Assembly: GCF_001468265.1 (NCBI RefSeq)
Contig: NZ_LNRZ01000007.1
Coordinates: forward strand, 62,001 to 126,000
Origin: Sphingopyxis sp. H050
GTDB taxonomy: Bacteria; Pseudomonadota; Alphaproteobacteria; Sphingomonadales; Sphingomonadaceae
Length of the DNA: 64,000 bases
Reading direction: 5' to 3'
Part shown: piece by piece, positions 1-64,000 of the stretch
Numbering within the stretch: the first letter of the stretch is position 1
Layout: each line of letters opens with the position of its first letter
The notes under the pieces: model-generated
The model's input: only the letters and a program-made list of their open reading frames with translations
Database searches by the model: none
What the model was told of the DNA's origin: nothing
Made by a program: the position numbers and the translations under genes

Positions 1-581
1 AGCCCCTGTCCTATCACCTGATAGAGCGCGAACAGACTGCGCTTGCGAGCGCGTCCGGCGTCGGTGAAATCGATAGGTGCCGGGTCGAGCCCCTTGGCCT
101 GAGGTCCATTGCCATCGCCGCGCGCGCCGTGACAGCTGGCGCAATTTTCCAGATAGACTTGGGCTCCGCGCCGGGGATCTGGAGCGTTGCGCGGCGCGAG
201 GGGCACAGGGTAGGCGGCGAGGAGGTCCGCCGCGAGTCCGCGCGCCTGGCCAGCCACCTTGCCGGGGTCCGCCTTCGATGCGATCGCCGTCTGGAGTTGT
301 CCCGCTTCACTGACAAGGCGAGCCCGCGCCGGGGATACCGGAAGCGCTTCGATCCCCTTGCGAACGGTGGCGGAAAACTCGGTCATCTCGGCATATTCGA
401 CCGTGCTCGTCACCGCGCCATTCGAGACCGCTCCACCATAGTCGACCGCAACATAGTCCAGCAGGCGCCAGATGGTCTGGACTTCGCCGGCATCAGTGCG
501 GGCCTGTGCCGTCGGCACGACGAGGCCGCAGATTGCAGCGAGCGCGATCAGCAGAGAGAGAAAGCGGCGGGCGGGGGGCAT
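1..581 (-). CDS. Cytochrome c / FTR1-type iron permease, N-terminal part (runs off the window)
   Basis: The gene is cut by the left edge of the window; 193 residues are visible from the ATG at 581. A signal peptide (residues 1-27, hydrophobic core ending in TAQA) is followed by an alpha-helical region and then a c-type haem motif CASCH with surroundings typical of class I cytochromes (GARGDGNGPQAKGLDPAP). In sphingomonads and other proteobacteria this arrangement usually belongs to a two-part protein with a periplasmic cytochrome c followed by an FTR1-family iron permease; the permease half would lie outside the window, so that part is inference. A free periplasmic cytochrome c is the alternative. 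It sits 5 bp downstream of the cation efflux gene on the same strand, so the two are probably co-transcribed. Confidence 0.75.
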   Translation of the reverse strand, partial: MPPARRFLSLLIALAAICGLVVPTAQARTDAGEVQTIWRLLDYVAVDYGGAVSNGAVTSTVEYAEMTEFSATVRKGIEALPVSPARARLVSEAGQLQTAIASKADPGKVAGQARGLAADLLAAYPVPLAPRNAPDPRRGAQVYLENCASCHGARGDGNGPQAKGLDPAPIDFTDAGRARKRSLFALYQVIGQG

Positions 582-586
582 TGGCC

Positions 587-1228
587 CTATTGTCCGGGCA
601 CAGTCGACAGTTCGCGCAATTCGGTCCGCGCGCTGCGTAGAATCTCATAGGCCGAATGCAGGAAAAGCGTGGCAATGATGGCGGCGACTGCAAGGTCGGG
701 CCAGGCTTGCCCGGTCCATGCGACGAGGCCGGCGGCGATGATCACCGCCACATTGGCGATCGCGTCGTTGCGGCTGAACAGCCACACCGCCCGGACATTG
801 GCGTCGCCTTCGCGGAACCGCGAGAGGACCGCGGCCGAGGTGAGGTTGACGAGGAGGGCGGCGGCGCCGATGCCGCCCATCAGCTCGGCTTCGGGCGGAA
901 CCGCGGTCAGGGCACGCCACAGCGCGACGCCGATGACCCCTATGCCAAGCGACAGCAGGAACAGGCCTTGGGCTAAGGCGATACGCGTGCGGGCGAGCGC
1001 AGTCCAGCCTATCGCGACGAGGCCGGCCAACGTGATCGTGCCGTCGCCGATAAAGTCGAGCGAGTCGGCTTTCAGCGCCTGGCTGTTGGCGATGAACCCG
1101 CCGACGATCTCGATCGCGCCGAAGCCGAGATTGAGAATTACGACGATCCACAAGGCCCTTCGATAGGCGGGATCGCGTTCGGCCCTGACGGTGTCGCCCG
1201 TGCAGCCGCAATTGCTGTCGTTGCTCAT
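587..1228 (-). CDS. Cation diffusion facilitator (CDF) family transporter
   Basis: This 213-residue inner membrane protein with about six hydrophobic segments matches the short CDF transporters that export Zn(II), Cd(II) or related divalent cations by proton antiport. The N-terminus carries a Cys-Gly-Cys motif (CGC, residues 8-10). The membrane ligand motifs are modified: ADSLDFIGDG in the second helix and RNDAIAN in the fifth keep the aspartates but not the usual histidine. The C-terminal cytoplasmic domain of long CDFs is missing, as is usual in this subgroup. It is transcribed divergently from the MerR gene at 1299 and its promoter holds that regulator's likely operator. The -10 box lies so close to the ATG that the mRNA is probably leaderless. 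Confidence 0.88.
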   Translation of the reverse strand: MSNDSNCGCTGDTVRAERDPAYRRALWIVVILNLGFGAIEIVGGFIANSQALKADSLDFIGDGTITLAGLVAIGWTALARTRIALAQGLFLLSLGIGVIGVALWRALTAVPPEAELMGGIGAAALLVNLTSAAVLSRFREGDANVRAVWLFSRNDAIANVAVIIAAGLVAWTGQAWPDLAVAAIIATLFLHSAYEILRSARTELRELSTVPGQ

Positions 1229-1234
1229 TCCCCT

Positions 1235-1265
1235 GTTCTACATTCTACAGTAACTGTAGAAGCAA
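1235..1265 (-). promoter_or_regulatory. MerR-type promoter/operator for the CDF gene
   Basis: Read on the minus strand, a -35 box TTGCTT (1265-1260) and a -10 box TAGAAC (1240-1235) are separated by 19 bp, the over-long spacer typical of MerR-activated promoters. The spacer carries a perfect dyad with 9-bp arms and a 1-bp centre (1243-1261, core CTACAGTAACTGTAG). The predicted transcription start falls on or next to the A of the CDF start codon. Confidence 0.75.
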
Positions 1266-1298
1266 GCTGAAATCGAAACGAGACTGAGAGGAAGGGAG

Positions 1299-1712
1299 AT
1301 GGCGCGCGACACGCGGCTGCCGATCGGCGGCCTGGCGAAACGCACCGGCACCAAGGTAAACACGATCCGCTTCTATGAGGATATCGGATTGCTGCCTTGC
1401 GCAGCGCGCACAGCCTCTGGCCGGCGCACCTACGGGGATGAGGATGTCGGGCGCCTCGCATTCATCCGCAATGCCCGCGGCCTCGGCTTTTCGATCGATG
1501 AAATCCGGTCGTTGACGGCGCTGGCCTTGGGGCCGGGGCAGGACTGCGCCGAAATCCGCGCAGTTGCGGCGCGTCACCTGCTCGATGTCGATGAAAAGCT
1601 GGAACGGATGGCGCGGCTCCGTGCTGAACTTGCCCGTATCGTCCAGCTCTGCGATGGCGGGCCGGTGTCGGATTGCCGGGTCATCGAGGCCATCGCCGCC
1701 GGAAATGCCTAG
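1299..1712 (+). CDS. MerR family heavy-metal responsive regulator
   Basis: This 137-residue regulator begins with the MerR winged helix-turn-helix (IGGLAKRTGTKVNTIRFYEDIGLL, residues 8-31) and continues into the dimerisation helix. All three cysteines expected of thiol-type metal sensors are present: QDC at the start of the dimer helix, and QLC plus SDC in the C-terminal loop. This points to a soft or borderline metal such as Hg, Pb, Cd or Zn. It faces the CDF gene across a 70-bp region holding the operator, so the simplest reading is metal-dependent activation of that transporter. The ATG at 1299 follows GAAGGGAG, a good ribosome binding site. Confidence 0.88.
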   Translation: MARDTRLPIGGLAKRTGTKVNTIRFYEDIGLLPCAARTASGRRTYGDEDVGRLAFIRNARGLGFSIDEIRSLTALALGPGQDCAEIRAVAARHLLDVDEKLERMARLRAELARIVQLCDGGPVSDCRVIEAIAAGNA

Positions 1713-1747
1713 CCGCCGCGCTATCGGGACTGTCGGCGGCTTGCGGC

Positions 1748-1975
1748 TCAGCCGCAGCAACTGCCCTTGCCGCCGTCAACCTGTATTGGCGGGCAGGGTA
1801 CCGTGCCATAGGAACAGAAGACACAGCAGTCTCCTGGCAGCGGCTTGAGCAGCGCGCCGCATCCCTTGCAGTCGTAGAAATACTGACACGCATCGGTGGG
1901 CATGATTTCGTCGGCGATTTGACCGCAGAGCGGACACGTCAGCGTCGATTGCAGGACCGGCGAGGGATCAAGCAT
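1748..1975 (-). CDS. GDCCVxC domain small cysteine-rich protein
   Basis: This 75-residue protein contains the diagnostic GDCCVFCSYGTVPCPP segment (about residues 48-63) plus CPLC and CKGC pairs and a terminal SCCG, ten cysteines in all. The GDCCVxC family is found in mer and related metal operons and has selenoprotein members; here the position is cysteine, not a recoded stop. Its function is not established, and metal or thiol handling is the inference. The ATG overlaps the stop of the MerT-like gene (TATGCTTGA), so the two are translationally coupled. Confidence 0.85.
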   Translation of the reverse strand: MLDPSPVLQSTLTCPLCGQIADEIMPTDACQYFYDCKGCGALLKPLPGDCCVFCSYGTVPCPPIQVDGGKGSCCG

Positions 1976-2327
1976 AGCGATAGCCGAGCCAGAGGAGGAC
2001 GGCGGCGAGGAGCAGTCCGATCAGGGTCACAAAGCGCAGCGACGCGGGCACGCACAGGCCATCGGCGCCGCAGCGCGCCGCGCGCATCTGCTGGCGCGCC
2101 AGCAGGACGCCACCGGCGACGAGCGAAATTGCGCCGAATGCGACGAACCAGAGCCGGTAGGGCGCGGCCGGGACCGCTATGCCGACGAGCCAGGCGGACC
2201 CGAGCCCCGCCGAGGCCAGCAGCATGGGGAGGGCGCAGCAGGTGGCTGCGAGAAAGCCCGATGCGATCCCGCCAAGCGCCAGCGAAATGGCCCCAAATCC
2301 TTTTGGACGCCTTGCATCTCCAGCCAA
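1968..2327 (-). CDS. merT: MerT-like metal ion transport membrane protein
   Basis: This 119-residue inner membrane protein has three hydrophobic segments. The first carries the vicinal cysteine pair TCCALPMLL that defines MerT, followed by SAGLGSAWL and APYRLWF, which match MerT closely. A second cysteine pair (AARCGADGLCVP) lies in the cytoplasmic loop where MerT has one. MerT passes Hg(II) from the periplasm to the cytoplasm. No merP or merA is present nearby, so mercury detoxification in the classical sense is not shown and another thiophilic metal is possible. I chose the TTG at 2327 because AAGGAG lies 7 bases upstream; an in-frame TTG at 2333 is too close to that site. Confidence 0.78.
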   Translation of the reverse strand: MAGDARRPKGFGAISLALGGIASGFLAATCCALPMLLASAGLGSAWLVGIAVPAAPYRLWFVAFGAISLVAGGVLLARQQMRAARCGADGLCVPASLRFVTLIGLLLAAVLLWLGYRYA

Positions 2328-2357
2328 ATTCAAACTCCTTGTTTCGCGGTAGCGGCA

Positions 2358-2388
2358 AGTCTACCATCTGTAGTGACTACAGATGCAA
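2358..2388 (-). promoter_or_regulatory. MerR-type promoter/operator for the merT-like operon
   Basis: On the minus strand a -35 box TTGCAT (2388-2383) and a -10 box TAGACT (2363-2358) are 19 bp apart. The spacer and -35 box hold a perfect dyad with 10-bp arms and a 1-bp centre (2365-2385; left arm CATCTGTAGT, right arm ACTACAGATG). The sequence resembles the operator at 1243-1261 (shared CTGTAG/CTACAG), which could allow cross-talk between the two MerR proteins. Confidence 0.75.
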
Positions 2389-2399
2389 GCGGAATCGCA

Positions 2400-2801
2400 A
2401 TGGCCCCCTCAAGCACCATCCCCATCGGCGAGCTTTCTCGGCTTACCGGCTGCAATATCGAGACGATCCGCTATTATGAGCGCATCGGCATTCTGCCCGC
2501 GCCGGTCCGGTACGGGCGATTTCGCCGTTATGATTCAGCTGGTGTGCGGCGCCTTGCATTTGTGCGCCGCGCGCGCGAACTGGGGTTTCCCCTCGATACG
2601 GTCCGGACTTTGCTCCTTCTTGCCGAAGGCGGCGGCCATAGCTGCGATCAGGCGCGCCATATGGCCGAGAGCCAGCTTGCCGACGTCCTCGCCAAGCGCG
2701 CCGACCTCGACCGGATGGCCGCTGTCTTGGGCGATCTTGTCGAGGCGTGCGGCGCCGGCGATGCCGGGGGCTGCCCGCTTCTGGAGGCGCTGTCCGACTA
2801 G
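2400..2801 (+). CDS. MerR family metal-responsive regulator (Hg-type cysteines)
   Basis: This 133-residue MerR protein has the HTH IGELSRLTGCNIETIRYYERIG near its N-terminus and the three-cysteine metal site: GGHSC at the start of the dimer helix, EAC and GGC in the C-terminal loop, as in MerR proteins for Hg(II). It is divergent from the merT-like operon with the operator between them. The ATG at 2400 was chosen; an upstream GTG at 2373 lies inside the operator dyad and is unlikely to be used. The gene is followed by an 84-bp gap and then the convergent end of the Cus operon. Confidence 0.87.
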   Translation: MAPSSTIPIGELSRLTGCNIETIRYYERIGILPAPVRYGRFRRYDSAGVRRLAFVRRARELGFPLDTVRTLLLLAEGGGHSCDQARHMAESQLADVLAKRADLDRMAAVLGDLVEACGAGDAGGCPLLEALSD

Positions 2802-2885
2802 GTTCGAGTACAGCCGTCTTCCGCCAGCGCCCCAAAGCAGCCATTGCGCGCGGCAACTAGGGCCACCGCGCGCAATGGCGGCGCG

Positions 2886-3254
2886 TTACGGCGCCTTGTC
2901 GAGCTTGGTGATCGTCCCGGCCTTGCCGTCCCAATTGAGCTCGAACGCGACCTTGTCGCCGACCTTGATGTCCTTCAGCAGCTCGGGTTTCGCCGCAAAA
3001 CCCATCGTCATCGGCGGCCATTCGAGTTCGGCGATCGCGCCATGATCGAGCGTGACCTGGCCTTTTGCCGTATCGATCGCGGTCACGGTCGCCGTGCCCT
3101 TGCCATGCTTCGTTTCGGCCGGGGCCGCCATGGTCCCTGTGTCATCGGCCATCGCGGCCTTTTCTTCCGTCTTCGGTGCTTCGCCTTGCTTGCCGCAGGC
3201 GACAAGTCCAGCGCCGAGCGCAAGGCTGAGCGTAATCGCAGTGAGTTTATTCAT
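2886..3254 (-). CDS. cusF: CusF-like periplasmic copper-binding lipoprotein
   Basis: This 122-residue protein has a lipoprotein signal (lipobox LVAC, Cys20) and a CusF/CusB-C-terminal-like OB-fold domain. The copper(I) ligands of CusF are visible as His71, Trp79, Met82 and Met84 in the segment [16 protein letters not shown]. CusF hands Cu(I) or Ag(I) to the CusCBA pump in the periplasm. The ATG overlaps the stop codon of the upstream cusA (ATGA), so it is the last gene of that operon. E. coli CusF is soluble; lipid anchoring here is predicted from the lipobox. Confidence 0.88.
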
Positions 3255-6200
3255 GTCGTTTCTCCTTCGGGTTGGACGGGATGAGCCGCACGCCTTCGCA
3301 TCAGCAGATAGGCGGCGGGAATGATAAGCATCGACAGCAGCGGCGCGGTGAGCATGCCGCCGATCATCGGCGCGGCGATGCGGCTCATCACTTCGGAGCC
3401 GGTGCCGGTCCCGACGAGGATCGGGAACAGGCCCGCGAGGATAACCGCAACGGTCATCGCCTTCGGGCGGACGCGGAGCAGCGCGCCTTCGCGAACCGCG
3501 GCCAATATGTGGCCGTCGCTGCGATCGGCGAGCGCATGCTTGAGATAGATGAGCATGACGACCCCGAACTCGGCGGCAACGCCCGCAAGCGCGATGAACC
3601 CGACCGCGCTCGCGACCGACTGGTTATAGCCAAGCAGATAGAGGAGCCAGAGCCCGCCGGTGAGCGCAAAGGGCAGGGTCGCCATGATGAGCAGCGCCTC
3701 GTCCCAGCGGCGGAAGGTCAGGTAGAGCAGCAGGAAGATGATCGCGAGCGTGACCGGCACGACGACCTTCATCCGCTCGGTCGCACGAACGAGGAACTCG
3801 AACTGCCCGGTGTAGGAAACGCTGACGCCGGGCGGCAGATCGACATCGCGCGCGATCGCCCGCTGGATGTCCTGCACGAGGCCCTGCAAATCGCGGCCGC
3901 GGCTGTCGACGTAGATCCAGGTCACCGGGCGGCCATTCTCGCTGCGCAGCATCGGCGGCCCGTCGCTGACCTTGACTCTGGCCACCGTGCCGAGCGTGAT
4001 CTGCTGGCGCGACGGCGTCAGGACCGGAAGGCTCGCGAGCTCGCCGATACTGTCGCGCAGCTCGCGCGGGTAGCGGACGCTGATCGGATAGCGGGCGAGC
4101 CCCTCGACCGTCTGGCCGATCGTCTCGCCGCCGATCGCGCCCGAGACGATCGCTTGCACGTCGGCGACATTGAGGCCGTAGCGTGCTGCGGCGGCGCGAT
4201 CGATGTCGACATCGATATAGCGCCCACCAGTCAGCCGCTCGGCCAGCGCCGACGCTACGCCGGGTACGGTCTTGACGACCGCTTCGATGCGCTTGGCGGT
4301 GCGATCGATCCCGGCAAGATCCGAGCCCGCGACCTTGATGCCGACCGGGCTCTTGATCCCGGTCGCAAGCATGTCGATGCGATTGCGGATCGGGGGAATC
4401 CAGAAATTGGCGAGCCCCGGAACCCGGACCCGCGCGTCGAGCTCCTCGATCAATTTCTCCTCGGTCATGCCGGGGCGCCAACGGTCCTTCGGCTTGAAGC
4501 GGATCGTCGTCTCGAACATCTCGAGCGGCGCGGGGTCGGTCGCGCTGTCGGCCCGCCCCGCCTTGCCGAACACGCTCTCGACCTCGGGCACGGTCTTGAT
4601 CAGTCGGTCCGTCTGCTGGAGCAGGCTCGATGCCCTTGCGGCCGAGATGCCGGGTAGCGCCGAGGGCATGTAAAGGAGGTCGCCTTCGTGCATCTGCGGC
4701 ATGAACTCGCCGCCGATCTGGGTCATCGGCCACAGGCTGGTGGCGAAGACGAGGCCGGCGATCACGAGCGCTTTTTTCGGCCGTTCGAGCACCCAGTCGA
4801 GTGCCGGGCGATAGATGCGGGTCAGCCAGCGGTTGACCGGATTACTCTGTTCGGCGGGTATCTTACCGCGGATCAGCCAGCCCATCAGCACCGGGATGAG
4901 CGTGATCGAGAGGATCGCGGCGGCCGCCATCGCATAGGTTTTGGTGAAGGCGAGCGGCGAGAAGAGCCGTCCCTCCTGGCCTTCGAGCGTGAAGATGGGG
5001 AGGAAGGAGAAGGTGATGATGAGGAGGCTGAGGAAGAGGGCGGGCCCAACCTCGGCGGCGGCGTCGGTGATGACGCGCCAGCGTTCGGCGCCTTTCAGTT
5101 CCTCGCCCGGATGATCGCGCTCCCAATGTTCGAGATGCTTATGGGCATTTTCGATCATCACCACCGCAGCGTCGACCATCGCACCGACCGCGATGGCGAT
5201 GCCGCCGAGCGACAATATATTGGCGTTGAGTCCCTGCAGCCGCATCACGATGAAGGCGATGAGGATGCCGAGCGGCAGCGTCAGGATCGCGACCAGTGCC
5301 GAGCGCGCGTGCCAGAGGAAGAGCGCGCAGACGAGCCCGACGATGATGAACTCTTCGACGAGCTTCGAGGTAAGATTGTCGACCGCGCGGTCGATCAACC
5401 CCGAGCGGTCATAAGTGGTGATGATCTCGACCCCGGGCGGCAGGCTGCGCTTGAGCTCGGCGAGCTTGGTGCGCACGCCGTCGATGACTTCGCGGGCATT
5501 CTTGCCCTCGCGCATGACGATCACGCCGCCCGCGACTTCGCCCTCGCCGTTGAGTTCGGCGATGCCCCGCCTTGTGTCGGGACCGATCTGCACCGTCGCG
5601 ACATCGCCGACCGTTACCGGGAGTCCGCCCGCGGCGGTGCGGATCGGGACGGCGCGGAAGTCGTCGAGCGACTCCAGATAGCCGCTCGCGCGGACGATAT
5701 ATTCAGCCTCAGCGAGTTCTAGGGAGCCGCCGCCGCTTTCCTGGTTGGCGCGCTTGAGGGCGTCGGCGACGTCGGTTGCAGTCACCCCGAACGCGGCGAG
5801 CTTCTGCGGATCGACGATGATCTGATACTGGCGCACCATGCCGCCGATGCTCGCGACCTCGGCGACGCCGGGAACCGATTTAAGCTCGAAGCGGAGGAAC
5901 CAGTCCTGAAGACTGCGGAGTTCGGCAAGATCGTGGCGGCCGCTTTTGTCGACGAGCGCATATTCATAGATCCAGCCAACCCCGGTCGCGTCGGGACCGA
6001 TGCTCGCGCGCGCGCCCTCGGGGAGACGGCTTTGCACCTGGCTCAGATATTCGAGCACGCGGCTGCGCGCCCAATAGGGATCGGTGCCGTCGTCGAACAG
6101 GACATAGACGAAGCTGTCGCCGACGAAGCTGTAGCCGCGCACCACGCGCGCGCCCGGCACCGAGAGCATCGTCGTCGTGATCGGATAGGTGACCTGGTCC

Positions 6201-6385
6201 TCGACGATCCGCGGTGCCTGTCCCGCATAGCTGGTGCGGACGATGACCTGGACGTCCGACAGGTCGGGCAGGGCGTCGACCGGAGTCGTGCGCACCGCGG
6301 CGATCCCGAGCAAGGTCAGGATCAGCGCCGAAGCGACGACAAGCCCGCGCGCCGCGACCGAGGCGCGAATAATGCGTGCGATCAT
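3251..6385 (-). CDS. cusA: CusA/CzcA family heavy-metal efflux RND permease
   Basis: This 1044-residue inner membrane proton/metal antiporter has full length for the HME-RND family. The N-terminus ([20 protein letters not shown]) and the fourth transmembrane helix with [19 protein letters not shown] carry the conserved acidic residues of HME pumps. Periplasmic motifs [14 protein letters not shown] and [18 protein letters not shown] match CusA, the monovalent copper/silver branch, better than CzcA. The ATG at 6385 overlaps the stop of cusB, so I use that start and not the longer open frame upstream. The cusF gene directly after it supports copper or silver as substrate. Confidence 0.93.
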
Positions 6386-7614
6386 TGCGCTGGCTCCAGC
6401 GGACGAACCGTGAGACCGGTCAGGCTCGCCTCGGAATCGAGCAGGAACTGGCCCGACGCGACGACCTTCTCGCCGGGGGCGAGCCCTCGCAATATCTCGG
6501 TCTTGCCGCCGCCTTCGCGTCCGGCGACCACTTCGGCGGGATGGTAGCGTCCGTCGCCCTTCTCGAGCATCACGATGCTGCGCGTGCCGGTGCGGATCAC
6601 CGCTTCGCTTGGCACCAGCAGCGTTGGCTTGGCGTCCCCGCCGAGCGCGACGACGGCGAACATGCCGGGGCGTAGGCGACCGCCGCGGTTGGCGAGCTCG
6701 ATGCGCACTGTCAGCGTCCGGCTGTCCGCCGCTGCGGTCGGCAGGATCGCGACGACCCGCCCGGTAAAAGCCTCGCCGGGAAAGGCGGTGAGGTTCGCGG
6801 TGGCAGGTTGGCCGATCTTCACCAGTCCGGCCTGCGCTTCGGGGAGCGCGGCATTGAGCCACACCGTTCCAAGTCCCGAGATTTCGGCAAGTGTCTGCCC
6901 CGAGGCGAGAGTCACGCCTGCACGGGCATTGAGCGTCTGGACCACGCCGCCGATCGGCGCGCGCACCGTCAGTCTGCCGCCGGTCCGTCCGCTCCGGTCG
7001 ACCTCGGCGATCACGCCTTCGGGCATGCCCATCAGCCGCAGCCGCTGCCGCGCGGCCGCCGTGAGTTCAGGTTTGCCGAGCTTCTTGACGCTCAGATATT
7101 CGGTCTGGGCGCTGCCCCATTCAGGCAATTGCAGGTCGGCGATCGGGGTGCCGGCGCCGATGACGTCGCCGGGCGCGAGGCGATAGACGCGTTCGACGAA
7201 GCCGCCCGAGCGCGCCTGGACGATCGCGACGTCGCGCTGGTTGAAATCGATCGTGCCATTGACGTCGAAGGTCGCCGCAAGGCTGCCCATTTCGGCCGCG
7301 ACGACGCGTATTCCGAGGCTCTGCCGCGCGGCCGGATCGACCGTTACGCCGGGACCGCTGCCAGAACCGCTAGCTTCATCGGCATATTTGGGTTCGAGCT
7401 GCATATCCATGAAGGGCGATTTGCCAGGCTTGTCGAACTTCTGGTTCGGGAACATCGGGTCATAATAATAGAGGGCCTTGCGCCCTTCGGTTGTGCCTTC
7501 GGCCGGCGCCTGACTGTCCCCGCGCTGTCCGAGCCAATAGCCGCCACCACCCGCGATCAGCACGGCAGCCATAATCCCGGCGCGCCACCGCGCCGCCGAC
7601 GTTGCATCAGTCAT
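6382..7614 (-). CDS. cusB: CusB-type RND periplasmic adaptor
   Basis: This 410-residue membrane fusion protein has one N-terminal hydrophobic anchor (residues 12-25). A heavy-metal-binding domain follows at about residues 48-78 with the pattern YYYDPMFPN and [11 protein letters not shown]; the methionines replace the cysteines of the related CPMHP/CPICGM form and fit Cu(I). Lipoyl and beta-barrel domains follow ([28 protein letters not shown]). It links CusA to the outer membrane channel. Both ends overlap the neighbouring genes by ATGA, which shows tight operon structure. Confidence 0.92.
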
Positions 7615-8837
7615 CGCCCTGTCTCCCCATAGATGTAATTGATCCGGATCGCATCGCGCGCGACCTCGGCTTCGCGCGCCAGCGCATCGACTTCGGCCTC
7701 GGCGAGCGCGAGGGTCGACAGGAGCGCGGTTCCGAGGTCGAGCTTTCCGGCGGCGTAGCTGGCGAGATCGAGCTCGGCGCGTTTCTTCGCGAGCGGCACG
7801 AGCCGCGTGCGCGCATTGGCGAGTTGCTCATGGTGCATGCGGTGATCGGCGAGATCGGCGTCGAGCGCCGCCGCGATGTCGCGCTTGGCGGCCTCGCGGT
7901 CGAGCCGGGCGCGCGTCGCCTCGCTGGCGCGCGCCGCGATCTTGGGATCCTGCCGCTTTTTCGAGAAGAAGGGCAGGTCGACGGTGACACCGACCGTGAC
8001 GAGATCGCCATAATTGGGCTCGCGCCGCCCATAGGCCGCGTTGACGCTCCAGTCGGGGCGCTTGTCTGCGCGGGCGAGACCGGTCTCGGCATCGGCCGCG
8101 ATAGCGCGGGCGTCGAGCGCGCGCAGCCTTGGCAGGGCGTCGATCCCGGTGCGTAATCGCTGCTCGTCGATCATTTGCGGCGGCAAGTCGCCGAGCGTGT
8201 CGACGGCCGCGTCGCCGGTAAAACGCGCGAGCTGCGCGCGGGCGCGGGCGATCTCGGCGGCGAGCGCGCTGCGGCGGTCGTTGATCGCAGCGCGAAGCTG
8301 GTCGGGTTCGAGCGCCTGCGCCGGGCGCGCCGCGCCGCTGGCGAGCCGGGCCGTCACCGTCGCTTGCAGGTCTTCGAGGCCCGTGTCGAGCAGGTCGAGT
8401 TCCTTGAGGCGCTTCTTGGCGTAGAAGAGGTCGACCCAGGCAAGCGCCGTCGCGAGCCTGACATCCTGCGCGGTGACCGCCTCGTCGGCGCGGGCGATTC
8501 CGATGTCGGCCTGCGCACGCGTTGCGCGCGCGCGGCGCTTGGCGGGGTTCGGAAAATCCTGGCTGACGCCGACGACCTGCATCGTGAAGTCGTCGCGATT
8601 GAACCGGCCCGCGTCAGGCCCGGTCACCGGAAAATCCTGCACGACGATATTGAGTTTCGGATCGGGCAGCCGGTCGGCGGCAATCGCCGCCGACCGCGCG
8701 GCATCGATGCCGGCCTCGCGGCCCTGCAATTCAGGCGCCTGCGCTGCCGCCCGCTGGAGCGCTGCGTCGAACGACATCGGTTCGGCGCGAAGCGCGGCGG
8801 GCAGCGCGAGCAGCGCCGCTGCGATAAACAGGCGCAT
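7611..8837 (-). CDS. cusC: TolC family outer membrane efflux protein (CusC/CzcC)
   Basis: This 408-residue outer membrane factor has an Ala/Leu-rich signal peptide (residues 1-18) and two repeated coiled-coil halves typical of TolC proteins (YVSQDFP-like VVGVSQDFPNPAKRRARA near residue 95, VGVTVDLPFFSKKRQDP near 285). It lacks an obvious lipobox, unlike E. coli CusC. It forms the exit duct for the CusBA pump encoded immediately downstream; the stop overlaps the cusB start codon. Confidence 0.9.
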   Translation of the reverse strand: MRLFIAAALLALPAALRAEPMSFDAALQRAAAQAPELQGREAGIDAARSAAIAADRLPDPKLNIVVQDFPVTGPDAGRFNRDDFTMQVVGVSQDFPNPAKRRARATRAQADIGIARADEAVTAQDVRLATALAWVDLFYAKKRLKELDLLDTGLEDLQATVTARLASGAARPAQALEPDQLRAAINDRRSALAAEIARARAQLARFTGDAAVDTLGDLPPQMIDEQRLRTGIDALPRLRALDARAIAADAETGLARADKRPDWSVNAAYGRREPNYGDLVTVGVTVDLPFFSKKRQDPKIAARASEATRARLDREAAKRDIAAALDADLADHRMHHEQLANARTRLVPLAKKRAELDLASYAAGKLDLGTALLSTLALAEAEVDALAREAEVARDAIRINYIYGETGR

Positions 8838-8898
8838 ATGTCCCCCTTTGTGAATGTGCGGGATCGTCCCCGGCGCTCGGCGCCGGGGACGGGGTCCT

Positions 8899-9165
8899 TC
8901 AGCCTTCGGAGGGCATCATGTGGTCGCCGGACATCTTCTTCATGCAGTCGCCCGGACTGGCCTTCATCATGTCGCAATGGCAGTCGGCCATCTGCATCGG
9001 TGCGTCCTTCACCCAGACGCGAACGCGCGGAGCGATGCCCGACTTGTTCGGCCCCGGCACCTGGCGGGCCTGCCATTCATAATGACCGCCCGTTGCGTCC
9101 TGCGCGAAAACCGGGGTGGCAAGCGTTGCAGCCGCGAACGCGGCAACGGCAAATATCGTCTTCAT
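8899..9165 (-). CDS. Small exported Met/Cys/His-rich protein of the cus operon
   Basis: This 88-residue protein has a clear signal peptide (MKTIFAVAAFAAATLATPVFAQ). The mature C-terminal third is rich in soft-metal ligands: MQMADCHCDMMKASPGDCMKKMSGDHMM. The start at 9165 follows AAGGAA and gives a full signal peptide, whereas the longer upstream frame does not. It is placed just upstream of cusC on the same strand, and I infer a periplasmic copper-binding role. I do not recognise a named family. Confidence 0.75.
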   Translation of the reverse strand: MKTIFAVAAFAAATLATPVFAQDATGGHYEWQARQVPGPNKSGIAPRVRVWVKDAPMQMADCHCDMMKASPGDCMKKMSGDHMMPSEG

Positions 9166-9229
9166 GGTAAATTCCTTGATTGAAAAGCGTGAAACCGCGC
9201 GCCCGGACGAGTTGGTGCGCGTCGGCAAT

Positions 9230-9592
9230 TCAGGCAAGAAATAGGGGTGGGTCGGGTTCGGGGCCGAATGTTCTTCCGGCGAGCCGCCGGACAGGAAGCG
9301 GATCGAAGGAGCCGGCGACAAATGTCTTTTCGGCAAGCGGGATAGCCGGAGAGACGACGGCGGGCGGGAGCGCGCAGCCCATCTTGGCGATGCAGTCGAG
9401 CGTGAGGCCTTGGCACGGAGCGCTCTTCTGGGATTTTTCAATCCCCATCATCTCCGCGCATTCGTCGCTCATCGCCGCCGCGGAGGCCGTCTCGGCCGAC
9501 GGGAGCGCGGGCGCATAGGCAAATGCGGCCTCCTGCGCCAGAAGGCCGAGTACGGCTCCGACAAGAAGTAGAAAGGTGAGCCAGCGTTTCAC
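9230..9592 (-). CDS. Hypothetical exported protein at the head of the cus operon
   Basis: This 120-residue protein starts with GTG at 9592 and has an N-terminal signal or membrane anchor (WLTFLLLVGAVLGLLA). Six residues are cysteine or histidine-poor soft ligands (DECAEMMG, APCQGLTLDC, MGCALPPA), and the C-terminus ends GRTFGPEPDPPLFLA. Proteins of this size and shape often precede czc/cus operons in sphingomonads, but I know of no assigned function. It is the first gene of the 9592-2886 transcription unit. Confidence 0.65.
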   Translation of the reverse strand: MKRWLTFLLLVGAVLGLLAQEAAFAYAPALPSAETASAAAMSDECAEMMGIEKSQKSAPCQGLTLDCIAKMGCALPPAVVSPAIPLAEKTFVAGSFDPLPVRRLAGRTFGPEPDPPLFLA

Positions 9593-9610
9593 GGTCGAAG
9601 CATGATCCTT

Positions 9611-9627
9611 GTCAAACTTGACGTCAA
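9611..9627 (-). promoter_or_regulatory. Overlapping dyads ahead of the cus operon
   Basis: A 10-bp perfect palindrome TTGACGTCAA (9618-9627) overlaps an inverted pair GTCAA/TTGAC (2-bp gap), and TTGACA on the minus strand could serve as a -35 box. The position, 20-35 bp before the GTG at 9592, suits a promoter or operator. The controlling protein cannot be named from the sequence. Confidence 0.35.
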
Positions 9628-9694
9628 TCTAAACCGGGGTAGAGATCCCGCTCACTTGTTCGCCGGCCATCCCCTCGCGGTTACGCCGGACCCG

Positions 9695-10516
9695 TTAAGA
9701 ATGGCCCATTGTCATGGCGGCGGGCGCGACCAGCATCCACAGCGCCATGGCGATCATCATCAGATTTTCGGTCAGTGAGATGAAACCCAGCGGCACATTG
9801 CTGTCGCCGCCGACGCAGGCGCATTTGAGTTCGCGCTTGTCGACATACACCGCCTTGAACACCGACACGGCGCCGATGCTCCCGATGAACAGCGCCACCG
9901 GAATCGAAATCCAGCTTAGCGCTCCCGAAATCATCAAAATGCCGGCCAGTGCTTCGGCAAAAGGATAGAGGTTGGCATAGGGCACCCAGCGTTTGGCGAG
10001 CAGGTCGTAGTTCAGGAACATGCTCGAGAAGCTCTCGATGTCGCGGAGCTTGAGGAAGGCAAGCAACGCCATGCTGAACCCGATAAACCACTCGGCGGCA
10101 CGGATCGTGAAGGGCGTGCCCGACACCGCCTGGCTGACGGCCAGCGCCATCAGCGCGGTGATAGAGAAGAGCGCGATGACGGGCTTATAGGTTAGCGCCT
10201 TTGGATCGCGGACTTTCAAACCGAGATGGCGCCGTAGGTCGTCGTGACCGCCGATCCGCTCGCCTTCGATGAAGGTCTGCGGCGTCGTCGCGACGCCATG
10301 CTTCGCCTTGAATGCGTCGGTTTCCTCGCGGGTCGTCAGCCAGACATCCTCGACGTCGTAGCCGCGGCTGCGCAACAGATGCAGCGCCTTAAGGCCATAG
10401 GGGCAGATATGCTGCTCCATCACCATGCGATAGATGGTCGCCCGCGGCTTGCCCGAAACCGCCGCACCGGTATGCGCTGGCGCGCTTTCGTTCGCGCGCT
10501 GAACCTGCATATTCAT
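9695..10516 (-). CDS. Glutaredoxin-domain / MauE-like redox membrane protein
   Basis: This 273-residue protein has two parts. Residues 27-100 form a glutaredoxin fold with the monothiol-like active site CPYG (Cys38), the TTPQTF cis-proline motif and the IGGHDDL glutathione-binding motif. Residues 110-273 form four or five transmembrane helices of the MauE/DoxX type with a CACVGG motif near residue 240. A role in moving reducing equivalents or handling metal-thiol adducts at the membrane is inference. The start at 10516 follows AAAGGCG; an upstream ATG at 10570 lies inside the operator and is unlikely. It is controlled by the divergent MerR gene. Confidence 0.8.
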   Translation of the reverse strand: MNMQVQRANESAPAHTGAAVSGKPRATIYRMVMEQHICPYGLKALHLLRSRGYDVEDVWLTTREETDAFKAKHGVATTPQTFIEGERIGGHDDLRRHLGLKVRDPKALTYKPVIALFSITALMALAVSQAVSGTPFTIRAAEWFIGFSMALLAFLKLRDIESFSSMFLNYDLLAKRWVPYANLYPFAEALAGILMISGALSWISIPVALFIGSIGAVSVFKAVYVDKRELKCACVGGDSNVPLGFISLTENLMMIAMALWMLVAPAAMTMGHS

Positions 10517-10551
10517 CGATTCGCCTTTCTTGATTCCCGATCGCTTCCCGC

Positions 10552-10583
10552 TATATAGCCTCCGTACCATAGTACGGAGTCAA
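10552..10583 (-). promoter_or_regulatory. Canonical mer-type operator/promoter
   Basis: On the minus strand a -35 box TTGACT (10583-10578) is followed by the dyad CTCCGTAC-N4-GTACGGAG (10560-10579). A -10 box follows with a 19-bp (CTATAT) or 20-bp (TATATA) spacer. The TTGACTCCGTAC start and GTACGG arm match the operator of Tn21/Tn501 mer operons almost base for base, although the regulated gene here is not a mercury gene. Confidence 0.8.
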
Positions 10584-10596
10584 GGCCTTGCGTGAC

Positions 10597-10995
10597 ATGA
10601 CCATCGGCCAGCTTGCCCGGCAGGGCGGCGTCAATGTCGAGACGATCCGCTATTACCAACGCCGCGGCCTGTTGCCCGTTCCGCCTCAGTCGGCCAGCGC
10701 CCCGTCGGAAGGCCGAGTACGGCGTTACGACGAGGCGGTTCTGCGCCGTCTGCGCTTCATCAAATCGGCACAAGCAGCGGGATTTACGCTCACCGAGATC
10801 GCCGAACTGCTCGAACTCGACGCGTCGAGCGATCGCGCGCGAGCGCGCGAACTGGCCGATGCGCGCATCGCGGCGATCGAAAAGACGATCGCCGAACTCG
10901 ATGCGGCGCGGCGCGCGCTCATGGGCCTGTCGCGCCAATGCGCTGCCGCCGACACGCTCCACTGCCCGATCATAGCGGCGTTCGAGCAGGTCTAG
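10597..10995 (+). CDS. MerR family regulator lacking the first metal cysteine
   Basis: This 132-residue protein is closest in pattern to Hg-type MerR (TIGQLARQGGVNVETIRYYQRRGLL, RFIKSAQAAGFTLTEIAELLEL). The two C-terminal cysteines remain (SRQC and LHCPIIAAF), but the cysteine that starts the dimerisation helix, Cys82 in Tn501 MerR, is replaced in the segment LDASSDRARA. Classical MerR needs all three for Hg(II), so the inducer may differ. I favour the ATG at 10597; a TTG at 10588 is also in frame. It is divergent from the glutaredoxin-MauE gene and shares its operator. Confidence 0.87.
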   Translation: MTIGQLARQGGVNVETIRYYQRRGLLPVPPQSASAPSEGRVRRYDEAVLRRLRFIKSAQAAGFTLTEIAELLELDASSDRARARELADARIAAIEKTIAELDAARRALMGLSRQCAAADTLHCPIIAAFEQV

Positions 10996-11052
10996 CCCGA
11001 CTGGCCTTGGCGGCGGATGGTGCTGACGGCCGGCCTCACCTCCCAACTGGTG

Positions 11053-11265
11053 TCAATCGGTCGCAAATGGTTCCAGCATCCCGGCTACAAGCGATGGGAT
11101 GGTAATTCCGGCTGCGACATCGAGCAGAAGGCTAGCGCGGACCGCAGCCGCAGGTCTCGCCGCTGCCGCGTCCGGAGTTGCGACGGCCGTCCGAAGTGCC
11201 TGGGTAAGGCGCCATCGAATCTCCGCGGCGAGGACCGGCATCGGGGCGAACAAATAGGCTTCCAC
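11053..11265 (-). CDS. Doubtful small hypothetical protein
   Basis: This 70-residue frame starts with GTG. It is Ala/Leu-rich and could fold as helices (RWRLTQALRTAVATP, RASLLLDVAAGITIPSLVAGML). It follows the small membrane frame at 11287 by 21 bp. No family is recognised and there is no strong ribosome binding site; it may be non-coding. Confidence 0.3.
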   Translation of the reverse strand: MEAYLFAPMPVLAAEIRWRLTQALRTAVATPDAAAARPAAAVRASLLLDVAAGITIPSLVAGMLEPFATD

Positions 11266-11286
11266 GAGGAAGACCTGACCATAGGG

Positions 11287-11559
11287 TCAGGCGAGCGATT
11301 GCGTCACATACACGGCGCCGACCAAGGCTCCGACGAGGAGCAGAAGCGAAAAGCGCCGCTTCTGGATGAAGGTAGGAGCCTTTGGGCGTTCCGGATCAAC
11401 TTCATCCTGGCGATCTGAACAAATCGGGGAGCCCAATTCCGATGGTTTTACGTCCCCCGAACCATTTTTGAGGGATGAGTCGTTCTGGTGCGTAATCAAT
11501 GTCAGTAGGGGATGTTGGGTGCTTGAACCCGGAAGCCGTAAGCAGCGGTTTCCGGGCAT
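11287..11559 (-). CDS. Doubtful small protein with one C-terminal membrane segment
   Basis: This 90-residue frame has a polar first part and a clear hydrophobic segment at the end (FSLLLLVGALVGAVYVTQSLA) preceded by KRR, as in small tail-anchored proteins. The true start may be one of the internal non-ATG codons. No family is recognised. The convincing membrane segment is the only reason to list it. Confidence 0.35.
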   Translation of the reverse strand: MPGNRCLRLPGSSTQHPLLTLITHQNDSSLKNGSGDVKPSELGSPICSDRQDEVDPERPKAPTFIQKRRFSLLLLVGALVGAVYVTQSLA

Positions 11560-11637
11560 GCATGTTTTTGTCCTCGACTTCCCCGAAACTCATTTGGGCT
11601 GCGCGAAAGGGCAGTTCTTCGAAACAGGGGAAGCATA

Positions 11638-13752
11638 ATGAACAAATTATACTGTTATTCGTCGACGAAGCGCGCAATGCAGCGAACCTCGATGGCGGCA
11701 ATTGCGATGGCGGTCGCGTTTCCCGTGCAGGCTCAGGAAGCCCAGTCGGACGGCCTCGCCGAGATCATCGTAACGGCGGAGAAGCGCGAGGAAAATCTGC
11801 AGTCCGTTCCCGTCTCGGTGACAGCGATGACCGGCGAGGCGCTTACGGCAACGGGCATATCAAACGTCGAAGACCTCCAATTTTTTGTGCCGGGCGTGTC
11901 GATCACCAACGATTCCATGGCGATCATCAATATTCGTGGGATTGGCACCTCGGCGTTCGGCGTTGCGACCGACCCCAGCACGACAGTCCATTATGACGGC
12001 GTCTACATCTCGCGCCCGACCACAAGCTATCAGGATTTGTTCGACGTCGAACGCATCGAGGTGCTGCGCGGACCTCAAGGCGTTCTCTTCGGTCGCAACT
12101 CCGCCGGCGGCACACTCAACATCATTTCCAAAATGCCTACGGAGGATTTGACTGGCGCGCTGGGGCTCACAGTCGGAAATTACGAGAAGCGATCGCTGAG
12201 CGGCACGATTTCTGGACCGCTTGGAGCGGGCGTCCGAGGCCGCCTCACCTTGCTTGCCAACCAGCGTGACGGCATCTACCGCGACATCGTCTCGGGACGG
12301 CGATACCAAAACGAAGATAATCTCGCTGGACGACTGACGCTTGCGATTGACGCGAGCGACCGTCTTGAGATCGTGTTGCGGGCGGATGCCAGCCGTGATC
12401 GCGAGACCGGCGCGCGGTCTGTTCGGCCCTTTTATCCTCAAGGCTTCGTCGATGCGGGCGCGACGATCCCGGCCAATGACAAAGAGGCCGCACTCGACCG
12501 CCTGCCGCGTTACGATGTCGATGCCTGGGGCGTGTCCTCGACCATGAACTGGGACGGCGGCCCGGTCACGCTCCGCTCGATTACGGCGCTGCGCAAAAGC
12601 AAGGTCGTCCAGGCGCTCGACGTTGACTCGACTGACCTCTTCCTCCGCGATATCGAATTTTACGAACGTTCCCGCAGTTTCACGCAGGAGTTCCAACTTC
12701 TCAACAACGATGCGGACAAGCTGCGCTGGATCGTCGGAGCATTCTATCTGAATGAAAAGGGCAACGACGAAATACGGATCATCGAACCGGGTCGTCGGCT
12801 CGCGATCCCGGAAAACAATACGACGAATGCATTCGCGCTCTTCGGACAAGCAAGCTACGAACTCATCGACCGCCTGCGATTGACCGGAGGGCTTCGATAC
12901 TCTTACGAAAAAAAGGATTTCGGATATCGTGTCCTGCTGAACGGAAATCAGGTCGATGCCGGTCAGCCCAAATCATCCTGGACCGCCTGGACTCCGAAAA
13001 TTGGGATCGATTACGACATTGCCGATGACGTCATGGCTTATGCGTCGGCAACCCGCGGGTTCAAATCGGGTGGATTCCAGCTGGGAGACGGGCGGCCTTT
13101 CCTCCCGGAGTATGTCTGGAGCTACGAAGTCGGCCTGAAGTCGACGCTCCTCGATCGCCGGCTTCGAGCTAATTTTTCGGCCTTCTATTATGATTACACC
13201 AATCTTCAGGTGGTCGAGTATAATAATGGCGTTGCCAGTACCACCAACGCCGGCAAGGCGACGATCAAGGGCGTTGAAGCGGAACTGATGGCACGGCCGT
13301 TCGATCGCCTGACGCTTACATCCACGATCGCTTATCTCGACGCGCGCTACGATGTCTATTTTGACGACGTCGGCGCAAGCCTCAAAGGCAAGCGGCTGCC
13401 GAACGCGCCGAAGTGGAACATCACTCTCGGCGGAGAATATAAGGCCTCCCTGGGCGGCGGAATGCTGACATTACGGACCGATATCTCCTGGCGCGACAGC
13501 GTCTTTTTCAAGCCCAGCAACAATCCGCTTTTTTCCGGAAACGCCACGACCCTTATAAATGGGCGTGTCGCATGGCAGCCGGCGAGCGAAGCGTGGGAAA
13601 TTGCGCTTTATGGCCGAAATCTCACCAACGAGCGCTATGTGAGCTATAGTACGATCGGGACGGACGCGACGGGTGTCTCGAACCCTACTCTTCCGCTCTA
13701 CATCTACGGCGAGCCGCGCCAGTACGGACTGCAGCTGCGCTACTTTTTCTGA
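11638..13752 (+). CDS. TonB-dependent outer membrane receptor
   Basis: This 704-residue receptor has a signal peptide (cleavage after VQAQ, about residue 33), a TonB box-like region (AEIIVTAEKREENLQSVPVSVTAM) and a plug domain (GVSITNDSMAIINIRG; VERIEVLRGPQGVLFGRNSAGGTLNIISK). A beta-barrel follows and ends in the aromatic QLRYFF. It belongs to the family of sphingomonad receptors that take up diverse substrates; the substrate is not evident. There is no partner transporter beside it, and it lies in a lower-GC segment next to the orphan nuclease-like gene. Confidence 0.92.
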   Translation: MNKLYCYSSTKRAMQRTSMAAIAMAVAFPVQAQEAQSDGLAEIIVTAEKREENLQSVPVSVTAMTGEALTATGISNVEDLQFFVPGVSITNDSMAIINIRGIGTSAFGVATDPSTTVHYDGVYISRPTTSYQDLFDVERIEVLRGPQGVLFGRNSAGGTLNIISKMPTEDLTGALGLTVGNYEKRSLSGTISGPLGAGVRGRLTLLANQRDGIYRDIVSGRRYQNEDNLAGRLTLAIDASDRLEIVLRADASRDRETGARSVRPFYPQGFVDAGATIPANDKEAALDRLPRYDVDAWGVSSTMNWDGGPVTLRSITALRKSKVVQALDVDSTDLFLRDIEFYERSRSFTQEFQLLNNDADKLRWIVGAFYLNEKGNDEIRIIEPGRRLAIPENNTTNAFALFGQASYELIDRLRLTGGLRYSYEKKDFGYRVLLNGNQVDAGQPKSSWTAWTPKIGIDYDIADDVMAYASATRGFKSGGFQLGDGRPFLPEYVWSYEVGLKSTLLDRRLRANFSAFYYDYTNLQVVEYNNGVASTTNAGKATIKGVEAELMARPFDRLTLTSTIAYLDARYDVYFDDVGASLKGKRLPNAPKWNITLGGEYKASLGGGMLTLRTDISWRDSVFFKPSNNPLFSGNATTLINGRVAWQPASEAWEIALYGRNLTNERYVSYSTIGTDATGVSNPTLPLYIYGEPRQYGLQLRYFF

Positions 13753-14058
13753 GGTTCCTCGTCCTGCGAGGTCCCCCGGCGACTCCCCTACGGTCGTCGG
13801 TCCCCCTGGGCGCTTGCGCCCGGGGGGAATACTCCCTCTGAACGCAGGACATGATATGTCCCTGTTCTCAAAAGCGCCTTTACTTGAACGGCCCTGCTGA
13901 TGGCACGATGAGCCGGACAGTAAGATGGCACGAACAGATACGGGCTAGTCCCATCCTGAACGTCGGTAGCGCGCGCGATTTCGATGCCCGGCTTTCCCTG
14001 TGACGCCGCGAGGATGCAAAGACCAACTGCTTCGGAGGTCTACGCGTCGTCTGCTGCC
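13753..14058. other. Intergenic stretch of 306 bp between convergent genes
   Basis: Apart from the hairpin at 13802-13827 I see no gene or repeat here. The stretch separates the 3' ends of the TonB receptor and the nuclease-like gene. Confidence 0.6.
13802..13827 (+). terminator. GC-rich hairpin after the TonB receptor
   Basis: Arms CCCCCTGGGCG and CGCCCGGGGGG form an 11-bp stem with one T-G pair and a CTTG loop, about 50 bp after the stop codon. No T-run follows, so it may act as an mRNA 3' end stabiliser or a Rho-assisted terminator, not a classical intrinsic one. Confidence 0.5.
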
Positions 14059-15336
14059 TCACGGCAATGGATGGGAGATCGCCTTGATCGCCTTCAGGCC
14101 CGTACCGAAGCGGGCAATGGCGATCCTGTTCTGTTCGAGCTCGGCGTAGGGCAGGTAGGAAATGTCGAGATCACCGATCCGGCTGAAAGCCGGGCGTCGG
14201 AGCTGAGCGCGGACATCGGCTTCTCGCGCATCGGGTGCAACAAGGAAAAGTGGCGTCGACAAATGAAGATTCTCGCTGCTCAGCGCGAGATCAAGCATGC
14301 GGACAATTCCGGAATAAATGGATGTCGAATGCTCCACTTCGAATGCCGCCGCGACCGTAGCCGTCGATTGCTCGAGCCATAAGATGTCGATCAGTCTTAT
14401 GGCATCGCTTCCTTGAGCGGTTGCGATGGCATGCGGCAAGCTATCGAGGCATCGAGACCCGAGCGGCACACCCTCATGAAGGCGCCCCCGGTCATTTGCC
14501 GCTACCCAGACGTCATATCCCAGTGCAAGCCCGAGGTCCCGAAGCCAGGATTGGACTTCGCTATGCGTCCGGTCGCTCTCTTTCTGATTTGCAAGCCCCT
14601 TATCGAACTTGTCGGACTGTGAGCGCGTTTCATTCAGCAAGGCCATCCAATCGCGCGCATTTTCGCTCGAACCGCTGAGCGGTGGGGCTGGAAACCGTCC
14701 CGATCCGATATCGAACAGCAGCCCTCCTATCGCTCCCAAATCGTTGGAGAGAAGATCCCGGTAGCGATCGTTGAGATCCAGAATGCCCGCGCGCATCGCG
14801 AGAAAATGCTCCCAACTGCCAAGCTTCACATTCGCACCCGTCAGCGCGTTGTAGCCCTTTACGATTGCCGTATTGAACGGAGGCACAAGAGTGGGATGCA
14901 GAAAATAGAGAATGTTGGCTACCGCAGGACCCAACCCCTTGATCTTCTGTCTATCGATTGCGAGGATCCCGGCGACGACCTCCTCGGCAGTATCGCAACA
15001 GGAGCAATGGTGAAGAAGTCTCCCAAAAGCTCGTTGATTGTCGGCGTTCTCGTAGATGTCCGGGATTCGGAGTTTGGGCTTCCACAAGAAAGCATGATCC
15101 GCACCTTTGAAAATCTGTCGTTGCTCGGCGATTGAATGAACAATGATCTCCAATGACGAGCCCCGATATGCCGCTCCGAAGGTGCCGGCCTCAATTTCGG
15201 CAACGACCTGCGAGATGCCTCTTCTGATCGACCGAAAATTCTTCAGTCGTTCCTCCCACAGGAACCAGCTTTGATAGGTCGAGCCGGAATCGCCGCGCCA
15301 GCGCTCGATCAGTTCGCGAACAAGATCGCGCTTCAT
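14059..15336 (-). CDS. Orphan HhH / PD-(D/E)XK-like protein, candidate DNA nuclease
   Basis: This 425-residue protein is not named by any family I can state with certainty. Residues 130-165 read KIKGLGPAVANILYFLHP, a helix-hairpin-helix as in DNA glycosylases and other DNA-binding proteins. The C-terminal part (310-405) has a beta-strand pattern with Asp317 (RLIDILWLE), Glu333 and Glu335 (AAFEVEHSTSIYSG), then strand PLFLVAPD. This is the spacing of a PD-(D/E)XK core with E-x-E in place of E-x-K, as in some type II restriction enzymes. A His/Cys cluster HHCSCC lies at 109-114. There is no methyltransferase or toxin partner next to it. Codon use and GC are below the neighbours, suggesting transfer. 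Confidence 0.6.
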   Translation of the reverse strand: MKRDLVRELIERWRGDSGSTYQSWFLWEERLKNFRSIRRGISQVVAEIEAGTFGAAYRGSSLEIIVHSIAEQRQIFKGADHAFLWKPKLRIPDIYENADNQRAFGRLLHHCSCCDTAEEVVAGILAIDRQKIKGLGPAVANILYFLHPTLVPPFNTAIVKGYNALTGANVKLGSWEHFLAMRAGILDLNDRYRDLLSNDLGAIGGLLFDIGSGRFPAPPLSGSSENARDWMALLNETRSQSDKFDKGLANQKESDRTHSEVQSWLRDLGLALGYDVWVAANDRGRLHEGVPLGSRCLDSLPHAIATAQGSDAIRLIDILWLEQSTATVAAAFEVEHSTSIYSGIVRMLDLALSSENLHLSTPLFLVAPDAREADVRAQLRRPAFSRIGDLDISYLPYAELEQNRIAIARFGTGLKAIKAISHPLP

Positions 15337-15521
15337 GTTTATAGCCCCCGCTTGATCGATTCCGAATTCCTGTTTTCCACCTGCGGCTTGCCGGCCAAGA
15401 CTGTTCGCTCCATCTGGCCCTTAGCGAAAGGCGAAACCTTTCGTCCCACCGGCAAGGTGGGCGGGAATGGAAGGTCGAAACGAGCCCGTTCACGCCCGGC
15501 GCTGCATAATTGTCGACGACC

Positions 15522-16151
15522 TCAGTGCCCTGCGTGTTCGCCCGCTTCACTTGGTTTCTGACTCGCGCCTTCCGCTTCTGTCATGCCCTTCATCATCGCG
15601 TCATGGTCCATTGGCGCATTCTGCGTAATAGCCTGATATTGTGCCGGCGACAGGCCAGGGAGTTTTCGGACAAACGCGACCATATCCCAGATGAGACGAT
15701 CATCATGCGTTTTCCCCCAGGCCGGCATGGCGGTCATCTTGATGCCATGCTTGATGATCCAGAATTGCTCCGCAGCCGAACGATCCGAACCTTTGAACAA
15801 GACGGGCGCTTGCGGATACAGCCCTTGACTCATTTCGGTCTTTTCCATCCCGGGCGCGAGATGGCAGCCGCTGCACATCTCGGTGTAGAGACCTGCGCCC
15901 GACGCGATTCGCGCCGGAGCCGCCAAATCTGCCGGCACCGCGATCGATCCGGATCGCGCCGCGATGGACTTCTCCCTGAATGTTTCGATGACGCTGTAAG
16001 TCAGCCGGTTATGCGGGGCATCGGCCGCTATATTATATAGGCCGAGATAAACGGTGATCGCACCCGCGCCCGCTATGAGCGCAACCGCCAGCAGCGTGAA
16101 CGTCACGCTCGGCATATGCTTTCGGAAATCGAAAGTTCGAAATCGCTCCAT
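15522..16151 (-). CDS. Membrane-anchored cytochrome c
   Basis: This 209-residue protein has an N-terminal membrane anchor (residues 14-40) and a periplasmic class I cytochrome c domain with haem motif CSGCH (residues 93-97). The likely axial methionine is in KMTAMPAWG. The C-terminus is His/Met-rich (MDHDAMMKGM ... GEHAGH), which fits copper binding. It has its own AGGG-N16-CGTAT promoter at 16221-16248. I infer an electron-transfer partner within the copper response, for example for Cu(I) oxidation; the true partner is unknown. Confidence 0.87.
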   Translation of the reverse strand: MERFRTFDFRKHMPSVTFTLLAVALIAGAGAITVYLGLYNIAADAPHNRLTYSVIETFREKSIAARSGSIAVPADLAAPARIASGAGLYTEMCSGCHLAPGMEKTEMSQGLYPQAPVLFKGSDRSAAEQFWIIKHGIKMTAMPAWGKTHDDRLIWDMVAFVRKLPGLSPAQYQAITQNAPMDHDAMMKGMTEAEGASQKPSEAGEHAGH

Positions 16152-16220
16152 TATCTATCTCCCGCATAACAGGCCTTGAGCTTTGCAGCCGAACGCAATG
16201 CGGCGGCTGTTCAACAGATG

Positions 16221-16248
16221 ATACGCACCCCAACAGCTTTGCCCTTGT
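16221..16248 (-). promoter_or_regulatory. ECF-type promoter motif ahead of cytochrome c
   Basis: On the minus strand, CAAGGGC is followed 15 bases later by CGTAT (16225-16221), 70 bases before the ATG at 16151. It is one of seven matches to AGGG-N16-CGTAT in the window. Confidence 0.7.
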
Positions 16249-16379
16249 CACAGACGAGGCAGGCGTTTCCGTACTTGCCGCGACGAGCCATTTCAGGGTG
16301 CCCACACCCGCTCGGGCTCATGCGTCCTGCTAGGTGTGGGTTCGGAGAGATCGTGAGGACTAGCCCCTTTTTTGCCCGC

Positions 16380-16856
16380 TCAGATGCCACCCGCCGGCCG
16401 CGCCTTCGGCTTGCGTGAGGAGCTGTGGAGATTGAAGATCTGCCACTTTCCGTTGTCCTGTTTGAGGACACTCGTAGCGACGCCATCCCGTTCGATGGTC
16501 TCGCCGCTCGCGAGCACAATCGAGAAGCTGTAGGTCTCGGTTGCGATCGCGATATTTCCTTCGCCGCGAACCGAAATCTTGTAATTGCGGAAGGTGAAGG
16601 ATTTGAATTCCTTGAGTTCGGGACCCAGGTGATGGTCGCGATAGTGGGCGAAATTCCCTTCAACGCCGCCGGATTCGAATATCTGGGCGTCTGGCGAAAA
16701 GAGGGCCTCGACGCCGGTCAGGTCCAGTTTCTCCATCGCCGATTTATACTGCGCGAGCGCTGCCGCCGCGCCCTGAAAATCCGCAGGCTCGGTCGCCTGA
16801 GCCGGGACGGCCACCAGCATGGCCAATGCGATTGCTGTGATCGTCAGTCGTCTCAT
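16380..16856 (-). CDS. Exported NTF2/SnoaL-like (DUF4440 type) protein
   Basis: This 158-residue protein has a signal peptide (MRRLTITAIALAMLVAVPAQA) and a cone-shaped NTF2-like fold pattern: helix AAALAQYKSAMEKLDLTGVEALFSPDAQIFE, then strands ending in GKWQIFNLHSSSR. The fold serves many roles, so no reaction is assigned. It follows the CopA ATPase gene by 52 bp and probably shares its promoter, so it belongs to the copper response by position. Confidence 0.82.
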   Translation of the reverse strand: MRRLTITAIALAMLVAVPAQATEPADFQGAAAALAQYKSAMEKLDLTGVEALFSPDAQIFESGGVEGNFAHYRDHHLGPELKEFKSFTFRNYKISVRGEGNIAIATETYSFSIVLASGETIERDGVATSVLKQDNGKWQIFNLHSSSRKPKARPAGGI

Positions 16857-16908
16857 ATCATTTCCCCTTGTTGTGCCGACACTTCACGAGTGCCTCCGGT
16901 GGTTTCGA

Positions 16909-19230
16909 TCAGATTCTGGCAAAGCGCAGCCGCAAAGAATTGGCGATGACGCTGACGGACGAGAGTGCCATTGCAGCGGCGGCAATGACCGGCGAGAGCA
17001 ATAGTCCGAAAATCGGATAGAGCACGCCCGCAGCGACGGGAATCCCGGCGACATTATAGGCGAAAGCGAAGAAGAGATTCTGACGGATGTTCGCCATCGT
17101 CGCATGGCTGAGATGCCGCGCCCGCACGATGCCCAGAAGGTCGCCGCGCAGTAGCGTCACACCCGCGCTTTCGATGGCGACATCGGTTCCCGAGCCCATC
17201 GCGATGCCGACGTCGGCGGCGGCGAGCGCGGGGGCGTCGTTGACCCCGTCGCCGGCCATGGCGACGATCCGGCCCTCTTCGCGCAGTCGCTGCACGACCG
17301 CACTCTTCTGGTCGGGGAGGACATCCGCTTCGACGTCGTCGATGCCGAGACGCCGCGCGATCGCCTCGGCGGTGACGCGATTGTCGCCGGTCAGCATGAT
17401 GACCTTGATTCCGGCTTCGCGCAGCGCCGCGAGTGCGTCGCCCGTCGTCTCCTTGACCGGATCGGCGATGGCGATAACGCCGGCCGCCTTACCGTTGACC
17501 GCGATGTAGATCGCCGTTGCACCGTCTGTACGAAGCCGGTCAGCCCCCTCGGCGAGTGCGCCCAGATCGACGTCATATTCTTCGAGAAAGTTCGCATTGC
17601 CGAGGACGATCGCCTTATCGACGACGACCCCAACGATGCCCTTGCCGACCGGCTGGTCGACTCCCGATGGCTCGACGAGCGCGAGGCCGCGGTCTTCGGC
17701 CGCTTTGACGATTGCGGCGGCCAATGGATGTTCGCTGCTGCGCTCGAGGCTCGCGGCAATCCTGAGGAGGTCGTTTTCCTCGAATCCTTCGGCGACTTCG
17801 ATGGCGACGACCGAGGGTCTGCCTTCGGTCAGCGTCCCGGTCTTATCGACGACGAGCGTGTTGACCTTCTCCATCCGCTCAAGCGCTTCGGCATTTTTGA
17901 TCAGCACGCCGGCTTCGGCGCCGCGCCCGACTCCGACCATGATCGACATTGGCGTCGCGAGGCCGAGCGCGCAGGGACAGGCGATGATGAGCACCGAGAC
18001 GGCGGCGATAAGGCCATAGGCCATGGCGGGCACGGGGCCCAGAAGCGACCAGACAACGAAAGCGACAATGGCGACGACGATGACGCCGGGCACGAACCAG
18101 CCCGAAACGGTATCGGCGAGACGCTGGATCGGCGCCCGGCTGCGCTGCGCGTCGGCGACCATCTGTACGATCCGCGCGAGCATCGTGTCGCGCCCGACCT
18201 TCTCGCTGCGCATGAGCAGGCCGCCCGTCTGGTTGATCGTTCCGCCGATCAGCGCCGCGCCGGCCGCCTTGGTCACCGGCATCGATTCGCCCGTGACCAT
18301 CGATTCATCGACCGTGCCGCGGCCTTCTACGACGATGCCATCGACGGGGACTTTTTCGCCCGGACGGATGCGCAGCATGTCCCCGACCGCGACGTCCTCG
18401 AGCGCTACCTCCTCGTCGCTTCCATCGCTGCGGACGCGCCGGGCGAGCTTCGGTGTCAGGTCAAGGAGCGCGCGGATCGCGCCGCTCGTCGTTTCGCGGG
18501 CCCTGAGTTCGAGCACCTGCCCGAGTAGCACCAGGACCGTGATGACCGCGGCGGCCTCGAAATAGACCGCGACCGAGCCATCGGCGGCGCGGAAAGCCGC
18601 CGGGAAGATTTGCGGGAGAATCGCCGCGATCATGCTGTAGCCCCAGGCAACGCCCGTCCCCATCGCAATGAGAGTGAACATGTTGAGGCTCTTGTTGCGG
18701 ATCGAGAGCCAGGCGCGCTCGAAGAAGGGCCAGCCCGCCCATAGAACGACGGGAGTGGCGAGCAGCAACTGGATCCAGTTGTTCGTCTGGCGGCCGATAT
18801 ATTGATGAAGGCCTGTCAGATGGCCGCCCATTTCGAGCGCAACCACCGGGAGAGCGAGAAGGAGCCCGATCCAGAAGCGCCGCCGCATGTCGCGATATTC
18901 TTCGCTGGGGCCATCCGACGCCGTTGGCATGACCGGCTCGAGTGCCATGCCGCAAATCGGGCAGCTTCCGGGACCAGTCCGCTGAATCTCCGGATGCATT
19001 GGGCAGGTCCAGATGGCGCCCTCTGGTGGATCGATTACGGCCGGCCCGCTATTTCCTGCGTAAAGATCGGGATTGGCCTCGAATTTGGAGAGACAACCCG
19101 CGCTGCAAAAATGATAATGATGCCCGTTACGCGTCGCTGTGTGGACGGCGGCCGCTGGGTCGACAGCCATGCCGCAGACCGGATCGGTAGCACTTCTCCT
19201 GTCTTTTTCTGCGTCCTGATGAGTGTGCAT
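16909..19230 (-). CDS. copA: CopA-type Cu(I) P1B-ATPase with YHS and CPMHP domains
   Basis: This 773-residue inner membrane ATPase exports Cu(I) from the cytoplasm. In place of an HMA domain the N-terminus has a YHS domain (DPVCGM to [10 protein letters not shown], residues 16-50) and a heavy-metal-binding domain CPMHPEIQ...CPICGM (76-95). Catalytic motifs are all present: TGES (313-316), CPC in the metal-translocating helix (418-420), DKTGT with the phosphorylated Asp462, and the hinge GDGVNDAP. The ATG at 19230 follows GGGGAG; a longer TTG start at 19284 adds an unlikely extension. An AGGG-N16-CGTAT promoter lies at 19345-19372. Confidence 0.94.
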
Positions 19231-19344
19231 CGCCGCCGCTCCCCGATGAATGCCCGCCTCTTGGCGGGCCAGTACAAACGCCAATGGTCTAATTCACCGC
19301 TGGCATCTCACCTGGCGGTTCCGGAACGGAAACCGCTTCTATCG

Positions 19345-19372
19345 ATACGCAACAAGAGCGATTATCCCTTGG
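19345..19372 (-). promoter_or_regulatory. ECF-type promoter motif ahead of CopA ATPase
   Basis: On the minus strand, CAAGGGA is followed 15 bases later by CGTAT (19349-19345). The ATG at 19230 is about 115 bases downstream, so the leader is long. Confidence 0.6.
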
Positions 19373-19392
19373 ATTTTCTTTGGCAGTTAACG

Positions 19393-20079
19393 TCAGGCCG
19401 TGGGCTTTCCGGCCTCGATGATCGCAATCGCACCGGTTGGCGTGCGAAACGTCTCCACTTCGCGCACGTCGCGAAAGCCGGCCTCTCGCATCAGAACCGG
19501 GAGCAATCCATCGGCATTGGGCTGCGTATCATGAACGCCATCGAGCTGCTGGATGGTCAGACGGAACAGTGTACGCATAAGGCGGCTGCGCTGTTCTCCA
19601 TAGTCGGCAACAAAGAGCTTGCCGCCGGGCGCAAGCGCCTGACGGGCCTCGCGCAGCAGACGCGCCTTTTCTTCAAGTCCAACCTGATGCAGGACGAGGC
19701 AGATCGCGACTTTCGTTGGGGCGGGCCAGCAGGCAACGGCCGATGCCGAAAAGAAGCCGACGCAAAATTCCGGTACGGGGATAATCCGCGCGGTCTTGGT
19801 TCGCGCAATTCGCGTCGCCGCCTCGTCGGGATCGATACCAAGATAGCGGACACCGGAGCTGTGGCGCGCGATCGCCAACGAGAGATTGCCGGTGCCCGAA
19901 CCGATGTCGAGAATGATGTCGCCTTCGGCGGGAGCCATATGGTCGACGAGGCGTTCGCGCCAGATGCGCTCGCGGGTCGTGACGGCAACCCCGAAATCAT
20001 AAAGCGGCGTCAGCCAATGATAGCCTGCTGCCGGCGTATAGGAACGCATCGGGGGTTTCGGTTCGGACACGGCGGCCAC
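19393..20079 (-). CDS. Class I SAM-dependent methyltransferase
   Basis: This 228-residue protein has the SAM-binding motif I ILDIGSGTGNLSLAIA (about residues 56-71), the acidic motif II LGIDPDEAA and the KLFVADYG segment near residue 155, as in UbiE-like enzymes. The substrate is unknown. Such methyltransferases are often found beside copper and arsenic genes in sphingomonads. It ends 109 bp before the next gene's longest frame and has no visible AGGG-N16-CGTAT motif. Confidence 0.82.
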   Translation of the reverse strand: MAAVSEPKPPMRSYTPAAGYHWLTPLYDFGVAVTTRERIWRERLVDHMAPAEGDIILDIGSGTGNLSLAIARHSSGVRYLGIDPDEAATRIARTKTARIIPVPEFCVGFFSASAVACWPAPTKVAICLVLHQVGLEEKARLLREARQALAPGGKLFVADYGEQRSRLMRTLFRLTIQQLDGVHDTQPNADGLLPVLMREAGFRDVREVETFRTPTGAIAIIEAGKPTA

Positions 20080-20203
20080 CTCATCGCGTTACGGCTTGCG
20101 GAGCGATTGCGGCCGCGTGGCCGTCAAGACGGACCGTTTAAGGCCGGACAGGCTTAGCGGTCTTGAATGTTTCGCCGGAAGCGCGATGCGCCGGGCGCCC
20201 CGT

Positions 20204-20929
20204 TCAGGATATGATTTCGAAGGCGAAAGCGCCGAGGCCTGCCGAGGGTGTCACGCCGAGCCATTGACCGCAGCGCCTCGTGAAATGCGACTGGTCGGCA
20301 AAGCCGCCCGCCGCTGCGGCGTCGGCGAGGCCTCCGCCGGCCGCCAGCGCCCGCATGGCGCGCTGGAGCTGGAGCCATTGCAGCAATTTGGCCGGAGGCA
20401 CGCCAAAGTCCCGGCCGACGATTTCGCGCAGGCGCGAGGGCGAAAGGCAGGCGACGTCGGCCAGCGCCCGCGCCGTCGACAAATCGTCGGGAATCGCGAG
20501 CGCGGCGGACAAACGCGGGTCGAGCGGGCTTGTCGGCGATTGGTCGAGATAGTCGGACGCCCAGCGCTTTGCGTCCGCCGCGCTCGCAATTTCGCCGAGG
20601 CCCGCCGCCGCTGCCGGCGCCAGCAAGACGGGCGCCGACCGGGCGGCGAGGCGCGCATCGGCGCGAAAAAGCGGGTCGAGATAGAAGGACCGCACGAGGG
20701 CGCCCTCGGGCCCAAGGCGATGGTGGACATGCGACGCGATGGCGACGGCCTGTCCGACGGGAAGCGTCATCGGTTCGTCGCCGCCAATTTCGAGATCTCG
20801 TTCGACGGCGAGACTTATTTGATGCGCGAGATGGCTGTGGGGGCGGCTGTTCCCGATGCGCGCGTCGATCAAGGCCCAGCCGGTTCCCAGCATGATCGTG
20901 CCCGACCAGGAAGACGCGTCGGCGCTCAA
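20204..20929 (-). CDS. AraC family transcriptional regulator
   Basis: This protein of about 241 residues has an N-terminal cupin-like sensing region with His-rich strands (NSRPHSHLAHQ, ASHVHHRLG). The C-terminal AraC DNA-binding domain has two HTH units (ALADVACLSPSRLREIVGRDFG and DAAAAGGFADQSHFTRRCGQWLGVTP). The start is uncertain: a TTG at 20929 overlaps the copD stop (TTGA) and gives a complete sensing domain, whereas the first ATG is at 20893. It is the third gene of copC-copD-araC. The target genes are not known. Confidence 0.8.
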   Translation of the reverse strand: MSADASSWSGTIMLGTGWALIDARIGNSRPHSHLAHQISLAVERDLEIGGDEPMTLPVGQAVAIASHVHHRLGPEGALVRSFYLDPLFRADARLAARSAPVLLAPAAAAGLGEIASAADAKRWASDYLDQSPTSPLDPRLSAALAIPDDLSTARALADVACLSPSRLREIVGRDFGVPPAKLLQWLQLQRAMRALAAGGGLADAAAAGGFADQSHFTRRCGQWLGVTPSAGLGAFAFEIIS

Positions 20930-21891
20930 GCCGCGGCGATGCCGACGAACGGCTCGAGCGTCCCGAACCATGCAACCAGCGCGAGGATGGCGAGCGCTGC
21001 AGATGCTTCGATCACAAGGCTCTTGCGCATCGCCGCCAGCGCCAGGTCGGGATCAGTAGCGACTCCCTCCGGATCGGCGCCCGGGATGGCGGCCATGAGC
21101 GCCGGGGTTAGCCTCCAGCGGTTCGCTGCCGCCAGCGCCAGCATCAGGCCGAACAGCGCGAGCTTGGCGAGGAGCAATTGTCCGTAGGGGGATCCGAGCG
21201 ATCGTCCCAGATTCTCGGCCCCGACGATCATCTGGCTATTGATGAGGCCGGTCGCGGCAATGACGAGGACGCATATCGTGCCGACGCGCGAAAATTGATC
21301 GAGGCTTCGCGCCGCGAGGCGGACCCCATCCGGTATATTGCCGAGCCGCTTTCGCGAGATCAGCAGCAGGAAGGCACCGATGGCGCCGATCCAGACTGCC
21401 GCTGCGATCAGGTGCAACATGTCGCTGACCCGATGAATGGTTCCGGCCCCGCCCTCAGTCGCGCCCGCATGGCCGGACCAGACCAAACTGGCAACGGCGA
21501 CCGAGCCGGCGAGCGTGAGGATCGCAGCGGCGGTTGTCGGCCAACGTGTCATCCAGATCGCAATCGCCAGCGCGAAAAGCAGCGCGGCGCTCCGGACGAT
21601 CCAGGCCAAGCCCACTTCGGACTCGCGCACCAGGTCCCAGAATGGCTGGAACTCGAGCGAGAAGAGGCCGACGCCCTGCATCGACGCCGCGAGGACGGCC
21701 ATTCCGAGGGTAGAGACGAGCAAGCCGGCGATGCACAACCAACGCTCCGCGCGCCAGATCGCAGCCATTGGCTCGAGGTCGGCCCGTTCGCTGCGTGTCA
21801 ACGCGTAAAGCGAGAACGCCGCAAGGCCGACGACGAGCATCAGGTCCGCGTAAAGCGCGAACCTGATGCCGATCAAAATCGGGTCGCCCAC
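20926..21891 (-). CDS. copD: Copper resistance protein CopD, inner membrane
   Basis: This 321-residue protein has eight predicted transmembrane helices. The CopD signature region includes WSGHAGATEGGAGTIHRVSDMLHLIAAAVWIGA, with conserved histidines thought to carry copper. CopD works with periplasmic CopC in copper uptake or transfer across the inner membrane. It begins 4 bp after copC stops and is followed by an overlapping araC-type gene. Confidence 0.9.
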   Translation of the reverse strand: MGDPILIGIRFALYADLMLVVGLAAFSLYALTRSERADLEPMAAIWRAERWLCIAGLLVSTLGMAVLAASMQGVGLFSLEFQPFWDLVRESEVGLAWIVRSAALLFALAIAIWMTRWPTTAAAILTLAGSVAVASLVWSGHAGATEGGAGTIHRVSDMLHLIAAAVWIGAIGAFLLLISRKRLGNIPDGVRLAARSLDQFSRVGTICVLVIAATGLINSQMIVGAENLGRSLGSPYGQLLLAKLALFGLMLALAAANRWRLTPALMAAIPGADPEGVATDPDLALAAMRKSLVIEASAALAILALVAWFGTLEPFVGIAAA

Positions 21892-21895
21892 CGCC

Positions 21896-22279
21896 TTACT
21901 TTACGGTGAAGCTGAATTCGCTCCCCATGCGGTGGGTGTCGGCACCTGCCGCCGACCATGTGACCTTGTAGGTTCCGGGCGAGAGCGGTCGCTTGACCAT
22001 CAACATCGCCGACTTGCCTTCCTTGCCCATCATCGACGAGAAGGGGACCTTCATCGGAGCATGATTGGCCATGCCCGGCATCCCGGTCATGACCAACTCG
22101 GTCTTGAGGGTCGAGGCGACGATCTTTTCGTTGAACTGGAGATTGATCGACGTCACTTTCGAGACCGTCGAGTTGGCCGTGGGCGTCGAAGCGATCAGCT
22201 TGGTGTGCGCGGCCGCCGTGATCGGCATGAGGAACAACGCGAAAGCCGCAGCCGTAGAGGGGAGAAACGTCTTGAGCAT
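21896..22279 (-). CDS. copC: Periplasmic copper-binding protein CopC
   Basis: This 127-residue protein has a signal peptide ending in AAAH, so the mature protein begins with histidine (HTKLIASTPTANS), the N-terminal Cu(II) ligand of CopC. The single domain ends with HRMGSEFSFTVK, where the second conserved histidine lies. A Met-rich loop (MTGMPGMANHAPMKV) may bind Cu(I). The ATG at 22279 follows GGAGG. Its promoter is one of two divergent AGGG-N16-CGTAT motifs in the copC/anti-sigma intergenic region. Confidence 0.92.
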   Translation of the reverse strand: MLKTFLPSTAAAFALFLMPITAAAHTKLIASTPTANSTVSKVTSINLQFNEKIVASTLKTELVMTGMPGMANHAPMKVPFSSMMGKEGKSAMLMVKRPLSPGTYKVTWSAAGADTHRMGSEFSFTVK

Positions 22280-22310
22280 GAAAACCTCCAATTGTGTGTC
22301 TGTCCTGCTA

Positions 22311-22338
22311 ATACGCAGGACATCGGCATGGCCCTCAT
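22311..22338 (-). promoter_or_regulatory. ECF-type promoter motif ahead of copC
   Basis: On the minus strand, TGAGGGC is followed 15 bases later by CGTAT (22315-22311), 32 bases before the copC ATG. It is back to back with the motif at 22362-22388. Confidence 0.75.
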
Positions 22339-22361
22339 ATTTCCTTGGGGAATATTCTGTG

Positions 22362-22388
22362 TGAGGGGTCCGACGTTGCGGCGCGTAT
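22362..22388 (+). promoter_or_regulatory. ECF-type promoter motif ahead of the anti-sigma/sensor/sigma operon
   Basis: TGAGGGG is followed 15 bases later by CGTAT (22384-22388), 30 bases before the ATG at 22419. This placement would make the sigma operon autoregulated. Confidence 0.75.
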
Positions 22389-22418
22389 GTACAAGGACGG
22401 AAAGGTTCGAGACGATTG

Positions 22419-22685
22419 ATGGATGAGGAGCTTCGCATTTTGGACAGGGTTGATCTGCCCGCAGCACTTGATGCGCTCGACGATCGCATCATGGGGGCGT
22501 TGGCGTTGCGACGACGCGAAGCTGCGGCAATGCCGCGGATGATGGCGTTGGCGGCGTTCATTTCGCTCGCAGGCGGCGTATTTGCGGGAAGCGCGATCTC
22601 TCAGCCGGCGGTCGCAGCGAGTCCGCTCGCGCCCTTTGGGCCGGCGAGCGCGCTGGCGCCCTCCACCTTGCTGGACGTGCGGTAA
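22419..22685 (+). CDS. CnrY-like membrane anti-sigma factor (probable)
   Basis: This 88-residue protein has an N-terminal amphipathic cytoplasmic part (residues 1-38), one transmembrane segment (MMALAAFISLAGGVFAGSA) and a short periplasmic tail ending in SPLAPFGPASALAPST. The size, topology and position directly before a CnrX-like sensor and an ECF sigma gene match CnrY, which holds its sigma factor at the membrane. Sequence identity to CnrY is low by eye, so the call rests on architecture and synteny. I use the ATG at 22419 over the TTG just before it. Confidence 0.7.
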   Translation: MDEELRILDRVDLPAALDALDDRIMGALALRRREAAAMPRMMALAAFISLAGGVFAGSAISQPAVAASPLAPFGPASALAPSTLLDVR

Positions 22686-22687
22686 AG

Positions 22688-23125
22688 ATGCCCTCACGCC
22701 GTCTACTTCTCGTGGCAATCATCGCATTCGCGGCAGCCATAGCTGGCGTTTTCGTCGGGCGTGTGGTGTCCGATGCGCCGAAGGCGAATGAGACCGAACT
22801 GCACGCGTTGCTTCATGGTGAACTCGACCTGACCAAAGAGCAGCAAGCGAGGATCGAGCGGATCGAAGCTGATTTTACGAGCCGCCGTCGAGCGTTAGAG
22901 CTGGAAATGCGCGCTGCTAATGTCCGGCTCGCGCAGGCGATTGAGGCTGAACATGGCTATGGGCCGCAGGTCACCAAGGCGATCGACGAGACGCACGAAG
23001 TGATGGGCGATCTTCAAAAGGAAACGCTTCAGCATCTCTTCGCGATGCGAGGAGTCCTGAGCCCCGATCAGGCAGAGATGTTCGACAAGAGCGTGGTCAA
23101 GGCGCTGACCGCCGATGCGCAGTGA
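22688..23125 (+). CDS. cnrX: CnrX-like periplasmic metal sensor
   Basis: This 145-residue protein is anchored by one N-terminal transmembrane segment (residues 6-23) with a periplasmic four-helix hairpin. CnrX binds Ni/Co through His42, His46, Glu63, His119 and Met123. Here His39, His43, Glu60, His116 and Met120 occur with exactly the same spacing (HALLH; RIERIEADF; QHLFAM). Metal binding in CnrX releases the sigma factor through CnrY. The gene lies 2 bp after the anti-sigma gene, and its stop overlaps the sigma start. The setting among copper genes suggests Cu as inducer, but Ni/Co cannot be excluded from sequence. Confidence 0.88.
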   Translation: MPSRRLLLVAIIAFAAAIAGVFVGRVVSDAPKANETELHALLHGELDLTKEQQARIERIEADFTSRRRALELEMRAANVRLAQAIEAEHGYGPQVTKAIDETHEVMGDLQKETLQHLFAMRGVLSPDQAEMFDKSVVKALTADAQ

Positions 23126-23706
23126 GCGCCGACCTATCGCAATTCAGCGATCAGGACTTGGCAGCCTTTGCCCGCGCGCATCGGGAAGATGCATACCGCG
23201 AGTTGTTGCGGCGACATAAAACCGGTATCTACCGGCTCATCGTCAAACAGATCGGCGATGCCGATGAAGCGATGGATCTGACGCAGGAAAGCTTCGTTGC
23301 TGGCTTCTCTGCGCTTGATCGCTACGATGGCGATCGGTCATTTCGCACCTGGATCGCACATATTGCACTCAATAAATGCCGCGATTGGGCACGCCGGAGA
23401 CGAGTGCGTGCCTTCTTTTCCCGAGCGCTTCCGCTGGAGAGCGCCCATCATGTCGCAAGCGACAACCCGGGACCGGACGCCGAGACAACCGACAAGCGGG
23501 AGCTCGCGCGGGTTCGCGGAGCGATCGACCTCTTGCCGCAAAATTTGCGTGAGGTGTTGCTTTTGCGCGGCGTCGATGAGGTCAGCCAAGCGGAAACCGC
23601 GATGATTTTGCAAGTCAGCGAGAAGACTGTCGAAACGCGACTCTATCGAGCGCGGAGCAGGCTCAGAGAATTGCTCGCGGGAACATCCGCGAGCGCAGGA
23701 GGTTGA
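23122..23706 (+). CDS. ECF RNA polymerase sigma factor (CnrH-like)
   Basis: This 194-residue sigma-70 family ECF factor has region 2 at about residues 20-90 (DADEAMDLTQESFVAGFSALDRYDGDRSFRTWIAHIALNKCRD) and region 4 at 130-185 (LPQNLREVLLLRGVDEVSQAETAMILQVSEKTVETRLYRARSRL). It starts at GTG overlapping the sensor stop (GTGA). With the preceding two genes it forms a CnrYXH-type trans-envelope switch. I infer that it reads the AGGG-N16-CGTAT motif found at seven sites in this window, including its own operon. Confidence 0.93.
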   Translation: MSADLSQFSDQDLAAFARAHREDAYRELLRRHKTGIYRLIVKQIGDADEAMDLTQESFVAGFSALDRYDGDRSFRTWIAHIALNKCRDWARRRRVRAFFSRALPLESAHHVASDNPGPDAETTDKRELARVRGAIDLLPQNLREVLLLRGVDEVSQAETAMILQVSEKTVETRLYRARSRLRELLAGTSASAGG

Positions 23707-23756
23707 CGCATCGACCTCCAGAGCGGGTGGCTGTCCTGATCGTCGGGAATTTTCCT

Positions 23757-23783
23757 TGAGGGGAAGTCCTTTGGCCTGCGTAT
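23757..23783 (+). promoter_or_regulatory. ECF-type promoter motif ahead of the multicopper oxidase operon
   Basis: TGAGGGG is followed 15 bases later by CGTAT (23779-23783), 35 bases before the ATG at 23819. Confidence 0.75.
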
Positions 23784-23818
23784 AGCTTTATGAACAATCA
23801 GGAACGATTAGAAAGAAA

Positions 23819-25690
23819 ATGCAGATGGAAAGGCGTCGGTTCGTCACTGGAGCTTTGGGAGGCGGCGCCGCCGCAGCGATGGCTGCATGGTTCCCCGCTT
23901 GGGCCCAGCCTGTCTCTTCAGGTATCACTGCACCCCTCCCCACTGTCGCCGGCAACGATATTACGCTCCGCATCGCGCGCCAGACGATGCGGATCGACGG
24001 CAAGCTCAGTCGCGCGATCGGCATAAATGGCACCGTTCCCGCCCCTCTCGTTCGGCTGAAGGAGGGGCAGACCGCCCGCTTGACTGTCGTCAACGACCTC
24101 GACGAGGACAGCTCGATCCATTGGCACGGGCTGATCCTGCCTTTCCAGATGGATGGGGTTCCGGGTGTCAGCTTTCCGGGCATAAAGCCGCGCTCGACCT
24201 TCGTTTACGAGTTCCCCGTCGTCCAGTCGGGCACCTATTGGTATCACAGCCACTCGGGTCTGCAGGAGCAACTCGGCCATTACGGCCCGATCGTCATCGA
24301 TCCCGCTGGTGTCGATCCGATTGGCTACGATCGCGAGCATGTCGTCGTGCTCTCCGACCACAGTCAATTGTCACCCGAAGCGATCTTCCGCAAACTCAAG
24401 GTTAATCCTGGCCATTTCAACATGCAGCGCCAGACGCTGAGCGGTCTCCTTGCCGGCAAGGACCAGCCGCTCAAGGAACGCGTCGACTGGGGCAAGATGC
24501 GGATGGATCCCACCGACGTCGCCGACGTCAATGGGTCAACCTATACCTTCCTCGTCAACGGCCACGGCCCGCGCGACAACTGGACCGCACTGTTCAATCC
24601 CGGTGAGCGCGTGCGGCTTCGTATCGTCAACGCCTCGGCAATGACGATATTCAATGTCCGTATCCCTGGCCTCAGAATGACCGTGGTGCAGGCCGACGGC
24701 CTCAATGTCGTGCCGACCGAAATCGACGAGTTCCAGATCGCGGTCGCCGAGACCTACGACGTGATCGTGACCCCGGTTGAGGATCGCGCCTATACGATGG
24801 TCGCCGAGGCCAACGACCGCTCGGGCATGGGGCGCGCGACACTCGCACCGCGCGCCGGAATGGCCGCCGAGGTGCCCCCGCTGCGCGAGCGTCCGCTCGC
24901 AACGATGAAGGACATGGGCATGGGCGACATGGATATGTCGGGCGGTTCAATGACCGGCATGGACCATAGCGGGATGGCAATGGGAGCCGAAAGCGGCGCG
25001 GCGCCGATGGAAATGCCCGCAGGCGAGACGATGCCGGGCATGGATATGTCAGGTGCCGCTGCACCGGCTGCGGGAGCCATGGCGGGCATGGATCATTCGT
25101 CCATGGGCGGCATGGCAGGCATGGATCATGGCAGCATGAAAATGCGCGATTTCTCGGTCGCACCGCAAGTTGATAAAAATCCGGGCGTTCAGACGATCTC
25201 TCCGATGCCGCCTGATCGCATGGGCGATCCGGGGCAAGGGCTTGAGGATGTGGGGCACAAGGTGCTGACGTACCATGACCTCGTCGCGCTCGAGCGCAAT
25301 CCCGATGTGCGCGCTGCCGAGCGGTCGCTCGACATTCATCTCACGGGCAACATGGAGCGCTTCATGTGGTCGTTCGATGGCGTGAAGATGTCCGACTATC
25401 ATGAGCCGATTCCGTTCATCGAAGGCGAACGAGTGCGGATCAACCTCATCAACGATTCGATGATGAGCCACCCCATCCATTTGCACGGCCATTTTTTCGA
25501 ACTGGTCACGGGGAAGGGTGATCGTTCGCCGCGCAAGCATACGGTGCTGGTCCAGCCGGGCGGCACCGCGAGCTTCGATTTCACCGCTGACGCGCTCGGC
25601 GACTGGGCGTTCCACTGCCATCTTCTCTATCATATGCACGCCGGGATGATGCGCGTCGTCAGCGTCCGTCCGAAGGGAGACGGCGAATGA
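23819..25690 (+). CDS. copA: Multicopper oxidase CopA (copper resistance system)
   Basis: This 623-residue periplasmic enzyme probably oxidises Cu(I) to Cu(II). A Tat signal (ERRRFVTGALGG, residues 4-15) fits export of a folded, copper-loaded protein. Copper site motifs are HWHG (101-104), HSHSG (143-147), and in the C-terminal domain HPIHLHGH and HCHLLYHMHAGM. A Met/His-rich insert (about 360-445) with repeated MDHS, MGDMDMSG and GMDHGSMKM units is typical of the CopA subfamily. An ATG six bases downstream is an equally possible start. It is the first gene of copA-copB-DUF305-DUF411-lipoprotein. Confidence 0.94.
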   Translation: MQMERRRFVTGALGGGAAAAMAAWFPAWAQPVSSGITAPLPTVAGNDITLRIARQTMRIDGKLSRAIGINGTVPAPLVRLKEGQTARLTVVNDLDEDSSIHWHGLILPFQMDGVPGVSFPGIKPRSTFVYEFPVVQSGTYWYHSHSGLQEQLGHYGPIVIDPAGVDPIGYDREHVVVLSDHSQLSPEAIFRKLKVNPGHFNMQRQTLSGLLAGKDQPLKERVDWGKMRMDPTDVADVNGSTYTFLVNGHGPRDNWTALFNPGERVRLRIVNASAMTIFNVRIPGLRMTVVQADGLNVVPTEIDEFQIAVAETYDVIVTPVEDRAYTMVAEANDRSGMGRATLAPRAGMAAEVPPLRERPLATMKDMGMGDMDMSGGSMTGMDHSGMAMGAESGAAPMEMPAGETMPGMDMSGAAAPAAGAMAGMDHSSMGGMAGMDHGSMKMRDFSVAPQVDKNPGVQTISPMPPDRMGDPGQGLEDVGHKVLTYHDLVALERNPDVRAAERSLDIHLTGNMERFMWSFDGVKMSDYHEPIPFIEGERVRINLINDSMMSHPIHLHGHFFELVTGKGDRSPRKHTVLVQPGGTASFDFTADALGDWAFHCHLLYHMHAGMMRVVSVRPKGDGE

Positions 25691-26904
25691 CCCGGGTCGC
25701 GCTCCTCCTCGCGGGTATCGCCCCGCTGGCCTTTGCCGTGCCCGCCGCGGCGCAGTCGATGGATCATTCGATGCATGGTGCGGCGCCTGCGCCAACACCT
25801 GCTCCTTCGCCAACGCCGACGCCAGCGCCGGTTGCGCAGCCCGCGCCGGAAGCGCGGGCCGAAGGGTCGATGGAGCAGATGGACCATGGGAGCATGCAGG
25901 GCATGGACATGGAGCCCAAAACTTCGACCTGCCCGCCCGAACATGCGGCGATGGGCCATTGTACGCCCGAGGCGGAGGCTTCGGACAAGGGCGCTTCTGA
26001 CATGGCCGCGATGGATCATGGCACGGCGGCGCCGTCCGATCCCGATTGTCCGCCCGAACATGCCAAAATGGGCCATTGCACCCCGAAGGGCGGGTCTGCG
26101 GACCCCATGGCGGGAATGGAAGGCATGGCGACCACGGGCAGCGCTAGCGGCACCGATTTGCCGCCGGGAGATGCTACCGCGCCTGCGCCACCCGGCGACT
26201 GGTATGCCGATCGCATCTACCCCAAGGCCGAAATGGAGCATTCGCGCCACGACATGATGAAAGAGAATGGCGCGCAGACCATCGCTTTCATCAGCTTCAA
26301 CCTCGCCGAATATCAGGCGCGCAAGGGCCGCGATGGATTCCGCTGGGACGGTGAGGCCTGGTATGGCGGCGACATCAACCGCCTGACACTAAAGAGCGAA
26401 GGCGAGGCCGTGTTCGGCGAAGGCATCGAGGGCGCCGAGGTCCAGGCACTCTACAGCCGGGCGATCGGCCCCTATTTCAATGCGCAGGCGGGTATCAGAC
26501 AGGATCTTGGACCCGGCCCCGATCGCACCTATGCGACAATCGGTTTCGAGGGGCTCGCGCCCTATTGGTTCGAAGTCGAGGGCGCCTTGTTTTTGTCCAA
26601 CAAGGGCGATCTGCTTGCGCGACTGGAAGGCTATTACGACCAGCGTATTACCCAGAAGCTGATTTTGCAGCCGATGGCCGAATTCAATTTTGCGCTTCAG
26701 GACGTTCCCGAAACCGGAATTGGTTCGGGCCTGTCGGATGTCGAGCTCGGACTGCGCCTTCGCTATGAAATTGTGAAAGAGTTCGCGCCTTATGTCGGTG
26801 TCGAATGGGCCCGGAAGGTCGGGGATACTGCACGCTTTGCACGCGCCGCCGGCGAAGATCCCGGCGGCGTCAACTTCGTGATGGGGGTGCGCGCCTGGTT
26901 CTAG
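25687..26904 (+). CDS. copB: Copper resistance protein CopB, outer membrane
   Basis: This 405-residue protein has a signal peptide (cleavage near AAAQSMD) and a metal-rich N-terminal region. There are two copies of the motif CPPEHA(A/K)MGHC (from about residues 79 and 118), along with MDHSMHG, MEQMDHGSMQGMDMEP and Pro/Ala linkers. The C-terminal 210 residues form the CopB beta-barrel (FRWDGEAWYGGDINRLTLKSEG through VNFVMGVRAWF). CopB limits copper entry or holds copper at the outer membrane. The start overlaps the end of copA (ATGA). Confidence 0.93.
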   Translation: MTRVALLLAGIAPLAFAVPAAAQSMDHSMHGAAPAPTPAPSPTPTPAPVAQPAPEARAEGSMEQMDHGSMQGMDMEPKTSTCPPEHAAMGHCTPEAEASDKGASDMAAMDHGTAAPSDPDCPPEHAKMGHCTPKGGSADPMAGMEGMATTGSASGTDLPPGDATAPAPPGDWYADRIYPKAEMEHSRHDMMKENGAQTIAFISFNLAEYQARKGRDGFRWDGEAWYGGDINRLTLKSEGEAVFGEGIEGAEVQALYSRAIGPYFNAQAGIRQDLGPGPDRTYATIGFEGLAPYWFEVEGALFLSNKGDLLARLEGYYDQRITQKLILQPMAEFNFALQDVPETGIGSGLSDVELGLRLRYEIVKEFAPYVGVEWARKVGDTARFARAAGEDPGGVNFVMGVRAWF

Positions 26905-26942
26905 AAGCTGCGCGGGGCGGCGAATCGTCGAGGAGAAATATC

Positions 26943-27386
26943 GTGAAACCAGCCTATCGCAGTCTCGCGTTGCAGACGATCGTCAGCGGCGTGATCATGT
27001 ATCTGGTGATGTTCGTCATGATCGACCGTCTCTCGAGCTTCTACAATAACCTCAATATGGTCTACATGACGCTGATGATGGTTTCCCCGATGGTCGTCCT
27101 GATGATCCTCGCGATGCCGGGCATGTTTCCGTCGAAACGCCTCAATATGCTTCTGCTGCTGGGATCGGCAGTCGCATTCTTCGGGAGCTTCGGGCTCATC
27201 CGGACGCAAACGACCATCGGGGACACGGCCTTTTTGCGTTCGATGATCCCGCACCATTCAGGCGCTATCCTCATGTGCGAACAGGCGTCCCTCAAGGACG
27301 CCGAAGTTCGCGCACTCTGCCGCGGAATTATCACGGGGCAAAAGGCCGAAATAGAACAGATGAAATCCATACTCGCGAGGAAATGA
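26943..27386 (+). CDS. DUF305 domain membrane protein
   Basis: This 147-residue protein starts with GTG after GGAGAA. Three transmembrane segments (TIVSGVIMYLVMFVMI, MTLMMVSPMVVLMILAMPGM, MLLLLGSAVAFFGSFG) precede a short DUF305 domain with the diagnostic MIPHHSGAILMCEQ (about residues 99-112), whose His and Met residues can bind copper. Its role in copper handling is inferred from the operon position. Confidence 0.85.
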   Translation: MKPAYRSLALQTIVSGVIMYLVMFVMIDRLSSFYNNLNMVYMTLMMVSPMVVLMILAMPGMFPSKRLNMLLLLGSAVAFFGSFGLIRTQTTIGDTAFLRSMIPHHSGAILMCEQASLKDAEVRALCRGIITGQKAEIEQMKSILARK

Positions 27387-27387
27387 T

Positions 27388-27912
27388 ATGACGGGTCGAA
27401 TGACGCGCCGCGATCTTCTCGGTCTGATCGCGGCCGGATCGGGCGTGGCGCTAGCGGCCTGCAGCTCTGCTTCGGCTCCAATGGCGGCCGACACCAAGAA
27501 TGACGAGGCCGACCCGTCGCGCGCCGATGCGGCAAAGGTCAGACCTATTCTCGTTTATCGCGACCCACAATGCGGCTGCTGCGAAGCGTGGGCAGAGATC
27601 GCCCGCAAAGCGGGCTATGACGTGACAGTCGAGAACCGTGCCGACATGGCAGCCGTGAAGGCGCGATACGGAGTGCCCGATCAATTGGCTTCCTGCCATA
27701 CGGCGGTCATTGGCGGCTATGCTGTTGAGGGTCATGTGCCAATGCGCCATGTCGCCCGACTGCTTGGCGACAAGCCAAACGATATTCGCGGAATTGCCGT
27801 ACCCGGCATGCCGCGCGGTTCGCCGGGGATGGAAATGCCGGATGGAAGTTCCGACGCGTTCGAGGTGATGGCGTTCGGCGCGAACGGGAAGATTTCGCGA
27901 TTCCACGCATGA
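27388..27912 (+). CDS. DUF411 domain copper-associated protein
   Basis: This 174-residue protein has an RR-containing lipoprotein signal (MTRRDLLGLIAAGSGVALAACSS). The DUF411 domain begins with LVYRDPQCGCCEAWA and continues through SCHTAVIGGYAVEGHVP, as in CopG-type periplasmic proteins of copper and silver operons. The CGCC cluster is the likely metal or redox site. An internal ATG at 27400 starts exactly at MTRRDLL and may be the true start. It follows the DUF305 gene by 1 bp. Confidence 0.87.
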   Translation: MTGRMTRRDLLGLIAAGSGVALAACSSASAPMAADTKNDEADPSRADAAKVRPILVYRDPQCGCCEAWAEIARKAGYDVTVENRADMAAVKARYGVPDQLASCHTAVIGGYAVEGHVPMRHVARLLGDKPNDIRGIAVPGMPRGSPGMEMPDGSSDAFEVMAFGANGKISRFHA

Positions 27913-27940
27913 CCGTTCAGCAGATATAGAGGAGACAGAT

Positions 27941-28282
27941 ATGACTCGGTTCATTTCCTTAGCAAGCGGCGCGGCGCTTATTCTCGTGCTTGCGGCGTGC
28001 AATGCTGAGCCGAAACAGGAGAGCGTTGCCGTTCCGGAACAGGCCGCACCCGTTGCCGACGAGGCTCCAGCAACCATGACCGAGACCGCGCCTGTCGAGG
28101 AGGCGAACAGCGTCACGGCGCCGGTGGCGGCGCCCGCTCAGGAGAAGGCTCCGGAGAAGACGCGCGCCAAACAAGAACCTGCCGCCAAACCCGCTACGCC
28201 GGTAAAGGAAAAGCCTGTTCCAGCGGCGCCCAAAGCGTCCGACGCGGATCCTCATGCCGGGCATGACATGGACAAAATGTAA
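27941..28282 (+). CDS. Pro/Ala-rich lipoprotein with His/Met tail
   Basis: This 113-residue protein has a lipobox (LVLAAC, Cys20), a long low-complexity Ala/Pro/Glu/Lys stretch and a short terminal metal-binding tail DPHAGHDMDKM. It looks like a spacer arm presenting a copper-binding tail in the periplasm. No named family is recognised. It is the last gene of the copper operon and is followed by a hairpin. Confidence 0.75.
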   Translation: MTRFISLASGAALILVLAACNAEPKQESVAVPEQAAPVADEAPATMTETAPVEEANSVTAPVAAPAQEKAPEKTRAKQEPAAKPATPVKEKPVPAAPKASDADPHAGHDMDKM

Positions 28283-28618
28283 TCGCGTGAGTCGCGACTC
28301 GGTGCGGCGCCCGTTGTTCGGCCGGCGGCGGGGCCGAGATCGGCCCGATTCACCCAAATGACCACGCCGATACGCCGAACGGCTGGAGCGTCAACTCGGC
28401 GGTGGTTTGGCCGATCTTCGGAGCATGCGGCTCGTTAGCCAAGGCCCTTGGTGCCTAAGACCAGCCTTCGACATCTGGTGATTGGATCACATCGAATGTT
28501 TTTGGGACACTGCGGTGAGTTTCAGCGTGTGACAGAGAAAAGCCTGTCTCAGTCCTCTTCACATACTTGGGCGACGCCAAATTGGGGGTTAGAACCTCGA
28601 GCAGGCATTGGCCCCGCA
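28283..28618. other. Non-coding 336 bp between convergent copper-operon ends
   Basis: The stretch holds a 12-bp palindrome GAGTCGCGACTC (28289-28300) and the hairpin at 28331-28346. I see no gene or repeat in the rest. Confidence 0.6.
28331..28346 (+). terminator. Hairpin after the copA-copB operon
   Basis: GGGCCGAGATCGGCCC can form a 6-bp stem with an AGAT loop about 50 bp after the last stop codon. There is no T-run, so termination strength is uncertain. Confidence 0.4.
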
Positions 28619-29506
28619 TCAGCCCGACAAGCGATTATGTATTGCCGTCGCCGCCTTGGCAGCCTGACCAGACGCCACCGCAATTTGATCTAGCCCCTCG
28701 ACCATATCGCCGGCAGCGAATATTCCGCTTATTGTTGTTTGTTGATGTTCATCGACCAAAATGCACCCGGAATCGCTTAGCTCGGCGCCCGCCATTCGCG
28801 CCAGACCGCTGTTCGCCGATGTCCCGAGGGCGGCATATAGCGTGTCAAACTGAAGGGACTCGCCATCTGCCAACGTTATGCGCAAGTCCCGATCTGTGAC
28901 CGCGATTTCTTGAACAGGCGCCTGCCTCACGCTCACGCCAATATCCGAAAGATGTGCTGCTTCGATTTCTGAAAGTTGCGCCGCATTCTGTGCGAGCAGT
29001 GTCACGGCGCCGGTATAATGGCGGATGAATCTTGCCTCGGCTGCGCCATGGTCGGAACTGCCGAGGACCGCAACTCGTTTGCCTCGGACTTCATAGGCGT
29101 CACAGATTGGACAATATCGTATCAACCCGTGCGCTACCCCTCGGTCATGAGCATCTTGCGCGATCCTGGGTCGATGGTTTGAAACGCCCTGCGCAAGCAA
29201 TATTGTTCGCGCCTCGAAGGTTCTCGAACTTGTCCGTGCGGCAAAGCCGGCTTCCGTCCGCTTGAGGCCTTCGACGACGCCAGTCACCATTTCAGCCCCG
29301 TAACGGGAAGCATGCTCCCGCATCCGATGAAGCAAATCGCGGCCCGAAATCCCGTCAGGGAATCCGAGAAGATTGTGCGTTTGCGGGATTTGGGCCGCGC
29401 GGCCCGCTCCTTCGTCAATGACCAATGTCGCGCGCAGAAATCTTCCAAGATAGGTGGCTGCTGTGAGTCCTGCCGGCCCACCCCCGATGATGATGCAGTC
29501 GTACAT
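28619..29506 (-). CDS. Thioredoxin-reductase-like FAD/NAD(P)H flavoprotein
   Basis: This 295-residue protein has the FAD-binding motif GGGPAGLTAA (residues 9-18), a redox-active-looking CPIC pair in RYCPICDAYEV (about 127-137), an NAD(P) motif AVLGSSDHGAAEA and the C-terminal GIFAAGDMVEGLDQIAVASGQ typical of thioredoxin reductases. No thioredoxin gene is nearby. The ATG at 29506 follows GCGAGG. Its promoter region carries the AGGG-N16-CGTAT motif (29540-29567), so it is probably part of the metal-stress regulon and may restore thiols oxidised by copper. Confidence 0.88.
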   Translation of the reverse strand: MYDCIIIGGGPAGLTAATYLGRFLRATLVIDEGAGRAAQIPQTHNLLGFPDGISGRDLLHRMREHASRYGAEMVTGVVEGLKRTEAGFAARTSSRTFEARTILLAQGVSNHRPRIAQDAHDRGVAHGLIRYCPICDAYEVRGKRVAVLGSSDHGAAEARFIRHYTGAVTLLAQNAAQLSEIEAAHLSDIGVSVRQAPVQEIAVTDRDLRITLADGESLQFDTLYAALGTSANSGLARMAGAELSDSGCILVDEHQQTTISGIFAAGDMVEGLDQIAVASGQAAKAATAIHNRLSG

Positions 29507-29539
29507 GCGAACCTCGCGCTGACGTGAGCCCTGCTTGTA

Positions 29540-29567
29540 ATACGTCCCCCGGAGCGCCGACCCTTGG
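29540..29567 (-). promoter_or_regulatory. ECF-type promoter motif ahead of the flavoprotein
   Basis: On the minus strand, CAAGGGT is followed 15 bases later by CGTAT (29544-29540), 34 bases before the ATG at 29506. A second CGTAT on the plus strand (from 29573) has only a poor -35 partner. Confidence 0.65.
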
Positions 29568-29664
29568 CCGTGCGTATCTTTCCTCGGAATATGGTCGGAG
29601 GCGAGGGGAAAACGTCTCGGATGCGTAGTATTACCAGGGTCCAACGGCAAAGAGGGCGCATGGG

Positions 29665-29937
29665 TTGGGATTAGAGAACCCGTTCTCGATTTCGATGGGG
29701 CAGACGCTTTGGGTCGCCATCGTTGTAGCCGGCCCTCCGCTTCTGTTGGTGCTGGTGATTGGACTCATTATTTCAATCATTCAGACGGGAACGTCGGTCA
29801 ATGAACCGACGGTAAGCTTCATACCCAAAATTCTGGCGTTGGTTCTGTTTCTCGCGCTCTACGGCGCGGTCGCGGTGGATGTGCTGGTTGATTTTACTCG
29901 CGACCTTTGGACCCATATCCCGGAAGACGTAAGATGA
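29665..29937 (+). CDS. fliQ: FliQ-like flagellar/type III export protein, isolated
   Basis: This 90-residue protein has two long hydrophobic segments joined by the characteristic FliQ loop: ISIIQTGTSVNEPTVSFIPKILALV. It ends with LVDFTRDLWTHIPEDVR, as FliQ does. FliQ is part of the FliPQR export gate at the base of the flagellar secretion system. I chose the TTG at 29665 because AGAGGG precedes it and the length then equals normal FliQ; ATG at 29695 gives 80 residues. No fliP, fliR or flhB is present, so it stands alone in a metal-resistance setting. Confidence 0.87.
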   Translation: MGLENPFSISMGQTLWVAIVVAGPPLLLVLVIGLIISIIQTGTSVNEPTVSFIPKILALVLFLALYGAVAVDVLVDFTRDLWTHIPEDVR

Positions 29938-30271
29938 TAGCCCACCTTGTGAAACTGGCGCAAACCGTTGCGGGCAGCCCATGGCCGTTTCAGAGAAAAG
30001 GTACCAGCGAACTCCCGATTATGGGGCCTTGTAAAGCCTTGGGTTCTAGGGCGATCCGCGCAGCTGTCCGAATTGTCCGGCTCGAAATGCGGGTCGAACC
30101 CGGCGGTAAAACGGGACGCGGTGCCGTGTGGCCCGCCAGCTATCGCAAATATATAACTATTTGGAATAGCCATCACGTTTGTGGAGATGACTCGTGATTA
30201 TTTCTGGTCATACCACGGCCCGACAGATAGCTCGCTAGCGAAGCCAAGCGCTTTCGCAACGGGAGGGAACC
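29938..30271. other. Stretch of 334 bp after fliQ without a recognised gene
   Basis: A frame of 87 codons opens at an ATG overlapping the fliQ stop (ATGATAG, 29934) and runs to 30197, but it resembles neither FliR nor FlhB and has no membrane segments. The last 20 bp hold the receptor's ribosome binding site GGGAGGG. Otherwise I see nothing. Confidence 0.5.
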
Positions 30272-32743
30272 ATGAGGACATTGCTCCGCACAAGCGGCTC
30301 GATCATCGCGTTACTGGTTATGACTTCATCAGCTGCGGTCTTCGCGCAGGAAAGCGCCGCCTCGGAACCGGTACAGGGGGCGGCGCAAAGCGATATCGTG
30401 GTGACGGGCACGCGGCGGAACGATCTCAAGGCGGCCGATTCCGCTCAGCCGATCGACATCATCACCGGCGCCGAACTGCTCGAAAAGGGCACGGCCGACA
30501 TGAATGATCTCCTGCGCACCGAGGTCCCGTCGCTCAACGTCCAGCGCCTCGTAAGCAACGACGGCGCCGTTTTTACCCGGCCCTTCTCGCTCCGCGGCCT
30601 GCCGCCGGACCAGACGCTGGTGCTCGTGAACGGCAAGCGGCGCCATCGCGGCGCGACGGTCCAGTTCACCAATGTTCCCTATATCCGGGGATCGCAGGGA
30701 CCCGATCTTTCGGCGATCCCGTCGATCGCGATCGGCCAGCTCGAGGTTCTGCGTGACGGCGCGTCGGCGCTCTATGGATCGGATGCGATCGCCGGCGTTC
30801 TCAATTTCGGTCTGCGCCGCGACCGAGAGGGCGGATTGCTGATCGCCCGCTATGGCCAATTCTACAAGGGCGATGGCGAGGATTTCCTCGTCCAGGGCAA
30901 TGTCGGGCTTCCCTTCACCGACGCTGGTTTCGTCAACATCAGCGGCGAATATGTGAACGCCAGCACGACCTCGCGCGGCATCCAGCGTCCCGACGCGCAG
31001 GCGCTCATCGATGCCGGCGTTCAGGATGTCCCGGTCCCGGCGCAGCGCTGGGGAAATCCCGAATCCGAGGCGGCGCGCATCTTCGTCAATGCCGGCATCG
31101 AACTGTCGGACGAGATGGAATTCTACACCTTCGGCAACTATAGCTGGAGCCGCGGCACGACGGCCTTCTTCTACCGCAACCCCAATGCCAGCTTCATTTC
31201 CACCTCGATTCCGCTCACCAATACGCCCGGAGGACAGCGCTTCAGCTTCCGCCAGCTCTTTCCCGGCGGCTTTACCCCGGATTTCGGCGCCACGGTGACC
31301 GACGCGGCGCTTGCGGCCGGCCTCAAGGGCGAATTCTCCTCGGGCCTGACCTATGATCTCAGCGCTTCCTATGGTCAGAACCATGCTTCCTACCGGATCG
31401 AAAATACGGTCAATCCGTCGCTTGGCCTCGCGTCGCCGACATCCTTCAAGCCGGGGCAGCTCGAGCAGCGCGAACTCGCTTTCAATCTCGATCTCACCTA
31501 CCCCATCGCGATCGGCACCTCCGATCCGCTGACGCTTGCCGGCGGTCTCGAATATCGGCGCGAGACATATGAGATCACGGCCGGCGACATCGCATCATGG
31601 CAGGTTGGGCCTTTCGCGTCGGTTATCGATCCCGATACCGGGAACCGCGTCGGACTGCCGGTCGGCTCGAACGGCTTCCCGGGCTTCAGTCCCATTCAGG
31701 CCGGTGAGTTCGCGCGCAGCAACTGGGCCGCCTATACGTCGCTCGAAGGCAATCTCACCGACGCGCTCCAGTTCGGCCTTGCCGGCCGCTACGAGAATTA
31801 TTCGGACTTCGGCTCGAAATTCACCTGGAAGGTCAACGGCCGATATGATTTCTCGGACGCCTTCGCGGTGCGCGGATCGGTCAACACTGGCTTTCGTGCG
31901 CCGACGCCGGGCCAGTCGAACGCGTCACAGGTCCAGACCAACATCGACTCGATAACCGGGGCGCCGCTGACCGCAGGCATTATCGCGCCCAACAATCCGG
32001 TCGCGCAATTCTTCGGCGCAACGCCGCTTCGGCCCGAGAATTCGTTCAACGTCGCCGGCGGCATCGTCGTGAAGCCCTCCAATCGCATCACCTTCACGCT
32101 CGACTATTTCAACATCAAGGTCGAAGACCGGATCGCCGTATCGGGCAATTTCAATCTGACCCCGGCGCAGCGCGCGCAGCTCGCGGCGCTTGGCATTCCC
32201 GGTGGGGATTCCTTCCAGCAGGTGAGCTTCTTCACCAATTCCTTCGACAGCCGCACCCAGGGCGTCGATGCGGTGCTCACCGTGGGCTTCGACCTCGGCG
32301 GCGGCAAGGCCACGCTCGGTCTCAACGGCAACTATACCAAAACCGATGTCATCAAGGCCTCGCCGGTGATCACTGCGGATCGCGAGCGGCTGCTCGAACT
32401 CGAGGGCTTCGTTCCGAAGTGGAAGGGCAATGCGTCCTTCACTTATGCGGGCGAGCGCTTCGGCTTCGTCGCGCGCGCGAACTATTATGGCAAATGGACT
32501 GACTATGGCGCCGCACCGGCTGCCGACCAGACGGGCGGCGCCGAACTGCTGGTCGATCTCGAGCTGTCCTACAAGGTCAGCGACATGCTCAAGCTTGCGG
32601 TCGGCGGCGAGAATATCTTCGACAATTACCCCGACGTCGAGGCGCGGCAATCCCAGATCAACAACGGGATCCGATATCTCCGCTTCGCGCCGACGGGGTT
32701 CAACGGGGGCTTCTGGTACGTCCGCGCGACCGCCTCCTTCTGA
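30272..32743 (+). CDS. TonB-dependent outer membrane receptor
   Basis: This 823-residue receptor has a signal peptide (cleavage near VFAQES), a TonB-box region SDIVVTGTRRNDLKAADSAQPID and a plug domain with LVLVNGKRRHRGATVQF and IGQLEVLRDGASALYGSDAIAGVLNFGLRR, then a barrel ending in RATASF. The motif TLVLVNGKRRH belongs to the large receptor subgroup common in sphingomonads. The divergent LysR gene and the ABC importer that follow suggest an amino-acid-like or small peptide substrate, but this is inference. Confidence 0.93.
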   Translation: MRTLLRTSGSIIALLVMTSSAAVFAQESAASEPVQGAAQSDIVVTGTRRNDLKAADSAQPIDIITGAELLEKGTADMNDLLRTEVPSLNVQRLVSNDGAVFTRPFSLRGLPPDQTLVLVNGKRRHRGATVQFTNVPYIRGSQGPDLSAIPSIAIGQLEVLRDGASALYGSDAIAGVLNFGLRRDREGGLLIARYGQFYKGDGEDFLVQGNVGLPFTDAGFVNISGEYVNASTTSRGIQRPDAQALIDAGVQDVPVPAQRWGNPESEAARIFVNAGIELSDEMEFYTFGNYSWSRGTTAFFYRNPNASFISTSIPLTNTPGGQRFSFRQLFPGGFTPDFGATVTDAALAAGLKGEFSSGLTYDLSASYGQNHASYRIENTVNPSLGLASPTSFKPGQLEQRELAFNLDLTYPIAIGTSDPLTLAGGLEYRRETYEITAGDIASWQVGPFASVIDPDTGNRVGLPVGSNGFPGFSPIQAGEFARSNWAAYTSLEGNLTDALQFGLAGRYENYSDFGSKFTWKVNGRYDFSDAFAVRGSVNTGFRAPTPGQSNASQVQTNIDSITGAPLTAGIIAPNNPVAQFFGATPLRPENSFNVAGGIVVKPSNRITFTLDYFNIKVEDRIAVSGNFNLTPAQRAQLAALGIPGGDSFQQVSFFTNSFDSRTQGVDAVLTVGFDLGGGKATLGLNGNYTKTDVIKASPVITADRERLLELEGFVPKWKGNASFTYAGERFGFVARANYYGKWTDYGAAPAADQTGGAELLVDLELSYKVSDMLKLAVGGENIFDNYPDVEARQSQINNGIRYLRFAPTGFNGGFWYVRATASF

Positions 32744-32779
32744 TCGGTGGCCGTGAGGGCCGTGCGGCGTCTTGTGTCT

Positions 32780-33685
32780 TCAGCTGCCGTCGGAGCCGAA
32801 CATCGCGTCGCGGTGGGATTCGAGCACCGCGATAAAGGCCGCAGCGACTTGGGACATCGGCCTCAACTTCGGCGTGAAGAGCATATATTCAAAATGGACC
32901 TCCGGCGCGAAATCACGGACCGTAAGGCCCCGCTCGGCATAATCCGCTGCGGTCACGGGGTTGAGGATCGAACATCCGACCCCCTGCATGACAAGCGCGC
33001 AGATGGTCATCGCATATTGGGTTTCGATGACCATCTCGCGGTGGACGCCCGCGTCCTCGAAAATGCGATCGATGCGGTGACGCACCCCGTCCTCGAGCGC
33101 GAGCGAAATGAAGGGCTCGCCCTCGAGATCGGTCGGCCGAATGACGTCCTTGACGGCCAGCCGGTGACCGGCAGGGAGAACGCAGGCGCCGGGGCAGCGC
33201 AGGAAGCGCTCCATCCTTATGCCGGGCAATTCGCGCGCCGGCGTCGCGAGCCCGATGTCGAACTGCTGGTTCGCCATCCATTGCCGCACCGTCGAGGAAC
33301 TGCGGGTCTGGAGCTGAACGGTGACGCCGGGATGCGTCTCGCGAAAGGCCGCGATCACGCGCGGCAGGAAACTGACCGCGAGCGCCGGGAGGGCGGCGAT
33401 CCGGAGCGTTCCGGTCGCCATGTTGCGGATGTCTTCCGCTACCCGCTTCAGGGCAGCAATACCCGAGAAGCTCCGCTCGACTTCGTAGAAAAAGGCGTCG
33501 GCTTCGGGCGTCACGGTGAGCGCGCTGCCGCGCGAGCGCAGGAAGAGCTGAAAACCCAGCTGATGCTCGAGCTCGGCAAGCATCTTGCTCACCGCGGGTT
33601 GCGACAGGTTGAGCGACTGCGCGGCCTGGGTGACCGATCCCGAGAGCATCACGGCCCTGAAGGCTTCAAGGTGACGCAGGTTCAT
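32780..33685 (-). CDS. LysR family regulator of the ABC importer operon
   Basis: This 301-residue protein has the LysR winged HTH at residues 1-60 (MNLRHLEAFRAVMLSGSVTQAAQSLNLSQPAVSKMLAELEHQLG) and a periplasmic-binding-fold effector domain. It is divergent from the AapJ-like gene with 55 bp between start codons, the classic LysR arrangement, and ends 37 bp from the convergent TonB receptor. The ATG at 33685 follows AGGGAGCG; longer frames upstream would overlap the neighbouring gene. I infer control of the importer and lyase by their substrate. Confidence 0.9.
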   Translation of the reverse strand: MNLRHLEAFRAVMLSGSVTQAAQSLNLSQPAVSKMLAELEHQLGFQLFLRSRGSALTVTPEADAFFYEVERSFSGIAALKRVAEDIRNMATGTLRIAALPALAVSFLPRVIAAFRETHPGVTVQLQTRSSSTVRQWMANQQFDIGLATPARELPGIRMERFLRCPGACVLPAGHRLAVKDVIRPTDLEGEPFISLALEDGVRHRIDRIFEDAGVHREMVIETQYAMTICALVMQGVGCSILNPVTAADYAERGLTVRDFAPEVHFEYMLFTPKLRPMSQVAAAFIAVLESHRDAMFGSDGS

Positions 33686-33700
33686 CGGACATCGCTCCCT

Positions 33701-33715
33701 ATAGCTATTTCTTAT
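33701..33715. promoter_or_regulatory. Possible LysR box
   Basis: ATAGCTATTTCTTAT contains T-N11-A with near-symmetrical ends, located between the divergent LysR and ABC genes. The match is to a loose consensus only. Confidence 0.35.
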
Positions 33716-33740
33716 GGCGCTAGCATTGAAAGCCTCGTTT

Positions 33741-34811
33741 ATGAATAGGTCGCACGCATCGCGCCGCTGGTTACCGGCGCTGCTCGCCGCAGGCGCCCTG
33801 TTACTCGGCGGCTGCGGCCGCGAGCCCGCCGGCACCGGTGGGCATGAAATCGCCGCGGCGAAGGGATCGACGCTTGCGCGGATTCGCGCGCGCGGAACGC
33901 TTAATTGCGCAATTCATACGGGGCAGCTCGGCATGTCCTATCTCGACAAGCGCGGACGCTGGCAGGGCTTCTTCGTCGATTACTGCCGGGCGCTCGCCGC
34001 TGCCGTCCTCGGCGATGCCCGCAAGGTCCGGTTCATGCCGGTCGCCTCGAACAAGCGCTTCACGATCGTGCAGACAGGCGAGGCCGATGTCCTGTCGCGG
34101 ACGACCACATGGACGCTGACGCGCGACACCGACCTCGGGGTGAATTTCGTCGGCACCATGTATTATGACGGGCAGAGCTTCCTGGTGCCCCGGCGATCGG
34201 GCGTGCGGCTTCCGGCGGATCTCGATGGCGCGTCGATCTGCATCACCAAGGGGACGACCTCCGAACTCAACACCGCCGAATATTTCGAGCGCAAGGGGCT
34301 GCGTTTCCAGTCGGTCGTGTTCGAGAATCCCGAGGAAGCCAAGCTCGCCTTCTTTGCCGGGCGGTGCGACGCAATGACCACCGATGCCTTCACGCTGACG
34401 GTGATCCGCCTGGCCGACACCGCGCATCCCGACGATTATGTGGTGCTGCCCGAGCGGCTCACCAAAGAACCGGTCGGCCCAGTCGTGCGCAGCGACGACG
34501 AGCAATGGTACGAGATCAACAAATGGGTGCTGAACGCGCTCTTCGCTGCCGAGGAAATGGGGGTCACCCGCGCGAATGCCGCGCGCATGCGTATGACCTC
34601 GCGCGACCCTGAAGTGCGCAAGATGCTCGGCGGCTTGCCCGGATTCGGCAAGTCGCTCGGCCTCGACGATGACTGGGCGTACCGGGCAATCGAGGCGACT
34701 GGCAATTATGGCGAAATCTTCGACCGGCACATTACGCCGCTCGGCGTCGAACGCGGACAGAATAAGCTCTATCGGGACGGCGGGCTGATCTACCCGTTGC
34801 CGATGCGATGA
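33741..34811 (+). CDS. aapJ: AapJ-like amino acid ABC transporter binding lipoprotein
   Basis: This 356-residue solute-binding protein matches the general L-amino-acid binding protein AapJ: VRARGTLNCAIHTGQLGMSYLDKRGRWQGFFVDYCRALAAAV, WTLTRDTDLGVNFVGTMYYDGQSFLVP, and the ending FDRHITPLGVERGQNKLYRDGGLIYPLPMR. The signal carries a lipobox (LLLGGC), so it is probably a lipoprotein, whereas rhizobial AapJ is free in the periplasm. The ATG at 33741 gives a normal signal. The stop overlaps the permease start (ATGA). Confidence 0.92.
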   Translation: MNRSHASRRWLPALLAAGALLLGGCGREPAGTGGHEIAAAKGSTLARIRARGTLNCAIHTGQLGMSYLDKRGRWQGFFVDYCRALAAAVLGDARKVRFMPVASNKRFTIVQTGEADVLSRTTTWTLTRDTDLGVNFVGTMYYDGQSFLVPRRSGVRLPADLDGASICITKGTTSELNTAEYFERKGLRFQSVVFENPEEAKLAFFAGRCDAMTTDAFTLTVIRLADTAHPDDYVVLPERLTKEPVGPVVRSDDEQWYEINKWVLNALFAAEEMGVTRANAARMRMTSRDPEVRKMLGGLPGFGKSLGLDDDWAYRAIEATGNYGEIFDRHITPLGVERGQNKLYRDGGLIYPLPMR

Positions 34812-37000
34812 ACCATAAACACAGGCGGCTTGCCATCGCTGCGTTGCCCTGGCTGCTGATCGCGGGCGGGCTTGTGGTCGCCTACGGCCTGTTTGCGACA
34901 TTGGCGGACAATCTCGCGGACCGAAACATCCGGACGGGGTTCGGTTTCCTGTTCGACCGGGCGGGCTTCGCGATTGGCGAAACGCTGATTGCTTACGCGC
35001 CGGGCGATTCCTATGCTGCGGCGCTGGCGGTGGGTCTTCTCAACACGCTCCTGATATCGGCGCTCGGCATCATCTTCTCGACCTTGCTCGGCCTCGCGGT
35101 CTGCATGGCGCGCCTGTCGTCCAACTGGCTGCTTGCGAGGCTCTCCGGCCTTTATATCGAGCTGGTTCGCAATATTCCGCTGCTGCTCCAGATGTTCGTC
35201 TGGTACGCCGCGCTGCTGTTCGGTCTGCCTGGACCCGGCCCGGGCGCCGTCGGACCGTTCGACCTCGATAATCGGGGATTGCACCTCCCCGCGCTCTCCT
35301 TGGCCGATCCGGGACGGCCGGTCTTGCTCATCGCGATCGTCGCCTGTGCGATCCTGCTGGGTGCCGTGCGGCGAGGAGCCGTTCGCACGCGCACTGCGCT
35401 GGCCTTCACCGGTATCTCGCTGGTGCCGCTCTTGCTGTGGGGCGGGATCGATCTGCCGCGGGCGGGGCGCTTCGGAACCGTCGGCGGACTGTCGCTCTCC
35501 ACGGAGTTTCTGACGCTGGTCGCCAGCCTTTCGGTCTATGCCTCGGCCTATCTGGCCGAGATATTCCGCGGCGCGATCCTCGCCGTTCCCGCAGGGCAGA
35601 GCGAGGCCGCCAAAGCGCTCGGCCTGTCGCCCGCGCAAACAATGGGACGGATCGTGATGCCGCAAGCGCTGCGCATCGCCATACCGCCGATGACGAGCTG
35701 GCATCTCAACACGATCAAGAACAGCTCCCTGGGGGTCGCGATCGGATATCCCGAATTTGTCTCGGTGGTCGATACCGTCATCAGCCAGACAGGCCAGGCG
35801 ATCGAAGGCGTCGGTCTGATCGTCGCGACGTTTCTTCTGCTCTCGCTGTCCTTGGCGTTCGTCACCGGCCGCTATGCCCGCCGGTTGGGCTGGAGCGTCG
35901 CCGGGCAGCCCGGCCGGAGCATCCAGTCGGCGCCCCTCGAACCCTTTCCGCTGCGCTCGGCGGCCGTCTGGCCGTCGTGGATACGGCGCAATCTGTTCAG
36001 AGGAGGACGCCAGTCGATACTGACCATCGCGATCCTCGCCATGACCGCGGCTTTCGCCGGCAAGGGACTCTCGTGGCTGCTGTTCGACGCGACCTTCGCC
36101 GGGGGCGCGGCCGATTGCCGTTTGGCCAGCGGTGCCTGCTGGCCATTCCTCCGCGAAAATGCGCGGCTGATATTGTTCGGAACCTATCCTGAAGCCGAGC
36201 AGTGGCGGTCCGCCGCAGCGGCGGCCGCGCTGCTTTCATGCCTTGCCTTCTCCTTCGTGCCGCGATTCTGGCGCAGCCGCCTCGGGCTTGTCTGGCTCGG
36301 CGCAATCGCCGTGGCGGTACTTCTACTACGAGGAGGATTCGCGGGCCTTTCCTATGTCCCGATGGAGAAGTGGAGCGGCCTCCCGGTCACATTGCTGCTC
36401 GCGAGCCTTGCGGTGGTCGGCGCTTTTCCACTGGCCATACTCCTCGCGTTCGGCCGCAGGTCGGCGCGGCGCGGCATTCGCTGGCCGAGCGTCGCCTTCA
36501 TCGAGCTGGTTCGCGGAACGCCACTGATCGGGGTACTGTTTCTCGCTGCGGTCCTGTTCCCGCTGTTCGTGCCCTCCTATCTCTCGATCGACAGCCTGCC
36601 GCGCGTCCAGCTCGCGCTCATATTCTTCACCGCCGCCTATATGGCCGAGGTCATCCGGGGCGGCCTGCTGGCGGTTCCCGTCGGGCAGGCAGAGGCCGCG
36701 CATGCTCTTGGCCTCACCAAATGGCAGGCGCGGCGCCACATCCTGTTGCCGCAGGCCCTGAAAGTCAGCGTACCCGGGCTGGTCAACACTTCGATCAGCG
36801 AGGTGAAGAACACGACGCTCGTCCTCATCGTCGGCGTCTTCGACTTGCTGCAGACGACCCGCCTCTCCTACGTCGAGGCGCAATGGCGACCCTATTTCGC
36901 CGAAGCCTATCTTTTTACCGGGACAATCTTTTTCCTCCTCTGTTTCTCCCTGTCCCGGCTCAGCATGAAGATCGAACGGAAACTAAACTATGCAGGATAA
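34808..37000 (+). CDS. Fused AapQ-AapM amino acid ABC permease
   Basis: This 730-residue inner membrane protein joins two permeases that are separate genes in rhizobia. The first half (about 1-375) has the QM loop motif GAILAVPAGQSEAAKALGLSPAQ; the second half (about 385-730) has GGLLAVPVGQAEAAHALGLTKWQ, each followed by PQALR/K. These are the EAA loops that dock the ATPase, so one chain should supply a complete pore. There is no internal stop or frameshift and the frame is uniform across the joint. Its start overlaps the aapJ stop, and its end overlaps the lyase start by 11 bp. Confidence 0.92.
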   Translation: MNHKHRRLAIAALPWLLIAGGLVVAYGLFATLADNLADRNIRTGFGFLFDRAGFAIGETLIAYAPGDSYAAALAVGLLNTLLISALGIIFSTLLGLAVCMARLSSNWLLARLSGLYIELVRNIPLLLQMFVWYAALLFGLPGPGPGAVGPFDLDNRGLHLPALSLADPGRPVLLIAIVACAILLGAVRRGAVRTRTALAFTGISLVPLLLWGGIDLPRAGRFGTVGGLSLSTEFLTLVASLSVYASAYLAEIFRGAILAVPAGQSEAAKALGLSPAQTMGRIVMPQALRIAIPPMTSWHLNTIKNSSLGVAIGYPEFVSVVDTVISQTGQAIEGVGLIVATFLLLSLSLAFVTGRYARRLGWSVAGQPGRSIQSAPLEPFPLRSAAVWPSWIRRNLFRGGRQSILTIAILAMTAAFAGKGLSWLLFDATFAGGAADCRLASGACWPFLRENARLILFGTYPEAEQWRSAAAAAALLSCLAFSFVPRFWRSRLGLVWLGAIAVAVLLLRGGFAGLSYVPMEKWSGLPVTLLLASLAVVGAFPLAILLAFGRRSARRGIRWPSVAFIELVRGTPLIGVLFLAAVLFPLFVPSYLSIDSLPRVQLALIFFTAAYMAEVIRGGLLAVPVGQAEAAHALGLTKWQARRHILLPQALKVSVPGLVNTSISEVKNTTLVLIVGVFDLLQTTRLSYVEAQWRPYFAEAYLFTGTIFFLLCFSLSRLSMKIERKLNYAG

Positions 37001-38237
37001 TCACGACAGAAAATGGCCCGGGGAGCCGGCAAGCCCGAAAGGGCGCGCCTGGCAGGATCCGACGCGTGCCGTTCACGGCGGTCCCCGCCCGTGCGATCAG
37101 CGGGGCCTCATCAATCCGCCCGTCGATCGAGCCTCCACCATTATCTACGACAGCGTCGAGGCCTATATGGACCGGCACCAGGGTCTCTACGATGAGGTCA
37201 TCTATGGCCTGTACGGAACGCGAACGACCTTTGCGCTCGCCGAGGCTGTCAGCGAACTTGAAGGCGGCTGCAACACCGTCATCACCTCGTCCGGAACCAG
37301 CGCAATCGCGCTAGCCCTCACGGCTTTCGTAGCCGCGGGCGACCATCTGCTCGTCGCGGACTGCGTCTATGGGCCGACCCGCAAGTTTCTGACCGACGTT
37401 CTCGCGCGTTTCGGGGTCGAGGTGGAATATTTCCAGCCCGATATCGGAGCCGAGATTGCCGGGCTGTGCCGCAGCAACACCCGGCTCATCTATATGGAGA
37501 CCCCGGGCTCGCAGACATTCGATATGATCGACGTCCCCGCGATCACGGCGGTTGCACGCAGCCGGGGCATATTGACCGCTCTCGACAACACCTGGGCCAC
37601 TCCGCTCTTCTTCAAGCCCTTGGCCTATGGGGTCGACATCTCGCTTGCTTCGGCAACCAAATATCTCTCGGGGCACTCCGACTGTCTGCTCGGCACGATG
37701 ACGGCGGCCAGCGATGCCGTCTACCGCCAGCTCAAGGACGCGGCGGCGCGCTGGGGCAACTGCGCGAGTCCCGACAATTGCTATCTCGTCCACCGGGGCA
37801 TCAGGACGCTCGATGCGCGCCTTGAACGCCACCAGCGCACCGCAGCGACGCTGATCGAATGGTTCGCCCAGCAACCCGAAGTGGTTGCGGTCCGCTATCC
37901 GGCTCATCCCGCCGACCCCGGCCATGCGATCTGGAAGCGGGATTTCACCGGTGCGTCCGGATTGTTCGGTGTTCAGCTCGACGGTCTTACCCCGCCCGAA
38001 ACTAGCGCCTTTTTCAACGAATTCTCGCTATTCCAGCTCGGTTCGAGCTGGGGCGGCTTCGAAAGTCTCGCGGTTCCGGCGTGGCCCGCTCCGATCCGCG
38101 ATTTTCCCAATGGCGAGGCAGATGGGGCGCTGATCCGCATTCACGCCGGCCTCGAAGCGCCGCAGGATCTGATCGCCGACCTCGCCGCAGCCTTCGCGCG
38201 GGTACGAGCGCTACGCGGCCGGGGGCAGGCGTCATGA
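36990..38237 (+). CDS. Cystathionine beta-lyase-like PLP enzyme (C-S lyase)
   Basis: This 415-residue protein belongs to the Cys/Met metabolism PLP family. The cofactor lysine is Lys224 in [11 protein letters not shown], the pyridine-nitrogen aspartate is Asp199 in [10 protein letters not shown], and the substrate-side YGLYGTRT motif and [11 protein letters not shown] phosphate loop are present. The pattern ([30 protein letters not shown]) fits cystathionine beta-lyase (MetC). It is embedded between the permease and the ATPase genes of one importer, with overlaps on both sides, so a role in cleaving the imported sulfur amino acid is likely. Confidence 0.9.
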
Positions 38238-38986
38238 CCGACGCCTCGGGCCACGCGGCCGTCAGCTTGCGGCAGGTCGACAAATATTATGGCGCCTATC
38301 ATGCCCTCCGCTCGATCGACCTCGAAATCGCCCCGCGCGAGCGGATCGTGATTTGCGGGCCTTCGGGCTCCGGCAAGTCGACGCTCATTCGCTGCATGAA
38401 CAGGCTCGAGGTGCCCGACTCCGGCGCCGTCCTGATCGAGGGGGCCAAGATTACCGACGCGTCGCGGGAGGCCGTTGCGGCGCTCCGCGCCGTCGGCATG
38501 GTCTTTCAACAGTTCAATCTGTTCCCGCACAAGACGGTGCTGGAGAATTGCACCCTCGCGCCCGTCCTCCTCGGCGGCTTGTCTCTTCCGGAGGCGGAGG
38601 CGCGCGCCATATCCTATTTGGACAAGGTGAGGATTGGCGACCAGGCGGGCAAATATCCGGGGCAGCTCTCGGGAGGGCAGCAACAGCGGGCCGCAATAGC
38701 CCGCGCTTTGGCGATGGAACCCAGGATTCTTCTCTTCGACGAGCCGACATCGGCGCTCGACCCCGAGATGATCAAGGAGGTACTCGATGTGATGACGGCC
38801 CTTGCCGGCGAAGGACGGACGATGGTGTGCGTGACGCACGAAATGGGATTCGCGCGCGAGGTGGCCGATCGCATTCTTTTCATGGATCAGGGCCAGATCA
38901 TCGAAGACGCAAGGCCGGCCGATTTTTTCGCCGCGCCGAAAAGCGAGCGCGCACGGACCTTTCTCGAACAGATACTTTCGCATTGA
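38234..38986 (+). CDS. aapP: AapP-like amino acid ABC transporter ATPase
   Basis: This 250-residue ATPase has Walker [11 protein letters not shown]-loop [15 protein letters not shown], signature [16 protein letters not shown], Walker [15 protein letters not shown] and the H-loop VTHEMGFA. The Q-loop sequence FNLFPHKT is typical of the polar amino acid family. The ATG overlaps the lyase stop (ATGA), which closes the operon aapJ - aapQM - lyase - aapP. Confidence 0.94.
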
Positions 38987-39117
38987 GCGGCTCAAGTCGG
39001 TCGCCCCCAAGCTGTGCCGACCCACCTAATCATGTCATTTCATAAGCAAGCCGAGGGAGGGGCCAGCCGGCTCCTTGCGCGAAAAGGCTCAGGCCGGAAA
39101 AAAAATTTCAAAATCGA

Positions 39118-39144
39118 TGAGGGGTAGAGCTTTGGGGTGCGTAT
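39118..39144 (+). promoter_or_regulatory. ECF-type promoter motif ahead of the TonB receptor at 39272
   Basis: TGAGGGG is followed 15 bases later by CGTAT (39140-39144), 128 bases before the ATG. A HutC-type site lies between the motif and the start codon, where it could block transcription. It shares the CTTTGG inside the spacer with the motif at 23757. Confidence 0.65.
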
Positions 39145-39213
39145 CTAATAGGTATCGTGCGCCCGGAATTTGCTTCATAACTAATTGATATGATTCAATA
39201 AAATCCTATTGAC

Positions 39214-39225
39214 CTGTATATACAT
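39214..39225 (+). promoter_or_regulatory. HutC-subfamily GntR operator in the TonB receptor leader
   Basis: CTGTATATACAT fits the consensus NYGTMTAKACNY known for HutC-type GntR regulators at every position and contains the palindrome TGTATATACA. It is preceded directly by TTGACC, a possible -35 box. The GntR/HutC gene lies 4 kb downstream in the same locus. Confidence 0.65.
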
Positions 39226-39271
39226 TTGATGCTCTCTGCGGCTGATCAGCCAACCATCAGGGGGTTTCGCT

Positions 39272-41977
39272 ATGATGACCAGGACAATTTTGCTCGCCAG
39301 CGCCGCAGCGGTCGCGACCTTTGCAACACCCGCGCTTGCGCAGAGCGGTGCCGCGACGCAGTCGCCCGCCGCCGAGGATGCTCCGAACGGATCGGACATC
39401 GTCGTGACCGGCTCGCGCATTCGTCGCCAGGACCTCGCCGGCGTCGGTCCTGCGACCGTCGTCTCGGCCGAGCAGATCGAAAACACCGGCCTCGTCAATA
39501 TCGAGACGGTGCTGCAGCGCCTCCCTGCCAACGCCGGCTTCGCGGGCAACCAGACCTCGGCTTATTGGGCGAACAACGGCTATGGCACGGCGCAGGTGAA
39601 CCTGCGCGGTCTCGGCATCAAGCGCACCCTTGTACTGCTCAACGGCCGCCGTCTCGTTGCGGGCGGGACGGGGGCGAACTCGTCGCCCGACCTCAACATG
39701 ATCCCGGTCGCCGCGCTCGCGCGTACCGATGTGCTGAAGGACGGCGCATCGGCGATCTACGGCGCTGATGCAATGGCGGGCGTGGTCAATCTCGTCACCC
39801 GGACCGATTATGAAGGCCTAGGGCTCAGCGTTCGTCAGGGCATCACCGAAAAGGGCGATGGGTCCGATTTCACGGCCGACCTCCTTTGGGGAATTCGCAA
39901 CGATCGCGGCGGCTTTATGGCGGCGGTCACCTATCAGAAGACCAAGGCGGTCAACATGGCGACACGCGCGCCCTGCTCGCTCGCCGAAACGACCCCGGGC
40001 CAGCTGTCGTGCGTTAACAGCGCCTCGACGATTGGCGGTCGCGCGGTGTTGCCGAACGGGCAGCAGATCAACTTCAATCAGGTGCTGGGCGGCAACGGCA
40101 ATTTCTTTGAGCCCTACAGCGCCGCAAAGCATAATTTCAATTCGAACCCGTTCCTCAACGCGGTGAGCCCAGTGGAGCGCGTCAGCACGGCCTTCTTCGC
40201 CGACTATGACATCACCGACAATATCGAGGCGTTCGGCGAGTTCCTCTATACCTTCCGCAAGTCGAACCAGATCGCGACGCCCGGAACGCTTCGCAACCTC
40301 TCGATTGCGGCGAGCAATCCTACCAATCCGACGGGGCAGAATATCGTCCTCATCCAGCGCCGCCTCGCCGAACCGGGGCCGCGCCAGTTTTTTCAGGAGA
40401 CCGATACCTGGCAGGGCACGTTCGGCCTGCGCGGCAAGCTGTCCAACAATTGGGGATGGGAAGTCGCGGGTGCGTTCGGGCGCAATACCGCGGTCGACGG
40501 CTCGACCAACATCGCCAATCTGGAGCGTGTCCGCAACACGATCGACACGACCAAGTGCAGCCTTGCGGCCGGTGCGACGATCCCCTGCGCCGACTATCTC
40601 GGCTTCGGCGACCTGACCCCGCAGGTTCTCGACTATATCCTGTTCACGTCGCGCGATCGCGGCGGCAACGAACTGGCGACGGTAACCGCCGACATCAACG
40701 GCGACCTGTTCAAGCTGCCCGCAGGACCCGTCTCCTTCGCGGCGGGCGTCGTCTATCGCAAGGAGAAGGGCTGGCGCGATCCCGATCCGCTGACCGTGCT
40801 CGGCATCGCGAATACCAACCAGCAAAGCCCGATCTCGGGAACGAGCATCGCCAAGGAAGCCTATCTCGAACTGTCGGTGCCGATCCTTGCTGACAAGCCC
40901 TTCTTCCAGTCCCTCACGCTCGACGGCGCGGTTCGCTACTCGAACTACGACCTGTTCGGCAGCGACTGGAACTACAAGGGTAGCGTCGACTGGGTCATCA
41001 ACGACAGCTTCCGCCTGCGCGGCACCTATGGCACGGGCTTCCGCATCCCGAATGTCCCCGAACTGTTCGGCGGGGTTTCGGAAGGCAATCTGACGACGAC
41101 CGATCCTTGCTCGCGCTATTCAACGAGCGGTAATGCGACGCTGATCGCGAACTGCCAGGCGTCCGGCGTTCCGGCGAACTATGTCCAGCTTGGGACGACA
41201 ATCCTGACCACGGTCGGCGGCAACGAGAATCTGCAGCCCGAAAGCTCGACCACCTGGACAGTCGGCACGGTGGTCTCGCCGAAGGGGCTGGTCCCCGGCC
41301 TGTCGCTCACCGCCGACTGGTTCGACATCAAGATCAAGGACGCGATCCGTGCGATTCCTGGGTCGACCAAGCTGTCGATCTGCTATGCGAGCCAGAATCT
41401 GTCGCATCCTTTCTGCGACGATTTCACCCGCAGCCCGCTGACTGGCGAGGTCACCTTCTTGTCCGCGCAGCCGATCAACACCGGCCGCGAGGAGATGAAC
41501 GGCCTTGACCTTGGTCTGGTCTATGCGGGCGGTATCGGCAGCGTGAACATCTCGCTCGACGTCAACCTGACCTATCTGAACAAATATGTCGTCCTGCCTT
41601 TCCCTGGCGGCGCGCCGATCGATTTCGACGGCTTCATCGGCGGCGGCAACGGCGGCTATTCGAAGTGGCGCGGTTATGGCGTGCTGACCGCCGAGAAGGA
41701 TGGCATCAGCGCGACCTGGTCGACGCAGTGGATCGGCAAAGCGACCGACTTCAACGCGTCGCCCGGCGAAATCGGCTACAGCACGCCCAACGTGTTCTAC
41801 CACAATCTCCAGGTCGCGTTCGAGATCGACGAAAAGACCCGCTTCCAGGTCGGCGTCGACAATCTCTTCGATCGCAAGGCGCCCTATATCCAGAGCTTCA
41901 CCGATGCGAACACCGACACGATGACCTATGATCTGCTCGGACGGCGTTTCTACGTCGGTTTCCGCACCGCCTTCTGA
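39272..41977 (+). CDS. TonB-dependent receptor linked to PepSY proteins
   Basis: This 901-residue receptor has a signal peptide (cleavage near ALAQSG), TonB box SDIVVTGSRIRRQD, plug motifs VLLNGRRLVAGG and LARTDVLKDGASAIYGADAMAGVVNLVT, and a barrel ending GRRFYVGFRTAF. The two PepSY membrane proteins follow within 11 bp. This triplet is common for metal-chelate uptake, where PepSY proteins may act as reductases. The leader carries both the ECF motif and a HutC-type site. The substrate is not evident. Confidence 0.94.
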   Translation: MMTRTILLASAAAVATFATPALAQSGAATQSPAAEDAPNGSDIVVTGSRIRRQDLAGVGPATVVSAEQIENTGLVNIETVLQRLPANAGFAGNQTSAYWANNGYGTAQVNLRGLGIKRTLVLLNGRRLVAGGTGANSSPDLNMIPVAALARTDVLKDGASAIYGADAMAGVVNLVTRTDYEGLGLSVRQGITEKGDGSDFTADLLWGIRNDRGGFMAAVTYQKTKAVNMATRAPCSLAETTPGQLSCVNSASTIGGRAVLPNGQQINFNQVLGGNGNFFEPYSAAKHNFNSNPFLNAVSPVERVSTAFFADYDITDNIEAFGEFLYTFRKSNQIATPGTLRNLSIAASNPTNPTGQNIVLIQRRLAEPGPRQFFQETDTWQGTFGLRGKLSNNWGWEVAGAFGRNTAVDGSTNIANLERVRNTIDTTKCSLAAGATIPCADYLGFGDLTPQVLDYILFTSRDRGGNELATVTADINGDLFKLPAGPVSFAAGVVYRKEKGWRDPDPLTVLGIANTNQQSPISGTSIAKEAYLELSVPILADKPFFQSLTLDGAVRYSNYDLFGSDWNYKGSVDWVINDSFRLRGTYGTGFRIPNVPELFGGVSEGNLTTTDPCSRYSTSGNATLIANCQASGVPANYVQLGTTILTTVGGNENLQPESSTTWTVGTVVSPKGLVPGLSLTADWFDIKIKDAIRAIPGSTKLSICYASQNLSHPFCDDFTRSPLTGEVTFLSAQPINTGREEMNGLDLGLVYAGGIGSVNISLDVNLTYLNKYVVLPFPGGAPIDFDGFIGGGNGGYSKWRGYGVLTAEKDGISATWSTQWIGKATDFNASPGEIGYSTPNVFYHNLQVAFEIDEKTRFQVGVDNLFDRKAPYIQSFTDANTDTMTYDLLGRRFYVGFRTAF

Positions 41978-41988
41978 GGAATTGCGAG

Positions 41989-42693
41989 ATGGCGATACGT
42001 TGGCCGCTGCTGGTTCGGCGAACGCATAAATGGCTGGCCCTGATCGTGGGCGTCCAGGCCTTGCTCTGGACGCTGACGGGCTTTTACATGGTGGTCGTTC
42101 ACATCGACACCATTCACGGCGATCATCTGGTGCGCTCCCCGGTGACCCAGCCCTTCGACCTCGACGGCCTCGCAGCGCCGTCGAAGGTCGTCGCGGCTGC
42201 GCCGGGGGTGTCCGAAATCCGTCTCCAGCGCTTTTTCGGCCAACCGGTCTGGCGCGCCGAGACCCCTGAAGGCGCGCGCCTGTTCGACGCGCGTTCGGGT
42301 GCGCCGCTGCCTGCCCTGACCGAGTCCCAGGTCAGCGAACAGGCACGGCGCATCTTCACCGGTGACGGCAAGATCGTCTCGGTGCGACTATTGACCGAGG
42401 CACCTCAGGAAATGCAGGCGCGCAAGCCGCCCTATTGGCAGGTCGAGTTCGAAGGCTGGAACCGTCCGACGCTCTATCTTTCGCCGACGACCGGCGAGCT
42501 CATCTCGCGCCGCCACGCACTATGGCGCGTGTTCGACTTTGCGTGGATGCTCCACATCATGGACTATGACGAGCGGACCAACGTCAACAACCCGCTGCTG
42601 CGCGTCGCAACCTGGAGTGTCTTCGCGATGGCGCTTTCCGGTGCGTGGCTACTGATCTGGTCGTTCAAACGCCGCAAGAGGAAGCAGGCATGA
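41989..42693 (+). CDS. PepSY domain membrane protein, first of a tandem pair
   Basis: This 234-residue protein has an N-terminal transmembrane helix (RRTHKWLALIVGVQALLWTLTGFYMVVV), a periplasmic PepSY region (about 45-185) and a C-terminal helix (LRVATWSVFAMALSGAWLLIW) preceded by WMLHIMDYDERTNVNNP. The His residues HKW and WMLH at the membrane edges are those expected to bind haem in PepSY-associated reductases. It is paired with the next gene, with which it shares the same plan. Confidence 0.88.
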   Translation: MAIRWPLLVRRTHKWLALIVGVQALLWTLTGFYMVVVHIDTIHGDHLVRSPVTQPFDLDGLAAPSKVVAAAPGVSEIRLQRFFGQPVWRAETPEGARLFDARSGAPLPALTESQVSEQARRIFTGDGKIVSVRLLTEAPQEMQARKPPYWQVEFEGWNRPTLYLSPTTGELISRRHALWRVFDFAWMLHIMDYDERTNVNNPLLRVATWSVFAMALSGAWLLIWSFKRRKRKQA

Positions 42694-43424
42694 AACGCAT
42701 CCGGCTGACGCCGCTCTTTTTTCGGCGCATCCACAAATGGGTGGGGCTCATCCTTGGCCTCCAGTTCCTCCTTTGGGCCTTGAGCGGCTCGGTGATGGCG
42801 TTGCTCGACAAGGACAAGGTCGGGGGACACGGCGGCGGGATGAGCCACGCGCATGCCCTGCCCGCGGGAGAGTATTTTGACGTCGCCGCCTTGCCGCGCG
42901 GTGATCCCGTAACCGGGGTGGTTTTGCGCGATCTTGGCGCTCGACCGATCTACGAGCTCCGCACCACCAAGGGCGTGCGGCTGGTCGACGCTACGAGCGG
43001 CGAGGATATTCGCGTCGATGAAGGGATGGCCCGCGAAGTCGCATCGATGATGAACGAGGCACCAATCCGCAAGGTGAGCGTGATTGCAAAGCCCAACCTC
43101 GAATCACGCGACCATGAAGGTGCGATGTGGCGCGTCGACTTTGCCGACGCCGAGAACAGCAGCGCCTATGTCTCGCTCGATACGGCGCGCTTCCTCGTGA
43201 TGCGCGGCGATACCTGGCGGACCTGGGATTTCTTCTGGATGCTCCACAATATGGACTATGTGAACCGGAAGAGTTTCAACCACCCGCTGATCATCTTCGT
43301 CGCATTCGGCACGTTGTGGTTGTCCGGGACCGGATTCTACCTGCTGTTCAAAAGCTTCAGCCGCGCCGATTTCCGCTGGCTGCGCCGTCGCCGCAAGCCC
43401 ATCGTTACCCGCAGCACGGCCTGA
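42690..43424 (+). CDS. PepSY domain membrane protein, second of a tandem pair
   Basis: This 244-residue protein has the same plan as its neighbour: RRIHKWVGLILGLQFLLWALSG, a periplasmic region beginning GGHGGGMSHAHALPAGEYFD, then WDFFWMLHNMDYVNRKSFNHP and a terminal helix. The start overlaps the previous stop (ATGA). A His/Gly/Met cluster at residues 48-58 is extra and may bind metal. The pair probably forms a heterodimer serving the receptor upstream. Confidence 0.88.
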   Translation: MKRIRLTPLFFRRIHKWVGLILGLQFLLWALSGSVMALLDKDKVGGHGGGMSHAHALPAGEYFDVAALPRGDPVTGVVLRDLGARPIYELRTTKGVRLVDATSGEDIRVDEGMAREVASMMNEAPIRKVSVIAKPNLESRDHEGAMWRVDFADAENSSAYVSLDTARFLVMRGDTWRTWDFFWMLHNMDYVNRKSFNHPLIIFVAFGTLWLSGTGFYLLFKSFSRADFRWLRRRRKPIVTRSTA

Positions 43425-43428
43425 GCCG

Positions 43429-44199
43429 TCAGTCCCCGACCGCGAAGGCGGCCGAAAGCTCAAAGCGTGTGCCGGGATGGGAGAGCCAGGCGTGCGACAC
43501 CAGTCGACCGCTACTCCAGGTCTGCCGGGTCATGCGCAGAATCGGTTCCCCCTCGTTCAGACCAAGCATGCCGCGGGTGCGCGCGTCGGGCATTTCCGCG
43601 CGGACGCGGTGCTCGACCCGCTCGAGCGGCGCAGTGCGCGTCAGATATTCGTTGGGCGTCAACTGCGTGAAATCGAGCGTGCCATAATCCGGCGCGGCAG
43701 ATGCGAGCACGAACCGCTCTTCGAGCTGGATCGGGAACTCGGCCTCATGGTGGACGATGATCGAGTGGAAGATTCTCGTGCCCACCGGCACTTCCAGAAG
43801 AACGGCGGTGTCGACGCTGGTCTTCTCCTCGACATTCTGGATGACCCTCGCCCGGTAGTCATGGCCGCGTCCCCGAATTTCCTCGGCGATATTCCGGATC
43901 TCGATCATATGACCGATCGGCTTCGGCTCGGCGATGAATGACCCGCTGCCGGCGCGGCGCACGATGATACCCGCCGATTGCAACTCGCGAAGCGCCCGAT
44001 TTGCCGTCATGCGCGAGACATCGAACTGTCCGACGAGTTCCGCCTCTGACGGCACTCGGTCGCCCGGTTTCAGACGACCGTCGCGGATGGCATCATGGAT
44101 GCTCTGCTTGATCGCTGCGTAACGCGGTGGGGCATCCGATAAAACGCCGTCGGCAGACCGCTGGGCGATGTTCGAATTCAGTCGAGGGGTAAGATCCAT
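43429..44199 (-). CDS. GntR family, HutC-subfamily regulator
   Basis: This 256-residue protein has the GntR winged helix (PPRYAAIKQSIHDAIRDGRLKPGDRVPSEAELVGQFDVSRMTANRALRELQSAGIIVRR) and the UTRA effector domain of HutC regulators (residues about 95-250). HutC itself senses urocanate; no hut genes are present, so the ligand here is open. The ATG at 44199 is preferred, since a TTG at 44235 would place the autoregulatory operator inside the gene. It converges on the PepSY gene with a 4-bp gap. Confidence 0.9.
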   Translation of the reverse strand: MDLTPRLNSNIAQRSADGVLSDAPPRYAAIKQSIHDAIRDGRLKPGDRVPSEAELVGQFDVSRMTANRALRELQSAGIIVRRAGSGSFIAEPKPIGHMIEIRNIAEEIRGRGHDYRARVIQNVEEKTSVDTAVLLEVPVGTRIFHSIIVHHEAEFPIQLEERFVLASAAPDYGTLDFTQLTPNEYLTRTAPLERVEHRVRAEMPDARTRGMLGLNEGEPILRMTRQTWSSGRLVSHAWLSHPGTRFELSAAFAVGD

Positions 44200-44217
44200 C
44201 ACCCGTCTATACAGGTG
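44200..44217 (-). promoter_or_regulatory. HutC-subfamily operator ahead of its own gene
   Basis: CACCCGTCTATACAGGTG is an imperfect palindrome (14 of 18 positions symmetrical) with the GTMTAKAC core, directly upstream of the ATG at 44199. It fits autorepression. Confidence 0.6.
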
Positions 44218-44403
44218 AAACCATATAGATTCCAAGCGTTCCAGACTGCCTCGAGGTAAAACTAGGCGCCGTAATTCGAAGCCACCAAGTCGCGCTTCCG
44301 TAGGACGCCGCCCGATTCAGTCACATTCTGACGCGCATTGCCCGTGTAAGGGCGATGCCCAGGGGCATCTGAAGCCCGCCAGCCGGTGCGAGCGCCGCAG
44401 CGG

Positions 44404-45039
44404 TCACCGTCCGTCGTCCATCAGGACGATGTCCCAGCCATAATGGCCGGGTGCGCCGAGTCCGGCAACGGCGCGCTCGGCGCTGCCACCCAGATCCCGA
44501 TACAGGGCGTCCTTGCTGTTCGACGCATCATCGTCGGAGAAATACATCTGGGTAATCAGGCGCTGGTGTCTGCTCCTCACATCGAAGTGGATATGCGGGG
44601 TTCGGCGGCCGATCGGCGAATCATAGGCGGCGGGCTTGATCGTCGTGATCCGCCACTCGCCCCGCGCGCCCGTCCGGATCGAAGCGAAGCCCTGAAAGTC
44701 GGGATCGAGCGGGTTCGCGGCACTGTCGTTCGGATGCGCATAGCGACCGAGCGAATTGCACTGCCAGATTTCGAGCCGCGCGCCGCTGACCGGATGGCCG
44801 AAACGATCGAGCACGCGCCCCGTCACCTGAATGACATGGCCCTCCGCGCGTTTCTTGTGCCCCTTGATCCAGGTCAGGTCGGCGTCTTCCTCCGCAAGCC
44901 GCTGAACCGGATAGAAGGGACCGATCGTCTGGAACGGCGTTGGGTCAAACTCGGCAGCTCCAGCTCTGGAAGCCGTTATCGCCGCCAGCGCGAGGACCGA
45001 GCCGCCGAAGGCCCGGCGCGAGAATTGGGTGTCAGTCAT
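44404..45039 (-). CDS. Exported intradiol ring-cleavage dioxygenase-like protein
   Basis: This 211-residue protein resembles protocatechuate/catechol intradiol dioxygenases. A Tat-like signal (SRRAFGGSVLALAAITASRAGA) suggests export. The Fe(III) ligands can be placed as Tyr100 (NSLGRYAHPND), Tyr139 (KPAAYDSP), His149 and His151 (RTPHIHFDV); the 39-residue Tyr-Tyr spacing equals that of protocatechuate 3,4-dioxygenase. The substrate is unknown. It is the last gene of the 47312-44404 unit and overlaps the NTF2-like gene by 8 bp. Confidence 0.87.
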   Translation of the reverse strand: MTDTQFSRRAFGGSVLALAAITASRAGAAEFDPTPFQTIGPFYPVQRLAEEDADLTWIKGHKKRAEGHVIQVTGRVLDRFGHPVSGARLEIWQCNSLGRYAHPNDSAANPLDPDFQGFASIRTGARGEWRITTIKPAAYDSPIGRRTPHIHFDVRSRHQRLITQMYFSDDDASNSKDALYRDLGGSAERAVAGLGAPGHYGWDIVLMDDGR

Positions 45040-45400
45040 AAAAATATCGCTCCTCGGTGATCTGACCGCCGCGCACGGTGTACAGGGCGATTTCGGTGAA
45101 GGGCTGGCGTTCGCCGCTCGCCGGATCGACGAGCACCATGTCGAGAAACAGCGCGAACTGGTCGCCGGTGACGAAGGGGCCGTCGATGCCGATCTCGTCG
45201 ATCCGGGCGCCGCCGAAGCGGGCGGTGCGCTTGATCCGCGTCGCGTCGATCCCCGACACCGCCGTGCTGATGCCGCCGGGTAAAGTCGTGGGTTCGATGC
45301 TGGTCACGTCCGGCGACCAGTAACGGTCCCCGGCGGTTTCGAACGCACCGTCGCGCAGCAGTGCCGTAAAATCGCGGGCGATGTCGTGGATAGATGCCAT
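45032..45400 (-). CDS. NTF2/SnoaL-like small protein
   Basis: This 122-residue protein has no signal peptide. A helix (ASIHDIARDFTALLRDGAFETAGDRYWSPDVTSIEPT) is followed by strands ending RGGQITEERYFYD, the NTF2/SnoaL fold pattern. Members include isomerases, hydrolases and structural proteins. The ATG at 45400 is preferred over a TTG at 45415. It sits between the exported protein and the dioxygenase genes, so it may act on the same compound. Confidence 0.8.
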   Translation of the reverse strand: MASIHDIARDFTALLRDGAFETAGDRYWSPDVTSIEPTTLPGGISTAVSGIDATRIKRTARFGGARIDEIGIDGPFVTGDQFALFLDMVLVDPASGERQPFTEIALYTVRGGQITEERYFYD

Positions 45401-45488
45401 CACCACCCCTTTCAAATGGCGGCGAAGCGGAGCGCGGCCGGCGGCGCGGGATTGACGCGTCGCCTGCCGTGTCTCCGCACCGGCCCGC

Positions 45489-45935
45489 CTATTTCAGGAT
45501 CAGTTCCTGATATTCGATGCTGCCGAGTTGCTCGCGCATCTTGCCGCGTTCCGCGCTGGCGGTGCCGGCGGTGCGGTCGGTCTGCGACAGCATGGCATTG
45601 ACCTTCTTGTTGAAGGCTTCCTGCTGCGCGGTCGTCAGATAGTCCTTATATTCGACGATCAGGATCAGGTCAGGCTCACCGGCTCGCGCGTTGTTGGTCG
45701 CAAGCACATGATAGTCCACGACAATGCCTTCGGCCTTGCCCAGTTCCTGAATCTTTTTCCAGCTGGTGGCGAGCCAGTCCATATAGTTTTCGAACTGGCC
45801 GGGCAGCACGTCGATCCGGCCTGCATTCCAAACCGTGCCCGGCTTGTAGCTCGATTCCTGCGCCATCGCGGGCGCGGCCTGCGCGGCGGCGATCAGTATC
45901 GCAGCCCCGGCGAACAATGTTTTCATCTTCGTCAT
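45489..45935 (-). CDS. Hypothetical exported protein of the dioxygenase operon
   Basis: This 148-residue protein has a signal peptide (KTLFAGAAILIAAAQAAPAMAQ). The mature part is mainly helical with one central strand region (GIVVDYHVLATNNARAGEPDLILIVEYKDY) suggestive of a dimeric alpha/beta-barrel fold. I recognise no named family. It lies 54 bp after the MFS gene and is probably co-transcribed. Confidence 0.75.
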   Translation of the reverse strand: MTKMKTLFAGAAILIAAAQAAPAMAQESSYKPGTVWNAGRIDVLPGQFENYMDWLATSWKKIQELGKAEGIVVDYHVLATNNARAGEPDLILIVEYKDYLTTAQQEAFNKKVNAMLSQTDRTAGTASAERGKMREQLGSIEYQELILK

Positions 45936-45989
45936 CGTCTCTTCCCTCCAATCTTCCCGTCCGGGATCGGGCGGGCGTCTGCAAAAAAA

Positions 45990-47312
45990 CTAGGCCGGCA
46001 CGGCGTCGGCGGGCGCGCTGTGTCCGCGCAGCCGGTGGCGCAGCACCAGGATCAGCGCCGACATCAGCAACGCGATGACCGAAAAAGCGACGAGCGCGAG
46101 TTCGAAGCTGCCCGTCGCATCCTTCGCCGCACCCCAGCCATAGGGCGCGAGGAAGGCGCCGATCTGCGACAGCGTGTTGATGGCGGCCGCCCCGACCGCG
46201 AGTTCGCGTACGTGCAGCGCCTCGGCCCAGCCCGACGATGTCAGCATCGGGATCGCGAAGCACACGGTCGCGAAGGCGAGATAGGCGATGCAAGTCAGCA
46301 GCGGAGACGGCGACAGCCCCATGATCAGCACCGCGGCGGCGAGGACGATCCCGCACCGGAAGGCCGCACCCCAGCGGTCGCCGTTCCGGTCGGCATGATT
46401 GCCAAGGACAAGGATCGCCGCGGCCCCCAAAAGACCGCCGAGCGCGACCAGATAGCCGATCGACTTGGGATCGAGTGCCGTCGCCTCTAGCAGGATCAGC
46501 GGCGCATTGAGGATGACCGTCGTGATGACGGCGATCAGCAGAAAGCCGATCGCGCCGAGCAGCAGCACGCGCGGATTGCGAAAGGCGCCCAGCACATCGT
46601 GGCGGGCGGGGGCGCCGATCCGCGCCTGTTCGCGCGCCAGCTCGGTCTCGATCCACGCCTTTTCGTCGGCTGTGAGCCAGGCGGACGTCGCCGGGGCGTC
46701 GGGCAGATAGCGCAGCACCACCAGCCCGAACACCACGGTCGGCAGGCCCTGGACCAGGAACAGCCATTGCCAGCCGTGCAGCCCACCGGTGCCGTCGAGC
46801 GCGAGCAGCCATCCCGACATGCCCCCCATCGCGACCGACGCCAACGGCGAAGCGATGAAGAAACGGCTGACCGCGCGGCTGCGGTGGCAGGGCGGAAACC
46901 AGCCGGAAAAATAGAAGATGACGCCGGGGTAGAAGCCGGCCTCCGCCACGCCGAGCAGGAAGCGGAGCGCATAAAATTGCATCGGTGTCGCGACGAACAT
47001 CATTCCGGCCGACAGCAGTCCCCACGTGATCATGATCCGCGCAATCCATCGGCGCGCGCCAAAGCGGACGAGCATCAGGTTCGACGGGATTTCGAACAGC
47101 GCATAGCCCAGGAAGAACAGGCCGCCGCCCAGTCCGTAGATCGTGGCGCTGAACCGCAGATCCTCGTTCATCTGCGTCGCCGCGAAGCTGACGTTGACCC
47201 GGTCCATATAGGCAAAGAGATAGGCGATCAGGATCAGCGGCAGGATGCGCCAGAACGCCTTGCCCATTGCGGACCGTCCGATTGCCGATACGTGCCTGTG
47301 GTTCGCGGCCAT
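45990..47312 (-). CDS. MFS transporter, anion:cation symporter (ACS) type
   Basis: This 440-residue protein has twelve predicted transmembrane helices with the ACS-family start LILIAYLFAYMDRVNVSFAATQMNEDL and the loop FEIPSNLMLVRFGARRWIARIMITWG. ACS members import organic acids such as phthalates, gluconate or tartrate. With the dioxygenase and NTF2-like genes downstream, an aromatic acid is a reasonable guess but not shown. An internal ATG at 47267 is an alternative start. Confidence 0.9.
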   Translation of the reverse strand: MAANHRHVSAIGRSAMGKAFWRILPLILIAYLFAYMDRVNVSFAATQMNEDLRFSATIYGLGGGLFFLGYALFEIPSNLMLVRFGARRWIARIMITWGLLSAGMMFVATPMQFYALRFLLGVAEAGFYPGVIFYFSGWFPPCHRSRAVSRFFIASPLASVAMGGMSGWLLALDGTGGLHGWQWLFLVQGLPTVVFGLVVLRYLPDAPATSAWLTADEKAWIETELAREQARIGAPARHDVLGAFRNPRVLLLGAIGFLLIAVITTVILNAPLILLEATALDPKSIGYLVALGGLLGAAAILVLGNHADRNGDRWGAAFRCGIVLAAAVLIMGLSPSPLLTCIAYLAFATVCFAIPMLTSSGWAEALHVRELAVGAAAINTLSQIGAFLAPYGWGAAKDATGSFELALVAFSVIALLMSALILVLRHRLRGHSAPADAVPA

Positions 47313-47434
47313 GACATGCTCCCCGGCGCATACACAGGTTTCCCGTCGCCGGAGCCGGGGTAACCGGCCCGCGCCATGCGCCGCGAAAATGTCTGCTATG
47401 CCCGCTGCGGACTTTGCATTTCCGTAGCGTCAGC

Positions 47435-47477
47435 CGTCAATCGGCCCATCGTCAATAAAGCGTCAAGCGCGCGTCAA
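47435..47477 (-). repeat. Direct repeats of TTGACG ahead of the MFS operon
   Basis: On the minus strand four copies of TTGACG start at 47477, 47466, 47455 and 47440, giving spacings of 11, 11 and 15 bp. The 11-bp period suits tandem binding by a winged-helix regulator of the OmpR/SARP type, and such a regulator is encoded immediately upstream. The first copy overlaps the stop codon of that regulator. Confidence 0.6.
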
Positions 47478-49603
47478 TTCGGCAAGAGGGGTGGTGTCTC
47501 CACACGATTGCTGGGCGCAGGGAGGACGTCGGGCCAGCCATATTTGTCCCACGCGGCCGCCAGGCCGATGCGCTGGGCAAATGGGATGAATTCGGGATGC
47601 TGCCAGATCCGGCGAATCGGATCGATATCGGCCCAGATCGACAGCAGGCAGAGGGTATTCGCGGGCGTGATTGCATGGCTCACCGCCTCGAACAGCCGTT
47701 CGGGGTAGCCCATGAAGATCGCGGGCAAGACAATCGAGGCGTCGGCCGGGTCGTGCAATTGCGTGCGCATCATGTCGAGCATCGCGCAATAGGTCGCGCG
47801 ATCCTCCTCGCGTCCGCTGCACACACCGTGCGCCGCGACGTGCCAATAGGCCTCCATCATCGCAGGGGGCATCGGATCGGTCCCTGCCGGCGGGAAAATG
47901 ACCTTGTTCAGCAGCATGCGGGTTTGCTGATATTGCTCGATCGCCAGATCGTGCTGCCCCGATGCGGCGGTGGCCACCGCGAGCCACATCGACGGAAAAC
48001 CCAGGTCGACCATGCGCTGCCCCGCCTCGATCGCTCCGTCGATATCCCCCAGGTTGAACCGGCCGACCGATCGCAGGTTGAACTTCCTGCCATCGACCGG
48101 GTCCTGATCGATCGCCGCTTCGACATATTGCATCGCCTCGGTGGTGCGTCCGCAATAGAGCAGGAACGAACCCAGGCGCATGCAGACCGCCGGATTGTTC
48201 GGTTCGAGACGATAGCCCTGGAACGCCAGATCGAGTGCGCCAACGACATCGTTCTGCGTCCACCGGTGAACGCCGAGCAGCGAATAGGCGTAGCCAAGGC
48301 CGGGGGCGAGTCCGATCGCAGTGCGCGCGCAATCGGCCATGCGTTCCGATGCTGCGCGACGATCGAGGCAGGGGGTGTAGACCGCGATCAGTTGGTGCGC
48401 CTCGGCCAGCGCGACCCAGGCCTCGGCAAACTGCGGGTCGAGCGCGACGGCCTGTTCGAGCAGATCGACGGCCGTCTCCAACAGCCCGTCGCCAAACACC
48501 CGCGCGCTCAACGACCGGCCTTGCAGAAACAGGTCATAGGCCTGTTTGCTGCCGGTCATGCCGCGTGCCGGCGGCGGCGCCATCGCGATGCCCAGGACAT
48601 TGCCGACCGCATTGGTGACCGCCTGCGCCACGGTCGCCTGCAACGCGAATATCCCGTCGAGCGATCCGTCGTACCGCTGGGCCCAGCTTTCGAAACCCGT
48701 CGCCCCGTCGATCAGGTGGATATGGACGCGCAGCCTTTCGCCCTGTCGCTGGACCGAACCCTCGACAAGGTGCGAGACGCGCAGGGCTTTCGCGATGTCG
48801 GGCGGGGCCAGCGGCGAATCCCGGAAATGGAAGGACGAGGTTCGCCCGGCGACCAGCAATTGCGGCACCTGTCCCAGCGCCGTGATGAGTTCCTCGACGA
48901 CGCCGTCGGCGAAATAATCGGGGGCACCGCCCCCACCGACCGATTGGAAGGGCAGCACCGCGATTCTCGTCCGTCCGCCGCCCGCCGCCGCGGCCGGGAC
49001 GGGGGGCGCTTCGCGACCGCGAGCGGACCATGCGTCGCGCAGCCGCGCGGACGTGTCGCGATCCCCGGCCCGCTCCAGCGTGGCCAGTCCGGCCTCGACC
49101 GCCGCATGCAGCCGCCGCTCGGCATCGCCGCTGCGCCGCGCCAGCCACTGGTTGAAGGCGGCGCCGAAATCCATCTGGTCGAGGATCGGTTTCGTCCCGA
49201 TCGCGTCGATCTGCGCGATCGCCGCAGGAAAATCCCCACTCGCCAGCGCGCGCTCCAGCGCCGCAAGATCGGTCGTGACGGCACCGGGCCGCAGCGCGAC
49301 GCTGCTGCGCGAGACGTTCAATATGCCCGCTCCGTGCGGCGCAAGCAGCTTGCCCAGATCGAGCAAACATTGGCGCAGGCTAGCCCTGGCGTGGGCCTCG
49401 AAGCGGCCGGGCCACAAGAGCTTGCTCAGGAAATCGCGCTCGATCACTTCGTCGCCGACAAGGCATAATATGGCAAGCAAAGCCCGGGCGCGGCGGTTGG
49501 TAATCGAAATTTCATGGTGATCGGGCGCGCGGAGTTGAAACGGGCCGAACACAGACGCGTAAGCTGCGGACTGGCCACGACATGGAGTCCCCACCTGTTC
49601 CAT
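47474..49603 (-). CDS. SARP/OmpR-type winged-helix regulator with TolB-like and TPR domains
   Basis: This 709-residue protein has an N-terminal winged-helix plus BTAD-like region (VFGPFQLRAP to RPGAVTTDLAALERAL, residues 18-125). A TolB/FlgO-like domain follows (RIAVLPFQSVGGGGAPDYFADGVVEELITAL to FALQATVAQAVTNAVG, about 212-340), and then TPR repeats up to residue 700 (AVALDPQFAEAWVALAEAHQL; FQGYRLEPNNPAVCMRLGSFLLYCGRTTEAM). There is no cyclase domain, although the layout is known from such enzymes. It is encoded just before the MFS-dioxygenase operon on the same strand and probably controls it. Confidence 0.85.
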   Translation of the reverse strand: MEQVGTPCRGQSAAYASVFGPFQLRAPDHHEISITNRRARALLAILCLVGDEVIERDFLSKLLWPGRFEAHARASLRQCLLDLGKLLAPHGAGILNVSRSSVALRPGAVTTDLAALERALASGDFPAAIAQIDAIGTKPILDQMDFGAAFNQWLARRSGDAERRLHAAVEAGLATLERAGDRDTSARLRDAWSARGREAPPVPAAAAGGGRTRIAVLPFQSVGGGGAPDYFADGVVEELITALGQVPQLLVAGRTSSFHFRDSPLAPPDIAKALRVSHLVEGSVQRQGERLRVHIHLIDGATGFESWAQRYDGSLDGIFALQATVAQAVTNAVGNVLGIAMAPPPARGMTGSKQAYDLFLQGRSLSARVFGDGLLETAVDLLEQAVALDPQFAEAWVALAEAHQLIAVYTPCLDRRAASERMADCARTAIGLAPGLGYAYSLLGVHRWTQNDVVGALDLAFQGYRLEPNNPAVCMRLGSFLLYCGRTTEAMQYVEAAIDQDPVDGRKFNLRSVGRFNLGDIDGAIEAGQRMVDLGFPSMWLAVATAASGQHDLAIEQYQQTRMLLNKVIFPPAGTDPMPPAMMEAYWHVAAHGVCSGREEDRATYCAMLDMMRTQLHDPADASIVLPAIFMGYPERLFEAVSHAITPANTLCLLSIWADIDPIRRIWQHPEFIPFAQRIGLAAAWDKYGWPDVLPAPSNRVETPPLLPN

Positions 49604-49800
49604 TGCCCTGTTTGCGCCTCCCCACCGCCGCGCAATATTAGCGCAGGCCCGACCGGCCCGGCAATCGCAATTTCCCGCACAGCGGCTGCAGGGGATGATC
49701 GCGCCTCGCCCTGAAATCGTGACCGGCGCAAGCGCGCCGGTGGCATGAGCGGTAAGTTCCGGCCTCGGAGGCTAAACGCGGTCCTATTCAACGATCGCTA

Positions 49801-51564
49801 TTACGCGGTCGCCGTCACCCGGTTTCGCCCGTCCCGCTTTGAGCGATAAAGTCGCCGATCCGCTTCTTCAAATACGCTGTCAATTTCTGCCAACGCATGC
49901 AGTTCTGCAATCCCGCCACTAATGGTGATATCGAACTCAAGCGATGCCGAAAGGATAGCGATCTCGCTTTGAAGCCCTCCGAAAAAACGTTGCGCTGCTG
50001 TGATGTCGCCAGCCAATAGGATCAGGAATTCGTCACCGCCCAATCGCGCCACAAGATGATCGCTACCGGAAAGACGCACAATAGCCGCGGCCAGTTCGAC
50101 CAACGCGCGATCGCCAGCCTTGTGACCGAACCGGTCATTTATGCCCTTGAAATTATCTATATCGATCAAGGCAATACAGGCTGCCTCTCCCTTGATCGGA
50201 ACGCGCTCAATGGCTGCATCGAAGCCGGCGCGATTAGGAATTTTGGTGAGGGGATCCGTCATTGCGAGGCGCGCGATCTCCCGCTCGCGCGCTCGCTGCG
50301 CCGTCACGTCACGGACAGTCGCAACTGTTCCGACCACTTTTTCGTCCGACATAACCGCCTTGACCGTCGCCTCGAGCGTGCGACCCTCGAGATTGGTGGG
50401 AGCGAAATCGGCGATCTGGGTTTCGGCGGGATCGGCAAGGGCGGCGCGGCATAGTTTAGCCAGGACCGGGCTGATCTTCAGCGCAAGCTCGTCGATCAAG
50501 GCACCGCGGCAGGACCCAGCACTTAATCCCAGCAGCTCGTCGGTCGCTCCATCGGCCCAACGGCAACTGCCGCCATCATCGAAACTGAGGATCGCGTCGG
50601 GGGAATGGTCTAGAATCATCCGCAGCATTTCTTCCCGACGCGCTGCCTCGGCCAACGCCTCCGCGCGCGAGGCAACGAGAGCGGTCACAGGCAGTGCTGT
50701 CCCGAGCAAAATGGCGAGATAGGACTGGAAGAAGATCGCTTCGAAAACCGGGCCGCCCTGCACCAAGGCAACCGGTCCGAGATGGTAGACTGCGGCAAGC
50801 GCGCCGGAAATCCCAACGATAACCACCCCCGCTTGCGTGGCGAGGCGACCTGACCGGAAAGCTAGCAGGAGGAGGCTGCAGAGGGGCGCGAACAAAAGCG
50901 GGAGACCGCTTTGGCCGAAGACAAACGCGCTGACGGCTGTGTGAAACAGCAAGAGGAACAGATCTTCTGCGCGCTTTCGCGAGCCGCGCATACCGAGCGC
51001 CGATACATAGCTCCCGTCGAACCATGATTTTAGAAACGGTGTCAGGATAACAATGCCGAGCGCGTTGCTCGAGTACCAACGCTCTAGCGAAGGTAGAAAT
51101 GCCTCGCCATAGTTCACCCAGGATACCGTCGACCCGGCGATCGCGCCTACTGCGGGTGCAATGAGCCCGCCGCAGATGAGAAAGGTGAATGTCGCACGAG
51201 CATTGGCAAGAATCTCGCCTTTTTGCGAGCAACGACGTAATGTCCATGCCGCAAGAAGAACTTGAGCCATGTTTATAAGGCCATACAAAGTAATTCCCGG
51301 CGCCCATTCGCGGGTCAGGGCGTTGGCGCCAAGGTTTGCTGCCCATCCCAACGCAAGTGCGAGCGGCCAATCCGATTTCGGTCGGCTCAGCAAAAGCGCG
51401 AGGATCGCCGCATCAGCTAGCCACACGGTAGCGTGGCTCTTGCCGTCACTCGTGAGAAGGATCGTGCCAGCAGCGAGGGTGAAGTATAACAGCGCCCCGG
51501 TCAGTAACAGAGCGACGCGGTGTTGGGCCCGGCGAACCGGCCGAATGGTATCGTTTGATGGCAT
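49801..51564 (-). CDS. MASE1-PAS-GGDEF diguanylate cyclase
   Basis: This 587-residue membrane protein has about eight transmembrane helices in an N-terminal MASE1-type sensor (residues 15-300), a PAS domain (about 310-425; DHSPDAILSFDDGGSCRWADGATDELLG) and a GGDEF domain with intact LGGDEFLI (GGDEF at 509-513) and DPLTKIPNRAGFD. It should make cyclic di-GMP. The RxxD inhibitory site expected five residues before GGDEF reads SGSD, so product inhibition is probably absent. No EAL domain is present. Confidence 0.92.
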   Translation of the reverse strand: MPSNDTIRPVRRAQHRVALLLTGALLYFTLAAGTILLTSDGKSHATVWLADAAILALLLSRPKSDWPLALALGWAANLGANALTREWAPGITLYGLINMAQVLLAAWTLRRCSQKGEILANARATFTFLICGGLIAPAVGAIAGSTVSWVNYGEAFLPSLERWYSSNALGIVILTPFLKSWFDGSYVSALGMRGSRKRAEDLFLLLFHTAVSAFVFGQSGLPLLFAPLCSLLLLAFRSGRLATQAGVVIVGISGALAAVYHLGPVALVQGGPVFEAIFFQSYLAILLGTALPVTALVASRAEALAEAARREEMLRMILDHSPDAILSFDDGGSCRWADGATDELLGLSAGSCRGALIDELALKISPVLAKLCRAALADPAETQIADFAPTNLEGRTLEATVKAVMSDEKVVGTVATVRDVTAQRAREREIARLAMTDPLTKIPNRAGFDAAIERVPIKGEAACIALIDIDNFKGINDRFGHKAGDRALVELAAAIVRLSGSDHLVARLGGDEFLILLAGDITAAQRFFGGLQSEIAILSASLEFDITISGGIAELHALAEIDSVFEEADRRLYRSKRDGRNRVTATA

Positions 51565-51798
51565 CGCGACTGCTCAGTGTTGCGGCGCGTTATACGGCAA
51601 AGTTTGAGAGCGAAACAGCATTTTGACCATAACGGAGAGACCGGCAGAAAGTTTAACAGGACTGTGAGCATCTTGTACGTACCCGCCATGCTTGCTCGCC
51701 GATCGTTCGCTGCGCTACGGATTCTCCAACTTGCCAATATCGGACTTTTCCGTGCGTCTGGAAGGCGTTCCCATCTCCTGCGGAACATCCAAGGAAGA

Positions 51799-52545
51799 TC
51801 AGCATCGCGGCAAAGTGGCTAGTTCGAGAGGCGTCACCGCGGACTCTCTGCGCTCCGAATAGCGGTCGACGAGCTGTTCGGCGTGGCCGCGGATGAGCAC
51901 GGTAAAGCGGACAAGCTCTTCGGCGACATCGACAATGCGGTCGTAGTAGCTCGATGGCAACATACGGCCTGATTCGTCGAATTCCTGATAGGCCTTGGCG
52001 ACGCTCGACTGGTTGGGAATGGTGATCATCCGCATCCAGCGGCCGAGGATGCGCAGCGTGTTGACGCTGTTGAACGATTGCGACCCTGCCGATACCTGCA
52101 TCACGGCAAGCGTGCGCCCCTGCGTCGGGCGGAGGCCCTTGTAGGCGAGGGGGAGGTGATCGACCTGCGCCTTCATGATGCCGGTGATCTGGCCATGGCG
52201 CTCAGGGCTGCACCAGACCTGACCCTCGGACCAGATGGAATGCTGCCGCAGCTCCTCGACCGCCGGATGATCATCGTCGGCGATCTGATCGGGCAAGGGG
52301 AGGTCGGACGGATCGAAGATGCGGGTCTCACAGCCGAAGAGCTGGAGGAGGCGCGCGGTCTCCTCCACGACAAGGCGCGAGAAGGAGCGCTCGCGCAAGG
52401 AGCCATAAAGCAGCAGAATGCGAGGTGCCGGATCGAGCGGCCCGAGGCCAAGCGCTGGCCGCGCGCGAATATACTCAGAGCTGAGCGCCGGGAGATGGTC
52501 GGCATCGCTGAGACCGCGCAGGCGCGTGAAACTATGTTCGGTCAT
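51799..52545 (-). CDS. arsH: ArsH NADPH-dependent flavoprotein
   Basis: This 248-residue protein has the FMN-binding start [20 protein letters not shown] and the ArsH block [53 protein letters not shown]. ArsH proteins oxidise trivalent methylarsenicals and reduce flavins or quinones. It is the last gene of the arsR-arsC-arsC-acr3-arsH operon, 5 bp after the transporter gene. Confidence 0.94.
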
Positions 52546-52550
52546 GTGTG

Positions 52551-53615
52551 TCAGGCTTCCGAAGGCGTGCTTGCCGGGAACCAGCGGCGTCCGAGGCGGA
52601 ACGCGACGCTGACGAGCAGGATGAGGACGGGCACTTCGACGAGTGGGCCGATGACCGCCGCAAAGGCCACGGGCGAGGCAAGACCGAAGGCGGCGATCGC
52701 GACCGCGATAGCGAGCTCGAAATTATTGCCGGCGGCCGTGAAGGCAACCGCTGTCGTTCGCGGGTAATCGGCTTCGATGAGCTTGCCCATCCAGAAGCTG
52801 ATGACGAATTGCACGACGAAATAGATGGTGAGCGGGATGGCGATCCGGACGACGTCGCCGGGGATGGTGAGAATCTCGCTGCCCTTGAGGCTGAACATCG
52901 CAACGATGGTGAATAGTAGCGCAACGAGCGTGATCGGACCGATCTTCGGCAGGAAGCGGGTCTCGTACCATAGCTCGCCCTTCGCGCGTGCGAGAAATCG
53001 GCGCGTGAGATAACCCGCAAGGAAGGGGATGCCGAGATAGATGAGCACGGCCTCGGCGATCGTCCAGAAGCTGACGTCGATGACGCTGCCTTCGAGACCG
53101 AAGAGTGGCGGCAGAAATGACAGGAAGAACCAGGCGTAGACGCTGAAGAAGAGGATCTGGAAGATCGAGTTGAAGGCGACGAGCGCCGCGACATATTGAT
53201 TGTCGCCCTTCGCGAGCTGGTTCCATACGATTACCATCGCGATGCACCGCGCAAGACCGATGAGGATCAGCCCCGTCATATATTCGGGTCTGTCCGCGAG
53301 GAAGATGACCGCGAGAGCGAACATCAGAACCGGTCCGATAATCCAGTTCTGGATGAGCGAGATTGCCAGAACACGCTTGTCTTCGAATACGCGCGGCAAC
53401 TCGTCGTAGCGCACCCTGGCGAGCGGCGGATACATCATCAGAATGAGCCCGATGGCGATCGGGATATTCGTCGTTCCGATCGACATCGCATCGATCGCAC
53501 CGGGGAGGCTCTTGAACAGCGAGCCCAGGAGGACGCCGAGCGCCATCGCAAGGAAGATCCAGAGCGTCAGATAGCGGTCGAGGAAAGAGAGGCGTTCGCG
53601 CTTTGCGGCAGTCAT
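52551..53615 (-). CDS. acr3: ACR3 family arsenite efflux transporter
   Basis: This 354-residue inner membrane protein has ten transmembrane helices. The catalytic cysteine of ACR3 lies in [22 protein letters not shown], and the second conserved block reads [21 protein letters not shown]. It exports As(III) produced by the two reductases upstream. The ATG at 53615 follows GAAGGGA and fits the family N-terminus [16 protein letters not shown]; longer frames overlap the reductase gene. Confidence 0.95.
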
Positions 53616-53625
53616 GACGATCCCT

Positions 53626-54057
53626 TCAGGCCTGGACGCGGTTGCCGTCGGCGTCGACGACCTGTTCGCCGTCTTCCTTGGCGAAGGCACCGAGCTGGCG
53701 GGCCGGGAGAATGTCGAGCACCGCTTCGGACGGGCGGCAAAGTTTCACGCCCCGCGACGTGATGACGAGCGGGCGATTGATGAGCACCGGATGCGCCATC
53801 ATCGCATCGACGAGCGCGTCGTCGCCGAGGTCGGCGTCGTCGAGGCCGAGTTCTGCATAGGGCGTGCCCTTTTCGCGGAGCAAGTCGCGCGGGTTCATAT
53901 CGGCGCGTTCGATCAGTTGCTCGAGCAAGGCGCGCGAAGGCGGTGTCTTCAAATATTCGACGACATGCGGTTCGATGCCTGCATTGCGGATGAGAGCCAG
54001 CGCGTTGCGCGACGTCCCGCATTCAGGGTTGTGATAGATGATGATGTCGGCGGTCAT
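53626..54057 (-). CDS. arsC: Arsenate reductase ArsC, glutaredoxin type
   Basis: This 143-residue protein has the active site [12 protein letters not shown] (Cys13) and the ArsC signature [20 protein letters not shown], as in the glutaredoxin-coupled enzyme of E. coli plasmid R773. It reduces arsenate to arsenite using glutathione and glutaredoxin. The ATG at 54057 overlaps the previous stop (ATGA). The operon therefore carries two unrelated arsenate reductases. Confidence 0.94.
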
Positions 54058-54575
54058 GCGCCTGCCTCCCGATCGCCCGTTGCACCCTCGGTGCGGCCGA
54101 TGTCCTTCAACTTTCGCGCCATCGCCATCTCGTCGATGCTTTCGTGCGGTAGCGCGAGGAAGAGTGCGATCCGGTTCGACATGTAATGGAGCGCGCGTTC
54201 GAACGCTTCGCGCTGGCCCGGACCTTCGACCGCGGCGGGATCTTCGATCCCCCAATGCGCGGTGGTCGGGTTTCCCGGCCAGATCGGGCAGGTTTCGCCC
54301 GCTGCGTTGTCGCAGACGGTGAAAATGAAATCGAGCTTCGGCGCAGCCGGGCCCGAAAACTCGTCCCAACTCTTCGACCGGAGATCGCGCGTATCGAACC
54401 CGAGTTCGCAGAGCAGTTCGAGTGCGGCGGGATGCACGTCGCCCTTGGGAAAGCTGCCAGCGCTATAGGCCCGGAATCGGCCTTCCCCCATGCGGTTCAG
54501 CAGGGCTTCGGCGAGGATCGAGCGTGCACTGTTACCCGTGCACAGGAACAGCACATTATAGGTCTTCTCTGTCAT
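54054..54575 (-). CDS. arsC: Arsenate reductase ArsC, low-molecular-weight phosphatase type
   Basis: This 173-residue protein has the LMW phosphatase P-loop VLFLCTGNSARS and the DFIFTVCDNAAGETCPIWPG segment holding the resolving cysteines of thioredoxin-coupled ArsC. It has a C-terminal extension of about 35 residues compared with the S. aureus enzyme. The ATG at 54575 follows TGAGGCG and lies 8 bp after arsR. Confidence 0.94.
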   Translation of the reverse strand: MTEKTYNVLFLCTGNSARSILAEALLNRMGEGRFRAYSAGSFPKGDVHPAALELLCELGFDTRDLRSKSWDEFSGPAAPKLDFIFTVCDNAAGETCPIWPGNPTTAHWGIEDPAAVEGPGQREAFERALHYMSNRIALFLALPHESIDEMAMARKLKDIGRTEGATGDREAGA

Positions 54576-54583
54576 GTCGCGCC

Positions 54584-54928
54584 TCAGCCGTTGCAGGAAA
54601 TGTTGGCGAAAATATCGGCGCACATATCGGGCGCGCCCTGGCAGCAGTCCTTCATCAGGAAGGTGAGCAGGCGGCTCATGCCGTCATAGTCGGCGCGGTA
54701 GTGGATCAACCGGCTCTCACGTTCGGACTGGACGAGCCCTGCGCGTTCGAGCGTCGCTAGGTGATGCGACATGGTCGATGGCGGTACTTTGGCCTGCTCG
54801 GCGATCGTTCCCGCGATCATGCCATCGGGGCCGGCGGTGACCAGCATACGGAAGACGGCGAGACGGGTCTCGTGAGCGAGTGCGCCCAACGCGTCCACGG
54901 CCCAAACCTGGATACTCATGTCAGTCAT
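54584..54928 (-). CDS. arsR: ArsR family arsenic-responsive repressor
   Basis: This 114-residue winged-helix repressor has the recognition region VPPSTMSHHLATLERAGLVQSERESRLIHYRA. It lacks the CxC motif of E. coli ArsR in the DNA-binding helix. Instead it has cysteines 95, 96 and 103 near the C-terminus (MKDCCQGAPDMCADI), like the Cys95-Cys96-Cys102 site of Acidithiobacillus ArsR. It represses the operon until As(III) binds. The ATG at 54928 is the start that gives a normal-length protein. Confidence 0.93.
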   Translation of the reverse strand: MTDMSIQVWAVDALGALAHETRLAVFRMLVTAGPDGMIAGTIAEQAKVPPSTMSHHLATLERAGLVQSERESRLIHYRADYDGMSRLLTFLMKDCCQGAPDMCADIFANISCNG

Positions 54929-54939
54929 AAGAATCGACC

Positions 54940-54957
54940 TTTCTAGATGTATCGAAA
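54940..54957 (-). promoter_or_regulatory. Possible ArsR operator
   Basis: Just upstream of arsR, TTTCTAGATGTATCGAAA shows partial dyad symmetry with AT-rich arms (TTTC/GAAA). Position and composition fit an ArsR site, but there is no second copy to support it. Confidence 0.4.
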
Positions 54958-55115
54958 TATAGCATCGGAGCGGGGCGCGCAAATTATATTTCGAAAATTG
55001 TGGAATTATGAAATCGCCATGGAGGGGTTGCGGGCAACCATATGCGTCGCGCTTGCGCAAGGCATGAGGCTTGCAGCGAGGTTTCACCGCGACGCACGGC
55101 CACCTTCGGCGGCCG

Positions 55116-55193
55116 CAGAGGGAGAGGAGAGAGGGGCCAGGTGACGGGTTGAAACCGGGAGAGAGGCTTCCGGACCCGTCGCGGAGACACGCC
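55116..55193 (+). promoter_or_regulatory. Structured 5' leader RNA ahead of the DUF932 gene (copy A)
   Basis: The leader has the box CAGAGGGAGAGG (55116-55127), then a 9-bp outer stem GTGACGGGT/ACCCGTCGC (55141-55149 with 55174-55182). An inner stem CCGGGA/TTCCGG encloses GAGAGGC, and GGAG follows at the start of the ribosome binding region, 11 bases before the ATG. The same box, stem order and GGGAGAGAG loop occur ahead of the parB-like gene, with compensatory base changes. It resembles the idea of the Rfam radC motif of alphaproteobacterial mobile DNA, which I cannot check here. Confidence 0.7.
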
Positions 55194-56387
55194 ATGACAC
55201 TTCATCCCAGCACCCTCGCCCGCAATTCGTCGCCGGGCTACAAGGTCGACATCTCGCGCGGCCAGCGCATCGGCCGCGTCTCGTCCGAATGGTTCTCGCG
55301 GCCCGACGACGAGCGCTATCTTTCCCTCTCCGACCTTCATGATGCCGTGCGCGCCCGGGTCGACACCGCGACCGCGCGCACCGTCGAAACGCGCGCTATC
55401 CGCGTCGTCGCAGCGGCCGACGAGCCCGAACGGCTGAGCCTGCTCCTTCCCGATCGCGAGGCGCCCGTTGCGCCCACGCACTGGTCGTTCGGGCAAATGT
55501 GCAGCCTCGTCGGCGCGCCGTCCGGCTATCTGCGCCAGCTTCCCGCCGCCCTGGCGGGTATCAACATGCAGCACGGCCTGCTCGCCCATCGCGGTGAATT
55601 GGTGAAGACGCTCGAGACAGGCGACGGGCGCACCGAGCTGCGGGCCGTGACCGGCCCCGACTATGGCCGCATCTGGGATCACGAACTCGTCGCCGCGGTT
55701 ATGAAGATCGCAGGCAATGGCACCGGCGATACACGGTGGAAGGTGCCGGGGCTCCTCGACTGGTCGACGATGCACCACAATCCCTTCGTCGAGGTCACGA
55801 AGGATACGACGACGCTCTATGCCAGCGATCGCGACGTCTTCGTCTTCCTTGTCGATGACGCCAACCCGATCGAGGCCGGTCGCCTGCCCAATGGCGATCC
55901 CGATCTCTTCTTCCGCGGCTTCTATTGCTGGAATAGCGAAGTCGGGTCGAAAGCCCTCGGCATGGCGACCTTCTATCTTCGCGCCGTCTGCATGAACCGT
56001 AACATCTGGGGCGCCGAGGGTTTCGAGGAAATCAGCATCCGGCACAGCAAGTTTGCGGCAGGACGCTTCGCGCAGGAAGCGGCGCCCGCGCTCGAACGCT
56101 TCGCCTCGTCGTCGCCCGGGTCCTTCATGAACGGGATCAAGGCGGCTCGCGCGGCGATCGTCGCGCGCGATGATGACGATCGGCGGACCTTCCTGCGCAA
56201 ACGCGGCTTCTCGAAGGGCGAAAGCGATCGGATCATTCGCAGCGTGCTGCAGGAAGAGGGGCACCCGCCCGCATCGATCTTTGACTTCGTGCAGGGGATC
56301 ACCGCGCTGGCCCGCGAGCGTCCGCATCAGGACGGACGGCTCGAGCTCGAAGCCAAGGGGGCGAAACTTCTGGCCTCGGTACACTGA
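55194..56387 (+). CDS. DUF932 domain protein
   Basis: This 397-residue protein fits the DUF932 family carried by plasmids and phages. Conserved segments are HWSFGQMCSLVGAPSGYLRQLPA, TLYASDRDVFVFLVDD, FFRGFYCWNSEVGSKALGMATFYLRAVCMNRNIWGA and ISIRHSKFAAGRF. The biochemical role is unknown; family members occur beside ParB-like and antirestriction genes in conjugative elements. The ATG at 55194 follows the structured leader and GGAG. The parB-like gene follows in the same orientation. Confidence 0.87.
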   Translation: MTLHPSTLARNSSPGYKVDISRGQRIGRVSSEWFSRPDDERYLSLSDLHDAVRARVDTATARTVETRAIRVVAAADEPERLSLLLPDREAPVAPTHWSFGQMCSLVGAPSGYLRQLPAALAGINMQHGLLAHRGELVKTLETGDGRTELRAVTGPDYGRIWDHELVAAVMKIAGNGTGDTRWKVPGLLDWSTMHHNPFVEVTKDTTTLYASDRDVFVFLVDDANPIEAGRLPNGDPDLFFRGFYCWNSEVGSKALGMATFYLRAVCMNRNIWGAEGFEEISIRHSKFAAGRFAQEAAPALERFASSSPGSFMNGIKAARAAIVARDDDDRRTFLRKRGFSKGESDRIIRSVLQEEGHPPASIFDFVQGITALARERPHQDGRLELEAKGAKLLASVH

Positions 56388-56426
56388 TCCTGCCTCGCGT
56401 TCGCCGCCGGCGCGGTCCTGTCCCTT

Positions 56427-56508
56427 CAGAGGGAGAGGGCTGCGCCGGAGCCATGACGGGCTGGGAGCCGGGAGAGAGTCTCGCGGCGGCCTGTCATGGA
56501 GAAGCATC
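56427..56508 (+). promoter_or_regulatory. Structured 5' leader RNA ahead of the parB-like gene (copy B)
   Basis: The leader has the box CAGAGGGAGAGG (56427-56438), then an 11-bp outer stem CCATGACGGGC/GCCTGTCATGG (56451-56461 with 56489-56499). An inner stem GCCG-G-GAGA/TCTC-G-CGGC is closed by a GAG loop. GGAG, the ribosome binding site, overlaps the 3' end of the outer stem, so pairing could limit translation. Spacing from box to stem is within one base of copy A. Confidence 0.7.
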
Positions 56509-57822
56509 ATGACGAAACAGGCAAAAATCACGCTCAGCGGCGCGCGGGAAATCCCCTTCAACGCCCTCGTTCTGAGCCAGGCCAATGTGCGGCGCGTGAA
56601 AGCCGGGGTGTCGATCGACAGCCTGGCGGCGGACATCGCGCGGCGCGGATTGCTCCAGAGCCTGACGGTTCGCGCGCAGCGCGACGAGGAGGGCAAGGAG
56701 ACCGGGCATTTCGAAGTCCCGGCCGGCGGCCGCCGCTTCCGCGCACTCCAGATGCTGGTGAAGCAGCGGCGCCTGGCGAAGACCGAGCCCGTCCCGTGCA
56801 TCGTCCGCGACGATGACGCCGTGTCGGCCGAAGAAGATTCGCTCGCCGAGAATGTCCACCGCGAGCCGCTGCATCCGCTCGATCAGTTTCGGTCGATGCA
56901 GAAGCTCGTCGAACAGGGCAGCGACGTCGAAACGATCGCGGCCACCTTCATGGTCACGCCGGCGGTCGTGAAACAGCGTCTCAAGCTCGCCGAGGTCTCG
57001 CCCAAGCTGCACGACATCTATGCCGAGGACGGCATGACGCTCGAACAGCTGATGGCCTTTTCGGTGTCGAGCGATCACGCAAGGCAGGAGCAGGTGTGGG
57101 ACATGCTCGCCTCGAGCCACACCCAGCAGCCCTGGTATATCCGCGCGCGCCCGACCGAGGACAAGGTGCGGGCATCGGACAAGCGCGTTCTGTTCGTCAC
57201 GCTCGACGCCTACCGCGAAGCCGGCGGACATATTCTTCGCGATCTTTTCGAAAGCGATGACGGCGGCTGGCTTGAGGACGTCGCGCTGCTCGACCGGCTG
57301 CAAGCCGAGAAGCTCGAAGCCGAAGTGGCCGGTATCGCGGCCGAAGGCTGGAAGTGGGTCGAGACCGCGGTTGACTTCCCTTATGGCCACACTTTCGGTC
57401 ACCGTCCGATCGATGGTGTTGCGGCCGAGACGAGCGCCGAGGACGAAGCCCGGATCGAAGCGTTGCGCGAAGAAGCCGACCGGCTCGAAGACGAATGGGC
57501 GGGGGCCGAGGACATCCCCGATGAAATCAGCGCCCGGATCGAGGCGATCGACGAAGAGATCGCCCCGCTCGTCTCGAAGCCGCTGATCTACGATCCTGAA
57601 GAAATGGCGATCGCCGGGACCTTCGTCAGCATCGATGTCGACGGGTCGCTGCATATCGAACGCGGCTTCGTGCGGCCCGAGGACGAGCCGCAAGCGCCCG
57701 CCGAGGATGGGGCCTCCGAGGGCGAGGGTGCAGCCGGCGACGCGATCGACGATGACGTGCAGGGGGCTGGGACCAGCGAGATGACCGTGGCGGTGGCGAT
57801 CGTCACCGCGAACTGGCGATAG
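56509..57822 (+). CDS. ParB/RepB-like protein, truncated at its 3' end
   Basis: This 437-residue protein has an N-terminal ParB nuclease/CTPase-type domain with the box PAGGRRFRALQ (71-81) and DSLAENVHREPLHPLDQF, then the HTH region IAATFMVTPAVVKQRLKLAEVSPKLHDIYAEDG. Members of this plasmid/ICE family are usually clearly longer. About 17 residues before the stop the coding context changes to sequence complementary to the RND pump gene, so the native C-terminal part is lost. It may still be expressed, being behind an intact leader. Confidence 0.82.
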   Translation: MTKQAKITLSGAREIPFNALVLSQANVRRVKAGVSIDSLAADIARRGLLQSLTVRAQRDEEGKETGHFEVPAGGRRFRALQMLVKQRRLAKTEPVPCIVRDDDAVSAEEDSLAENVHREPLHPLDQFRSMQKLVEQGSDVETIAATFMVTPAVVKQRLKLAEVSPKLHDIYAEDGMTLEQLMAFSVSSDHARQEQVWDMLASSHTQQPWYIRARPTEDKVRASDKRVLFVTLDAYREAGGHILRDLFESDDGGWLEDVALLDRLQAEKLEAEVAGIAAEGWKWVETAVDFPYGHTFGHRPIDGVAAETSAEDEARIEALREEADRLEDEWAGAEDIPDEISARIEAIDEEIAPLVSKPLIYDPEEMAIAGTFVSIDVDGSLHIERGFVRPEDEPQAPAEDGASEGEGAAGDAIDDDVQGAGTSEMTVAVAIVTANWR

Positions 57823-59225
57823 AATTCGCCGGTGATCCCGGTGAGGAAGGTCGTCGGCACGAACACCGCGCAGAGCACGAGCACGATCGCGACCAGCGCG
57901 CCCGACACCTCGTCCATCGAGGTGTGCGCGGCTTCGCGGGGGCTGAGGCCGTGCTCCATGTTGCGCTCGACATTCTCGACGACGACGATCGCGTCGTCGA
58001 CGACGATGCCGATCGCGAGCACCAGCCCGAACATCGACAGCGTGTTGAGCGAATAGCCGAGCCCGGCGAGCACCGCGAAGGTGCCGATCAGCGACACCGG
58101 GATCGCGATGACCGGGATGATCGCGGCGCGCCAGCTTTGCAGGAAGACCAGGATGACGATGACGACGAGCAGCATCGCTTCGAGCAGCGTCTTCTGCACC
58201 GCGGTCATCGATTCGCTGATGAACTCGGTCGGGTTCCAGATGATCTTGTACTCGAGCCCCTTGGGAAAGCTCTTCGCGGCGTCGGCCAGCTCGGCCTTGA
58301 TCCCCTCGGCGGCGGCGAGCGCATTGGTGCCCGGCCGCTGGGTGACCCCCATGATGATCGAATCCTGGCCCGACAGATAGGCGTTCACGCCATAATCCTC
58401 GGCCCCCAGCTCGACGCGCGCGACGTCGCTGAGGCGCGTGATCGCGCCGTCGGGCGCGGTGCGCACGATGATGTTCGCGAATTCATCGGCGGTCTTGAAG
58501 CGGCCCTGCGTCTCGACGCTCAGCTGGTGCGCGGCGCCGGTGTCGAACGGCGGCTGGCCGACGGTGCCGGCGGCGACCTGGACATTCTGCGCGCGCAGCG
58601 CCGACACGATGTCGCCCGCGGTGAGGTTCAGTTCTGCCGCGCGGCCGGGGTCGATCCACACGCGCATCGCATAGTCGCGCGCGCCGAACACCTGCACGTC
58701 GCCGATGCCATCGACGCGGGTCAGCCGGTCCTTGAGCTGGGTCAGCGCATAGTTGGAGACATAGCTGCGATCGAGCGAGCCGTCGGGCGACAGCACATTG
58801 ACCGCCATCAGCCACGAGGGCGAGGTCTTGCGCACGACGACGCCCTGCCGCCGCACTTCCTCGGGCAGGCTGGGTTCGGCGAGCGCGACGCGGTTCTGGA
58901 CGAGCACCTGCGCGGTATCGAGGTCGGTGCCGAGCTTGAAGGTGACGGTGATCGTCACCCGCCCGTCGCCGGTCGATTGCGACGACTGGTACAGCATGTT
59001 GTCGACGCCGTTGATCTGCTGCTCGATCGGCGCCGCGACGGTGTCGGCGACGGTCTCGGCCGAGGCGCCGGGATAGTTGGCGCTGACCGTGACGGTCGGC
59101 GGGACGACCGCGGGGAATTGCGATACCGGCAGCCCGAAATAGGCGAAGGCGCCGACGATCGTGATGATGATCGCGATCACGCCCGCGAAGATCGGGCGGC
59201 GGATGAAGAAATGGCTGAGACGCAT
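57588..59225 (-). pseudogene. RND multidrug efflux permease, 3'-truncated
   Basis: From the ATG at 59225 (after GGAGG) about 485 residues match the inner membrane permeases of the AcrB/MexF type: MRLSHFFIRRPIFAGVIAIIITIVGAFAYFGLPVSQFP, NYPGASAETV, and helix 4 with VLAIGIVVDDAIVVVENVERNMEHG. The match ends abruptly after FYRQFAVTIATATVISLV near 57771. The frame then continues for about 60 codons antisense to parB until 57588. Such pumps are normally about 1050 residues, so more than half is missing and the pump cannot work alone. Confidence 0.88.
57766..57775. other. Recombination junction between parB-like gene and RND permease
   Basis: To the left the plus strand encodes the acidic C-terminal region of the ParB-like protein (EGAAGDAIDDDVQG). 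To the right the minus strand encodes intact RND permease sequence. Both genes are broken here and face each other 3' to 3'. No insertion sequence, direct repeat or tRNA is visible at the point. Confidence 0.8.
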
Positions 59226-59327
59226 GGCGGGCCTCCTCGGCCCGTCGGGGCCGGCAAGATGGTGCAATCGGGTGGGCGAGGCCGCGCCGGACGGGGCCGG
59301 CGCGGCTCGCGGATCGGATTCGCGGAC

Positions 59328-60608
59328 TTAGGGCGCCAGCGTCGCCTGCGACGCGGCGGGCGATTGGCTCGCCCCTGCCGGCGCAGCGGGCGCGGCCTTG
59401 GGCTGGATGGTCGTCGGCTTTGCGGTCACCTTGGCGCCGGGCTGGGCGAACTGGATGCCCTGCACGATCACCCGCTCGCCGGGCTTCAGCCCCGAACGGA
59501 TGACGCGGAGGCCCGCGACGAGCGGGCCGGTCTCGACCGGCCGCGCCGCGACGGTGCCGTCGTTGCCGACGACGAATAGCTGCTTGCGCGCCTGGTCGGT
59601 GCGCACCGCGGCGTCGGGGACGAGCAGCGCCGACACCGTCCCGCCCTGCGCCAGGCGCATATTGCCGAACATGCCGGGGGTCAGGAAATAGTCGGGATTG
59701 TCGATCACCGCGCGGACGCGCAGCGTGCCCGAATTGGCGTTGATCGCATTGTCGGCGAAATCGACGCGGCCCTTCCAGCGATAGTCGCTTTCATCCTGCA
59801 GCCGGATCTCGACCTGCTGCGCCGCGGCGCCGCCGGCCTGGCGCTCGCGCTGCGCCTTCAGGAACAGCGCCTCCGAGGCGTCGAAGTTGAAGTAGATCGG
59901 GTCGAGCGCGTTGATCGTGGTGAGCAGGCTGCCGCCCGCCCCCTCGCCCGCGGCCACCAGATTGCCCGCATCGACGCGGCGGTCGGAAATCCGGCCGCCG
60001 ATCGGCGCGCGGACCTGCGTGAACTCCATGTCGAGCGCGCGCGAGCGGACGCGCGCGTCGGCGGCGGCGAGCGCAGCGGACGCGGCGCGCACCTTGGCGT
60101 TCAGCTGGTCGATATCGCTCTGCGACACCGCCTCGTCTGCGACCAGCCGGTTGGCGCGGGCAAGATTGGTCTGCGCCAGCGCCAGTTCGCTGCGCGCGCT
60201 CGCCGCCTCGGCGCGCGCCTCGGCGAGCGCGGCGGCGAACGGGCGGGCATCGAGGGTGAAGAGCAGCTGGCCCTTGCGGACGATCTGGCCGTCGGTGAAG
60301 TGGACGCCGACGAGCTGGCCCGACACGCGCGGGCGCACCTCGACCGCGCGGCTCGCCTCGAAGCGGCCGACATAATCGTCCCACTCGGTGATGTCGCGGA
60401 CCAGCGGCGCGGCGACGGTGACCACCGGCATCGGCGGCGCGGCGTTGGCGGGGGTGTCACGCTGGGTCAGACCCCAGCCGGCGGCGACGAGCAGCGCGAG
60501 CGGAAGCCCGTATTTCAGGCCCTGACGCCAGCGGCGCGGCGGCTGGGCGGTGGGCGCGACGGCGGCTTCGGCCGTCTCGTCGCGCGTGATCGGGGAGAGC
60601 ATGTTCAT
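59328..60608 (-). CDS. RND efflux periplasmic adaptor (MexE/AcrA type)
   Basis: This 426-residue protein has an N-terminal membrane anchor (GLKYGLPLALLVAAGWGL), a lipoyl domain (EWDDYVGRFEASRAVEVRPRVSGQLVGVHFTDGQIVRKGQLLFTLD), a helical hairpin with LAQTNLARANRLVADEAVSQSDID and a beta-barrel ending in the membrane-proximal region. A Pro/Ala/Lys-rich tail closes the protein. It is upstream of the truncated permease in the same operon and so has lost its partner in this locus. Confidence 0.91.
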   Translation of the reverse strand: MNMLSPITRDETAEAAVAPTAQPPRRWRQGLKYGLPLALLVAAGWGLTQRDTPANAAPPMPVVTVAAPLVRDITEWDDYVGRFEASRAVEVRPRVSGQLVGVHFTDGQIVRKGQLLFTLDARPFAAALAEARAEAASARSELALAQTNLARANRLVADEAVSQSDIDQLNAKVRAASAALAAADARVRSRALDMEFTQVRAPIGGRISDRRVDAGNLVAAGEGAGGSLLTTINALDPIYFNFDASEALFLKAQRERQAGGAAAQQVEIRLQDESDYRWKGRVDFADNAINANSGTLRVRAVIDNPDYFLTPGMFGNMRLAQGGTVSALLVPDAAVRTDQARKQLFVVGNDGTVAARPVETGPLVAGLRVIRSGLKPGERVIVQGIQFAQPGAKVTAKPTTIQPKAAPAAPAGASQSPAASQATLAP

Positions 60609-60612
60609 CGGT

Positions 60613-61026
60613 CTACTTTCGGAAGAGGCGGGCGACGTGGACTTCGGCCACGCGCTTGCCGAGCAGTTCATAATGGTCGGTCGTGAAGCCCGCGGCGAAG
60701 AAGGACTGGAGTTCGCTCTTCGGCACCGAATAGCTGTGGTGCCAGGTCAGCACCGCCATGCGGCGCAGCGCCTCGAGCTTCGGGTCGGCGAGGCGGCGGT
60801 TGAAGCCGTGGCCGAGCAGGCGGCCGAGGAAAGTCTGGAAACGCCCCGGTTCGCGCAGGCTCGTCGGCCGGTCGTGACGCGCGAGCATCACGACCGACCA
60901 TTCGAGCGCCGAAAAGCCGGCGGGATGTTCGGCCTTGGGCGCTACAGCAGGGGGGGAGAAGGTCTGGGACAGGCCGGCCGGCGCGATGGCGCTGGCGACC
61001 CCGTCGTTCAAAGCAAGATAGGCCAT
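60613..61026 (-). CDS. Hypothetical protein at the head of the RND operon
   Basis: This 137-residue protein without signal peptide or membrane segment starts at ATG 61026 after CCAGGAGGA. A central basic, helical region (EPGRFQTFLGRLLGHGFNRRLADPKLEALRRMAVLTWHHSYSVPKSELQSFFAAGF) is the only notable feature. I recognise no named family. It lies 4 bp before the adaptor gene and is controlled by the promoter at 61257-61284. Confidence 0.72.
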   Translation of the reverse strand: MAYLALNDGVASAIAPAGLSQTFSPPAVAPKAEHPAGFSALEWSVVMLARHDRPTSLREPGRFQTFLGRLLGHGFNRRLADPKLEALRRMAVLTWHHSYSVPKSELQSFFAAGFTTDHYELLGKRVAEVHVARLFRK

Positions 61027-61251
61027 GATCGTCCTCCTGGATCGATTTGCCGGGCGCAAGGGGGCTTACACCCCGGGACGCTTGCGCCCGGCGAGGGGAG
61101 ATTTCGGATACAGGAGACCGATCGCCGCCAAGCCTATGGCAGCGCGATATCCCGCGGAATATGTCTGGGCTGACCTAAGAAATCAGGTCGGTACGGAATG
61201 ACAGTCCGGTCGCTTCTGACGGCGATTTCTGCGTCCTGCTCATCTGTACTA

Positions 61252-61305
61252 AGCGGTATATAAAGCTCCCGTTCATCTTGTCAAGGAGTTTTGTACCGAT
61301 CGGTA
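61252..61305 (-). promoter_or_regulatory. RND operon promoter with TetR-type sites
   Basis: On the minus strand a consensus -35 TTGACA (61284-61279) and -10 TATATA (61262-61257) are 16 bp apart. The -10 region lies in AGCGGTATATAA (61252-61263), which recurs exactly in the tetR promoter. A perfect 12-bp palindrome TACCGATCGGTA (61294-61305) sits 9 bp upstream of the -35 box. These are candidate binding sites of the TetR protein encoded next door. Confidence 0.7.
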
Positions 61306-61316
61306 TCGAAAAAAAT

Positions 61317-61928
61317 TCAGGCGCTCGGCCAGAGCGCGAGACTGGTGTCGACCAGCTTCTCCAGCTCGGCGCGCGTCGCGCCCGCGCCGGCCTGCACCGT
61401 GATCCCCTGCAGGATCGCGTAAAGAAAGCTCATCAGCCCTTCGGCGTCGATATGCGCGGGCAGGTCGCCCTCGCGCTTCGCCTGCTCGAACCGCTCGACG
61501 AGCGCGCGCTGCGACGAGGCGCGGCGGCGGATCACATCGGCCTTGATCGACTCGGCCTCGGGGCTGCACGCGAGCGAACTCATCAGGCCCATACAGCCGT
61601 GCGGATCGCCCTCGGCGGCGTGGACATCGACCCCGCTGCGCAGATAATATTCGGCGACCTTGCGCGCCGTCGGCTGCTGGAGCGCGGCGCGCGTATATTC
61701 GAGCTTTTCGGCTTCGTAGAGGTCCAAAGCCTTGTGAAACAAGGCTTCCTTGTTTCCGAACGCGGCATAGAGGCTGGGCTTGGTAATCCCCATCGCCTCG
61801 GTGAGGTCGGTCATCGACGCGCCGTCATACCCCTTCGCCCAAAAGACGTGCAGGGCTTGCGCGAGCGCCTGATCGACACAAAATTCACGCGGGCGGCCTT
61901 TGACCGCAGGGACAGTTTCGACTTCCAT
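61317..61928 (-). CDS. TetR/AcrR family regulator of the RND operon
   Basis: This 203-residue protein has the TetR HTH at residues 14-60 (CVDQALAQALHVFWAKGYDGASMTDLTEAMGITKPSLYAAFGNKEALFHKAL) and a C-terminal ligand domain with GCMGLMSSLACSPE, typical of the AcrR-like group that controls pumps. It is transcribed towards the pump operon on the same strand. A motif identical in both promoters suggests it represses itself and the pump. Confidence 0.9.
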   Translation of the reverse strand: MEVETVPAVKGRPREFCVDQALAQALHVFWAKGYDGASMTDLTEAMGITKPSLYAAFGNKEALFHKALDLYEAEKLEYTRAALQQPTARKVAEYYLRSGVDVHAAEGDPHGCMGLMSSLACSPEAESIKADVIRRRASSQRALVERFEQAKREGDLPAHIDAEGLMSFLYAILQGITVQAGAGATRAELEKLVDTSLALWPSA

Positions 61929-61932
61929 AACG

Positions 61933-61944
61933 AGCGGTATATAA
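61933..61944 (-). promoter_or_regulatory. TetR-type motif in the tetR promoter
   Basis: AGCGGTATATAA is identical over 12 bp to 61252-61263. On the minus strand it contains the -10 box TATATA, with TGGACT 16 bp upstream as -35. The start codon at 61928 is only a few bases downstream of the expected transcription start. Confidence 0.6.
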
Positions 61945-61986
61945 TAGGCCGCGGCGAAAAGTCCAGTGCCGGAACAGGGCAGAGCG

Positions 61987-63441
61987 TCAGAACAGCCCCG
62001 GCAGTTCGCGTTGCGCCGCGCGCGGCTGCTCGGGGACGAGCATCTCGGGTTCGGCGACGACGCGTTCGTTCAGGCTCTGCGCTCTAAGCCCGCTCGGCGC
62101 TTCGGCGATCCGCGTCGTGCAGGCGCGGCCCGCCAGGAAGTCGATCGCGGCCCGGATCGAGGCTTCGTTCGCGTCGCCGAGCTGGACCGTCAGGTCATCC
62201 GCGGCGGCGCAGCTGTTCGTGATCTTCGGCGCGAGGCCGCTGTAATAGTCGCTTTGACCGGTCGCATTGCCGGTCGCGAAGGCGACCACGCGCAGGCGGT
62301 CGTCGCATTCGGCCTTGTCGAGCGCGATCTGGCCGACCGGCTTGCCGAAGGTGTTGCTGCCGACCAGCGTCATGTTGGTGCCCAGATAGGGCAGCATCGA
62401 ATTGATCACCAGCTCGCTGGCCGAGGCGGTCGATCCGGTGCCGATGAAGGCGATGCGCGTCGGCGCAATCGATTCGGGCTGGGCGGTGAAGAAGTGGCGC
62501 GTGTTTTCGACCGATTTGGACGCGCGGAAATTGGTCTGCGAGAAAACCTCCGACGCACTGCGATTGCGCCCGAGCAGGTCGCCCATCAGCTCGGCGGTCG
62601 AGACCAGCCCGCCGCCGTTGTAGCGAAAGTCGATGATGATGTCGGTGACGCCCTGGTTGCGGAAATTCTGGAAAGCCGCCCGCAGCTGCGGGTTTGCCGA
62701 CGAGATGAAGGTGCGCAGGTTCAGATAGCCGTAATTGCGCCCGCCATCGGCGATGATCTTGGCGCCATAGCGGTCGGAGATCGGGTCGAGCGCATAATCG
62801 GCCTTGGTCACGCTGATGTCGCGCGTCCCGCTGGCGTCGACGACGCGCAGCAGCCGCGTCACACCGGGATCGCTCGGCCCCAGCGCGTTGGTGATGCCGG
62901 CGGTGCCCTCCGCCGCCACGATGTTCGCGACGGTGCGGAGGTTCGACGCGTTGGTGCCGATCGCGGTGATCCGCGCGCCGCGGTCGATCCCCGCGGCAAA
63001 GGCCGGCGCGGTCTCATAGGCTTCGGCGATGACGACGCTCTGGCTCGCCGCATCATAGCTCAGCCGCACGCCGAAACCGGCGCTCGACCCGCTATTGAAA
63101 AAGGCGTTCTCCTCGGCGATCGAGGTGATGTAGGTGAAGAAACGATCCTTGTTCAGCGCCCGCGCCGGCGCGACCAGCGCGTCGATATAGGTCTGGACGT
63201 CGGTGAAGCTTGCGGGATTGACCCCGGCCGCGACGTCGCTCGGGAACAGATACCATTCGTCGATCACCGCCTTGGCGAACGTCTGGCGCGCCGACAGGCC
63301 GCAGCCTGCGGTTGTCGGGGTGGGCGTCGGCGTGGGCGTGACGGTCACCGGACCGCCGCCGCCGCCGGTGCTGCCGCCCCCGCCGCCGCACGAGGCGAGC
63401 AGCAACGACAGGACGGTCAGCGATGCGATGCTGCGACGCAT
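61987..63441 (-). CDS. S41 family C-terminal processing peptidase-like lipoprotein
   Basis: This 484-residue protein has a lipobox (LLLASC) followed by a Gly-rich and Thr-Pro linker. A PDZ-like region (YETAPAFAAGIDRGARITAIG, about residues 140-160) precedes the S41 domain. The catalytic serine is in FIGTGSTASASELVINSM and the catalytic lysine in SNTFGKPVGQ. It probably cleaves proteins in the periplasm from the outer or inner membrane face. The ATG at 63441 gives a complete lipoprotein signal; the longer upstream frame does not. Confidence 0.9.
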   Translation of the reverse strand: MRRSIASLTVLSLLLASCGGGGGSTGGGGGPVTVTPTPTPTPTTAGCGLSARQTFAKAVIDEWYLFPSDVAAGVNPASFTDVQTYIDALVAPARALNKDRFFTYITSIAEENAFFNSGSSAGFGVRLSYDAASQSVVIAEAYETAPAFAAGIDRGARITAIGTNASNLRTVANIVAAEGTAGITNALGPSDPGVTRLLRVVDASGTRDISVTKADYALDPISDRYGAKIIADGGRNYGYLNLRTFISSANPQLRAAFQNFRNQGVTDIIIDFRYNGGGLVSTAELMGDLLGRNRSASEVFSQTNFRASKSVENTRHFFTAQPESIAPTRIAFIGTGSTASASELVINSMLPYLGTNMTLVGSNTFGKPVGQIALDKAECDDRLRVVAFATGNATGQSDYYSGLAPKITNSCAAADDLTVQLGDANEASIRAAIDFLAGRACTTRIAEAPSGLRAQSLNERVVAEPEMLVPEQPRAAQRELPGLF

Positions 63442-63759
63442 ATTTTTCCCCGGACTAATCAATATGCTTGGACCATAATGCGCCCGACTTGAATTGAAAA
63501 TGAAGAAGCGATGAAAGGACTTTCGGCGCCCCGGGGGGCGGGGGGGATGTCGGCTTTCGGGCGGAAGGGGACATAAAGCTCCTCCCCGCTTGCGGGGAGG
63601 GGGACCGCCCGCGAAGCGGGTGGTGGAGGGGGCTGTCGGCTTGAAGCGCGGCTTGAGGACGCCACCCCCCTCCGTCAGCGCTTCGCGCTGCCACCTCCCC
63701 ACAAGTGGGGAGGATCGTCTTGTTCCCACCCCAAAACTGCTACCGGCAGAACGGGCAGG
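63442..63759. other. Intergenic stretch of 318 bp
   Basis: It holds the bipartite palindromic repeat at 63581-63714 and a G-rich tract (63530-63546). I see no gene in it. Confidence 0.7.
63581..63714. repeat. Bipartite GC-rich palindromic repeat element
   Basis: The left unit begins with hairpin CCTCCCCGC-TT-GCGGGGAGG (63581-63600), then a second hairpin around CGCCCGCGAAGCGGG. The right unit is the inverted counterpart: CAGCGCTTCGCGCTG (63677-63691), then CCTCCCCAC-AA-GTGGGGAGG (63695-63714). The two units form a long imperfect inverted repeat. The style matches dispersed intergenic palindromes seen in sphingomonad genomes; copy number cannot be judged from one window. Confidence 0.8.
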
Positions 63760-64000
63760 TCACGCGTCCGACACCCCCGCACCGCGCCCCTTGAAGCCCT
63801 GCGCGACCACATACAGCTCGGGCGATCCCTTGCGGCTGGCGGGCGGCTTGGCGTGCTTCACGGTCGCGAAATTCTGCTTGAGGACGGTCAGCAATTCGCG
63901 GTCGGCGCCCCCTGCGAAAACCTTGGCGACGAAGGCGCCGCCGGGCTGCAAAGTCTGCACCGCGAAATCGGCGGCGGTCTCGGCAAGCCCGATGGTGCGC
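63760..64000 (-). CDS. rlmE: RlmE (FtsJ) 23S rRNA 2'-O-methyltransferase, C-terminal part
   Basis: The gene runs off the right edge; 80 residues are visible. LQPGGAFVAKVFAGGADRELL followed by FATVKHAKPPASRKGSPELYVVAQGFKG is the C-terminal block of RlmE, which methylates the ribose of U2552 in 23S rRNA using SAM. The catalytic lysine of the family lies in FVAKVF. A chromosomal housekeeping gene here supports the view that DNA right of 57.77 kb is core chromosome. Confidence 0.92.
   Translation of the reverse strand, partial: RTIGLAETAADFAVQTLQPGGAFVAKVFAGGADRELLTVLKQNFATVKHAKPPASRKGSPELYVVAQGFKGRGAGVSDA

Follow-up and report, generated by a model that had tools for sequence, protein, structure and literature searches.

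The window analysed here, a 64,000-nucleotide stretch of Sphingopyxis sp. H050 DNA, carries two copies of a structured leader that, on comparison with relatives in other genomes, appear to represent a new family of cis-acting translational leaders standing before establishment-type genes of Alphaproteobacteria. A shared factor would co-ordinate the translation of these genes, likely after the element that bears them has entered a new cell; we put the probability of this reading at roughly 60%. The RNA family itself is real, with a well-supported structure and gene set; Rfam 15 does not include it, and no description of it was seen in the open-licence PMC literature searched. Covariation in the helices, together with sense placement before start codons, would class them as a structured cis-regulatory leader RNA.

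Both copies lie where the first-pass annotation had placed them, each ending on an ATG (Table 1), and they share one layout: CAGAGGGAGAGG, then 14 or 15 nt of spacer as had been counted before, TGACGGG, an outer helix, a purine-rich bulge on the 5' side, an inner helix capped by a loop of five bases, the closing strands and, finally, GGAG and ATG. The compensatory changes named in that annotation are present, T55149-A55174 of copy A corresponding to C56461-G56489 of copy B and G55141-C55182 to A56453-T56497, as is the partial burial of the ribosome binding site of copy B, whose GGAG has a predicted unpaired probability of 0.48 against 0.81 in copy A. The annotated span of 55116-56508 holds both leaders, but it also includes the DUF932 gene, and copy B runs on to 56511; the elements proper are the two leaders of about 85 nt, each ending on the start codon of the DUF932 or the ParB-like gene. 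Within the window, CAGAGGGAGAGG-N(4-34)-TGACGGG is found at two places, a number that none of 100 dinucleotide shuffles reached, indicating that the two occurrences are beyond chance. Relative to shuffles, folding of 55110-55196 (copy A) gave z = -2.58 and was equalled or bettered by 2 of 200; the corresponding values for 56420-56512 (copy B) were z = -2.77 and 1 of 200.

Table 1. Leaders A and B and the genes behind them in the window. Bit scores are those of models R1 and R2, both of which have leaders A and B in their training sets.
Feature	Position	Strand	Remarks
Leader A	55116..55196	+	Ahead of DUF932 gene; R1 73.0 bits, R2 69.3 bits; order: 5' purine box, linker, two-part hairpin, Shine-Dalgarno, ATG
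Leader A, 5' purine box	55116..55127	+	Conserved
Leader A, hairpin	55141..55182	+	Outer helix 55141-55149 with 55174-55182
Leader A, inner helix	55155-55161 with 55167-55173	+	Loop 55162-55166
Leader A, Shine-Dalgarno GGAG	55183..55186	+	Abuts outer helix; predicted open (0.81)
DUF932-related protein, 397 aa	55194..56387	+	PF06067 20.8 bits, under the 23-bit cut-off
Leader B	56427..56511	+	Ahead of ParB-like gene; R1 90.2 bits, R2 76.3 bits
Leader B, 5' purine box	56427..56438	+	Conserved; 39 nt past DUF932 stop codon
Leader B, hairpin	56451..56499	+	Outer helix 56451-56461 with 56489-56499; pairs read from the sequence, minimum-energy fold slightly different near the loop
Leader B, inner helix	56467-56474 with 56480-56487	+	One mismatch; loop 56475-56479
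Leader B, Shine-Dalgarno GGAG	56498..56501	+	First two bases paired within outer helix
ParB_N protein, 437 aa	56509..57822	+	3' end cut short; preceded by leader B

Plasmid homologues of the DUF932-related protein are annotated as DUF932, and the ParB_N protein is 86.8% identical over 394 aa to a Sphingopyxis plasmid protein and mostly 50-60% identical to other plasmid homologues. Because leader B follows the DUF932 stop codon so closely, both genes may be on one transcript, with leader B inside it. Within 57588-57822 of the window the ParB-like frame aligns with a longer homologue from genome G122 to about codon 420; past that point it is antisense to an RND-pump-like frame on the minus strand (57588-59267), which appears cut short where the ParB-like homology stops. 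Two broken genes may have been fused at this junction, or the junction may be an assembly join. The minus strand of 51799-54930 holds arsenic-resistance-like frames, as read from translations only, including ArsH-, ACR3- and ArsC-like proteins and an ArsR-like regulator.

An exact-pattern scan of a species-genome collection returned 117 stretches, 15 of which were leaders by eye and the rest chance pattern matches. These leaders came from Sphingopyxis, Rhizobium, Mesorhizobium, Palleronia and Frigidibacter, and from uncultured Sphingomonadales, Caulobacteraceae, Rhodospirillales and another alphaproteobacterium; Sphingopyxis records hold leaders near-identical to those of the window. Model R1, built with alignment A1 from 12 leaders, matched 23 of 337 alphaproteobacterial genomes (20 of 253 genera), more than once in 15 of the 23 and five times in the window's own genome. 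The broader model R2, built from 51 leaders, had matches in 34 of the 398 Pseudomonadota genomes scanned, every one of the 34 alphaproteobacterial, which makes the family far larger than the pair first described. Of two gammaproteobacterial plasmid stretches that hold a ParB homologue, L197 and L198 (Pseudomonas and E. coli), neither gave an R2 match up to E 1, and the leader may be absent outside Alphaproteobacteria, a point that is weakly tested by these scans. A scan of viral contigs gave three, presumed to be plasmid-like, on each of which a complete leader precedes a ParB-like, DUF932 or ArdC frame. Weak extra R2 matches lie in two plasmids (W01 at 114648, 23.4 bits; W08 at 105971, 11.4 bits). 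At L152 7955-8043, in the window's own genome, there is a leader with a G+C-rich, shifted stem (R2 59.6 bits); a 702-aa ParB-like gene has its leader about 0.5 kb further downstream, and the frame following the L152 leader falls in no cluster. In Rfam 15 the window had no match at gathering score, and 20 of the 182 leader loci gave four matches up to E 5, none above gathering score.

Similarity between leaders of different genes is 0.776 (n = 16) within one element, slightly above the 0.751 (n = 568) seen between elements (p = 0.02), and same-gene leaders compared across elements score 0.756 (n = 406). Given the slight excess and the same-gene value, the spread looks old rather than a product of recent copying. 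The earlier proposal that leaders were copied as units therefore finds weak support, and recent copying within an element weak support as well.

The genes behind the leaders belong to several families. Clustering was applied to 146 matches (75 from one R2 set and 71 of 73 others), 141 of which have a frame behind. ParB-like (61), ArdC (22) and DUF932 (22) genes together account for 105 of these, and the others are a mixed group with DUF6878 (11), strawberry-notch helicases (10), SNase (4), an unidentified 128-aa family (3) and single cases (8); matches before helicase, SNase, DUF6878 and antirestriction genes are the weaker ones. Pfam, run on one or two members per cluster, named ArdC (PF08401), SNase, DUF6878, strawberry notch and, at two loci, the antirestriction family PF03230, which we take to be ArdB/KlcA; PADLOC gave no match on eight proteins. 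ATG columns end both models and draw matches to an ATG, so only the gene behind is independent evidence in the following counts: 67 of 71 matches outside R2 training (71 of the 73 listed) end exactly on an ATG opening a frame of at least 40 aa; 54 of 55 R2 matches of at least 30 bits, most of them from training loci, lie in sense directly before a start codon; and 16 of 20 weak matches below 25 bits end on the ATG of a frame, nine of these in the strawberry-notch helicase cluster.

Searching 289 genomes with the ParB protein gave hits in 26, amounting to 36 homologues at E up to 1e-30. Among the 30 of these that were fetched as loci, a leader stands at the start codon in 21, including every one of at least 50% identity; the nine without a leader are all at most 48% identical. 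No leader was found, up to E 0.5, at three more distant ParB homologues of the window's own genome, nor was one found before the DUF932 genes of the rhizobial-type plasmids L188, L190 and L193. Other hairpin elements occur in the same modules. The DUF736 gene has its own GCGCCATCGGGAATGGTCCCGA element and the DUF2493 gene a CCGCGAGAGGCGCGG-like element, each close before the Shine-Dalgarno, and terminator-like CCCGGC..GCCGGG hairpins precede DUF6117, DUF932 and hypothetical genes of Rhizobium-type plasmids; these were observed in L187, L188, L190, L193 and L195, within 110 nt before the DUF736, DUF2493, DUF6117 or DUF932 starts.

In alignment A3, which comprises 51 distinct leaders aligned by sequence, 94.0% of 811 helix cells are paired, a percentage that is biased upwards because the first 12 leaders were chosen by eye as whole leaders and the others were gathered with structure-aware models. 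Ten of the 16 pairs, and 61 cells, have changed on both sides; none of 500 shuffles reached any of five measures, and slid versions of the alignment were 36-46% paired. The first-pass description of a conserved, structured leader with compensatory changes, common to unrelated genes, is thus borne out by the covariation of this wider set of divergent sequences. Under a tree-based null, in which column substitutions were re-placed on the tree, 5 of 16 pairs were significant with 51 leaders and 4 of 18 with 109, and with neither set was any helix pair significant after correction over all column pairs. In the alignment of 109 leaders the four top-scoring of 3486 column pairs all correspond to base pairs in the model. 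In the helix cells of the 109 leaders, A.C was observed 34 times against 89 predicted from column composition, and G.U, tolerated rather than enriched, 356 times against 393; among the 51 leaders, G.U makes up 108 of 157 non-Watson-Crick cells. Avoidance of A.C but not of G.U identifies the mRNA strand as the probable folding strand, and, as judged by comparison, this strand folds and its helices are kept by covariation.

The conserved unit is about 80-100 nt long, with an abrupt 5' limit at the box and a 3' limit on the start codon. The 130 columns upstream of the box hold at most 0.21 bit each in 51 leaders, and with no conserved column there a shared upstream promoter or operator was rejected. 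The consensus consists of a 5' purine box AGAG..AGAGG, a two-part hairpin with GAGAG on the loop side, a Shine-Dalgarno and ATG; box positions 4, 5 and 8-11 are conserved in 106-109 of 109 leaders and each of the five loop-side columns in 95-105. Consensus folds contain no pairing partner for the box. Its pairing with the 16S 3' end (an assumed sequence) was -8.9 kcal/mol against -9.3 for shuffled boxes, and ribosome stand-by through such pairing was rejected because shuffled boxes pair equally well. Conservation of the box without a pairing partner or a special fit to 16S suggests that a trans-acting factor may read it.

The Shine-Dalgarno is predicted to be less accessible in the leaders than elsewhere, with a mean unpaired probability of 0.19 in 51 leaders and 0.34 in controls (one-sided p = 9e-6), the controls being 150 sampled of 287 mechanically called frames from the same loci, some of which will not be genes. 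The value is below 0.5 in 46 of the 51 leaders and at least 0.5 in 5; when the helix is extended, two Shine-Dalgarno G residues become paired, one in 44 and the other in 46 of the 51, and the leader loop is predicted open (0.91). This difference from controls favours control of translation initiation, and the open Shine-Dalgarno of copy A indicates that occlusion alone would not be the whole story. A second subtype, about 95-105 nt long, was recovered through weak matches in front of strawberry-notch helicase, antirestriction and DUF6878 genes; it retains the box and a GAGAGAG run, and its stem is longer and different. RNAalifold on 12 such leaders (10 helicase, 1 antirestriction, 1 DUF6878) returned only 4 pairs, so the subtype is described here rather than proven; single folds gave a long hairpin in most.

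At least 5000 plasmid records contain a homologue of the window ParB-like protein. The homologue in an IncF plasmid sits between ssb and psiB and points toward traM, a neighbourhood we take to be the leading region of F. Six leader-bearing plasmids had a relaxase placed, and in five of these (pAtCFBP6624, pRL3b5, IRBL74_p, MesoLj131a2 and pP73B) the leader module is co-directional with the relaxase gene and about 19-42 kb upstream of it, a layout that was judged relative to the relaxase gene, and in which T4SS or other genes intervene and co-direction alone has an even chance. The module of pRL7 does not fit, and two further plasmids gave no relaxase match by PF03432, the one profile used. According to Samuel et al. 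(PMC11541004), anti-restriction and other anti-defence genes are concentrated in leading regions, whose opposite, lagging side of oriT usually holds the relaxase. We infer that the leader-bearing modules, which resemble such regions, would be leading-region (establishment) genes of conjugative plasmids. On pRL3b5 a ProQ/FinO-family gene (L193 18134-18628) lies close upstream, on the opposite strand, of the leader-bearing ParB gene, and its product is a possible candidate for a trans-acting factor.

Ribosomal-protein and other autogenous leaders also place a hairpin beside or over the Shine-Dalgarno and control translation in cis. The present family differs from these in that one leader is common to several unrelated mobile-element gene families. 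The closest published parallel found seems to be EGeRS1 of the Bacillus plasmid pLS20, a structured element rich in inverted repeats that is repeated before the ribosome binding sites of ardC and other establishment operons and is described as preventing expression from upstream promoters (PMC8708921). The leaders likewise repeat directly upstream of establishment-type genes, including ArdC. However, EGeRS1 is 400-600 bp long, against 80-100 nt for the leaders, and its hosts are Gram-positive rather than alphaproteobacterial; the two are set apart here by description, not by sequence comparison, and the EGeRS1 paper (PMC8708921) presents no evidence as to whether the element acts as RNA or as single-stranded DNA. 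Frpo/ssi elements resemble the leaders in being repeated hairpins before leading-region-type anti-defence genes, but they are described as promoters with -35 and -10 sequences that act as folded DNA (PMC11541004), whereas the leader folds as the mRNA strand and ends at the start codon. The radC RNA motif (RF01754) is given as a candidate structured RNA in Proteobacteria (PMC2864571). Genome G455 (L183-L186) contains four RF01754 radC RNAs, and leaders of the present family on another contig. The motif is reportedly listed as probably cis-regulatory.

The link to the radC RNA motif raised by the first-pass annotation proved to be wrong. Both precede mobile-element genes, and one leader-bearing plasmid stretch (L189) also has a gene annotated radC, but RF01754 is unmatched in the window at gathering score, and up to E 10 over 54900-56700; it occurs in one of 15 leader-bearing genomes, there on another contig, and is a different RNA of 149 positions with unlike sequence (one copy read), leaving practically no chance that the leaders are members. 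An ssDNA promoter of the Frpo/ssi type, in which the transferred strand would fold and be read by RNA polymerase before second-strand synthesis, would account for the kind of genes involved, since Frpo elements precede leading-region genes (PMC11541004), and the module layout could make the transferred strand the template. We consider it very improbable, as an element that abuts the Shine-Dalgarno and ends at the ATG could hardly accommodate a -10 and a start site in between, and wobbles of G.T on a template strand would appear as A.C, the very combination that is depleted when G.U is not. The same slim chance is given to a DNA-level operator, with a regulator binding the inverted repeat as double-stranded DNA: the repeat and fixed purine box can be read as DNA, and a DNA-binding repressor is described for the establishment genes of p576 (PMC8708921), but a DNA palindrome would not favour the high share of G.U among non-Watson-Crick cells, nothing is conserved upstream, and position is fixed to the start codon. 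Moreover, 26 of 79 leaders with enough upstream sequence follow, within 400 nt, a co-directional frame of at least 150 aa (median gap 50 nt), also arguing against an operator and in favour of a translational leader.

It is unlikely, in our estimate, that the leader acts by itself as a ribosome stand-by site or a fixed damper, giving low, co-ordinated translation with no trans factor. The purine box is Shine-Dalgarno-like and the hairpin is predicted to hold the Shine-Dalgarno, as such a leader would need, but the box pairs no better than its shuffles with the assumed 16S end, and six nearly invariant box letters are beyond the need of a plain damper. Autogenous control, in which a single protein of the module (such as the ParB-like or the DUF932 protein) would bind its own and neighbouring leaders in a manner unrelated to transfer, is in our view distinctly improbable; it gains from the ParB-like genes being the commonest bearers and from the presence of leaders at all of the closer ParB homologues fetched, and loses from genome G262, where the only R1 match (in a leader scan, not a ParB-gene scan) precedes a DUF932 gene, and from the two window proteins, in which neither Pfam nor NCBIfam identified an RNA-binding domain.

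In the reading we prefer, that of translational leaders with a shared factor, the same leader stands, as the comparison shows, before several unrelated gene families lying near each other on plasmids and other elements. The hairpin would lower translation by keeping the Shine-Dalgarno in or against the stem, resulting in a damping of translation gene by gene, often within a shared transcript. A common factor, protein or RNA, might read the box and the loop, and the anti-restriction, ParB-like, DUF932 and helicase proteins might then be translated in concert, most probably right after the element arrives in a new cell. A stronger version, which we offer tentatively and consider possible but doubtful, is a plasmid-wide translational switch, in which one factor on the GAGAG box and loop would silence establishment mRNAs in a settled donor and, being absent from a fresh recipient, would allow all of the proteins to be made at entry.

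Entry-timed switching of anti-defence genes is known for few systems, among them the ssDNA promoters of F-type plasmids and the repressor of p576. The leader predicts a trans-acting factor, and would provide a sequence handle on entry-timed expression for rhizobial, agrobacterial, sphingomonad and rhodobacterial plasmids, where it could be used for listing establishment genes, including uncharacterised ones such as DUF932 and DUF6878. If the switch were true, it would amount to zygotic induction at the level of translation, and the RNA family would define an alphaproteobacterial establishment regulon.
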